A DNA stretch of 64,000 nt from Muricea muricata (Eukaryota > Cnidaria > Anthozoa > Malacalcyonacea > Plexauridae): positions 4,044,728-4,108,727 of the forward strand of contig OY979717.1 of assembly GCA_963855995.1 (NCBI GenBank), written 5' to 3'. Position 1 is the stretch's first letter, and each line of letters begins with the position of its first letter. The notes beneath the pieces were generated by a model. That model was not told where the DNA came from and ran no database searches. It was given only the letters and a program-made list of their open reading frames with translations. Shown here one piece after another: positions 1 through 64,000 of this stretch. The position numbers and the translations under genes are program-made.

Positions 1-90
1 TGCACGTTGTGTCTTTCCCATGATACACGGCTAGACTATATAAATTAGAGTTTGTCCCTGCTGCCTTAGACTACTTACGTGCACACGAGA

Positions 91-535
91 TCGTTTCCGA
101 GCGTTTCCACAACAATCAAAATGAAAACGATATGAACTATAATTCTTATTGCATGTAGTTTGTAGTTTTTGTCCTTATACCATAGGTAGCCCAGAGAACG
201 CTGCGTGTTTTTATTCGCGTGGCGCTCGCGACTCATTGGTTTGTTTCCGAGCGTTTCCACAACAATCAAAATGAAAACAATATGAACTATAATTCTTATT
301 GCATGTAGTTTGTAGTTTTTGTCCTTATACCATAGGTAGCCCAGAGAACGCTGCGTGTTTTTATTCGCGTGGCTCTCGCGACCCAATGAGTCGCGAGAGC
401 CACGCGAATAAAAACACGCAGCGTTCTCCGGGCTACCTATGCTTATACGAGGTTTATGCTGGTTTTCATTAAATTAAGTCAACAAGTTGGTAGCTTTTCG
501 AAATTATTCGGAATGAAAACGCTCGGAAACAAGGA
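91..535. repeat. Foldback element with tandem 150-bp units
   Basis: Two direct copies of a 150-bp unit begin at 93 and 243, each starting GTTTCCGAGCG and ending in a GC-rich stretch (ATTCGCGTGGC). Positions 386-445 repeat the end of the unit in inverse orientation, and 494-535 the start of it. The termini CCATAGGTAGCCCAG resemble the termini of the long palindrome at 60435-61190 (CCATAGGCAGCCCAG), so this is probably a diverged relative. No coding capacity is credible; open frames here are just the repeat read through. Confidence 0.7.
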
Positions 536-539
536 AACT

Positions 540-1069
540 ACACCGTCTCACAAAATAATTGTGTTTGTTATTTATTGAAAATATTTTAGGAGATTTGATT
601 GGATAAGAGCTAAAAGTGAAATCGTCATATCCGCTTGATAGTTGCCCAAATGTGGGATTGAAAATAAATATACGACATTATGAGTCATTTCGTCGTATAT
701 TGAAAACAAATATACGACATTATGACTCATTTCGTCGTATATTGACCTTGTAATCTGACAATTGTCAGTTTAAGAATATTTTTTTCGTAGTCTGATTGGC
801 TTATTAAAGTTTCCGAAGAAGTTCATGCTGTTCCATTATTAGCAGCTGGTGTCTTCTTACTTACAAAGCAAGCGTTTAAACTGAATTTAAAATATTTTCA
901 AAAAATAGTAAAACAATTATTGACTAAATCATACTAAAATCTAAAACGACTAAATCATACTAAAATCACGTAGTACTGACAACATGATGGCTAGGTAGAC
1001 ATGCCAAATATCTATATATTTTATTAATTCTCTCATTCGATTTTCTATAATTTTCCTGTTTTTTTTAAG
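540..1069. other. AT-rich gap, no gene seen
   Basis: This stretch holds a short inverted repeat at about 668-745 (ATACGACATTATGA and its neighbours, repeated directly and inversely around TCATTTCGTCGTATATTGA). I see no exon that would encode the missing N-terminal half of the serine hydrolase that follows. That half may lie upstream of the window. Confidence 0.4.
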
Positions 1070-2163
1070 ATTCAGTTATAAATTTCAAATTTGCAATAAT
1101 GGTAGCAGGCTTCAGGTCACGATCTACACAACACGATATGTTTTATGAAAAGTGCATCAAATGTCCTACTCTTCATGTGTATGGTGAAACTGATCAAGTC
1201 ATACCGAAAGGTATAATATGTAACAGAACACCTCAATTTTACCAGCTTGATACAACTCGTCGACATGTCAGTTTCATCAGGTTGCATGGAACAAGTCTGT
1301 GATAACTAGGCTTGTTGCAGCTCGTCCATTGCAGACCTCTCACATAATGAAACAATGGTGCGGCAAAACTGTGGTAGACAATCAACTAGCTCAGCATGTT
1401 GACAACTTGTATCAGACTTGCCGTCAACAAGCTGTCGCAAGCCATATGAACGCATCCTGGTATCGGCTTGTTTTTCTCAACAGACTTGCCGCAACTTGAA
1501 CGTTGCTATTCGAGGTATTACACCAGTATGTGCAATGCGTTTTCAATGAACAACACATGGCTAGACTGAACACACGCTTGGTAGTTCCGTCACTCTGTAT
1601 GAAATGTGAGATATCGTTAAAATTAAACATTTTTCAGTTTTTTGTTGTACCTCATTTGTAGAAAATAGTGTGAAATTGGTTGAATATTTTGAAAATCCTG
1701 TCACACATTGCCATCCGGGAGGTTAGTAAAACATCTTCGTGTCGCCTTTTCCGCTAAAGCCTGATTTATCATAATAAAAAATGGGGGAATACCGATTTTA
1801 CCGTGATCCTTTGCCCACCTAAATTAGCTACAGAAAGTTGGTGACTTGTCAAAATAAATTTTGGTGGATGACACTTTATTCTCGTATGTCCTAAAATAAC
1901 ATTCCTCTGAGCATTTTTGAACATATAAAGTCTACAAAAGAACACTAGCGGCATGGTACATGATTAAAAGACAGTCAAAAATTTCTAGAAGGTAAATGAC
2001 TGAGTTCTACATTGACTTGAGTGCCGTCAGATCATGGTCAAAAATTTTGTTTCACATTTAAAAGTTGTTTGTATTTTCAATATTTTTAACAGGTCATTTT
2101 GTTCCAGCTTCTTCGCTTCAAAAGCAAACCTATGTTGACTTCATACAAAGATTCGTGTCCTAA
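1070..2163 (+). CDS. OVCA2: OVCA2/FSH1-type serine hydrolase, C-terminal part (3 exons)
   Basis: Exons are 1070-1210, 1662-1721 and 2093-2163 (stop TAA 2161-2163). They join in phase and have AG acceptors and GT donors (GTATAA, GTTAGT). The first exon reads INFKFAIMVAGFRSRS, then PTLHVYGETDQVIPK; the second ends in HPGG; the third starts HFVPASSLQKQ. These match the C-terminal half of the alpha/beta hydrolase family that includes human OVCA2 and yeast Fsh1. GETDQVIP carries the catalytic Asp loop and GGHF the catalytic His. The nucleophile Ser exon (GFSQG) is not visible and must lie upstream, either outside the window or unrecognised in 1-1069. The substrate is unknown here; relatives are esterases. 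The assignment to the family is firm, the ortholog name less so. Confidence 0.82.
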
Positions 2164-2884
2164 AACTCAGATGTGTTTGGTGTCCGAGAAAACTCAGTAC
2201 ATGTTTCTACGAAAATATTCAAAAAGTGGTTACATTCTGTTTATTTGCTGTTTGCGTTGCATGTCACACAACTTCCATGTTATACAGTCGTACAGCGCGT
2301 TACAGAAGTTACATTTCACCAGTTGCATGTTATAAATTTGCACAAATTACACGTATTCTTAAATAATCATCGCTTTTGGTTTTTGGTTCAGGAGCGCCAC
2401 TCATGGCAGTTAATCTAAAATTACATTACCACCAACAGATTTCGTAGAGGCGATTGTCCAGTTGAAGACACAAAACCTCAATGTTTAATAAACGTAATGT
2501 AACAAGCATTTGAGGATCTACAGTTATACATCAAATGAACAGAAACGAATAGATAAGTTTTATTAATTTTTTTGTAAAAATATAATAATTGGTTGACATA
2601 GTGCGATAGTTACATGAATTCCAATGAAATAAACAAAAATTTTGTACATCGTGAATTAATATCACTACAATCAGTTTTTTGGTGGTCAGTTTACATAACA
2701 AGATTAATAATGTGGTTAGTTTTGATTATTTTGTGTTCTCCATGGTTTCCTCGCTATATTCAGACTTGTTTATCTTGTGAACTACTGAAATATAAGAAGA
2801 GTTGAGGGATATAGGTATTGTAGAAGCAGAGTGGTGCGGTTCCCCGACAGTTTTCCACCAGGGAATTTCAAGTGTTTTTTTACA
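2164..2884. other. Gap between hydrolase and candidate exons
   Basis: AT-rich DNA that presumably holds the 3' UTR of the upstream hydrolase. I see no convincing exon or repeat. Confidence 0.3.
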
Positions 2885-3606
2885 GCAAAATGCCTCGCCA
2901 CCAAATTCCAGCAGTGTATAACATGGCGGACCGAAGGACCATTGATTTCAGAAAATGTTTGAGGTTGGCAGAAAAAATACAAGAAGTTAAAAATCTCAAA
3001 AAAGTATAAAGTTTGAATGAGTTTGATTGACAAAGGATGGTAAAGAAAAAATTTAAGAGACTGATAGCACTCCTCAACTTTATAATAGACCACAGTAGAG
3101 ACTAATGATGACGATGACTCATCAAAAAAGTCAGAAATAATCAACAACAGTTTTTTGGTTAACAAGCAATGCCCATTACTTTCAGGAAATATATTGACAG
3201 TACCAGCAGACCGAATCCAGTACCTCATGGGAAAGAAGGGATTGTGGACAGGTGTAGAGAAGTTGAAGTTTTCGATTAATTAAGGCACCGCTCCTTGTTC
3301 TAAACTTACTCCGCCCAAATAGTTAATAATTGGTGGAGCAAGTTTCTTACTCTATAAACAAACTACCATTTATGGATTCACTGTATTGCTTTCGTATTTA
3401 TTCGAGGATTTATTAACTTATTTCGTACATATATCTGTCAATCAACTTTTAATTAACCAATGAGAATTCTGCGTTCCTCAAGATACGGAAATTTCAACTT
3501 CTCCATACGTGTCCACAGCACCAGAAGATACCAGAAAATTAAAAATTTTATGCAGTTCTGCCAAATTCGCCAATTGGAAACGGGCTTTAGCCCGAAACGT
3601 ACAGTA
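2885..3606 (+). CDS. Candidate unidentified gene, scattered exons
   Basis: Three stretches look exon-like but I recognise no family. Positions 2885-3004 follow a strong acceptor (seven T then ACAG), contain ATG at 2889, read MPRHQIPAVYNMADRRTIDF and onward with many Lys/Arg, and end at a GTATAA donor. Positions 3185-3250 follow TTTCAG and read KYIDSTSRPNPVPHGKEGIV. Positions 3482-3605 follow CTCAAG, read on to KFANWKRALARNVQ and end in a good GTAAGT donor. Phases between them were not fully reconciled and at least one linking exon is missing. It could be a real small gene lying tail-to-tail with ATG9, or a decayed copy. Confidence 0.28.
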
Positions 3607-4037
3607 AGTGAAATGTAATGATATTATATATAGAAAACAATGCGACAACTTGCAAAACAAAGAAATGATGATAAGGTCAGCTGAATACGTTTAACTCCAA
3701 CAGGTTGGCAATGTAGAACACAATGACCAATGTTAAACTTGCCACTGATCTCACAGTAAAATGGACATAGCTGGGGCTAGGCGGGGCTTCTGCAACGTAT
3801 ACATGGATCTGGCATCTACGCTAGCGTGGGATTTTACCGCATAATCCTTCGAGATTTTGTGATTCCACGTGGGACTTTGGCATTTCACAAAATCGCGTGC
3901 GTATGTAGTAAAACGCACGGGATGATGAAAAAATTACATGATATGTGGGATTTCTGATACATGTATTTATAGTACTGTACCTCACGACTGGTACTGGCGA
4001 CCTAATATTAACGCAGAACATTGAACTTGAACGATCC

Positions 4038-7000
4038 CTACCTTGGTTGACCCTGCCCTGACGTTGTTCCCTGAACCTCAGAAGATGAGGTAGTCTCCGG
4101 AACTTGAGCATCTGATGTTGTAGCTTGTTGCGAATGTCCTCCACTCTCAGTTCGGTCATGAAGCTTAATAAAGTCATTCATTAATCTATATTAATTTAAG
4201 ATGCTTGCAGTAATTTAAAAGATACCAATTTACTTTGCGATGTTGGTTTTATTTACAGTACAATATCAAAGAAAGTAATCCTTTCAAAAACTGTTAAAAC
4301 GTTTGCTGGGAATATTCAGAGCAATCATATTACTTTTATAAGATTTTCAATTCATATTGAAAGTCTAAAATCTCAATAAGATAAGTTTGCAAGTGATCGT
4401 TCATTTGAAAAAACCATTACCTCATGCATGTACAACATGCTGGAGTTCATTTCTTCTTCCATTCTTAATCTTTCTTCGACTCCAGTTTGATCAACAGTAC
4501 TATGACTGGTAGACATTAACGATTGTGAAATCTGTGGAATAGAAGCAACTGGTGCCAGTGATGGTAGATCTGTAGGCTAAAGATACATAAAACCAACATC
4601 AATTTGACGGCGAGATTTTTTAACATAAGCATTAATTCAGTTCTTTACATGTAGGTTGCATGGTGAGCAACAATATATATATTTACTTTATTTGTAATTG
4701 TTTTCGCAAAACTCAACTTATATTGAAAATAAACATTACTGAGACATTGCAAATGCTTTACTTACTTGGAGTCTGGAAGGTAACATTTCATTCTGAGCTC
4801 CAGTAAAACTTGTTTGTAAACTTGGATAGGAATCCTTGGCAGCTTAAAGAGTAATACAACAATTAAAACCGTATATGATTAACCTCGCAGAACTCTATAC
4901 CCACGCTAGCTGTTATAGCAGCAACACATGTTGATCTTAAAAAGGTACGACCAACCACAATACAATGCGCGTGCAATTGTTATTTTAAGTTCATTGTATG
5001 TTTGCATAATGATTATAAACATATCAAAGTATAATTTTGTGGAAACACCACGTAAATAATAATAATGCGATGATAAATTTACGTGGTGTTTCCAAAAAAT
5101 TATACTTTGACATGTTTATGTTTCGGAGTTCCTTTCACGATAGCTACTGCCAATTACCTCGTCCTCGGCGCTATGATGTTCTTGTAATGTTAATTCTACG
5201 GTGTAATGTTAATCCTACGTAGGTGGGGGGGGGGGCACATATGCATATCAAATGTATGCATATGTCCCCCCCCCCCCGACAATTTTCTCATTATCTCCCA
5301 CGCGTGTGTATCCACCATAGAACATCAAAGCGCCGGGGACGAGGCTGTACCGCCACGTAACGTAAATGGCTGCCCTGGCTCACAAAGTAAACTACCGCTG
5401 ATGACTTAAATAAGGTTAACCGTCAATTATATAGAGCTGTCAAGAAAACAAAAAAAAACAAAAGGCAAATACAATGAAAAACAAATAAAGGCTTGATAAA
5501 GTCATTTTCTTGTCAAAACGACGAGCATTGTTGAAAATTTGGCTTACTTATTCGTGTGATCTACCAACCCTGTAAAATGACGAACGCGTTGTATTGTGGT
5601 TGACATGCATGAGACACAGCATAAATGTAAATTTTGAACAGTTCACTACCAACCACTTTCTTTGATCGTGCTCATGAACTGCGCTTGCGATTGTGGAGGC
5701 TTCCATTGAGGGTTTTTTATCTTAAAATAAAGAGAATAGCAATTTAAGGTGGCTCGATACAGTTTTCAAAAAATTAAGCTATACTTTACTTAACACTTTT
5801 ATTTTTTGCGCTGTAAAATTTAAATAAGTCCATACTGAATTGTTCATATATTTTAACATATGTTCTTTCAAATGATGGCAGTTTTGATGGCCAATGCTCC
5901 GTTGCTATGGCAACACTTGCGTATGAAATTTACTCAGAAACGATGTATTTTGCTGCGCAAGTCTGAAAGAAGCACGGTGACCCCCAATTTTTTTCTTCGC
6001 ATCATGTTACAAACACCATAGACTAACATTGTGCAAAATTTAAAAAAATCTATAACGCCAATTTTTTTTGAACAACGAAAATACTGTTTTCTTGAAAAAC
6101 ATATTTCCCACATCATAGAAATTTTTTATTTTTTGTATAATGCAAGACTTTTGTAGTACGATACTGCATACAAAATTTGAAGATAGGTCACCGTGCAAAA
6201 TAAGGAGATATAGCACATTCAGTTTCAAAAATTGAATTTTTTTAATGACGTCAGCAATTAGTAAATCCACATTCAGCTTCAGTGAACTCTAAATTAGACT
6301 GGAACGATAACTTGGCCGCCATCTTTGAAGCCAAATTGGTTATCAATAGGTTATCAAGTTTAGTCCTTTTCTATTGTTTCTCTCGGCGCGGTTGACACCA
6401 TTCTTCTGGGAATGTACCGATATTTGATGTTTTTATTTTGATTTAAGAGGTAATTTTATGGTTATGAACTTATAACCTAGTTTGCGATACAGTCTTTTTT
6501 AAAAATAGCAAATACCTCGGGAAAATAGTACCAAGACTGTTTACGACATTTGTAGTTATTGCCGCCATCTTGGCTTCACCCAAACGTAGGTTTTCTATTT
6601 GGAGTTATCGTTCCAGTATTTATAGAGTTCACTGTTCAGCTTACATTTTTTTGCGCGCGAGATGGCGTCAGCATCTCACATGACATGCAATATTCGATGT
6701 TTTACGTATCTATTTGTTGTAAACGTGATATATAAAAACATTTGTGTGCATAACATTAAATTTGGTGCATGCTGTCTTTACTTGTGAGCATTACTATATT
6801 AAGCGATGCTAAATTCTGCTTGATAAATAAGCTCTTACCGAGAACTGAACTAAAGATAGTTCTGTTTTTCCATGTTCAGCTTGTTCGTATTGACTGGCGG
6901 CAGTTAGACCATGGGACATCCACTATTTAATAAAAGTCAACATTACATTATCTAGTCAACATACCATGCATTTATACGATTAATACCGGAGTGTGTTTGC

Positions 7001-10000
7001 GCGTCTAAAGCGGTACTTTTATTGTCAATGTCAACAATGTTGAAGTTGTAGAGATGGTATTAGGGATTCCACTTCCAATTTCATGATAATTTCCAACTCC
7101 CTTCCGAAATCAACGTTGCAAACGTGACACGTAACAGTACTAAGAGGTTTCAATAGGCTAACAGGAGAATTGAAGCTTGGTTTTAGGTGTAAACTTACTT
7201 CTGGATTTCCATGTTTTCGTACATCCATCTGAGCAAACGAACAAACATCACCCACGCCGACAACCTCCACAGTAAAATTACGAAAGAAATCAACAATATC
7301 CAGAGCTTTGTATCTTATACTGAAGCACAGTAAAAATGGTGTTACCAGGGCACTCACAAGTTCTTGGAGGACAAAAACCTAAAAAAAACATAAAAATAAT
7401 AATTCTATTTACTATAGATTTACGTTAAGAATACTATCGCACCAGTTCCGTTGCTCGATTTCCTTAAAGGCCTTTCATACTCTGCATTCCTTTATATTTA
7501 ATTCTGTAGCAGTATTTCATGTAAAAGGGTTCGCGAAGGAGGTAAACTACGTAGAGTGTGTAGAAACTAGTGTTCGGTATTAGGCCTACCGCTAGCCAAC
7601 CAAATGGTGCTAATAATCAAAATACATACGGCTTTGTATTCAAACAATTGTTGAAACTCTTGAAAAATCTAAAGTAAAAAATAGAAATGTAAGCACAACT
7701 TAAGAAGAAGACAAAAAGAACAATTATATTATATATGTTCAGATACATTTCCTGTTTAGAGCAAAAAGTCATCGATATTACAGTTCTGCTGTAACTAAAT
7801 ACCTCGTTTGTGTGAGCTTTTGTTTTCCATTCATCAGGAATATAATGAATATGAATCAATACTTGTCTCAGCAGTTGTTCAGGACACCAAATCAAGTTCT
7901 ACATGGAATGGTGTTGCATGGAAAATACAATCTTTGTCAATAAATAATTTGATCAAATTTATCATATAACATAGCGTGGGAAATTGAAGGGACCGCGGGG
8001 GCAACACTCTCGCCAATCAATAAAAAGTTGGGGAGGGGGGCAACGCTCTCACCACTAAATCAATTATGGTTTGTCCCCCTCGCATAATTTCTAATGGGTA
8101 AACACTCGAGTGGAAATCATACACATGTCGAAATTCAAAACTCAAGCCGGAAACAGTTGAGAAAAATTCATCATCAACTATAGCCCCTCCCCCCCCCCGA
8201 CAAGAATCAACCTACGCCTTTGCGATGGTGATGCAATGTTCTGACCACTAAGCTATTGAAGACCTTCGATGTATCCATAGAACAACATCCTAACAATCAA
8301 ATGTTTCTGCATGGCAGGATATTTTAGAAGTATTTTTAAGCTTCACAAACTGTTAGAACTGTACGTCAAGAATATTTTATTTCAAAAATGAGGAATAAAA
8401 TAGAACTTTACCTCATCTGGTATAAAACCATAACAAATCCTTATAACAACACCTAGAAGTATAACATTCCTACATTGAGTCTAAGCACACATGACTCCCG
8501 GGAATAGGTTCATTTATGGGGTATGGGCAAAGTCAAAAGATTGCGTTTGCCAACTTTGAAAATAAATGCAAATATTTCAAAAAAAGTTTCAATATTTCAA
8601 AAAAATTACAAATTCTAAAGATTGAGCGCGCATGTGGAATGGGTACCAAGTATTTATTTTCTGCCTTTTAGCCTAAAATTGCTTTGTTATAGTACGATAA
8701 AATTACATTCCATGTATAGAATACTTTTACAAACTAAAGTTGCTAACGGAACTGACCTGTTCACGGATGTTATTACCCTAGTACCCACCGTTCCTTACAC
8801 GCTTAATATTACCAGCTGATCTGACCGTGAGTAAAATGCCTGGAACTAGCCATGAATAAAAATCCATTTTGCTGTTTTTAGTCACTTATATCTTTTATTT
8901 TCCAATATGAAACTTGTTGAAACTTTGTAACCATGTTCAGTAAAGAAAATTATAAGTCCACTAGAAATTTGGAACCGAAGTAAATTATACTTAATGAGAA
9001 ATTTGCTAGTTTAGTTCGAAAAATGGATTTCTATTTGACAACAAGTGCCAGTACTTTTCCGTGTTTTCAGATCACCTGGTAAGGATCTACAATTTTCTGG
9101 AGAACAAAATTCATATTTTAATAATGAATTAATTTACATCTGCATGTCTAACATTTCGTTTGATTTAATACGGTAAATCTTACCTAAACTAGCTATAGTT
9201 GTTAACATGTGTTCTGCTCTGAAAACATCTTGATCGTAGACTGAAAGACATGTCAATACCGCGAAGAATGAGCCTGCGACAAACGCTATGTTTCTAAAAG
9301 AATTTATAGATTTTTACTGTAACATAACTTGCAACAAGTCTGTGGTGTTTTTGGTACAGCAGTTTCGCATTGCTGTCCTTCCAAAAGCGTAAACTGTAAA
9401 CTACACGTATGAGCGCGCAAGGGCTGATGAGTTATTGTTGGGCTGATGAGTTATTGTTGGGCTATGGTTTTTACCTCTAAACACGGAGTTATTTCTTTCA
9501 AATAGCATCGTCGGCACTTAGGAAACATATACGACGGAAAATTTACTTGCTACAAATGTAGTTCGTTGAGTATCAGGGCATAAATAAACAACAATCTATC
9601 ATTCTTTGCACAATTTACGCTTTTAAAAAGACCTTAATTGAAACAGCTGTATACTAACTGGTCAAACGTTTGAAACATACATTGCCTCACATCAATTTTA
9701 CGTCATGAATCTACTGAAAATGGCTAATTTAGAAACATTACTTTGATACGATGGCGAGAAAAGGCGACGTGAAAATGTTCGTGTATTTAACAGCAGGTTC
9801 GTAAGCCTTGTTCAATCTGAAAGAAAAACTTGTTCATTAAATATGGAGGAGTTAATTACAGTTAATAGTTTGTAATTTGTTTCAGGGCAATTCTGAAGCA
9901 AAAGGAAAAAATAAAGTGCACGGGCTTGTGCATCGGTTATACTAAACCGGTATTGTTTATTTATACGAACTGGATGCAAAACCCAACCACATAGTCGTTT

Positions 10001-13000
10001 ACGATGGTAGCAAAGCAAACGTAAATACCGTATTTGAAATTCATGATCCAACTCGTTGAAATGTCTCAAAAAAAGTCGACCATAATAAGACCTGTAATTG
10101 TTAGATAATGGGTAAACAATAGGGTACTAGTGGCCGGCCAGGAGGGGGGGGGGGGGTCGTGGTATCCTATATACCCAATATAAATGTACAAAAATACCCC
10201 AAATTCCAAACAGAAATGTTTTAAACATTGATCATAGATACCCAAATATCACGTAAATGTACCGTATACCTGGTTTTAAAAACTGCAATGTACCGTATAC
10301 CCAACAAACCCTGCCGAGCCTAAGTCCTACAATGTGTTGGATCATTAGGAAATGAAAATTTCCAACCTCTCAGGGTTGGTTATTAAGTTTTACCCAAAGA
10401 ACCAAAGTAACTGAAGAGAACATTTGAACCAATCCCTCAAGGCGTACGCATTAAACAAAATAGTGTAGAGAGGGGAAGAAATGAGATCGTATATAATGTC
10501 GTTAATATGATATTATTGTTTTGTATGAATACCCTCCATCGTAGAATGATGAAAAGTATCTTATGATACTATTATAATATTAAATGGAACGAATCTTCAA
10601 AAAACAAACAAGGTTCTCTGACACTCAGTATTCACATTTTTAGAACTATTTAAATTCTAATTGCAAACTAAACTTCTTGACTCGATTTAACCGCTTGTAA
10701 AGTAAAGGGAATGAATTATTACCAGTGTCTCGCGCCAAATGCACCAGGAGATCTTTTTATCATCTAGAGTGAAAAAATTAACAAACATTACCAACCATTA
10801 TGGTTATCGTATACAGTGATAAACATAAAACATTATTCATAATGGCTAAAGTAGTTTGAACTGAGTATTGAAGAGAGTATTCATCTTGTCGAGTTGTACT
10901 TGATTGTCGTGACGCAAATACAGAAATCTAATCATGTTTGTTTCAAAATTAGTAAATCATAATTTTACCACAACCACTTTAGAGACTTTATTTTAGGAGG
11001 GTAACATGCACCCAAACAGTGGACAGTATACTACTAATTTTAGTCAACTCGTGGATCTCCCTACGTGTTTTAAAGCGCTCAGCAAAGCAGAGGTCAACTA
11101 TGAGAACACGGGTCACACTCCACATCAGACTCACGACTAACTTTTTTGCGCCTCATGTATTTCTTACTACGTAACCTATGCTAACTTTACCTTCCTCATT
11201 TCTTGTGCCTCATGCACCTTCACGTTATTAAGGCGCAATTTTGTTGCGACACAAGTTGCAGGCGAAATTGCAAGGTGCAGTAACATGACTCGCAATCATA
11301 AAGTCAGGCAACATTTTTGTTGCAAGAAGCATTGCGCGAAGTGGAATCAGGTTCTAATTTTCGCAATTATTGCCACAACGCTGCAACAAATTTTTTAACC
11401 ATTGCACAGTGTAACATCCCTCTTGCAACTTATTTGGCAATATTTCTGTTGCCAATAAAAACTCGCTATATGATAATGGATTCCAGCCTACGTGTATCTC
11501 AGATTGGGAGATATTGAAAAGTTGCAAGAAACATTTCACTGATCAGACAACTCCAACTGTTGAAACAAGGCATTGCGAGACAAGCTGCATAGTGTAACTG
11601 CGCCTTTATACATGCATGTTTACATTATCGGAAAGGTACCTGTACACCTCGTTTGCACCCTACCGGACAAATTCAGGACCGAGAGCTGGTTCTCGTCTCT
11701 ATCGGCCGTTTACAAGAGAACCACAGAACCAAACGAATTTAAGATCCTAAAGTATATGCGGACGAATTCACGTCCGAAAAAGCTGGACGGTCTAGCTTTT
11801 AACCGGACCGGTTTAAAATTCGTCCGATACAGTGAATGTAAACACCGAAAGCCTCAAACAGTCCATACATGCTTTGTGGTCTCGATTGGGATATGGTTTT
11901 TTAGTCCGGTACCGTGTAAGCACCACTGGTAGGCACTCGAACAAAAAAGAGTTTAGGATTTGCACGCGTTTCCATGGTAAACATGTGAAAAAGGACCAAT
12001 ATTGCCTGCTTCCAAATTGGTCTGTAAGTACCATTGCTATATACAGTGCTGTATTCGCGTATGAGTTTCAGAGTTTCGTTCGAGATGAATTAACTTTCTA
12101 TACAGGAAATGCATAGAGTAACACAGCCTACCTCTGCGTAACTGAAGAAAGAATACAGCACTTGCCAGGCGAAAATAAACGGAAGTAATACAAAGTTTAA
12201 AATACCAAGCCACAGTATTCGTCTTGAAAGCCTAACAAAGTAAAATGGTATAGAAAGAATGTAGTCACTGGTGAAACAATGAATATAAGGATATACGCGA
12301 GTTTCTCACCTGCCAGCTAATGCTTGCCTATTGGACGCAGATTTATATTCAGCTTTCAGTTTCCATGAATCTTGAAAAGGAGCATCCGGTCCCCAGAAAA
12401 GTATCAATTTTAAATTATATTTCATTCCCTCTGTTAAAAATGCTCGCTTTCCAACAATTGGGAAATTATACACACACGATAGTACTCCTTTGTTCTGCAT
12501 GGCAATAAGATAGTTCTTCCACCTCAATATCCTATGATAGATATCTAATTCCGTAAGCTCAGCTTTATGAACACACATTTGATGTTCTTTTTGTACGTTG
12601 ATTAATTTTTGTTGCACGTCTTTCCACTGCATGTTCGCTAGTTTGTCCTGGAACAGAAACAACTGACGAATTACAATTTTGACTTGTCTAATAATGATTT
12701 TCAGCGATTTCAGTTTTAAAAGCGAAGCAAATTACCGAAACATTTATAATAATTACATTTCTAATAAATGGCCATACCTACTACGGTAGTAAATATGTGA
12801 CAAAAAAACTTAATAAAAACTTCCACATCGCATAATATGATTAGTCAATGTTTTTCGGCAACGATTCATATTCCAATATTTTTGTTCCCAATGAAACATT
12901 TTATCGTTTAACTCGTATCCTTACCACTATAATTTCTTAATATTTTACAAAGCAACTAACCTCAGTTATATGAAGTGCATCTCTATAAAATGCTTTTATT

Positions 13001-14723
13001 TCCAATAATTTAAAAAAATGCAAGAAGACTTTTGCTACACGAACTGACCAGAAGAGAAACGCTATGAGTAGGAAGACGACCATTATACCATTAGCACTAA
13101 AACCAAATACACACAGGGAAAAATCGTTATTGAGTGGACTTGAAATTATATAAGATATACAAAATTATCTTCCTAAATTAACCGTTTCTTGAGTGAGGTG
13201 GCGAATGGAGATTTGTATGCGCATTAAACAAGTGCAGTTAATGTTCCTCCAGTTATCAAAATTTTATCCTAATTTCATTCAACATATGATGAAAAAGTGA
13301 AAAAATACAGTAAAAATCAATAATTCAAGTGAACACGCTCTTCGTCAGGAAGTTAGCAGTTAGGACCCTAATCACTGGAAATTTCAACTTTATCGTTTTA
13401 GTAAAAGATTGAACCTTTTGTGGACTTACTAGCTAGATGAAAGTTTACTTACTGTTGAACATTGTAGAAATTAACACAGTCGATAAGAACAGGATCTTTA
13501 TCCATGAAGAGTTTATCATAATCCACACAGAATATCAAGAAAGTTGTGAAAAGAACAATGAAAACGTATTGTCTAGAGAGAATAATGCTCATTTTGAGAA
13601 TTTGTGGGTTGCAAAAAATGCTTTTCTCATCCAAAAGCAAAGAACCTGTCAAGCTGTGCCTTCCAAGCAGGGTTAAACATTTTTTTATTAGACAATTGAA
13701 CATCATTTTCTGCATTGTAATTAAAAACCTTTTTGGCAGACAACATTAAGCTCAGGTATATTTTTATATACTGGACCAGCCATCATGAATTTCAAATTAA
13801 TAAATATCTATACTTACGCTAATTCAAAGCATTCTTTCAGCAATATACAGACAAACCCATTTTGTTGGTGGTAATCATAGACGTATTATATTGTTAAAGA
13901 AAAGACACAAATATGGCACAAATTTTATAATCATCATAGTCTAATAACTTGTTATTTAACAGGTATTTAAAAATATCATATCATTAATTAATATGTATTA
14001 AAGAAAAAAACATCACATTTTTACTATAGTTATAAAATACAAAATTTATACATCACATAGTTGGGGGCATGCTAAAAGGAGAGTTATGAGTTACCTGCAT
14101 GGTTGTGGCTATGAACATGAAAATATTCAGAAGTGAGAACAAAATGAAATAATAAATTAAGTAACAGTACATAGATAGTGAGTGAACAAAATGATTTTTG
14201 ATAGCAATATCATAATTTATACATTTCTTTAAATAGTGCATATTATTAAATACAGTACCTGAAATTTAAAAAGGATATTCTTATGAAAAAATCATCCAGA
14301 TTTTCTATGTGGTTCCATCGACCTAAACCATAGCATAATTTATTTAAGTTTCAGACACAATGTCTTCTAGCATCTCACATGGAGCTGCATGGTTTAGTCT
14401 GTGTAAACCACAGATTACAGACTGGGGTAAATATCTCCTTCATTGTTTGTTATTCTTTCAGTATAGTAGAAAATTTTTTTTCATCAAACAAATATTTTGT
14501 AAAAAAAGTTAATCCAGTTAGCAGTCTGCATCTCAAAGTGACCACTATATAGGTTAAGTCAAGAAAGTCCTTTAAACAACATAAAAATCACACCATTTCT
14601 GCCACTGCCATCTCCCCCAGGTGCTGTTATATGAACTTGAGGAGGTAAATCTTCATCAACATTTTCTTCAGATTCATCATCTGACTGAAGCCTTTCATAA
14701 TGAGTGTTTGAAAATTTCTCCAT
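4038..14723 (-). CDS. ATG9: Autophagy-related protein 9 (ATG9), 20 coding exons
   Basis: ATG9 is the multispanning lipid scramblase of Golgi/endosome-derived vesicles that feeds autophagosome growth with ATG2. Coding exons from the start: 14594-14723, 14279-14322, 13818-13882, 13453-13572, 12961-13096, 12310-12647, 12132-12231, 10723-10763, 10029-10091, 9742-9816, 9184-9293, 8412-8452, 7803-7898, 7630-7668, 7199-7378, 6839-6922, 5654-5720, 4766-4842, 4421-4576, 4038-4163. They sum to 2088 nt (695 aa; human ATG9A 839). Every junction keeps frame. Landmarks: an N-terminal YERL sorting-type motif; WNHIENLDDFF; TTFLIFCVDYDKLF (TM1); QKEHQMCVHKAELTELDIYH; LILFWGPDAPF; RHFNELDHEFQIR; CPEQLLRQVLIHIHYIPDEW; FRNFTVEVVGVGD; a C-terminal SSMLYMHE. 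The start is the first ATG after acceptor TTTTAG at 14733. The junction 5654/4842 uses a weak donor (GTTGGT). The stop TAG overlaps a possible donor AAG/GTAGGG, so a further C-terminal exon is possible. Confidence 0.93.
5033..5106. repeat. Short palindrome in ATG9 intron
   Basis: AAAGTATAATTTTGTGGAAA at the left is mirrored by TTTCCAAAAAATTATACTTT at the right, around ACACCACGTAAAT and its complement. A related GTGGAAACACC ... GGTGTTTC pair occurs at about 58195-58255, next to STK11 exon 9, so this is a dispersed small foldback family. Confidence 0.7.
5222..5278. repeat. Poly-G/poly-C hairpin
   Basis: A run of about 12 G, the near-palindrome CACATATGCATATCAAATG and its partner, then a run of about 14 C. 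It could form a hairpin or a quadruplex, and it is a site where read length error is likely. Confidence 0.7.
6280..6634. mobile_element. hAT-type MITE, 355 bp
   Basis: Termini are CAGTGAACTCTA and its inverse TAGAGTTCACTG, with a second inverted block GGAACGATAACT / AGTTATCGTTCC inside. It is flanked by the perfect 8-bp direct repeat TTCAGCTT at 6272-6279 and 6635-6642. CAG-starting TIRs plus an 8-bp duplication are hallmarks of the hAT superfamily. It is noncoding and sits in an ATG9 intron. Confidence 0.88.
8818..9072 (+). repeat. Dispersed repeat, copy 1 (in ATG9 intron)
   Basis: It starts GATCTGACCGTGAGTAAAA and ends CCAGTACTTTTCCGTGTTTT. An inverted relative is at 57226-57462 in an STK11 intron, with the same ends and the shared core TGGATTTCTATTTG. 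It is a noncoding interspersed element of about 250 bp and unknown class. Confidence 0.65.
13883..14278 (-). other. ATG9: U12-type AT-AC intron in ATG9
   Basis: On the minus strand the intron begins ATATCCTTTTT directly after ATAAGA and ends TTTCTTTAACAATATAATAC before GTCTATGATTAC. The 5' end is the minor-spliceosome AT-AC donor consensus. CTTTAAC is a good U12 branch site, about 11 nt from the terminal AC. The splice joins FFIR to VYDYHQQNGF, which matches human FFSRVYNLHQKNGF without a gap. A GT-AG alternative using TTTCAG/GTACTG 20 nt downstream would break that match. Confidence 0.88.
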
Positions 14724-15537
14724 TGTTAATCTAAAAGAAAATTCCCTTGTTGAGTGGTATTACAGCTTTTCCTTGGTATATTAACAGTAATAAGAATGAA
14801 AAAATTAATTATAAATTGCTTTTACACGATTTTATATTACCAAATGTTCTATTTTTTGTTGGGCTCATCACCACAACATATGGGTCCATTTTACTCAACC
14901 TACTATGTCAACTTTCCCCAGCTGTGGGACTTGGAAATCACACTTACCCAAAGAAAACCCACAATTTTTGGCAGAGATCAAGACCTTTCCAGAATTCAAT
15001 GAACGATAAAAAATCCAGTTCAAAAACCATGGTCTGATTTTGATTGGTTTTATCAAGCAAGGACAGTGTCCTAAGGTTCATGACTTAACAAAAATGTGCA
15101 ACAATCTGAATTTTTAATCTACTATGTGATAATGTGTCCAGATGAAAAATCTAAATGTATTATACAGTAATATTATTTTCTGTACTCTGTAACCCACATA
15201 TCAAGAACAACATAAATGCAAACATGTTCAACTTGTTTTTGATATTTGTACACAAAAAACGAAGTACGAAGGTCACAGGATACACAAAATAAATTGACTG
15301 ATGTTAAGAAGGGGGTCGTCACAAGCAAAACTTGGAACTCGTTTACACGGTACCAGATTTGTGTGGTCACAACATTGGGTTAACTAGGTTACTTTTCAGT
15401 CATATTTACCCCTATCACTTTTTCTATGATTAGATGTCATTGAATTCTAAAATATCAATAAAGTTGAAAGAGTGACACTTGTCTTCATACTATCCAATTT
15501 AATATCGTGAACATGTGGTGATGTGGATCCTGGACCG

Positions 15538-15668
15538 TATTAATTGGGAGGGTGTTTATTCATATATTTGTATTCTGCCTGATGAACATTTCTTTTGAAA
15601 TCGACTGCATTTCAAAAGCAACTCTTCAGGCAAAATTCAAATGTATGAATAAACACCCTTCCAATTAT
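15538..15668. repeat. Foldback MITE, about 130 bp
   Basis: TGGGAGGGTGTTTATTCATA is mirrored by TATGAATAAACACCCTTCCA, around an inner pair TTCTTTTGAAAT / ATTTCAAAAG. A half-copy with GATATTCATATATTTATG occurs near 22110. Confidence 0.7.
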
Positions 15669-16060
15669 CATTCTAGAGATTACTCTGGGGGTCATACCTC
15701 ATGGGTAGTGCTAGGAGTGAATAAACTATACCTGAAAGCATTTTATTTATAACTCCTCCTTGTTGAGATGGAAAATATCACGCCCAAATTTCTTAGTTTC
15801 GTTTAATATTTAATACAGAATCTAAATACTCATCAGCATCAGTTTGTTGTAGTTAAATTTAATCGATGTACGAAGGGACCTGAGCTTTTCCGCTCCAACG
15901 GACCAACGAGAATTAACCATGATATATAATTATATACTACATAGTTCAGAGGAATAATCTAAATTCTAGTATGTATTCGCAGAAATATGCCATATACACA
16001 ATATGTCAGATACACAAATACGCTTGGCTTGTAATTTTCCTGGATTAGTAAAATACTTAC

Positions 16061-16122
16061 TGCCAGATGACAGTCGCCAATCTTCAAAATATTATTGCTG
16101 ACTTTAGCTCGATCCATTCGTA
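16061..16122 (-). other. Possible 5' leader exon of ATG9 with upstream ATG
   Basis: On the minus strand an ATG opens MDRAKVSNNILKIGDCHLA and runs into a strong donor GGCA/GTAAGT at 16061/16060. Splicing to the acceptor TTTTAG before the ATG9 start exon would put this ATG out of frame with ATG9, as an upstream ORF. It could instead be the first exon of another minus-strand transcript. Only the donor and open frame are visible. Confidence 0.4.
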
Positions 16123-16318
16123 TATTTATATTTCGGCTGCAAAAAGCGAAAGTTAATGCTCAGAAAATCCATTCTACAATTCCACGAATAATAGAAGTCC
16201 TTTCAGCTTCAGAAGGCATAAAATATATTTAAAAACAGGCAAATTTTGTCATTATTAATAAATTGTAATCATAAATTAGAATGTTAAAATTTTTGTTTAC
16301 GTTTGATGACGACTTTAG

Positions 16319-16330
16319 TGCGCATGCGCA
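16319..16330. promoter_or_regulatory. NRF-1-type palindrome upstream of ATG9
   Basis: TGCGCATGCGCA is a perfect match to the NRF-1 consensus. It lies about 200 bp upstream of the putative ATG9 leader exon, a typical place for this ubiquitous-promoter element. A second half-site (TGTGCGCATGAG) follows at about 16351. Occupancy is inferred. Confidence 0.5.
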
Positions 16331-16437
16331 TTTGTACGTAAGCATAATTTTGTGCGCATGAGCAGTCACAAAATAAATTATTGGTCGTTCTTATTTTGTC
16401 GTTCTTCGGGGGAGGGAGGGGCTTCCACATTAGTAAC

Positions 16438-16515
16438 ACCCCCCAAACAATTCCCCCAAGTAACACCCCCAAACAATTCCCCCAAGTATCACCCCCAAAC
16501 AATTCCCCCGAACAA
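16438..16515. repeat. 26-bp minisatellite
   Basis: About three copies of a 26-bp C-rich unit (ACACCCCCAAACAATTCCCC plus AAGT). Open frames across it are repeat artefacts. Confidence 0.8.
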
Positions 16516-17039
16516 AAACACTTGCCACAAGTCAAGTGCGCCTTTTTTAGTGTGCACAATATAAAGCAAGTAACACAATCTCGCTCCCAGAACATTGCCA
16601 TTGAAATACCCTGCAGGATGATTATGAGGTTGTACGCGAGCGAGCCAAACAGACACACAGAACAGGCTTGTTAGTCCTCGGTACGCCCGGCAAAATGAAG
16701 TAAACACTGACTAAGTTAGTAAATTTAATTTGTATACCGCGGAAGACTGTACAAAAGTACCATGTATCACCTATTGTATTACCACAATCATGTGGATAAA
16801 TACCGAAAATGATTGAACCTAGTTTTTCACATCTTGGTCAAAGTACTCACTCGTTACTCTGAGCTTCAGACGTGCAGTGGTAATAAAAGGGCACAGGTGA
16901 CAAGGTAGCATGGGAAGACTTCGAGGTTAATGAAAGGGACGAAAATGGCAGACTCATCTCGACTGCTGTTGAAAATGGAATATTTCTATGCACTGGGACT
17001 AAGATTCTTCAGCAAATGGGCTCATTTCAAATGTGGTCA

Positions 17040-19750
17040 AGACTTTTGGAAGGGAGCACCTCTCTCCCATACCACAGATCAGGTATAGAACCAGATCACA
17101 GATTAAGTATATACAGATAGGAAACTCGCGCGTGTTTCCTTATTATTTTGTGTCCTCACGTACGCGTCAGCTCGCGTCACCCCACGCGCCACGCAAAATT
17201 GCTCTGGCAAGTGTCATCGTTCGAATTTTCAGGTAAAAGTATAGGAAAAACGGTGTTCGAAAGAGAAAAAATGCATATTTTACAAAATTGAAGCAAGGTT
17301 TCACTGTTTTGAGCTCAAAATTTAAAGATAAATGGTAGGTGGTTGTTTTTGGGTGGAAAAGATTTACGAGAGTTTATTCAGAGTTTATTTCAAGGCAGAA
17401 ATACAAGCGATGTATTGACATGACATGCCGACCTCTACCCTTGATCACTTTGATGGGCCAATTACATGATCGGTTAACTTTGTTTTAAAATTGTTGAAAT
17501 CTCAAAGTAGTAAGAAAAGATGAAAGAGCTGATTTCAAAACGACGAGAAGCTAGCTAGCTCTTTGCAAGTTAGACTTTTGATCGAGGCTACAAGCATATA
17601 GTAGTGTTGTAAACACTATTTATTAACTTTTACATTTAACATATTAACAATATTGGTTATGCATGAGTTTATACTTATATTTTATTTATATACATGTAAA
17701 CAGTCCCTAATTATGCTAAAAAGTGGAGCTTTGTTTATATTAACCCCAGTCACTGATTTTCACTGCATGGTTCTCACTATCCTGTTCTGATTATCTGCCA
17801 GGAATTGTGTCTGCTAAAGTACTGCTGAGTCTGCTTTAGAGCATAACAGACTGCCACAAGCTTTCTTAAAAGGACTGGATCATGCTTGTCAATGAATAGT
17901 CCCAGAGGATTGTTGGCAACTAAAGGAGAAAAAAAGTACTCTTTTTACAAGAACAAACCAACTGAAGAATATTGTAGCTGAAAGTAGCAACTTGCAACAA
18001 ACTTTTTATCCCAGCTGAGACTTTTTATCCTAGAGAAACATATTGCACATAATGTGTTCATGTGAACAGGGAAAACTTGAATTGAGAATTTGACAATTAT
18101 ATGTGCAACAAGTTTCTTGTAAATTAATGAGATGAGCAAGTGATGGCTATACCACATAATGGAATAAATAGAAAATACAGCATGAGTTTCTCAGCTCAAA
18201 GCTTTCATATCTGCATGTACTTGTTTCATTATGTGTAGTGCATTCACAAATACATACAAACTGTTCATGGTGCAATCTGAAGTACCTCAGAAAATAGGGC
18301 ATACTTAAAAGTGAACAAAATATGTGTTTTTTAATTACCTTGATGAAGAGTATTTGTCCATGCATGCTCAAGTCACTACAGCTGTGAGACTGGCTTTCTT
18401 TTCACCATCTTGTTTTTCTGGGTATTATGTAAATTCTGAATTAAAGCAAAATAGTTAATTTGGCCCTTTTCAGTATAGTTATCTTTATAATCTGAGTGTA
18501 TAGGGAATATGAATTTTGTAAACTTGAATCTCTATGTAGAATTGTGTACTTTAATGTATTAACAAGCATATTTAATAGACAACGTTAGGCGTGAAGAATT
18601 AAAAACATGGTCGAAGACAAAGTGTATAAGTGTATGGGTGAATTGTTTTCGGATAAAATACAAACATAAATGGCTTGGAATGTAAATTTGCTCACATGTC
18701 ATCAAGCAAGTTCGAATCTTATGGCTGCTTGAGAGAAACTTGCCTGTCTAGTGTTTTTTTGTCCACATTTTCGTTGGTAAGCACAAAACAAGTGAATTAC
18801 AAATAGTTTTGATCAACTTCACGACAAAACAAGCAATATTACACTTACCTGTTGGTATTATTATCACATCGTCTTCAGATAAAGGCATGAACACTTTGAA
18901 AACACACTCCTTAGCGTTTTTTTCTCGTTTTTCTTGCCAGCAAGGGCCGCTTGTACAGTCATTTCATGTCAAAATGTTTGGGTTTAACTTCATTCCCAAA
19001 AATTGAGACGTTGACGAAAATCAGAAATATATATTTTTTAAAATCGCAGTTTTATTGCCGAAATTTGGGTTTTTCCTATCTATTTTCTTATTAAATTTTT
19101 TCATGACACTTGCCAGACGCTTGCCAGACACTTGCCAGAGGCTGACGCGTACACTGCTGACGTGACATCAAAGTGAGGACAGAAACACGCGCGAGTTGCC
19201 TATCTGTATATACTTGATCTGTGACCAGATGTCTCACTAAGCAAAATTTATGTCCGCGATTTTGAAGAGCTCGCGTCAGCCTTCGTCAGATTTGCTCGCG
19301 TCAGACTTGCTCGCGTCAGACTTGCTCGCGTCAGATCACTCGCGTCAGATTTGCTCGCGTGGCGTGAATCTTTCTTGCTAAAAAGAAGCAGCGTATCATT
19401 TATCAGTAAAATTCGTCAAGAAAGTAAAGATCAATAGGTAGTTGCGCCTAAAATCGCCGTTTAACTGCCAAAATTCTGCACTTCCCTATCTTTTTTCTGA
19501 TAAAAAATGTGCATTACACTTGCCCACAGAGGTATTGCGTGTCCAATTCGTGCTCTCACGTAAGCAGTACACGTCAGCGTGGCAAGTGCCATTGCGTGAG
19601 CAATTCGTGCTCTCTGGTTGCGTCATCTCGCGTGTGCAATTCGTGATCAGCCGAAAAATCGCGGACACGAAAACATTAGGAATAGATAGGAAGTGAGACA
19701 TCTGGATCTATACCTGATCTGTGCCCATACTCTCTCCTGGATGTTCCCCG
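17040..19750. mobile_element. Long TIR-bounded element of unknown class
   Basis: The left end has CACAGATCAGGTATAG, AAGTATATACAGATAGG and ACTCGCGCGTGTTTCC in order. The right end has all three in inverse order and orientation (GAAACACGCGCGAGT, CCTATCTGTATATACTT, CTATACCTGATCTGTG). The right arm carries an internal duplication (about 19020-19230 against 19430-19705) and a tandem array of CTCGCGTCAGAC units at 19265-19355; CTGGCAAGTGTC recurs in both arms. The interior holds minus-strand exon-like sequence. It looks like a DNA transposon with complex ends, but no target duplication or transposase was identified. Confidence 0.55.
17777..18892 (-). CDS. Unidentified minus-strand gene inside the TIR element
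   Basis: Two pieces look like real exons. The last, 17777-17919, follows CTCCTTTAG, reads NNPLGLFIDKHDPVLLRK, then LVAVCYALKQTQQYFSRH, and stops at TAG. The first, ending at a strong ACAG/GTAAGT donor at 18849/18848, reads MPLSEDDVIIIPT from ATG at 18892. One or more linking exons (perhaps near 18425) are needed because the phases of these two do not match. I recognise no domain. It could be the transposon's own protein, a captured gene, or a host gene that the inverted repeats happen to flank. Confidence 0.35.
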
Positions 19751-19887
19751 AGCCTGCGATGGCGAGGCTGCGTTATACAGTATTTTTAATTTCGTGACCA
19801 AAAATTACCAAGGGAGGGGTGAAACACTGAAACGGGAAAATATCGATAAACACTCTTTCCTTTTCAAAGAAAATTTGCTGTAAAAAC

Positions 19888-22800
19888 ATGACGAACACTC
19901 GGCCAAGAAGACCAGAAGTTCCTAACAAACCTTCAAGTATTCTTAACGAAAATGAAAACAACATTGTATTTGGTTTGTTAGGCAAGCGTTGTACGGTAAG
20001 ACACTGTCGTAACTAAAAATATATTCCTTCTAATTGGCGTTTACAAAAACCATTTTTATGTTTCCTGTATATTTTTAGACCCTCGCAACGTCTGTAGTTC
20101 AACTCTATCTGGCTTTATCTACCTCTCGAGACAGATGGACAAAGCAGCATTGTGGTGTGGCTTGTTTTGTCAAAGACAACAAAGAGAGATCATATTTTAT
20201 TCGAATTTTTCACCTCCAGGTATTATACTTCAATTCGCACACCGAGTTACTTCCTGAATTTGTTCTTTCGTTTATTTGAAACTACCAGCAGTCAATTATT
20301 GACAGTATTTTTCAGGTTAGTTTCTAGTCTTGACTTCAAGAGATGTGCAAAGTTTCTACGTATTTTACATGTATGGTAATCCTCCTAATGCATGAGCTAT
20401 GCAATTATTTAGCTGAGGCCAGTACCCAGTTTGCGTTCAGATATAGTGAACGCTATCTCCATGTTTGTGGGTAGTTTGTAACAGCCGAGATAGCATATTT
20501 TTATGTGAAAGCACAGTGACCAAACAACAGGATTGAAGCATGTTCAAGCAACAAAATATATTTGCCAAATTTTCAAAAATGATTGCACTTGAGGTGTTTA
20601 TCGGATCGGATTGAGCCTTTTCAATCCGACGGTTTACAAAATGTCTTATCCCAAATCCGATCCAATCCAAATTACAAATATAGGGTCCGATCCAATCTGA
20701 ACACTAGAGCTTGAATCCGATCCAATCCGAAAAAATACGATCAAATCTGAGGCGCCATTGACTTAAATTAATGTCAGCAAAGATAAAGTCATGTAACAGA
20801 ACAATGAACATCGGAATGTCTGTTGATGAAGTCACCACATGATGAAGTCTTACTCCTTGGTTCTTTTTGTCTGCATCAGTTGACTCTAAAGCCTCCCACG
20901 CACCACCTTTCATGAAGCTCTTGATACACAGGAGAGCATTCCTGTTTCTTAGTGTGCCTGATTCGTTCAGGTCCGAATAAAATACAACAAAAACTGGGTT
21001 TGCACAACTCTAGATTGCACAGTATTTCTACCTATTTTAAAACTGCAATAGCAACAAACATTCCCAAAGTTAGTTTGTCTGGTATAGATTTATAAATCAG
21101 GGGAAGGTGGTTACCGGAGGTATATACACCGTTTGCTAATAACAAAGTATATAGTGTCTCACAGTTAAAAAAATATTTTAAAAATGAGACAGTTATTAGG
21201 GGTTTTGTGAATTATTTAATTTTTTTGCAAGCAGAAACTATAAATTATGTATGATGATAACATATCAATAATAATGATCCAAGCTTCCACAACTTAGGAG
21301 TCCGAGAAAAGGTTCTTTCCTTAAATACTTTTATATATTTCTCATAAACTGGAAATACTTTGACTTATTTGCGTACCCGGTACACCAATTTCCACCAGCC
21401 CTCATGACTAAAAAGATCACTGTACAAAGTACTACTAATTTCTGTAGTATTGTGTTAAGCTTGAGTACAGTACAAAACATAATCCGAAGATTAGCATCTT
21501 GAAACCAAAAATATGAGTTAGCAAGAAAATTGAGTAAGTAATATTTCGATTTTATTACAAAATCATCATCAGACTAACTACAGTTACAATATATACAAGG
21601 TCTTATATGCAAGTTGGCATGCCATGATGACATCATAGAAACGGAAGCATCAATCAAAACCACGACATGTGCAGTGATACTTCTCACTGCACATGTTGTG
21701 GTTTTGATTGATGCTTCCGTTTCTATGATGTCATCATGGCATGCCAACTTGTATAGAAGACCTAGTATATATTGTAACTGTAGTTAGTCTGATGATGATT
21801 TTGTAATAAAATCGAAATATTACTTACTCAGTTTTCTTGCTTAACTCATATTTTTGGTTTCAAGATGCTAATCTTCGGATTATGTTTTGTGTTATATTTT
21901 TTGAAATTGTCGGCTAGTATTGGTTTTTGAGTACAGTATATAAGCATTATATAAGTGCCTGAAAATGCCAAACATACGTATTATTTCAATGGCACAGCAA
22001 ACCGTTGATGCTCCCCTTTACTACATTTTTAAATGAGTGGACGTCTATGCTTCTTTATTGAAGCCACCTACTTTCAAGGCAGTAGCTAGAATCTTAATGG
22101 GAAGGGGGGGATATTCATATATTTATGTTCTGCTTGATAAGTTTCTTTGAAATTGGATTTAGAGTGATCAATTTGAATTTGATTTAAAAAGAACTTGAAA
22201 TTTGATGGCAACATCTAATTTGCTTCTAAAGCTGAGATTTTTACTATTGCTGCAGGCAACACTAATTGTCATATGGTACCATAAATTTAAGTTGTTATGA
22301 TCAGCAATCTTTTATCCCTCATTGGTGGTACAAAAATTGTACTGTATGTAGAAAGATAAACGCATCTCTCCTGTTTACAAAGGATGATGCGCATACCAGT
22401 ATAGGGAAAATTGATGGTTATCTCATAGCAGTTGTAGGTAGGAAGTTTTGTATCCCGCTGTGAGGATCGCTTGGAAATTAAAGATTTACTGTAAACCTTC
22501 CTTGTGCAACTGAAATCTTGGGTGCCCAAGCACTAGAATCCAGCAGACCTAAATAATAAAGATTGCTCTTCTGGAGTGAACAGGCTAAAGCACAAGTGGT
22601 GCAAATGGTTCGTGTGTTGTGCCTCTCACCGCTGGTAGACCAAGTCTGGTGTGTGTTTAATATGAGTAGTGAATGACCTTTCTCCTTTTCTCTGAGAGTT
22701 TTTCCCTGCTAGGATGTACTCACACTCAAAATTATCATCAAAAAAATTATCAACACACTTGGGTAATAAAATTGAAGAAAGTTGTTGCAAAGGAGTTGTA

Positions 22801-25800
22801 GCCTTTGTAAGTGACTCCTGTATTTTATTGTTAGTCTCCTGTTAACATAGAATAGTCGGTCACAAATCTGTAAATTAAAACAAAAACAAAACTTATAATA
22901 AATATGAGAGCCCAACATATAACTTTTAATAAAGCCATGAGACAGTAAGATTTAAAATAATAAATTTTATTGGTAACGTTTCGTCTTTAACTTAAGACAT
23001 CATCAGACTAAATAGTATAAAATTACATGAGATTTGAATATATAATGTGCTAATTATTATGTATTTACAAGGTGTTATGTTACGTGGTAGTAAGGAAGAT
23101 AAAGGATAGGAGGGTGTAGGATAGTACATGACAGGAGGATACAGACAAAAGACGCAAAACAACAGATGATATATTAAAGAAGGTTAAGAGGAATAGAGCT
23201 GCCCTGGACGTTAAGACAGGGTTTGAGTTTAGATATAAGGAGGCTTTCGTGAATCATTAATTCACAAGAGTCGGAGGAAGAAGAGAGAATTTTGAAGTCA
23301 TCAAAGTTGGCAGAGTGACCTGTAGTGTTTAAGTGAGAAAATATACTAGACATAACTGGACTGGATGACGGTTTTCCAGTTATAGGAGTGATTTCTAAGT
23401 GTTCCAATATTCTGGTGTATCGACGTTACGTCGATGACTGTTTTCTTCTTTTCAGATCCTTGGACCATGTACCTCTTTTCCTCAACTATCTTAACCGCTA
23501 ACACCCTAACATTTCTTTTACATCCGAACTGGAAAAAGACGGCAAGCTTCCTTTTCTCGATGTTGAAATAACTCACTCAAACGGTAAATTTTCCAGCTCT
23601 GTTTACTGTAACCCACTTTCACCGCTCTCTTTGCTAACTTCCACAGCTTTATTCCTCTTGCTTACAAACGTTCTCTTGTCTCCTGCTTACTTCATCGAAT
23701 TTTCAACATCTGTTCCAGCTATGAAAACCTTCATATTCAGCTTGAAGTTGTTAGGAAACTGTTTAACTTGAATGGTTTCCCTGCACATGTTAGACCATCT
23801 TGTTCGTCGCTTCCTCAACAATATTTTCGAGCCTAAACCCGCTATTCACACGGTCCCTGAGAAAATGATCTATTTCTGCCTTCCTTTCACTGGCTCACAC
23901 TCTCTTCAAATTCGCACCCAAATCACTCGACTTTGCAATGCTGCTTATCCCCATCTTAACATTCGATTTGTTTTTCGCTCCTCTACATGCATCTCTTCTT
24001 TCTTTCCTTTTAAGGATAAAGTTCCAAAGTTTCTGAAATCGATGCTGTTCCGCGTCGTATCTGGGTCAAACCACGCGCCATTTACACACCAGAATATCGG
24101 AACACTTAGAAATCACTCCTGGAAAACCGTCATCCAGTCCAGTTATGTCCAGCATACTCTCTCACTTAAACACTACAGGTCACTCTGCCAACTTTGACGA
24201 CTTCAAAATTCTCTCTTCTTGTTCCGACTCTCGTGAATTAATGATTCACGAAAGCCTCCTTATATCTAAACTCAAACCCTCTCTTAACGTCCAGGGCAGC
24301 TCTATTCCACTTAACCTTCTTTAATATATCATCTGTTGTTTTGCGTCTTTTGTCTTTATCCTCCTGTCATGTACTATCCTACACCCTCCTATCCTTTATC
24401 TTCCTTACTACCACGTAACATAACACCTAGTAAATATATAATAATTAGCACATGTATATTCAAATCTCATGTAATTTTATACTATTTAGCCTGATGATGT
24501 CTTAAGTTAAAGACGAAACGTTACCAATGAAATTTATTGTTTTAAATTTTACTGCCTCATGGCTTGATTAAAAGTTATATGTTGGGCTCTCATATTTGTT
24601 ATAAGAATTCGGTTTCCGCCTGGCAAATCTCTAGCTACAAAAAACAAAACTGTAGTCGAAAGGAATCCCCTCTCCCTGTGTAGGGTCATAGTCTGGGTCT
24701 GAAATTTGTACTGAGTTATATGATATTGTTAGGCAAATTAGCCATATTTTTAACCATGGACATCATTATCATCAGTTGAAACAGACACAGTCGGCTATCA
24801 CACATGTCTTCGGCAACAACCATTCAGTGCAGTATAGAATTGTACGTATATCCGCATGCCCTCTGGTGAGAGTAAAATAATATATTACTGGTACAATCAC
24901 CTGCCCAAAAGCTGACCTTTTTAGGTGGCTGTCCAAATTTTAAGATGGTTGTCCAAGAGATGATCAGCTTACTCAGCTTGTCCATAGCGCTACTGGTGAA
25001 ATGACTTAATATCCAGTCCCTAACATTTCTGGCGGACTGACAAAAAAGTCTAACTCATGTCCACTCCCTGAGCCGTTACCAACGATAAATCGGAAAAGTT
25101 GGTTAAAGAAAGTCGGTTTTGCCTACATGAGAAATCTGGGAATTGCTACAGTCACTTTAATGAAATTATGAGTAAAGCTGGTAGTAGAATGTACATTCTT
25201 CGTGCTTACAAATATTACGCCTTTTCTAAAAAAGATTTGGATTTACTTTTCCACAGCCGTATGTTTCTGCTCTTGGTCTTTGGAATAGAAGTTTGGGGAT
25301 GTGCATCCCACAACAAATATTTGATTCAAATTGACGAATTTGTGTTTGAGTTTATTCAACGAGCATTTGAGTATTGTTGATATTATAAATACAGAGGATA
25401 AGAAGCTGTAGGACAAAATTTTATCCAACCCTAGTCATGCATAACGTTATAACCTTCTAAACGTAAATTACAATTGCGGGATCGAGGTCATGATTACGAA
25501 TTACCAAATATTCGAACGGAAAGGTTTAAGCGGGTTTTCTTAAACAGATGTCTTTTTAAATTTGTATAATTATGTTCTATGCACATTTCAAAAACTTGAT
25601 TATTTTATTCGCAAAAATTATGTAGTATAGTATATTTTAGTCGTATTAACTGTTAGGAACCTATTACTGTATGTAAGATAGCATATATTTTAACCTTATT
25701 GTAAATGACGTGTAAACTCACATATTTGCTGTGAGTATTCAATATATTAATAATAATAAGATTCAACTAGACCATTCATTCACAACAATCCTAAACGATT

Positions 25801-28800
25801 TTTGGATACAGCACTAGACCAAAGTATTTTTAAGCTGAAATTGTTACAAAAATTCTTTATATGGTTTAGGAAGGTAAAATGGTTTGGGAACAAGAAATCT
25901 ACAGTAATTTCAAGTATTTTGCACCAAGACCATTTTTTCACACATTTGTCGCTGATGTAAGTGGGCATACCTCATATTAATTTTTTTTGCCTTCATAACA
26001 ACAATAAAACTGCTGTATATAGGTTATAAATCATAAACTCTTTGTTCCCACTTTCTTGCGCTTTCCCTTCATATCAAATTTAGCATCTTCATCCACTTTC
26101 TTGTTATCATCTTCATCCACGTAACGACCTTCAATTTTATAGTCCTATAGTACCATTTTTTATTTCAGATAAATCTGCACAGCATGTTTTCAAATTTAGT
26201 TAATATACATTTGTTAATTTTCTATCATTTCTATCAATAGAAATGTCAAGCAGGACTAAACTTTTGTGATAGACAAGAAGCTGAAGCATTCAAAGGAGAA
26301 GTAGAGAAGAAACTGAAAGCAAAAGAAAATAGACGTAATGATCTGTTCTAAAGTTCTTTCGTTAATTTTTGTGTTTTTCTCTATAAACTATGGTAACATG
26401 TTTTAAGTACGTATATATTTTGTCTCTGTGACAATATATACTGTATGATATATATATAGTGATGCAGTTGTAAAAAGGTGTTGATCAGTTGGGTGTGATA
26501 TAGATAACTGGATATGTTTTGAATTGTCCGTGTCTCAGATATTTTGCATGCATTTATTAGAAAGAAGAAACCAGACACGACGAGATCCAGCTCCTCCTCC
26601 AGCTCTTGGCGGTGATATTGATACCCGGAACAGACCTGTCAGAACTTCTATTAGCTTGGGTGATTATATTTTACTAATAAATAAATAAATGAATTCAAAG
26701 GTCAATGTACATGGACGACGTAAGACCCAGTGAATTGAGGTCCAAGGATTGAACCCAAGCCTCCCCGCTTACTAGACAAGAGTAATGACACAACACCACA
26801 CATGCTGCTACAAAGGCGTTAGGTAAAAGGACTTTTTGGGTCCCAAAGGATGTATTCGTACAACATATTTACTGGTGATGTTTATTCTCAACCAAAAAAG
26901 TTACTGCCATGAAGGTTGTTCTAGTCAAGCGTATAACAAAAACTTAGAAACTTAGTATCATAGGTAGCATTTTGCAGCTGTCTGCTCAGTTGCAGATACA
27001 CATTATGACGTCATAACGTAGAAAGAACAAAAATTTGGCTCACGAGCCACCGAGGCGAGTGGATCACTGATGTTCTTACCTCGTTAGGACGTCTACTGTG
27101 TTTCTACAACTGAATAGACAACAATAAAATGTTATCTGTTTGCTTTATATATCATTTTGCCCAGCGGAGTTTTGTAGTGCGATGAAAAGATTTCGCACGC
27201 TGTGTGACATGATCATGATCTATTTAACAAATACATAATATTTTGCCTTTGTCTGTTCAGTTATAGATACACGGTATGACGTCATAATGTGGTAAGTACA
27301 AAAAACGGATGTTCTTACCACATTATGACGTCTACCGTGTATCTATAACTAAACAGACAACGGCAAAATGTTATCTATTTGTTTTATATAATACTGTAAA
27401 AATGTGAAAAAGTTTGCCAAAATAAGCTTTGTAGTGCGACGAAAAGACTTTAGCACGCCATTTGACGTGATCATGATATATACAAAACAAAGCACGCAAT
27501 TGGCTGTCGATAATTCTAAAATTTCTGTGATTGGCTTGTCGCTGAAATGACGTCAGCGTGCGTCTGTCCTCTAATAGATCACAGTTCTCGACCAATGAAA
27601 ATCCAGAATGAACTCTGATTATTATATAAACAAAATTCTGAAATGGCTTTGATCAGCTTGTCACTGAAATGATGTCACCTGTGCGTCTGTAAAAGCCAGA
27701 ACGAACTCTGATTATTATACGATCCTCATTAGTACTGGGTTTGTAGTATGATAATTTTTTAAATTCTGCTTTTGAATTTGACCATTTTCCCTGAAAGTCA
27801 CACAAATAATATCATGCTCATGCAAGCTTAATACTTCAGTAGCGTGAAGTGGATTCAGGATAATTACGCGTGTAGTTACTGACAATTGTGGTGAATTCGT
27901 AGACAATAAACCATCAGGCCGGACATCTCCAACACCATCAGTCACATCAATTGATAAGAAAAGCGGCAAGAAAGAGAAAAACAAGAAGAACAAGAATAAA
28001 AGCAAGAAGATTTCAAAGGAGGATATTGGATTGCCAAGCAATTTTCAGTAAGACTACAGTTTTGAATAAGTAAAACTCTGAACTACACGGACATTCCTGC
28101 ATGCCAACAAAAATATGAAAACTGTTCAATTCATATTTGATAATTCTCTGTATTGACAACACTTGTTGTTACAATGATTTGAACAAGAGTTTTTGAAAAA
28201 TATATGTATGGTTCAGATGATGGACTTGGGACTTTGATAAACCTATATGTAAGGAATCAAGTATGAATTCACACAATGATAGCGTTTGTTCAGTTTGTTT
28301 GAAATTTAAAATTCTACAGAGATCACATTGATAAATCTCAGCATTCAAAGCGGGGGCCTCTTAAGGAAACCATTGTTTTATTGAAACGAGTCTGAGGAGT
28401 TTCCACGATACCCGTATGTTTGTCTGATACAATATATTTCTGCTCATTTGTTTTTGTGTAGACATGTTGGTCATGTCGGATGGGACCCACAGGAAGGTTT
28501 TGATGTAAGAATCTTGCCATTTACAGCTATTTGCGTTCAAGCACAAAGCGCAAACATTTTCGCGATTTTTTTTTTACGTTTGTAACGTGACGTTTGCCCT
28601 TTGAAACGCAACGTTCGTCGTTATAATTGTTCATGTCTAAAATGATCACAACTGAGTCCGTTTCACGTGTAACAAACGATTATTTACAAGTTTTATCGTT
28701 TTTGTATCATTTGAAATCGTAAACAAGCTTCTACACCACGAAATTGATATGTTTTATTAAAAAAACTGATAAAACGTACATAAAAAATGACATAACATGA

Positions 28801-31800
28801 CATTTGCAGTTACAGAACCGTCGGGTCTTCCATCTAAATGGTTTCCGTTTCAAACGGCTAAACGCGTTACAAGAGTAAAAAAACAAGCGAAAATGTTTGC
28901 GCTTTGTGATTGAACGCAAATAGCTGTATTGCAATTATAGCGTGTTTTGTTTTTGATCTTTGCAACAGCTCTAGTATGATCTCTTCAAGAATATTTTGCA
29001 CTTGTCTATTGCTACAGTTGCGTAGATTGCAACACACATATATAATTAAAACGGCAACTAAAATACTACTGTAATTCTAGAAATTGATTGACTTTTTTAT
29101 TGACATCTTTGTTTAAAAACACGAAATCAGTTTCACAACTATGTGTTCTTTAAAGGAGACGTGAACTAATTACTACGTACTAACACTTACAGTATTATAC
29201 ACTAATAATAACAATTTTTACCACTCATGAATATTTGAAATGTTTAGATTAACAAACTTGATGACAGTTGGAAGATGATTTTCTCTAAAGCTGGTGTAAC
29301 AGACAATGAATTGAATGATCAAGAAACAGCCAAGTTTATTTATGACTTTGTCGAGAAACACGGCGGTGTCGAAAATTTCAATGCTCAGGCTCGTGGGCTG
29401 CCACCTCCTCCTTCTTCAGGTATTTTTTATAGAATTAACGTAAGTTGCGCTTCAAGTGTCAAGTAATTTTGCGCTGACCATGTAGTTAAGCTGTTAGTGT
29501 ATATTTTTCTGATCAATTTCCTCAAATCTGACATTTAATTTTTAGACATGCCTCCCCCTCCCCCTGCCAGAGGTAATGGCCCACCAAGAGGTGCACCACC
29601 ACCCCCGCCACCATCTCGAGGATCATCAGCACCACCGCCACCACCACCTTCAAGATTTGGATCTGCACCACCACCCCCTCCCCCTTCGAGAGGAGGACCC
29701 CCACCGCCTCCATCCAGGGGAGCACCGCGTGGTCCTCCTATGGGAGGTGCTGCACCACCACCCCCACCACCCCCTCCAGGTAAGGCAGTGAGATAATAAT
29801 GTATACCTGTTTATATCTCTAGTGGTAATGAATAAATTTCAAATAATAGCTTCTGTTGATGAGCAATAGCTAAGTAATATTTCAATTCCTCTGATTTCTA
29901 TAAATACAGATAAGCTGGTTGACAATACGTCGCGAAGTCGAGCTTTTTTAACCTTCCTGTCTGTATTTAGAAATCAGAGGATGAACACTAACGAGGATTT
30001 GAAATTACTTCTCAAACGACTGAATATTTAGCTAGAAAATCAAGATTAGAATTTGCGATATTTGGCTGTAATCTGCCTCCTATTTCTACATACAGATTTA
30101 ATATGTATTTCTGTGCAGTTAAAGGTTACTATCACTGTGTAATGGGCAGGCTTTAATGAGTCTATTTCATTCATGTTCAACATTCATTAACGACGATAAG
30201 TTGATACGTAAAAACTGGGAAGAAATAAATACGAATACAGAATTAACAATGTGGCAATGAACAAGACAGAAGTAAAATATCAAACGTGAATAAGTATGAG
30301 AATAGCTGAATAATACAGCATACCTCTGTCCCCGAATTAAACGCGTTTTTCTACACCTAAGGGGCGGACCATTAGAAATTGGGGGGGCGGGGGGGTGGCA
30401 ATTTCAGAAAAAAAAATCATGCAGGGCCAGTTCACTTGGAAAAAAAAACATGCAGAACTCCAAGGTGGGGAAAAAATATCTTGCAAGTTAAATGCGCATC
30501 GACTTCAAAAGCATACTACTGAAATTAGCATCAGGTAATGGTAATTTAATAGAAAACTGATAAAGAACTATCATTACAGTTGATTTCAGATAATTTTTTC
30601 CATTAAGTTCTGAACTTCTTTTCGAAGTCCGAAAGTTCATTTCGAATTTCCAAAGTTTGAAGTTCTGAAGTTCATAAGCCCACAAACTGGTTTGTAAACT
30701 AAGTATTTGATTGGCTTCTTTCAATTCATGGAGCAATCAGAGCTTTTGTTTACAAACTGGCTTGTGCATTTCAATACTGAACTTGTGAACTTTGAAATTA
30801 ATGTTACAAACTTTGGAACAAAGTTTGGAACATTTTGGCAAACGTTTTGTGAAATCGACTGTAAAGTAATGATCTAACAGATAACAAGCCAGAAAATATT
30901 GGTAATTAATACCAGTATCATCTCAATAATAAGCCATCAGTTTCTATATCTGAATATTGTTAAATATCACTTTATGTTTATATGTAAAAGTGCTTCCAGA
31001 ACTGCTTTATGATGTTTTTATGAGGCATCCATTTGGCCACACAGTCATGATCTTCCCCGTCAAAGTCAAAAGCTTCAAAAACATGACAATCAGTACTAGA
31101 CTCTTCAACATCAATTTGCAAAAACCACACAGTCTTCAACACATCTCTGCGTTAATATCAGTCTATAGCTCACTAGCTTTACTTTATAAAAAAAATATCG
31201 TGCAACACCCATATGGCTCAAAAAAAGTCTTGCACAAAGTTATTGGTAAAAAAAATATCGTGCCACCCCCCCCCCCCCTCCCCCAATTTCTAATGGTCCG
31301 CCCCTAACAGAGATTTACAACGTTGGACTGTCAGGACCAAACCACAGAAGAAAAAATGAACAAAACGGCCACTCGAGTCGGAACCTTTGAAGTTTGTGTT
31401 CCCACCCAGTGTGCATTACGGATGTTCATTATTCAGGTTCTCGCCAGTCAATAAGTCAATTGCCTTTTCTGGCCAATAGAAACGCTGAACTGGCTTTCCG
31501 CTGTTATTATCGCCAGTCAATCGCATAAAAATAGGGGACAGTTTGCACTGCTGAGTGGCCCTACTGTTTATTCCCTACACTGTGACCAAACTGCACTTAA
31601 CGGAGAAGTGTAACGTTCGACGGTTACAACCAAAATTAAAAAAATAATACATTCAAAATGTTCAGTGATGTGCAACTAATTAGCATACGTTACACACCAT
31701 TCATTACATTCTGTTTTGCTTTGCCCAAAACTAAAATGTCAAAATACCTAGTTTGCTTCGATACCAGTAAGAATCAGGTAAAACAGAAAAAGATTCGTAA

Positions 31801-32884
31801 AGGCTTTGTTATACGACGGATTATAAAAATATTTTATTGTCATATCCCAGCATTAATTTGAGCTTGCTTACTATTTGCTACAAAATTATCATGACTTGCC
31901 CTGTTTGTATATACTGTATAATGTATTTAATGTTCATTCGTCCAATGTTTAATGTAAAACTTTATTTCAGGTGCCCCTGCACCCCCACCACCACCTCCAA
32001 TGATGCCAGGTGGAGGAGGACCTCCCCCACCCCCACCGTCGGGTGGTGGCAGGGCAAACCTGCTGTCTCAGATACAGGGCGGTACCACGTTAAAGAAAGT
32101 TGACACAAATAATGATAGAAATGGTTCTGGTGACGGTCGAACTAACTTGCTTAGTGACATCAGAAGTGGAGTTAAATTGAAATCTGTAAGTCTTCTCTGT
32201 TGTTTGTACCATTACATTTGCAATAATTTTATTCCACAAAACATTTCAATGTGAAAAGTAATCAAAAAGTAATAATTATTAATGTTAATCATACAACCGG
32301 TTCCTGGTTGTCAACACTTTGTGAACAAACTAAACATCAGCTAGCAAGTTTGCAACCCACTTGATACAGTAGCAATATTTTCTTAAAAGAAAGTGCTCGA
32401 GCCGCAACCTGCGTATACGAATTAGCAGCTGCTGCGATTGGTTCATCGAGACAACAAAAGACAATAAAACTATAGAAATTACATTTGTTTACTATTGTTC
32501 CAGAAGGCCAATCACAAAACGTGTTCATCATTTGATATGAAAAAGTCGAAACCCTAGTTTGAAGTATTACCTTCTAGCGATTTCCGTTAAATTATTATCT
32601 GAGAACCGATTTTGGGTATTTTTATTTGCGCACAGGTCAACCAAGACGAGGCCCCACAGAAAGGCAATTCAGATGCTGGGTTGGATGGCATTGCAGGGGC
32701 GTTGGCAAGAGCCTTGCAGGAGAGATCAAAGGCAATTCATTCCTCAGGTAAGTTTACTATGCACGATATGTTGAACACGTTGGATTTCTACATGTATTAT
32801 GTAACATATTTTCTTGTATTTTCAGATGAAGAAGATGAAAGTGGTTCTGATTTCGAAGATGATGAAGATGAATGGGATGATTAA
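19888..32884 (+). CDS. WASL: Wiskott-Aldrich syndrome protein family, N-WASP-like (12 exons)
   Basis: WASP proteins link Cdc42 and PIP2 to the Arp2/3 complex and start branched actin. Exons: 19888-19995, 20079-20219, 25870-25956, 26241-26334, 26561-26659, 27903-28047, 28462-28504, 29248-29419, 29546-29779, 31971-32185, 32636-32747, 32826-32884. They sum to 1509 nt, giving 502 aa; all junctions hold phase with GT-AG ends. WH1 domain about residues 25-140 ([28 protein letters not shown]). Basic region about 190-210. CRIB/GBD about 212-240 ([14 protein letters not shown]), followed by the autoinhibitory helix segment ([12 protein letters not shown]). Proline-rich region about 290-395. Two WH2 motifs ([22 protein letters not shown]), which is the N-WASP rather than the haematopoietic WASP pattern. 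Central region [12 protein letters not shown] and acidic tail ending DEWDD. Intron 2 is over 5.6 kb and crowded with mobile elements. Confidence 0.96.
20580..20990 (-). pseudogene. Unidentified decayed coding fragment in WASP intron 2
   Basis: The minus strand has an open stretch reading [20 protein letters not shown], then [13 protein letters not shown]. Its composition is protein-like but I recognise no family. The adjacent 20595-20760 has several copies of TCCGATCCAATCC. It is probably a transposon remnant. Confidence 0.25.
21472..21890. repeat. 419-bp near-perfect palindrome in WASP intron 2
   Basis: The left arm starts ACAAAACATAATCCGAAGAT and the right arm ends with its complement. The centre is at about 21680 (ATGTGCAGTGATACTTCTCACTGCACAT). 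Arms of about 205 bp differ by only a few bases. It is noncoding; a foldback transposon or a hairpin MITE. Confidence 0.85.
22892..24605 (+). mobile_element. Penelope-like element, 5'-truncated with inverted 3' copy
   Basis: From about 23420 the plus strand reads reverse transcriptase palm ([20 protein letters not shown]), then [20 protein letters not shown], then the PLE linker ([35 protein letters not shown]), and ends with a tail [17 protein letters not shown]. The frame is broken by stops and frameshifts. The same 3' segment (about 24075-24605) occurs inverted at 22892-23418, reading the same tail on the minus strand with a few changes. An inverted 3'-end copy upstream of a truncated ORF is typical of Penelope-like elements. 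The element is inactive and sits in WASP intron 2. Confidence 0.8.
25099..25755 (+). mobile_element. Non-LTR retrotransposon (LINE) 3' end
   Basis: Decayed reverse-transcriptase C-terminal region: [40 protein letters not shown] and [10 protein letters not shown], then after a frameshift [20 protein letters not shown] and [11 protein letters not shown]. This is the end of the ORF2 protein of L2/CR1/jockey-type elements. It finishes in a TAATAATAATAAG tail at about 25745-25760. The 5' truncation is normal for LINEs. Confidence 0.75.
26945..27200. repeat. Foldback MITE, older copy
   Basis: It contains CAGTTGCAGATACACATTAT and, inverted, GTGTTTCTACAACTGAATAG, followed by AACAATAAAATGTTATCTG. It is a diverged relative of the element at 27243-27372, just downstream. 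Both are in WASP intron 5. Confidence 0.65.
27243..27372. repeat. Foldback MITE, younger copy
   Basis: TTGTCTGTTCAGTTATAGAT... is mirrored by ...ATCTATAACTAAACAGACAA, with an inner pair ACCACATTATGACGT. The arms are longer and better matched than in the neighbouring copy. Confidence 0.75.
30361..31304. mobile_element. PIF/Harbinger-like non-autonomous element, 944 bp
   Basis: TIRs begin GGGGCGGACCATTAGAAATT and end with the exact complement. They extend inward over G/C runs to about 60 bp each, and TAA flanks both ends (30358-30360, 31305-31307). A 3-bp TWA duplication points to PIF/Harbinger. I see no transposase. It lies in WASP intron 9. Confidence 0.7.
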
Positions 32885-33540
32885 ATTTCTTACAAATAAT
32901 TAACAAAGAATAGTTATATTCGAATAATCTTAACTACTTTGCACGGGAATCTATAGGAAACAATTTTACATGCAATATATCCTCTTAATTTGTCATTTGT
33001 TGATGTACAGTGTAGTAAATAGATATGATAAGTAATTGATATTTTTGAAGAAATATCTTGTCAATTTAACTGGCATGCCTTTTGATCATCGGATCAAAGT
33101 CATTTAATTTTATATGCGTAAACATTTAGTACCCATAGTACGGGCTGTTTCTCAGTTACACGTTCTTTTTAAATGTACTAATGTAAATATAATATTTCAA
33201 ATATAACATTTGTGAAGAATTCAGCATTTCGTTCAATTTAGCATGGTAACTCATGATAATTATATTTGGTAAATATACGAATTACTTAGTTTAATCATTT
33301 TCGTGCGTACGTGTACGTGCGTTTACAAAGACGCGTAACTGAAAAATAACCGTAATGTAGACAGCCATGGTTTTGGTTCAGTTCTAGAAAACTTTAGGGA
33401 GCAGCACGTCTCCAAGAGATAAATAGAGAAGTCGGTAGTATAGGGAAACTAATGAAAAACAGTCTGATTAAACAAACAATTGTTGAATTTTTAGTTTTGC
33501 ATTGATACTGTAGGTCTTATCACATGGCCATATTGTTGTA
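32885..33540. other. WASP 3' flank
   Basis: AT-rich sequence that probably holds the WASP 3' UTR. I did not find a clear AATAAA before the following MITE. Confidence 0.3.
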
Positions 33541-33872
33541 TTAAAGGGAAATGGCAACAAAATGTTTTATCGTCTCATCTGAAAGAGACTCCAAAACAAT
33601 ATATAGAAGTCTATTACAGAATTTTTATATCTCCCTTATTTGGTGAGATATTTTGACTTGAAATCTTTAGTTGTCCGCCATCTTGGATATTTGTGGATAT
33701 GCGGGATACGTCACAACTGGGGTCACGTGTTTTTTTTTCTAACGACACAATAGTTAATATTCTCTCATAACCGCATGTACGGCAAGTATTTCGGATTTCA
33801 GCACGGACTGACAAGATTTCAAACGATATTTGATTGTTGGTAGGTATTTAGGAGGATTTTCGACAGGCTTAT

Positions 33873-34239
33873 TGTTAGAATATATGCTCTGATATTCTAT
33901 AAGATATTTTTAGTTAATGTTTGACGACTGCTGCAATAAGCATTGGTAATATAATCATGTAATCTAAATAAAGAACACTTGAACTAAATAGTGAACATTC
34001 CATACCTATGATGCCATAGAGCTTAAATGTGTGTGAACCATATATGTGTAACCATGTAAGGAAAGTATGGTGAACTAAATATGCTACCAAGTAAGGAAAA
34101 GTATGTGTTGTAATAATACTCTACCATAGATAAACTCCTGTACATATAGAGAACACTTTTGTAAAATAAATATATTCTTCTGTGAAAACTCAACGGTGTA
34201 TGTTGTTGTATTAGAATGGCAACAGCTCAGAACTTAACA
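33873..34239 (+). repeat. 5' LTR of copia element
   Basis: 367 bp, TG...CA ends. The last 24 bp contain the Gag-Pol start codon (ATG 34216) and the first eight codons. AATAAA-like signals occur at 33967 and about 34166. Confidence 0.95.
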
Positions 34240-37200
34240 GGTTATGGGCCCAGGAAAGGACTAGTCTTCAATGGAGACGAAAGTAAATTCGAGTTGTGGG
34301 AAGTGAAGTTTTTGGGGCACATGAGACTCCAAAAGCTTTACGATATATTTATTCCTAGCCCCAGTGAAAAGGAGCTAGATGCAGCAAAGAATGCGGACGC
34401 ATTTGCTGAATTGGTCCAATGCCTGGATGACAGAAGTTTATCTCTCATAATTAGAGAAGCAAAAGATGACGGCAGAAAAGCCCTGGCTGTTCTTAGAGAA
34501 CACTATCAAGGTAAAGGGAAACCAAGGATCATTGCTTTATACACAGAACTGACTTCACTGAAGAAGGCAGAAAACGAAACGGCAACAGATTACATCATCC
34601 GCGCAGAAACTGCTGCAACAGCACTGAGGGCCGCTGAAGAAGTGATCAGCGATGGGTTGCTGGTCGCAATGGCACTAAAAGGCTTACCAAGCACGTATAA
34701 AACGTTTTCCACGGTCGTGATACAGAGAGAAAAGCCGATGACCTTCGCTGAGTTCAAGACGGCATTACGCAATTACGAGGAAAACGAAAAATGCGGCAAA
34801 GCAGCAGATAAAGATAACGTGATGAACGTGAGACAGAAATTCGACGGAAAATGCTTCACGTGCGAGAAGAAGGGGCACAAAAGTTCAGAATGTTGGATGA
34901 AAACCGAGAAATGGTGTACTTTGTGTAAGACTAAGACACACAGCACGAAGGACTGCAGAAAAAGAAAAGATGGCGCGAAGCTGGCGGCGGAGAAACGTGA
35001 GGATTCAAGAACATTTGTATTTGGACTGAAAGATAAAGGAAACAACCAAAATCGAGGTGAGATCAATCCAAACTTATTGATAGACACTGGAGCGACGAGT
35101 CATATAATTACCGATAGATCAATGTTTTTGAACTTTGACGAACAATTTGACCCTAGTAATCATTTCATTGAATTAGCTGATGGCAGTAAAGCCAATGTAG
35201 TTGTAGGACGTGGTAATGCTAAAGTTAAATTGTACGATATAAATGGTAGCGCACAAGATGTAATGTTAAATAACGCGCTATATATACCATCATATAAGCA
35301 AAATATTTTATCTGTACCTGCAGCCGTAAATGGGGGGGCTTCCATTAATTTAGACCAACAGGTAAGTCAGTATAAGGACGCCAATGGTAAGCTGTTTGAC
35401 ATAGAGCAGAGAGGTCGTTTATATTACTTAAATAGCTTATCTTCATCTAAAAATAGCGCTTCCTCAGTCATGGAGTGGCACAAGATTTTAGGCCATTGTA
35501 ATTTGAAGGATGTACGAAAGCTTCAGAGTGTAGTTGAGGGCATGAAAATCACAGATGATAAGGAAGTAGATTGTGAGGTCTGTACACAAGGAAAGATGTG
35601 TGAATTCAGAAACAGAAAGCCAGATCAGAGAGCAACAGACTCGCTAGATTTGGTGCACTGCGATTTAGCAGGTCCTATTGACCCCGTAGCAAGGGATGGA
35701 TTTAGATACGCTTTGTCATTTGTAGATGACTACACAGGTATTATTATGGTATATTTTTTGAAGCAAAAAAGCGATACCTTAGAAGCGACTGAAAAATTTC
35801 TGGCTGACGTCGCGCCGTTCGGCAAAGTTAAGCGCATTAGGAGCGACAATGGAACTGAGTTTACAGGTAAGTATTTCAAAGCATTGCTGCGTAGGAATTC
35901 GATTAGACACGAGACAAGCGCGCCGTATTCACCGCACCAAAACGGTACTGTCGAAAGAGCATGGCGGAGTTTGTTTAGCATGGCAAGATGCTTATTGATT
36001 GAAGCGAGTCTGCCCAAGGCATTATGGGCATACGCAGTGCTGGCATCCGCGTATATTAGAAACAGGTGTTTCAATGCAAGGCTTGAGAAAACTCCGTATG
36101 AAGCGCTAACAGGCAAGCAGCCTAACCTAAGTAGCATGCATGTTTTCGGTTCAACTTGTTTTGCTTATGTACAAAATGCAAAGAAATTAGATCCTCGCAG
36201 CCATAAGGGTATTTTCATAGGTTATGACAAAGAGAGCCCTGCGTATTTAGTATATTATCCGGAATCAAACAAAATCGAAAAGGTTAGGTGTGTAAAATTT
36301 ATTGATAAATTTGATACTGAAGATTCCCCCAGCTATCAGGATGATTTTACACTCAGTAGGGCTAAGGATCCTGTTCAATGTATGGAAAAAGAAATCAACA
36401 ATCTTGAAAATGTTAGCACGCCAGATAATGCACTGAGGAACACGGCTGAAAGTAGCAGTGAGATAAGATATCCAACTCGTACTCGCAATAGGCCAAACTA
36501 CTTTAGTGAACAAAAGGATGACAATGCAAATTACACTGTTGACTATTGCTATAGAGTTGCAAACATTCCACAATGTTACAAACAGGCCATAAATTCATCT
36601 GAGACAAATAAATGGCAAAAGGCCATGCAAGATGAGTTAGACGCATTACAAGATAATGAGACATTTGAGTTAGTCCCTGCCCCAATAGACCGTCAAGTAG
36701 TGGGGGGTAGATGGGTTTACGCAGTAAAAATAGGTCAAAATGGCGAAGAAACACATAAAGCAAGATATGTAGCAAAAGGATATTCTCAAATTCCGGAGAT
36801 TGATTATCAGGAAACATTTGCACCTACCGCACGCATGAGTTCAATCCGTATTTTATTACAACGTGCTGTCCAAAATGACATGAGAGTTCACCAAATGGAC
36901 GTCAAAACCGCATATTTGAACGCACCTATAGATTGCGATATCTATATGGAACAACCTGAAGGCTTTGAAAAACACGGTAAAAACGGTGAGAAATTAGTAT
37001 GCAAATTAAAGAAATCATTGTATGGGCTGAAACAAAGTGGTAGGAATTGGAATAACGTACTGCATGAATACTTGCACCAAGAAAAATTTGTCCAATCACT
37101 TGCAGATCCATGTGTGTATGTAAAAATGATAGACGCAAAAAGATGTGTAATCATAATTGTTTGGGTCGATGACATTATTATCGCAGCCAGTCATTTAGAG

Positions 37201-38124
37201 TTAGTGACGAGTGTTAAGGAATCTCTATGCAAGAGATTCAAAATGAAAGATTTAGGCGAACTGTCCTGGTTCTTAGGAACCGAATTTAAATGCCATGAAC
37301 AACACATTGAAATGAATCAGACGCAATACATTGAGAAAATTGTATCGAAATTTGGCATGACTGATTGTAAACCCAAACCGACTCCATGTATATTGGGAAT
37401 AGGTAAAATGAACGAACATTCACCCGAACTAGACGACCCACATATATATAGGGCCATAGTAGGCAGTTTGATTTATGTCATGACAGGAACAAGACCCGAT
37501 CTGTGTTATGTTGTAACCAAATTATCGCAAAACATGTCAAAGCCCACTCAAGCAAATCTTAATACGGCTAAGCACGTTTTAGGATATTTAAAAGGCACAA
37601 TTCATCAAGGCTTAGTATTTAACAAATCAGAATTACCTCTGAAACTAAGCGGATTTTGCGACGCTGACTGGGGATCTTCTACGGAAGATAGGCGCAGCAT
37701 AACAGGCTACAGCTTTCAATTATCCCAAACAGGGCCACTAGTATCTTGGAAGAGCCGTAAGCAACAAACTGTTGCATTATCAACATGCGAGGCTGAATAT
37801 ATTGCGCTTGCTAACGCTGCACAAGAGGCTATATTTCTGCGGCAATTATGTATAGACATGAAGGTAAGTATCAACGGGGATAGTGTACTTATACATGTAG
37901 ATAACCAGGGAGCTATTAACTTAGCTAAGAATCCAGTGCACCACCAGAGATCAAAGCATATTGATATAAAATATCATTTTATTAGATCAGAGATACAAAC
38001 AGGTAAGTTGAGCTTAAATTATGTCCCAACTGAGGAGAACCTAGCTGATATATTTACAAAGCCAGTGAGCAAAGGAAAGTTGAGTAAGTTTAGATCTGTA
38101 ATACTAGGGAAACAAATAGCGTAG
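34216..38124 (+). CDS. Copia Gag-Pol polyprotein, 1302 aa
   Basis: Single frame in the copia order Gag, protease, integrase, reverse transcriptase, RNase H. Gag has a CCHC knuckle near residue 213 (CFTCEKKGHKSSECW). Protease LLIDTGATSHII near 288. Integrase zinc site HKILGHCN ... CEVCTQGK near 422-460, with the DDE core at HCDLAGP, RSDNGTEF and HQNGTVERAW. RT motifs include HQMDVKTAYLNAPID and VWVDDII near 983. RNase H has SGFCDADWGSSTEDRRS, STCEAEYIAL and VDNQGAINLAKN. No stop or frameshift is present, and all the motifs I know are intact. The ATG lies inside the 5' LTR; the next in-frame ATG is at 34321. Its function is replication of the element. Confidence 0.95.
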   Translation: MATAQNLTGYGPRKGLVFNGDESKFELWEVKFLGHMRLQKLYDIFIPSPSEKELDAAKNADAFAELVQCLDDRSLSLIIREAKDDGRKALAVLREHYQGKGKPRIIALYTELTSLKKAENETATDYIIRAETAATALRAAEEVISDGLLVAMALKGLPSTYKTFSTVVIQREKPMTFAEFKTALRNYEENEKCGKAADKDNVMNVRQKFDGKCFTCEKKGHKSSECWMKTEKWCTLCKTKTHSTKDCRKRKDGAKLAAEKREDSRTFVFGLKDKGNNQNRGEINPNLLIDTGATSHIITDRSMFLNFDEQFDPSNHFIELADGSKANVVVGRGNAKVKLYDINGSAQDVMLNNALYIPSYKQNILSVPAAVNGGASINLDQQVSQYKDANGKLFDIEQRGRLYYLNSLSSSKNSASSVMEWHKILGHCNLKDVRKLQSVVEGMKITDDKEVDCEVCTQGKMCEFRNRKPDQRATDSLDLVHCDLAGPIDPVARDGFRYALSFVDDYTGIIMVYFLKQKSDTLEATEKFLADVAPFGKVKRIRSDNGTEFTGKYFKALLRRNSIRHETSAPYSPHQNGTVERAWRSLFSMARCLLIEASLPKALWAYAVLASAYIRNRCFNARLEKTPYEALTGKQPNLSSMHVFGSTCFAYVQNAKKLDPRSHKGIFIGYDKESPAYLVYYPESNKIEKVRCVKFIDKFDTEDSPSYQDDFTLSRAKDPVQCMEKEINNLENVSTPDNALRNTAESSSEIRYPTRTRNRPNYFSEQKDDNANYTVDYCYRVANIPQCYKQAINSSETNKWQKAMQDELDALQDNETFELVPAPIDRQVVGGRWVYAVKIGQNGEETHKARYVAKGYSQIPEIDYQETFAPTARMSSIRILLQRAVQNDMRVHQMDVKTAYLNAPIDCDIYMEQPEGFEKHGKNGEKLVCKLKKSLYGLKQSGRNWNNVLHEYLHQEKFVQSLADPCVYVKMIDAKRCVIIIVWVDDIIIAASHLELVTSVKESLCKRFKMKDLGELSWFLGTEFKCHEQHIEMNQTQYIEKIVSKFGMTDCKPKPTPCILGIGKMNEHSPELDDPHIYRAIVGSLIYVMTGTRPDLCYVVTKLSQNMSKPTQANLNTAKHVLGYLKGTIHQGLVFNKSELPLKLSGFCDADWGSSTEDRRSITGYSFQLSQTGPLVSWKSRKQQTVALSTCEAEYIALANAAQEAIFLRQLCIDMKVSINGDSVLIHVDNQGAINLAKNPVHHQRSKHIDIKYHFIRSEIQTGKLSLNYVPTEENLADIFTKPVSKGKLSKFRSVILGKQIA
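34240..34253 (+). other. Primer binding site, initiator tRNA-Met anticodon region
   Basis: GGTTATGGGCCCAG is the exact complement of the anticodon stem-loop of eukaryotic initiator tRNA-Met (CTGGGCCCATAACC). Drosophila copia is known to be primed by the 5' half of this tRNA, in the same way. The site starts at the first base after the LTR and lies within the coding frame (GYGPR). Confidence 0.85.
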
Positions 38125-38234
38125 ATTTTGATAAGATTAAGGAAAACAGGTAAGTAATTATAACGTTGATGGCCCGCCATGCTGCATGCCATTAACAAAT
38201 AGCGTAGATTTTAGAACATAAGAGCAAGTGGGGG

Positions 38235-38601
38235 TGTTAGAATATATGCTCTGATATTCTATAAGATATTTTTAGTTAATGTTTGACGACTGCTGCAATA
38301 AGCATTGGTAATATAATCATGTAATCTAAATAAAGAACACTTGAACTAAATAGTGAACATTCCATACCTATGATGCCATAGAGCTTAAATGTGTGTGAAC
38401 CATATATGTGTAACCATGTAAGGAAAGTATGGTGAACTAAATATGCTACCAAGTAAGGAAAAGTATGTGTTGTAATAATACTCTACCATAGATAAACTCC
38501 TGTACATATAGAGAACACTTTTGTAAAATAAATATATTCTTCTGTGAAAACTCAACGGTGTATGTTGTTGTATTAGAATGGCAACAGCTCAGAACTTAAC
38601 A
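38235..38601 (+). repeat. 3' LTR of copia element
   Basis: No difference from the 5' LTR was seen. It begins 110 bp after the Gag-Pol stop codon and directly after the polypurine tract. Confidence 0.95.
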
Positions 38602-38800
38602 CTTATACCTGTTGTGACGTCACCAAAACATTGTTAATTAGGTGAAAAATTAATCCAAGATGGCGGACAGTTCGTTGATTTAGGTGAGAATATCTCCCGA
38701 AGTAAAACAGATATAAAAACTTTGCAATAGACTTCTATTTATTGTTTTAGAGTCTCTTCCAAATGAGACGATAAAATTTTTTGTTGCCATTTCCCTTTAA

Positions 38801-41800
38801 CTGTGTTGCAAAATATAAAGCTCAATGAAGATCGAGCACGCGGGCTGCTCAACATCTTTAGGACGCGACAGGCTCGATCTCGCGTCGAGGGTTTTCTCCC
38901 GGTAATCTCTCTTTCCTCCCAATCCAAAATGAACGCAAATAGGATATCCGAGAGCCACTAGGTTATCAGTATCTATAATACTATCACGTTATGATGTGAA
39001 AATGTTTGATTTAACCTCTCTAACAACGACAACGCCAGAATTGCAATTTGAGGTGTGGTCAGGTAGTAAATGGCCAAACACTCATTCTTGTCATGAATTC
39101 GATTTGTAGGCTGATGACAGAATTAAGCTCATAAATATCGCACATAGCCCTATCACGGCTATTCTTGGGTTTCACTAGGGCATTATTCAGTACGTCTGAG
39201 TGGGGGTCAACCCAAAATGTATTGATGATTATACTGTACTGAAGTAAACAAATCTCACGAAATTTCACATATTTGCTGCCAAACAAAAGGTCAACGCATA
39301 CAGTGTAAAATTATTTCCCTCCAATGACTGTGTATAGATTCGGAGTTGACCCCCAGTGAAATTTATGATGTCACGAGGAACCCAAGAATACATGGTGTAC
39401 AATAAATCGGAGTTCATTATGGATTCTCATTGGTCGAGAGCTGTGCGTTATTATACAGTTGTACACACCAGTTCACTGGTACAAACTCACAGTTGACGTC
39501 ATCCTATCGCGCGATGAATCACCCTTGATGCAACAATTTGTTAAGTTTGTCTTCTTGATCCAACCAACGGGAGGGCACCGGGAGCGTAGATAGAAGCCTG
39601 GGTATAAGGTTGTTCTTGATCTTGACGGGATTAAGCTCATAAATATCGCACATTGAGAACTTCCTTTGCTGATCATATTTAACAATTAGATTACGAGCTC
39701 GAGATTTCTATGGGGTCATAGGTCAAAAATTTGATTTTTAAGCAATTTTTTTAAAAGAAATTTTCAGGAAAATGATTGTTTCGCTACTCGCTATCTATCG
39801 AGGAATAGATAGCGAGTAGAGTAACCAATCAAATTACAGCATTTGCAATAGTATACTAGTATGATTCTACTAATGCATATTAGAATGACAGAATTTCTTT
39901 CGAATGTGCCGGCAAAACGCAATGCATGCAAAATTGCCGGGCCATCTAAATCGCCCAAACGAAAATGTTAGAAAAGGCCAGGGTCTGTCCCACGCGACGA
40001 AAACACAAGCGAGGATTGTAGTGAACGTGAGGCAGACAGCAAACAAGTTCTTCTCGAGGACATGGCAGCTATTGGGTATATATAATATTTTCGCTCAAAT
40101 CTTCCCTGTTTTTTTCCCGTAAACAATTCTTGGGAAGTTGAACAATGTAAAATTTTCAAAACGCAGGTTTGATGGCTCAAGTTTCGTTGAAGCAAGCGTA
40201 AGCGATCGGCAGAAAAAGGGAAGCTGCCGAGATCGATATTCTATGCTCATTTACTGTCAATGAGCGCAGCCTTTGCTGTTCAGTTTATATGGAACGAAGT
40301 TCAAACTCCCATTTGACCAATATCATTTTCAAATGTTGTAGCATTTACACATGTGAAAATTAAAAGATTTAACATATCACATTGTTCCCTGCATGTAGAA
40401 TAAAAAATAATTAAAGTTTCAGCACCTAAGTGTTACTGTTTTATAGCTATTTCGATGATAAACTAACATTGTTTAATGATCTGTCTTCATATTCTACCCG
40501 GGCTTTCCTCTCTCTTTGTTTTGATCTTTTCATTTCCTTTTGTCGTTGCAGCACTCGACATATGTTCACCGCCGTCAGGGTCTATAGAATTTCTGGAACT
40601 TGTACTGTACACCCTCTTTATGAATGAATGCATCAGCTTTGTTCGCTCGTTGCCTTTTATACTTCTTTCTTCGTTCCTTAACCGATGATTTTTCTTTGTA
40701 GTCTGCAGTGTTGATTCCAGGGTGCTTGATTATATACCGGTATACAAGCGCGCCCCTGGTTGATTCTTTTCGTATCAATCTTCTTCCATTCATCCACTCT
40801 AGACTAGTTTCGCGTGGAGAAGTGTGATAAGCCCCCAAATAACGGTGTGTAAAGATTTATTTGGTTTTTGAGTCGCACATCTTTCACAAGCAATAAGGAG
40901 ATTTAAAACGAACAAAAACTGGCTTTATCACCTCAACAATGGCAGGCGTAAAATGATTTTTTTATAGATTGGTAGAGTTTTGTTACTGGCAACTTCTCTT
41001 TGATAGGAACACCAGGAATCTTTCCAACAGGGCAAAATGTATGCTGATTGCTGGGTTCTCCTCGCTACTAGCATAATGGCACATTATAGCTTTGGTAGCC
41101 TTGGCCATCGCCTATCAATCTCCTTTATTCTACACAGACCGTAGAAACTTTGAATGGCATCAGTCCAGGCTATAGTACCGGTCAATCTACCAGCTCCACT
41201 CAAACCCTTACCGCCTGCAAGTTTTTTTTCCTGAGACAGAACATTGAATAATCAATAGAGAATTTTTCACATAGCATTTTTCATGTTTATATATATTATG
41301 AGTGTTGTCAGAGTTGATATCGAACGTCACAACTGGGGATGAACTTGTATCGCTGTGCAAGTGGTAGCAAAATTTAAATACAGCGATGAACAACTACATT
41401 GATCTTCAGCCGTCCGCAAAAAAAGCAGAAAAGATTGAGTTACGCAAAAGAAAGGGAAATTCGTCCAGGCAAATGCCGGCACATTTGCTCTCAACATTTT
41501 GACTCGATCTGCCATCACAGTCACTCATCACATTCACATTCGGCTAATTTTCTGAGATTATAAGTCAATCGCCGTCGTCCACAGTTCCGACAAACCTGAC
41601 TGAAATGGCGATGTCAGATCTGATCGTGATAGCTAGCCATCCCGAAAACGGCATTGTTAAGGAACCTAATTTTGAACGGGAATTTTCAGGAAATCGAAGG
41701 AAGTTTTCGCTTTATAGCGTAACCCTGGACACACGGGCTTATTTGGGTCTGGGAGTTTTTTTGGTGTAGAAAAAATGTTGTATTAGAGACGTTAGGACAA

Positions 41801-42480
41801 ATATTGTCCTGCATGTGCAGAACGAAGGACAAATCTGTTAATTTTATAATTTAAATTATATTGTGGACAAATCTGTTGGACTTGAAATTAAAATTATACT
41901 GTAAAATTATATTTTTTATAAAATAATTCTTTTGCCTTAAGCAATAGTCAGTTTGATGAAATTAACATGTGGGTGTGTCAAGGGCTAGATTTGTGTACAA
42001 ACTTTGTTTCTCATTATTCTTGCATTAACACCACGAAGCTACCCTGAACTGCAGCGGAAAATGCGCACGTCGAAAAGACGTTCTTGTAAAGCAGATCTTC
42101 GTCGTTGTCAATCTAATTGCTGCTGTAAAGACGAGATGTATTCAAATTGTTGAAATGTGTATTCTTAAAAAAGGCCGCTTCCAGTTTAGGTTTTTTATAC
42201 GTTTATACGCACCAAAAAGTTAAATCTTACGAAATTGCACACAAGTACCATAGCGTAAGTACAAATTGAATAATAACAAAGAAAAGTAAATTTTTTCCTT
42301 TTATCCCGTTTAAAAATGGCAGGACCATTTCTCTGCTGCATGCTGTAAGCGTATTCTACGTGTGTAATAACTACCATAACTACCTTTATTGTCACGAATA
42401 AGGGATTTAAGATTTGTTCCTATTCTTTTTGTAACGTGAGCTATACAGTCAACCTTTGGAACAACCTTGCAAACCAAGGT
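38801..42480. other. Intergenic stretch, no certain gene
   Basis: It holds a repeated block AAGCTCATAAATATCGCACA (about 39127 and 39635), a short inverted repeat TACTCGCTATCTATCGAG / CGATAGATAGCGAGTAG at 39785-39818, and mixed low-complexity DNA. A minus-strand open stretch at 40575-40830 is rich in Lys/Arg (TADYKEKSSVKERRKKYKRQ), and one at about 41406-41520 reads CDGRSSQNVESKCAGICLDE. Either might be an exon of an unrecognised gene, perhaps with the signal-peptide stretch at 42487-42681. Confidence 0.3.
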
Positions 42481-42486
42481 CTTTAC

Positions 42487-42681
42487 CTACGCCCGGGTGT
42501 AGGTTAAAGAACCTGGCTTGCAAGGTTGCCTTTGGAATGAACGCTGTTCCCCCATCTTGCTTCTCTGTACACACGCTATTGCAGGAGGCACAATCACCGT
42601 CACCAAAATGAACAGAATGTATTGTAAACCTCGTTTCTTCATTGCTCTTTTATATAGCTGTAGCACACCTGATGATTCCAT
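42487..42681 (-). CDS. Possible first exon of a secreted protein
   Basis: The minus-strand ATG at 42681 opens MESSGVLQLYKRAMKKRGLQ, then YILFILVTVIVPPAIACVQR, a credible signal peptide from the second Met (MKKRG) with Ala-X-Ala-like cleavage near PPAIAC. The frame then runs QPCKPG to a weak CAG/GTTCTT donor. Downstream exons were not linked. No family recognised. Confidence 0.25.
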   Translation of the reverse strand: MESSGVLQLYKRAMKKRGLQYILFILVTVIVPPAIACVQRSKMGEQRSFQRQPCKPGSLTYTRA

Positions 42682-42865
42682 AGCTTAAAAATTGTATTGC
42701 TTATAAATTTAAGGCTTAGTGAAATTTTAGAGTTTGCAAAATATTGTCAGCGCTCAATTAGAACATATTGAACAATACTTTTACAGAAAAATCGTAATTT
42801 AAGTAAGTACTGCACTGTGCTGACCAAAGGTTTGACATCTATTAAATTATGTTACTCTTAATCAT

Positions 42866-44755
42866 CTAATCATCAGTTTGTGAAACATTTTCAGGCAATG
42901 TTATTCCCATTGAGCTGAGTATATTAGAAACAGGGCCAGGTAACCCTTCTTGCAATGAATAAGATTCCAAAAAATTTTGTACTAAATTCAAATCAATATC
43001 AACAGGTTTCATGGTGTCATCTGTTGTTTCAGCTGGACTTTTATCCTTGCTGTTACAAGATGTTTGCAATTCTTCATTCTTTGCTTTTACAAAACTTTTC
43101 CCAACATTTGATGATGAAAGTTCTTTATCCATTGCACAGCTGTACTCGTGGATAATTTCATCATCACAGGAATTACTGTGGTATGAGTCATCAGACTCAT
43201 CATCAGAAATTGCTTTATTCTCAATTTTCTTAGATGGCTTCATGAAAAACTGGTCCAAACACTTCATGAATCCTTCTGGATCAAACTGTATATCTGGTTC
43301 TTCACCTTGCTCCGGAGGAAACTCTGCACCTTCATAACTGGATATTGTCTCCACAAATGAGTTCATTCCATTAACAACTTTCCTCAAATCCATCTCCTCA
43401 CCAGCTGACAGACCAGCTTGACCATATTTAGACAAAATTGAGTCAAGTTCTTGGGGGGAAATCTCTAGCCAGCTTTCATTATCATCTGGGGGAAATACCT
43501 CTGGCTTACATTGATCTGATGAACTGTCAAGAACTGGCATATCTTTGAGTAACTGCTTTATTTCATTTGAATTATTTTGACTTTGTTCTGAATTTAAACA
43601 GATCTTAGTAAAATATTCTTTAGCACTTTCTAGAAGTTGGGTGTATAATTGGGATCCAACAACTTCATTTCGAAAGTATCCATGTTTAGTTAAAGCATCC
43701 AAGTACTTTTCCCATTGTTGATCATTAGTCGTGTTAGGCGGGGTTACTCCATTGGTATGACTACTTTGTTGGTTATATAGTATCTCAAAACCATATGTTA
43801 ACTGTAGACCAATTAAGTACCCCTTATATGCAGGACTTGAAACTTCAGGCAAAAATGTCATAGCACATTGGTCAGGAATGAAATTCTGCTTGACAAGTTG
43901 GCCATACAAACACTTAGTGAAGCGAGTACGATAAGGCACAAGTGAGACTGGACTAAAATGTGTCAGATTTTGGCACATTTTCATATCGACTGGATCACGG
44001 TTGACAAAAGCACAAATTGCAGGTGAAATTAGGGAATTCTTTGTTTCCAATAAATATTTCACACGAGGTGGAACATAACACAACACATTATGAAAACATT
44101 CTCGGGCTTTTTGTGGATACTCTTGAATTCTTTTCAAAATCGGATCTTGAATCCATGGCAATGCTATAGTTTTCCGCGCATTTGTTTTTAGAATTTCTAA
44201 TGCTTGAAAAATAGTAAGCTTTCCCGTGGGCAATTCGGTAATTTCTGACGGTTTACTGGGAAGTGGTATTATGTGAAAGCTTCCTTGATGGATGAAAACT
44301 CTATTGTCACTCGTGTCTGGCTCTAACCACTTTGGCAGATACTCAGCTGCTTCTATGAGCAAAAATTCACCATCATTGTCATTGACAGTGGCAAAGAGTT
44401 GAGGAAATTGTTTAGTAATGCTAAACAGCAAATACACTATAAACCATTCATCTTCGACATTAGCACCAAAGTTAGTGGAACCGCTCAGAAATTTAATCTG
44501 TTCCAAGTGTTCAATTTCTTTCGGTTTCGTCAGCTCTCGACATGTCAGATTAAAACAATCATTTTGCCAAATGTAATCACCGATAAGAGACTGTGCATAT
44601 GATAAAACCTCATACAATGTATCTTCGATATTCACAGTGTTTTTGCTGTTTTCAGCACCATCCCAGTGAATATTGTAGATTTTATACTCGACAACGTTCT
44701 CCAGTCGTAACTCTCCACTTGCCGTTAGATCTAGGAATTGCACATTGGCCGCCAT
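42866..44755 (-). CDS. ECD: Ecdysoneless homolog (ECD), intronless
   Basis: 629 aa in one exon (human 644 aa, multi-exon). ECD/SGT1 binds the R2TP chaperone complex and PRPF8, supports U5 snRNP assembly and splicing, and acts in cell-cycle control. Landmarks: YIWQNDCFNL near residue 60; VEDEWFIVYLLFSITKQFP near 100; DNDGEFLLIEAAEYLPKWL near 125; FTKCLYGQLVKQNFIPDQ near 280; GLQLTYGFEILYNQQ near 318; PPDDNESWLEISPQELDSIL near 425; acidic Ser-rich tail (ISDDESDDSYHS); VDIDLNLVQNFLESYSLQEG and MGITLPENV at the end, as in the family. The start ATG overlaps a YY1-like motif. The frame is fully open with no sign of decay, so it is probably functional. Lack of introns beside intron-rich neighbours suggests origin from a retrocopy or wholesale intron loss. 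Confidence 0.96.
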   Translation of the reverse strand: MAANVQFLDLTASGELRLENVVEYKIYNIHWDGAENSKNTVNIEDTLYEVLSYAQSLIGDYIWQNDCFNLTCRELTKPKEIEHLEQIKFLSGSTNFGANVEDEWFIVYLLFSITKQFPQLFATVNDNDGEFLLIEAAEYLPKWLEPDTSDNRVFIHQGSFHIIPLPSKPSEITELPTGKLTIFQALEILKTNARKTIALPWIQDPILKRIQEYPQKARECFHNVLCYVPPRVKYLLETKNSLISPAICAFVNRDPVDMKMCQNLTHFSPVSLVPYRTRFTKCLYGQLVKQNFIPDQCAMTFLPEVSSPAYKGYLIGLQLTYGFEILYNQQSSHTNGVTPPNTTNDQQWEKYLDALTKHGYFRNEVVGSQLYTQLLESAKEYFTKICLNSEQSQNNSNEIKQLLKDMPVLDSSSDQCKPEVFPPDDNESWLEISPQELDSILSKYGQAGLSAGEEMDLRKVVNGMNSFVETISSYEGAEFPPEQGEEPDIQFDPEGFMKCLDQFFMKPSKKIENKAISDDESDDSYHSNSCDDEIIHEYSCAMDKELSSSNVGKSFVKAKNEELQTSCNSKDKSPAETTDDTMKPVDIDLNLVQNFLESYSLQEGLPGPVSNILSSMGITLPENVSQTDD

Positions 44756-44758
44756 ATT
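44748..44758 (-). promoter_or_regulatory. ECD: YY1-like motif over the ECD start codon
   Basis: On the minus strand AATATGGCGGC fits the YY1 consensus AANATGGCGGC and includes the initiator ATG, giving the MAA start. YY1 sites at initiator codons are a known promoter class. The same block is found in three further copies (see the duplication entries). Confidence 0.45.
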
Positions 44759-44815
44759 GAATTTAATCGGACAAGAGCCTGGTAACGAGTTTAAAGATTT
44801 CCGTCAAAATCGCCA

Positions 44816-44832
44816 GCGCTTCCGGTTTCCGG
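44816..44832 (-). promoter_or_regulatory. ECD: Tandem ETS-type sites upstream of ECD
   Basis: On the minus strand CCGGAAACCGGAAGCGC has two GGAA cores 7 bp apart, 60-80 bp upstream of the ECD ATG. This suits a TATA-less housekeeping promoter. The duplicated copy at 60180 lacks this block. Confidence 0.4.
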
Positions 44833-45341
44833 TCGGCAAAAATAAAAACACTATATGAAGTACGACGAAAATTTTTGAACAATGTGGTTTGGTTGAATGT
44901 GGTTGCTAAGTTTAAAATTTAAGTTGCTAAATCAAATGGTCAGGCATTCTTAATATTTATTACCATCAAAATTGGAAAAATAACTGACTTGTAATTGAAC
45001 TCGAATTTAATACCGTGCCATGTTTCCATTATATATCAGAACAAATTTTGTATAATGTATATTAATATTGTAACAAATATTTTTATTTTTTTATTCATTT
45101 TTGCTAATTTGTTTGTTGCCACAAGTTTATCTATTTAGTGTCTATTAAACATGGACCATTCTACGTTGGAGTTGCTGCCTTTTTGATTTTTAAAAATATT
45201 TCTGGAATTGAGATTTGACGTTATGTTATGTTACGTATTTTTCTGTCTTTTCGCGCACGATGGTATAATGGTATGTAGGCAACTTTTCTGAACTGTGATT
45301 ATTAGAATGATTATCAGTTTTCCGGCGGAAGTGTTTCTTAC

Positions 45342-45736
45342 GGTCAGGGTTATTTCAGATCCGTCAGAGCACCTCCTGCCCGCAGGCTAATTGTATATTG
45401 ACTAGTAACAACTATTTCAACGGCTTTTTTCGCTTTAAATATTTTTGAAATGTGTTTAAGGATGAGTAATATGTTATGAACGAGAAAAAATTTTAAGGAC
45501 GAGAAAAACTTTGAAAAAAATGTGAAAAAAAAAACATAAATCAAAAAGCGACTGCACGGGTTCTGGGACCAGCGCTGCTCAAGCCGCGTACAACGCCATT
45601 ACCCACTGCGCCAAGAATGCTCGCTGACAGAAACGCATCAAAAATTGTATATAAACCCTAACCCTAACCCTAACCCTAATCCTAACCTGAATTTAGGTGA
45701 CTAGGTGCTCTGACGGATCTGAAATACCCCTAACCG
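45342..45736. mobile_element. hAT-like MITE carrying telomeric repeats, 395 bp
   Basis: Termini GGTCAGGG and CCCCTAACCG are continued by the inverted pair TTTCAGATCCGTCAGAGCACC (21-bp block, one arm each). The 8-bp direct repeat TTTCTTAC is at 45334-45341 and 45737-45744. The duplicated copy at about 62757 reads straight across (GTTTCTTACTCGTGC) with one copy of the repeat, an empty site. The element encloses (CCCTAA)n at 45653-45687. Confidence 0.85.
45653..45687. repeat. Interstitial telomere-type repeat
   Basis: About five units of CCCTAA (TTAGGG on the other strand), one with a substitution. They are inside the hAT-like MITE, so they are probably not a chromosome-fusion scar. Confidence 0.85.
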
Positions 45737-45775
45737 TTTCTTACTCGTGCTCAGGCCACAGGATGGCCAAAACCA

Positions 45776-45862
45776 ATATGGCGGCCAATGTGCAATTCCT
45801 ATATCCATCCGCTTCTGTAACTCTCCGAATTCAGCCATATTGGATTTTGCTGCAATACTTCG
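45776..45862 (+). repeat. Inverted copy of the ECD start region
   Basis: The plus strand reads ATGGCGGCCAATGTGCAATT, exactly as the ECD start does on the minus strand, then diverges (MAANVQFLYPSASVTLRI) and stops at TAA 45866. With ECD itself this makes an inverted pair about 1 kb apart. Confidence 0.7.
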
Positions 45863-45869
45863 TGTAAAA

Positions 45870-48800
45870 TGGTTATAACTCGATTTTGGCTTTTTTATTT
45901 CTTGTTTGGCCTTGAAAAAAATGTTTGGCCTTTTGGCTTTATTTTGGCTTTTTTATCGAGTGACAAGAATTAAGTAAAAACTGTCAATGCCGTAGACACA
46001 TTCGTGTAAATACGCGCTATTTTAAGTATGTGTTCAACATAAAATAAACTGTTTCATTTTTGTGAAGTTGAAAACTTTGGAACTTAAATTTTAAATACTA
46101 GAAATTAGCTGGACCAAATCTAGCTGATACTATGCCAAAACATTGATAAAATTTGCGTTTTTTTTGCTTTTTTTGAAAGAAATAAAATTTGGCCTTATTT
46201 TGTTAAATTTGGCCTTTATGAAACGTCATTTGGCTTTGTGCATGCGCAAAAGCCTACCAACCCTGGCTGACCTTCGTGATCATAGAGATTATAAAAGAAA
46301 TGACCTATGTTCGTGATCGGGTTACGTCAGGCCCATTGATCTATTATAGTTCAATGGTCAGGCCTGGGAACAGATAAGATATATATATCTTATCTGTGGC
46401 CTGGGGTTACGTATTTCGTCAAAAAATCTAGTTGGCACACCAGGTCTTTGCCAGGAACATGCAAAGATATATTTGAATGAGACTTCCTGCACAGTGTTCA
46501 TTGTTAGCGTTCAAGTGAGTATATATATAGAAGGAAAGTTTCCGTGTGAAGGTCTATCCACACGACACGATAACTCGCGTACGATTGCTATACCCTGCAG
46601 CTCTGATCAATAGGCACGTATGTATAAATTAAACTGAGAGCGCATAGAAATGTCACATTTCAAGTGTAAAATTTTGAGGTATGAGTTTGAAAATATATAA
46701 AGCATCGTATATGACAATCGTGTCTTGTAGATACAAAAGCTCTAATTTTTCTGAAAAAGATTTGGTAATGTTAATGTTCTCCAATGTTCAGTACTACAGT
46801 GCAGATTTCGTGCAAGGTGTATGTTACAACATGTTATTGGTTAGTTTGTTTTAGAAGAAGAAGTAGAAATCTTCGGTATTCCTTAAAAAGATCCGATGAC
46901 TAATTGATTCAACCACATATACACAATTTTAAATGTTTATTTTCCCCCGACAAGAACGGGAATCACGAAACATCAAGTTTGGATTCCACTTCGAGTTGGA
47001 CTACGCTACTTCTCGTTTATTTTTCTTCGCCAAGTTTGTAATAACTCTCGTATGCCTATTAACGACATTAACAATTCAAGATGACGTTGAATTGCAACTC
47101 GACATCATGTCCAGCTCGACGTTAGATACAGTACCTCACTATAAAACACAGATCTGTAGAAACCATAATAAAACACATGCATTGTGTAGTGTAATGTGAT
47201 TTGGTGAAGATATTTCGTCATCACGCAAAGTTGCACGCTTTTGCTACACAATTGTTCAGAGTTTTTCAGCTGAGCGGCTGCATTCATCTCTTGTAGTCCC
47301 TACAGTATACCCTACAGTGCCTTCTGGGCATCGTTTCTGCTCATAAAGATTGCATCACAAATTTCGGCGGCATCTTTCGAATTCTCTGAATCTTAATACA
47401 TTTGCTTACGAGCAAAGCAAAGCAGCAAACCAAGACAGTGTCAGATATTCAGTCAGTAAATCATACTTCACCAAAAAATAGGCAGTTATAGATGTAAACA
47501 AAGCGGCTGTAACCGCTTTTACTTACATTTTTAATAAATTGAATTCACTCATCTCGCCCGAGTCTTTAGCATGCAAGGTAACATCTCCATGACACGCAAA
47601 ATACAGACCGCGTTTCACGGTACCGAATCCCCGGGGGCACAGTCTCGTTATCAAATTGGGTAGTTTCAACACGAGTGTAGCTTTTAAGTTTATGATAATA
47701 TTGCAGTATTTAATAACTAATAAGAAAAGTGGTATGAGTAAATATGACCGCAAACTGCACGAACTCGAATACTCGATGTCGTGACTGGCATGTAAACGGG
47801 GATAAGAACGACCAATCAATTACTCGTGACTCTATTATAGCGTGTCGTGGAAGTTAACAGTAAAAATTCCATTTCGTCCTCAAAATTCCTGCTATTGAAA
47901 AACGGCTTTTACTCAAAAGCCAACCCCCGAATCTCCCCCCCCCCCGGACATATTTTTAGATTAGTGCTGACGAGCCATTGGCTCAATGTTCTGCTAACTC
48001 TGCTAGGATGGCTCAATGTTCTGCTAACTGTGCTAAGTACTCATGAGTCATGCGGTCCGGCCCGAACATGGTTTGTATGGGTCGGAACTGAGTCTAGTTT
48101 GTCTGATATCAACGCATTCACGACACCAACGTAATTATGACTTTTATATGTCTTGGTGTTGTGCTTCAAGTGCCAGGATTAAGCCAAGTTAAGGCAAACA
48201 AATAAAACCATCATTTATAATGCTGATGAAGAAACCCCAAAGAAAACAAAAGGCAAATACAATGAAAGGCAAAAACAAAGAGCAATATTAAAAGGTGCGT
48301 TGACAAGCCCACTGTACACACATTTAAATATCGTTTTAACCCGAATACATAACACCAAGACACAAAAAAATCATGGTTGCATTTTATGATTATTATTGTA
48401 CTGAACCACTAATCATCCATCTATCCTGAGATATCAAAACGTAGGTTTGATCCCCGCCTAGGTCAGTCTGGCATGTTTTTCACTCAGGACACCAAGACAC
48501 AAAAATTAAGAAGTCATATATGTACGTTTTTGTCATGGTTAACGTCTCGTGAAAAAATTTTAATTTTAATTACGTAATTTGAATTAGTAGGCATGCAAAT
48601 ACACACCGGGGGAAGTGACTTGCGAATTCGAAAGATCATAGGAGATCGTGTTATAGTTATATAACTTATATTGTTATCCTATTGTCAATGAGTCCTTCAG
48701 TCATTTTTCGGAATTCATAAAAGCTTTGTATATTTTCCTGGTTTTATATAAATACTGATTTTTTAAAGGCACAATAGCGAGCACAGTACTAGTAGCGCAA

Positions 48801-49021
48801 TTTTTTGGCTGATTCCAGAACTGATTCAGTTGCTCTTTATTTAGCCTGTTTAGAAGTGAATGAAAATAAGAAGTTCTTAAACAAGCAAGTGGAAGCACAC
48901 GATATAGCTCAGTGCTCTGACTTTTCAGATATGGCTTCGGAAGCTTTCAGAACTATAAAGTTTTTATTTCCTCCTTTTTTTAATATAAAGTGTTTTGTAT
49001 AACACATGCATCGCTCTGGAA
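45870..49021. other. Intergenic stretch between ECD and STK11
   Basis: No convincing gene. Notable items: AGATATATATATCTTATCT palindrome near 46378; a C-run near 47935; a plus-strand open stretch at 46933-47199 with a hydrophobic segment (FFAKFVITLVCLLTTLT) but no splice support; and repeats of ACACCAAGACACAAAAA at about 48352 and 48490. The block AACAAAAGGCAAATACAATG at about 48244 also occurs at about 5457. Confidence 0.35.
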
Positions 49022-58855
<9,834 letters not shown>

Positions 58856-60139
58856 GAATGACTTACTTTTAATATTTTTACAGAAGTAGCACCCACATAG
58901 ATCGGACGCAAATATATGTGATTTTAATTGCCCAGATGCTTCCGAGGATTGGAGAAAAATAGAAGGTTGAACATCCAAAATTCGCATCGGGTTGTCAAAT
59001 CGCGCCCGGTCTGTGTGTGTGGGTGTATGTGTGTGTGTGGGGGGGGGGGAGGGTCATCTTATGCGAGGCAATTTTTCTTGCAACTTGTAGTTGAGGTTGA
59101 GTGTTGTTTGCAGTGTGTCATGACAAAGGTAACCCAAAGATGTAAACAGTTTCAGATACTCAGTTAGTAAATTACCTTACAAATTTAGAAGTTAAAAATG
59201 TAAACAAAACGTTTTCTAACATTATCTAACCCCTCGTTAACATTGTCAATGTGGCCGATGTGATAGAGTATGTACGTGGATCTACACTTAATATGACTAG
59301 TTTGAATACAGCTAACAAAAGAAAGATAAATCTAGACTACATCACATCGTGGAGAATGACTGGGCTTAAATCAGAATTACGTTGCGAGTTGCAGCAACTG
59401 TTCCAGGCTTGAATTCGACGCGTGTATTCGTGTGTATAATTTCCAATCGAAATTAGAACACATTTATTACCCTTTAGAAATTAATTTAGAGATTTCTTTC
59501 GTTTTCTAGTGTTACCTCATTCATGTATCCATGGTAACAGGTAAATCTGTGGAAAGTGAGTGCATATGTTGGAGTGAACTGTTTTAATGAGAATAATACA
59601 TTATTTACAAGAATATAATGAAATATGAACCTCTTACTACAAGAGCTATAGCTTATAAAACGTTGCATTTAATTGTAGAAACTATTGTACATATTTGTTT
59701 AATAATTTATTTCTATTAGGTTAGTTTACGTAGGTATTTGCTTCCATTTCAGTGAGTATGAAGCTACAATAAGTGTTTTGTAATTGCTGCTATGAACAAA
59801 GGGTACCAGTGTTTGTGAGAAACCTATTGTTGAGGTATTGTTTTGGGTTCTTCTTTCATGTTGCGCGCATAAACGTTCCGTCTTTTATCACTGTCCTGAA
59901 TTCAAATGAGATCAAAGGCCATACTGTGAAGGAATAATCTCAATTTGTTTTATTGCTTAAAAAACAAACCACAGAACTGTTACTTGCCTTGTGCCACATA
60001 ATCAAGTGCAGATGAGGTCATCTTCACAACCACTCCTGAAACAGAGCAGCTACCACTGGAACAGTATATTTTAAGTGGTGGCGCGGCAAATTTCGATTCC
60101 GTAGACGGTCGGACACCTCCAAGATGGCCGACCACCTCA
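58856..60139. other. STK11 3' flank
   Basis: It presumably holds the STK11 3' UTR. A GT-rich run and ten-G run lie at 59015-59050. The block TTTCAGATACTCAGTTAGTA at about 59150 resembles one at about 47444. No gene seen. Confidence 0.35.
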
Positions 60140-60436
60140 TTGATACTTGCCGTTAGATCTAGGAATTGCACATTGGCCGCCATATTGAATTTAATCGCAC
60201 AAGAGCCTGGTAACGAGTTTAAAGATCAGGCATTCTTAATATTTATTACCATCAAAATTGGAAAAATAACTGACTTGTAATTGAACTCGAATTTAATACC
60301 GTGCCATGTTTCCATTATATATCAGAACAAATTTTGTATAATGTATATTAATATTGTAACAAATATTTTTATTTTTTTATTCATTTTTGCTAATTTGTTT
60401 GTTGCCACAAGTTTATCTATTTAGTGTCTATTAAAC
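60140..60436 (-). repeat. Duplicate of the ECD 5' region (left part)
   Basis: It matches ECD 44720-44805 and 44939-45150 closely, including the MAANVQFLDLTAS start codons on the minus strand. The copy lacks the 130-bp stretch 44806-44938 with the ETS sites. Beyond the 13th codon it leaves ECD (SINEVVGHLGGV), so it is not an ECD gene copy. Confidence 0.85.
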
Positions 60437-61190
60437 CATAGGCAGCCCAGGAACGCGGTGTTTTGTTTTGTTTTTATCGATGTGACGTATGCTTAATTAT
60501 AATTACCCTAAGGTAGGCAACTTCACACAAACTAACGATACATACACCTGTAAATAATCCGAAAATACTTCGCATATCTTTACAACTACGCTAAAATAAT
60601 AACAGAAATAAAATTTACGATATTTTTTGTATATACTCAGTGTATTTTAACTTGTGGAACAAGTTTGTAAAACGAGCAAAAATACGAAAAACGTCTGTAT
60701 ATTTGTTAAATTTTTGCATGGGACGATGCTGGATACGCTCTTGCCGCTTTTAACGACATTGCAAACAGTTTCAAAATACGAATTTGCAATCTCATTGGCT
60801 GTCAGGAAGAAGTCAAACTTGTACAGCCAATGAGATTGCAAATTCGTATTTTGAAACTGTTTGCAATGTCGTTAAAAGCGGCAAGAGCGTATCCAGCATC
60901 GTCCCATGCAAAAATTTAACAAATATACAGACGTTTTTCGTATTTTTGCTCGTTTTACAAACTTGTTCCACAAGTTAAAATACACTGAGTATATACAAAA
61001 AATATCGTAAATTTTATTTCTGTTATTATTTTAGCGTAGTTGTAAAGATATGCGAAGTATTTTCGGATTATTTACAGGTGTATGTATCGTTAGTTTGTGT
61101 GAAGTTGCCTACCTTAGGGTAATTATAATTAAGCATACGTCACATCGATAAAACAAAACAAAACACCGCGTTCCTGGGCTGCCTATGATT
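60435..61190. mobile_element. TTAA palindrome A, about 756 bp
   Basis: A near-perfect hairpin: it begins ACCATAGGCAGCCCAGGAAC after TTAA and ends GTTCCTGGGCTGCCTATGA before TTAA. The centre is at about 60810, with a loop of about 20 bp between copies of AGCCAATGAGATTGCAAATT and its inverse. It is noncoding; open frames on both strands are the same sequence. Confidence 0.85.
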
Positions 61191-61197
61191 AAACCAA

Positions 61198-62714
61198 TTA
61201 AACCACAGGCGGCCCAATTCAGTGTGTAGTTTCATATAGAGATCAGTAGCGAGCGGTAGCGAATTGTTTTACATATATAAAAGTACATAAGGTTGGCAAC
61301 TAAATTTCACCTGACGAACATATGACTTTTGTTAAACCACAGGCGGCCCAATTCAGTGTGTAGTTTCATATAGAGATCAGTAGCGAGCGGTAGCGAATTG
61401 TTTTACATATATAAAATACATAAGGTTGGCAACTAAATTTCAACTGACGAACATATGACTTTTGTTAAACACAAAATACATCGCTCGTGGAATTAAAAAC
61501 AGGTAAAAAATTATAACACGTTAATCTCCGATAATTTTACTACACATACTCAATGAAATTTGTCTTCAATGTTTCCGAATGGATGCAAAATTTGAACATA
61601 TTTTTCATGTATTGACAAAAAATTTCTTGTCCCCATGCGGGATGCCAGAGGTTGGCGTACACGTCAGCCTTTAAAATGCATTTATAAACTCCTATTGGTG
61701 CACTTTTAACGAAATATTCATTTAAACCAATAGGAGTTTATAAATGCATTTTAAAGGCTGACGTGTACGCCAACCTCTGGCATCCCGCATGGGGACAAGA
61801 AATTTTTTGTCAATACATGAAAAATATGTTCAAATTTTGCATCCATTCGGAAACATTCAAGACAATTTTCATTGAGTATGTGTAGTAAAATTATCGGAGA
61901 TTAACGTGTTATAATTTTTTACCTGTTTTTAATTCCACGAGCGATGTATTTTGTGTTTAACAAAAGTCATATGTTCGTCAGTTGAAATTTAGTTGCCAAC
62001 CTTATGTATTTTATATATGTAAAACAATTCGCTACCGCTCGCTACTGATCTCTATATGAAACTACACACTGAATTGGGCCGCCTGTGGTTAAACACAAAA
62101 TACATCGCTCGTGGAATTAAAAACAGGTAAAAAATTATAACACGTTAATCTCCGATAATTTTACTACACATATTCAATGAAATTTGTCTTCAATGTTTCC
62201 GAATGGATGCAAAATTTGAACATATTTTTCATGTATTGACAAGAAATTTCTTGTCCCCATGCGGGATGCCAGAGGTTGGCGTACACGTCAGCCTTTAAAA
62301 AGCATTTATAAACTCCTATTGGTGCACTTTTAACGACATATTCATTTAAACCAATAGGAGTTTATAAATGCTTTTTAAAGGCTGACGTGTACGCCAACCT
62401 CTGGCATCCCGCATGGGGACAAGAAATTTCTTGTCAATACATGAAAAATATGTTCAAATTTTGCATCCATTCGGAAACATTGAAGACAAATTTCATTGAG
62501 TATGTGTAGTAAAATTATCGGAGATTAACGTGTTATAATTTTTTACCTGTTTTTAATTCCACGAGCGATGTATTTTGTGTTTAACAAAAGTCATATGTTC
62601 GTCAGGTGAAATTTAGTTGCCAACCTTATGTACTTTTATATATGTAAAACAATTCGCTACCGCTCGCTACTGATCTCTATATGAAACTACACACTGAATT
62701 GGGCCGCCTGTGAT
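61198..62714. mobile_element. TTAA palindrome B2, interrupted by sibling B1
   Basis: B2 comprises about 61198-61332 and 62087-62714. It starts ACCACAGGCGGCCCAATTCA after TTAA and ends TGAATTGGGCCGCCTGTGA before TTAA. At about 61333 a nearly identical element is inserted at an internal TTAAAC. The inner core of B2 (from 62093) is itself palindromic around CCAATAGGAGTTTATAAATG. Confidence 0.8.
61333..62086. mobile_element. TTAA palindrome B1, nested in B2
   Basis: About 754 bp, same termini as B2, near-perfect palindrome centred at about 61715. It duplicates TTAA(AC) in B2 at both ends. It carries no plausible protein. Confidence 0.8.
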
Positions 62715-62836
62715 TAAACATGGACCATTCTACGTTGGAGTTGCTGCGGCGGAAGTGTTTCTTACTCGTGCTCAGGCCACAGGATGGCAAAAACCAATAT
62801 GGCGGCCAATGTGCAATTCCTATATCCATCCGCTTC
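62715..62836 (+). repeat. Duplicate of the ECD 5' region (right part)
   Basis: It continues the duplication (ACATGGACCATTCTACGTTG, matching 45151), then joins GTTGCTGC directly to GGCGGAAGTGTTTCTTACTC and TATGGCGGCCAATGTGCAAT. Relative to the original it lacks 45179-45323 and the hAT-like MITE. Confidence 0.85.
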
Positions 62837-62837
62837 T

Positions 62838-63168
62838 CTCATTGATCTCGTTTCCCAGCCTATGTGTCTGATAAAACTAATAGATTTTTCTTTTTGAAAT
62901 TTTTAATAATCCAATCCCTGACCCAAACCCTAAACCTACTTTTGCAAAAATCGCATAAAAGTAAAAAAACATAAAAAAAAAAGTTTGATGAACGTTAGAA
63001 ATAAAAAAAACCTCGGATGGGATTCGAACCCCTGCCCAACTGTTAGAACTCGCACGCCAAGACGACTGAGCTAACAACGAGCTTGCTGGAAACCGTCGAA
63101 ACAATTTGTATTTATAATACAACTTCTTCTAAATGAGCCTAAGCAGTCTGGGAACGAGATCAATAAGG
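62838..63168. repeat. Foldback repeat with tRNA-like core
   Basis: ATTGATCTCGTTTCCCAG at 62841 is mirrored by CTGGGAACGAGATCAAT at about 63151. The interior holds a tRNA-like sequence on the minus strand (63008-63080). Confidence 0.55.
63008..63080 (-). tRNA. tRNA-like sequence, probably SINE head or pseudogene
   Basis: On the minus strand TTAGCTCAGTCG fits the internal A box and GGGTTCGAATCCC the B box, with spacing near that of a tRNA. The acceptor stem pairs poorly (5' CTCGTTG against 3' ATCCGAG) and the anticodon arm is unclear, so a functional tRNA is unlikely. Confidence 0.4.
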
Positions 63169-64000
63169 TGCTCGACCATCTGGGAGGTGTCCGACCGTCT
63201 AATTACGGAATCGTAATAAGCGGTGGCGCGTGGGGTGGCCCGAATAATTGTGAAAAGCCAGCTCAGCGTTAAATTGGCCAAAAAAGGCAATTGACTGGCC
63301 AGAATCGGGCCATCTGCATAATTAATGACATGCGTAATGCGACATGCGCGAATCAATTTGCACATCCTAGCTATAGTACAACAGGCATGACAATACTACA
63401 AAAATTCAGATGACTGTTGCTATACCATTACAAAAAACTCTGTATAATTGTTGTCAATGTAGTACTAGTACACGCGTTTGATCTATATGTCATCAATGTT
63501 TTGCTGAAGAATATTGCCGCAAAAAAGCCAGCATAATTTGGTCGCAGTCGTCAAGACTAGGTAAAAACGAGTCAAGGAAGTCTATGAACGTAGTTGATAA
63601 AATTTTTCCCCACCTAAACATTCCATAACTATTCTCAAAATATGATTTATTGTTCACGAGAAAATTTCAGCTTTAGTTCTTAGTCAATTTGCCGAATCAA
63701 TCTCGTTTTCTTGGGCCTGACTTTCCAGTCGATACTTTCTCGTGTTTTTCAGTGTGGGCAAACTAGGCAATATGTGGCGAGAAACATTGGGTCGCCGAGT
63801 GTTAAAATATTGCTGGCGCTTTCACGAAGCTTAAAACATTGCTTGCATATATCCCTAATATGTGAATATGAATACTTATCTACCAAAATGTTGTTGAATT
63901 TGTTGGGAAACATTTTTGCTTTCGGCGTAACAAATTTTGTTTCCTGGCAAACAGGAAAAGATTTGACAATAAAAAGCACGTTGTTTCATTATAAATTGAA
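63169..64000. other. Window end, no gene seen
   Basis: The segment about 63225-63320 (AGCCAGCTCAGCGTTAAATT, GGCAATTGACTGGCCAGAAT) resembles, inverted, about 31430-31520, so a dispersed repeat is likely. Nothing else recognised. Confidence 0.35.

What the first reader, a model, noticed from the sequence alone, without database searches (positions are those of the whole stretch)
60435..62714. Three generations of giant TTAA palindromes nested in one another
Palindrome A (about 756 bp) abuts palindrome B2, and B2 contains a full sibling B1 (about 754 bp) at an internal TTAA. All have termini of the form ACCAYAGGCRGCCC after TTAA, arms of about 370 bp that match almost perfectly, tiny loops and no protein. 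Such long, well-matched hairpins of nearly equal length in two sequence families suggest a shared mobilising enzyme and a hairpin-dependent way of spreading. The TTAA target hints at piggyBac, but these TIRs do not resemble the usual CCC-type ends.
Basis: partly seen in the sequence, partly recalled or inferred. Interest (0 to 1): 0.8.

Follow-up and report, generated by a model that had tools for sequence, protein, structure and literature searches.

The report
Palindromic transposons with 7-bp target duplications
The three giant palindromes are jumping-gene fragments without proteins that duplicate a 7-base target, not TTAA, and whose two mirror halves are kept nearly identical to each other, which makes the old question of how foldback transposons stay palindromic testable.

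Summary
The palindromes are real: A is 60437-61187, and B1 (61338-62087) sits inside B2 (61204-62712). The TTAA reading is wrong. Of 42 copies, 35 had both ends readable. The element is CAYAGGCRGCCC...GGGCYGCCTRTG, flanked by exact 7-bp duplications in 26 of 35 and 8-bp in 2. TTAA lies in 4 of those 26, three of them the window's own. So this is neither piggyBac nor a joining artefact.

The terminus occurs 1,850 times, against 17 for the reversed control. Elements of 13.8-18.6 kb with the same ends carry a PIF1 helicase. In one, a 7-bp duplication and inverted repeats reaching about 2.1 kb were read. They are the best partner candidate, but no transposase was found.

The notable result is that the arms are homogenised. 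Differences between B copies are mirrored in both arms (7.5 per pair) and almost never follow one side (0.06). Palindromic derivatives were also read in two transposon families with other ends and other duplication lengths, so palindromy looks like a habit of this genome rather than one enzyme's signature. The closest known element is Drosophila Galileo, whose two-TIR copies already show 98-100% identical TIRs.

The parts
60430..60436 (.). left 7-bp target duplication of A (ATTAAAC)
60437..61187 (.). palindrome A, CATAGGCAGCCC...GGGCTGCCTATG, 751 bp
61188..61194 (.). right 7-bp target duplication of A (ATTAAAC)
61197..61203 (.). left 7-bp target duplication of B2 (ATTAAAC)
61204..61337 (.). 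palindrome B2, first part (its last 7 bases are the left target copy of B1)
61331..61337 (.). left 7-bp target duplication of B1 (GTTAAAC)
61338..62087 (.). palindrome B1, CACAGGCGGCCC...GGGCCGCCTGTG, 750 bp, nested in B2
62088..62094 (.). right 7-bp target duplication of B1 (GTTAAAC)
62095..62712 (.). palindrome B2, second part
62713..62719 (.). right 7-bp target duplication of B2 (ATTAAAC)
60510..60522 (+). AAGGTAGGCAACT, subterminal motif shared by A and B arms (possible enzyme binding site; also 61103-61115, 61289-61301, 61422-61434, 61991-62003, 62615-62627)
   Evidence: 6 matches, shuffle mean 0.22; the binding role is inferred

Best explanation
A, B1 and B2 are non-autonomous, nearly perfect palindromic DNA transposons (foldback-like MITEs). 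An enzyme that recognises CAYAGGCRGCCC ends and cuts a palindromic RTnnnAY target with a 7-bp stagger moves them in trans. SHOWN: ends, 7-bp duplications, dispersed copies, nesting, and ends shared with a 13.8-18.6 kb family that carries a PIF1 helicase. INFERRED: that this large family or a relative supplies the transposase (none found). SHOWN: differences inherited by B copies sit in both arms, so the amplifying copies are made symmetrical again and again; many further differences are private to one arm. INFERRED: the rewriting is arm-to-arm copying (gene conversion or fold-back synthesis at a cruciform, stalled fork or gapped intermediate). INFERRED: palindromes arise through the same kind of repair, acting on several transposon families of this genome.
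For: 7-bp duplications exact in 26 of 35 (2 more 8 bp, 2 more 7 bp with one mismatch, 5 none); target R 22 of 26, T 18, A 21, Y 19 at positions 1, 2, 6, 7; terminus 937 + 913 places against 14 + 3; empty site of B1 in the mirror arm of B2. Partner: C1:14474481-14491381 has the ends, duplication GTTATAT, a PIF1 frame (PF05970, 9.6e-26) and inverted repeats at 99.3% over 761 and 99.2% over 393 bases, reaching about 2.1 kb from the end. The same ends pair around 4 of 6 PIF1 copies of 92-100% identity and stand on one side of the other 2. Two more distant PIF1 places lie 2.5 and 4.3 kb from a listed terminus (C1:30387996, C1:38831389). Homogenisation: 7.5 mirrored against 0.06 side-linked differences per pair (29 B copies, 406 pairs); partner arms 1.46% apart against 3.46% for shuffled partners, 0 of 10,000 shuffles (28 copies); third base agrees at both ends in 27 of 28, 17.0 expected. 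Other palindrome families.
Against: No transposase was found in the large copies; only about 8.2 of 16.9 kb of one copy was read, and part of that is another insertion. The 7-bp duplication of a large PIF1 copy was read once. The single terminus beside the C9 PIF1 copy is 14.1 kb away, against about 9.4 kb in four other copies. 38 of 141 allele states shared by 3 or more copies are one-arm; states shared by two copies are more often one-arm (23) than both-arm (11); only 18 of 56 arms have their own partner as strictly nearest (10 ties); in family A (5 copies) 185 of 10,000 shuffles reach the observed value.
Confidence: 0.65

Rival explanations
1. TTAA-targeting piggyBac derivatives.
For: TTAA stands at all three window insertions, and piggyBac-type genes are plentiful in this genome (117 matches).
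Against: Duplications are 7 bp and only 4 of 26 contain TTAA. No piggyBac match among those listed lies inside the large same-ended copies (116 of 427 candidates scored).
Confidence: 0.01
2. Galileo-like members of the P superfamily, moved by a P-type transposase not yet seen.
For: 7-bp (rarely 8-bp) duplications, a palindromic GT...AC-like target, kilobase TIRs, protein-less two-TIR copies, as printed for Galileo. P-type genes are very common here (150 of 338 and 150 of 565 candidates scored). Two distant PIF1 places have a P match 5.8 and 11.4 kb away (C3:44.97 Mb, C1:36.38 Mb).
Against: No P match listed lies inside the six PIF1 elements (scored in part only). Of 30 P loci with 1.5 kb on each side, none had the terminus with 0-1 mismatches and 3 had it with 2 (L066, L073, L074). 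The P palindromes read here have ends CACTGACCTG and 8-bp duplications, 2 of 2 loci.
Confidence: 0.35
3. Relatives of KDZ (Kyakuja-Dileera-Zisupton) transposons.
For: A KDZ element here makes 7-bp duplications (3 of 3 copies with both ends found; in a fourth the right end was not found) and its ends begin with CA.
Against: Its ends are CACCCGTCT; it is only a guest in a B-type element. 12 left-end windows of other KDZ copies lack the terminus. No KDZ match lies inside the PIF1 elements, 132 of 132 candidates scored.
Confidence: 0.1
4. Assembly artefacts from joining of haplotypes or inverted reads.
For: Long palindromes are a known artefact class (recalled).
Against: Exact duplications around copies with differing flanks on 11 contigs, and a clean nested empty site.
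Confidence: 0.02
5. Hairpin-dependent spreading: each move passes through a fold-back stage that rewrites one arm from the other.
For: Mirrored differences dominate and side-linked ones are nearly absent.
Against: The same pattern follows from occasional gene conversion in a few source copies. Same-ended elements of other structure also spread. One-arm alleles shared by several copies exist.
Confidence: 0.2

Closest known systems
Galileo, two-TIR and recombinant-TIR copies (P superfamily, Drosophila)
   Same: 7-bp and rarely 8-bp duplications, palindromic target (GTANTAC, GTATTAC), very long TIRs, many protein-less two-TIR copies, TIRs of one copy 98-100% identical, TIR-copying repair proposed by its authors (passages of PMC3573991 and PMC4168063)
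   Different: Different terminal sequence; compact and nearly loop-less here; no P transposase found with these ends; the partner carries a PIF1 helicase
Foldback-like elements and palindromic MITEs in general
   Same: Non-autonomous, under 1 kb, long inverted arms, tiny centre
   Different: 7-bp duplication; arm homogenisation counted across copies here
piggyBac MITEs
   Same: TTAA next to the three window copies
   Different: 7-bp duplications, TTAA in only 4 of 26
KDZ / Zisupton
   Same: This genome's KDZ family also makes 7-bp duplications, with ends beginning CA
   Different: Other ends; seen only as a guest; Zisupton is reported with 8-bp duplications (passage of PMC12730594)

Membership tests
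piggyBac | TTAA target, duplicated as 4 bp | tested here: not met
   7-bp duplications; TTAA in 4 of 26
P superfamily (Galileo type) | 7-8 bp duplication | tested here: met
   26 of 35 exactly 7 bp, 2 exactly 8 bp
P superfamily (Galileo type) | palindromic GT...AC-like target | tested here: met
   RTnnnAY in 26 duplications, weaker than the printed GTANTAC
P superfamily (Galileo type) | P-type transposase in an element with the same ends | tested here: inconclusive
   none listed inside six PIF1 copies, but 150 of 338 and 150 of 565 candidates scored, and the copies only partly read
KDZ | KDZ transposase in an element with the same ends | tested here: not met
   132 of 132 candidates scored, none inside the PIF1 copies; the one inside a B-type element is a guest
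hAT | hAT dimerisation domain in an element with the same ends | tested here: inconclusive
   none listed inside the PIF1 copies, 150 of 1,175 candidates scored
MITE / foldback-like element | short, protein-less, inverted arms, target duplications, many copies | tested here: met
One superfamily for A, B and the PIF1 elements (Repbase rule) | same duplication length and first 11 bases with at most 1 mismatch | tested here: met
   CATAGGCAGCC, CAYAGGCGGCC, CATAGGCGGCC; 7 bp in A and B and in one PIF1 copy; the rule is given for non-autonomous elements (PMC4455052 passage)

The most novel reading that the evidence does not exclude
The CAYAGGC-ended elements are a new transposon superfamily: 14-kb elements with kilobase inverted repeats and a PIF1 helicase, whose palindromic derivatives pass through a fold-back DNA stage at each round of amplification, so that one arm is rewritten from the other every time.
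Probability: 0.12. Interest if true: 0.85.

Novelty: new variant of a known kind. Interest (0 to 1): 0.5.

Why it matters
Why the arms of foldback transposons stay almost identical has mostly been argued from individual copies. Here a family with about 1,850 terminus hits gives a countable signal: inherited differences are mirrored in both arms, many private ones are not. Palindromic derivatives were also read in two other transposon families of this genome, with other ends and with 8- and 9-bp duplications, which points to a host repair process rather than a special transposase and can be tested by a census. The PIF1-bearing elements with the same ends may be an undescribed autonomous lineage. 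Galileo authors had already noted 98-100% identical TIRs within a copy and proposed repair copying, so the idea is not new; the mirrored-allele count is the addition.

Tried and rejected
1. TTAA as target: rejected.

2. KDZ as partner: the 14.5-kb element C1:11473085-11487583 has matching 7-bp duplications and holds a KDZ match, and I first took it for the autonomous element. 12 left-end windows of other KDZ copies lack the terminus, and the KDZ element proved to be a 13.9-kb guest with its own ends and duplication. My first predictions of three KDZ right ends missed; two of three were found at a second try.

3. The 4,438-bp element C1:8584255-8588692: a 759-bp B-type palindrome with a 3,670-bp guest palindrome that makes a 9-bp duplication.

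4. P, hAT and piggyBac as partner: nothing listed inside the large copies, candidates scored in part only, so P and hAT stay open.

5. tblastn of P and KDZ frames against the PIF1-family pieces: chance-level hits only. Pfam on five other frames of that element: no match with E below 0.1. L134 is largely another inserted element with 200-bp inverted ends. Pfam and PHROGs on the RING-gene frames: no convincing family apart from a weak RING match.

6. Literature: searches were seen as listings; passages were seen in PMC3573991, PMC4168063, PMC12730594, PMC9297572, PMC3706591 and PMC4455052. I saw no account of CAYAGGC-ended 7-bp palindromes, but Repbase and most subscription journals were not searchable.

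Full report
WHAT IS THERE. The window is C2:4044728-4108727 of a 453-Mb genome held without a name. Searches confirm three palindromes of about 750 bp: B1 sits in the left arm of B2, and A lies next to B2. To define the element I fetched 39 further regions on 11 contigs, chosen from the places listed (40 of 1,197 candidate spots scored), and compared their ends with the 3 window copies.

ENDS AND TARGET. Of these 42 copies, 35 had both ends readable; 7 were dropped (L033, L036, L039, L042, L043, L044, L047). Two regions, L011 and L031, hold a second copy that was not analysed. The element is CAYAGGCRGCCC...GGGCYGCCTRTG. Direct duplications are exactly 7 bp in 26 of 35, exactly 8 bp in 2, 7 bp with one mismatch in 2, and absent in 5. 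The 35 include L037 and L038, which have the same flanks as printed, and L025 and L026, whose flanks are related; L038 was dropped from later counts and L026. In the 26 exact cases the target reads R-T-n-n-n-A-Y (22, 18, 21 and 19 of 26), with weaker matching preferences outside it. TTAA lies inside 4 of 26, three of them the window's own. B1 supplies its own empty site: the mirror arm of B2 carries GTTAAAC once, the interrupted arm twice. An A copy sits inside a B copy at C2:45.47 Mb.

HOW MANY. CAYAGGCRGCCCA occurs 937 + 913 times against 14 + 3 for the pattern read backwards. Among the 100 places listed, neighbouring opposed ends pair by my reading as elements of about 118-176, 479, 521, 660-760 bp, and 1.8, 4.4, 14.5, 16.9 and 17.4 kb; the last five have matching 7-bp duplications. 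Other subterminal families share the ends, for example many pairs of 1.1-1.9 kb starting CACAGGCGGCCCAAAC (100 of 206 places listed). A and B arms are colinear relatives by global score (86 against 1 +/- 14, 0 of 300 shuffles) but not by best local score (29 of 300). Both carry AAGGTWGGCAACT at about position 74-88.

TWO FALSE PARTNERS. The 14.5-kb element contains a KDZ transposase match. It is a guest: a 13.9-kb KDZ element with ends CACCCGTCTCACG and its own 7-bp duplication, while 12 left-end windows of other KDZ copies lack the CAYAGGC terminus. The 4,438-bp element contains mirrored pieces of an unknown gene with a RING-like end. That too is a guest: a 3,670-bp palindrome (arms 1,604 bp at 99.25%) with a 9-bp duplication, inside a 759-bp B-type palindrome.

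THE LIKELY PARTNER. C1:14474481-14491381 has ends CATAGGCGGCCCAAATCTTGG, duplication GTTATAT and a PIF1 helicase frame (PF05970, 9.6e-26). The stretch sampled near its right end matches the left end, inverted, at 99.3% over 761 and 99.2% over 393 bases, out to about 2.1 kb from the terminus. Six PIF1 copies are 92-100% identical. The same ends pair around four of them, giving 13.8-18.6 kb, and stand on one side of the other two. The distance from PIF1 to the far end is about 9.4 kb in four copies, 12.4 kb in the copy read and 14.1 kb in the C9 copy. Two more distant PIF1 places lie 2.5 and 4.3 kb from a listed terminus. A B-type palindrome is inserted in the 5' part of the C2:51.3 Mb copy. No transposase was found inside these copies among the listed matches for KDZ (132 of 132 candidates scored), P (150 of 338 and 150 of 565), hAT (150 of 1,175) or piggyBac (116 of 427).

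ARMS ARE HOMOGENISED. Between B1 and B2 four differences appear in both arms and three in one arm. Over 29 B copies (406 pairs) there are 7.5 mirrored differences per pair, 9.5 confined to one of four arms, and 0.06 that follow the side. With 28 copies the two arms of a copy differ by 1.46% on average, against 3.46% for shuffled partners (0 of 10,000 shuffles); same-side and opposite-side arms of different copies are equally distant (3.52% and 3.53%). The third base of the two ends agrees in 27 of 28 copies, 17.0 expected. Against this: 38 of 141 allele states shared by three or more copies are one-arm, states shared by two copies are 23 one-arm to 11 both-arm, only 18 of 56 arms have their own partner as strictly nearest (10 ties), and family A with 5 copies is weaker (185 of 10,000). 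The simplest reading is that source copies are made symmetrical repeatedly and inserted copies then collect private changes. Gene conversion and fold-back synthesis are not separated by these data.

NOT ONE ENZYME'S SIGNATURE. P-type palindromes with ends CACTGACCTG occur at three loci. Arms of 1.84 kb at 99.8% were measured in one; 8-bp duplications were read at both loci where both ends were held. The RING-gene family shows 40 pairs of opposed copies roughly 1-2 kb apart among 150 listed matches (my count from the list); only one of these palindromes was read in full. So three families with different ends and 7-, 8- and 9-bp duplications have palindromic derivatives.

COMPARISON. In duplication length, target, long TIRs and protein-less two-TIR copies this works like Galileo of Drosophila. 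Its authors report TIRs of one copy 98-100% identical and propose repair copying (passages of PMC3573991 and PMC4168063). Membership in the P superfamily is not established: no P transposase was seen with these ends, and the P palindromes read here use 8 bp and other ends. By Repbase's printed rule for non-autonomous elements (PMC4455052 passage), A, B and the PIF1 family belong together. piggyBac is rejected.

Noticed in passing
window 34186-38124 (+): Intact 1,312-aa frame that reads like a Copia-type gag-pol polyprotein (recalled motifs).
   Followed up: no
window 49974-51289 and 22892-24605: Two larger inverted repeats (472-nt arms at 99%; 335-nt arms at 96% plus 151 nt at 95%), the first with a 293-aa frame that resembles a Penelope-like element end (recalled).
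   Followed up: no
window 21520-21841: Small palindrome, 158-nt arms at 97%, 6 nt between them.
   Followed up: no
window 60102-60192 and 62790-63201: Older, weaker inverted repeats bracket the whole cluster (43 nt at 91%, 56 nt at 80%), perhaps an older element that hosts it.
   Followed up: no
window 63010-63090: tRNA-like fragment by eye, perhaps a SINE; ARAGORN reports no tRNA in the window.
   Followed up: partly
window 42866-44803 (-) and 48989-49378 (+): Frames that look like ecdysoneless/SGT1 and the start of STK11/LKB1 (recalled), which suggests an animal genome.
   Followed up: no
L070-L076 (C3:12.96 Mb, C3:36.96 Mb, C11:5.88 Mb): P-type palindromes carrying mirrored transposase pieces, ends CACTGACCTG, 8-bp duplications.
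   Followed up: partly
L095, L108, L096 (C1:8584255-8588692): Guest palindrome with mirrored pieces of an abundant gene with a RING-like end, 9-bp duplication; no convincing Pfam or PHROG family.
   Followed up: partly
L103, L104, L109-L127 (C1:11.47 Mb and other places): 13.9-kb KDZ element with several near-identical copies and 7-bp duplications in 3 of 3 copies with both ends found.
   Followed up: partly
window 181, 331, 430: Three one-mismatch hits to the terminus (CATAGGTAGCCC) at the start of the window.
   Followed up: no
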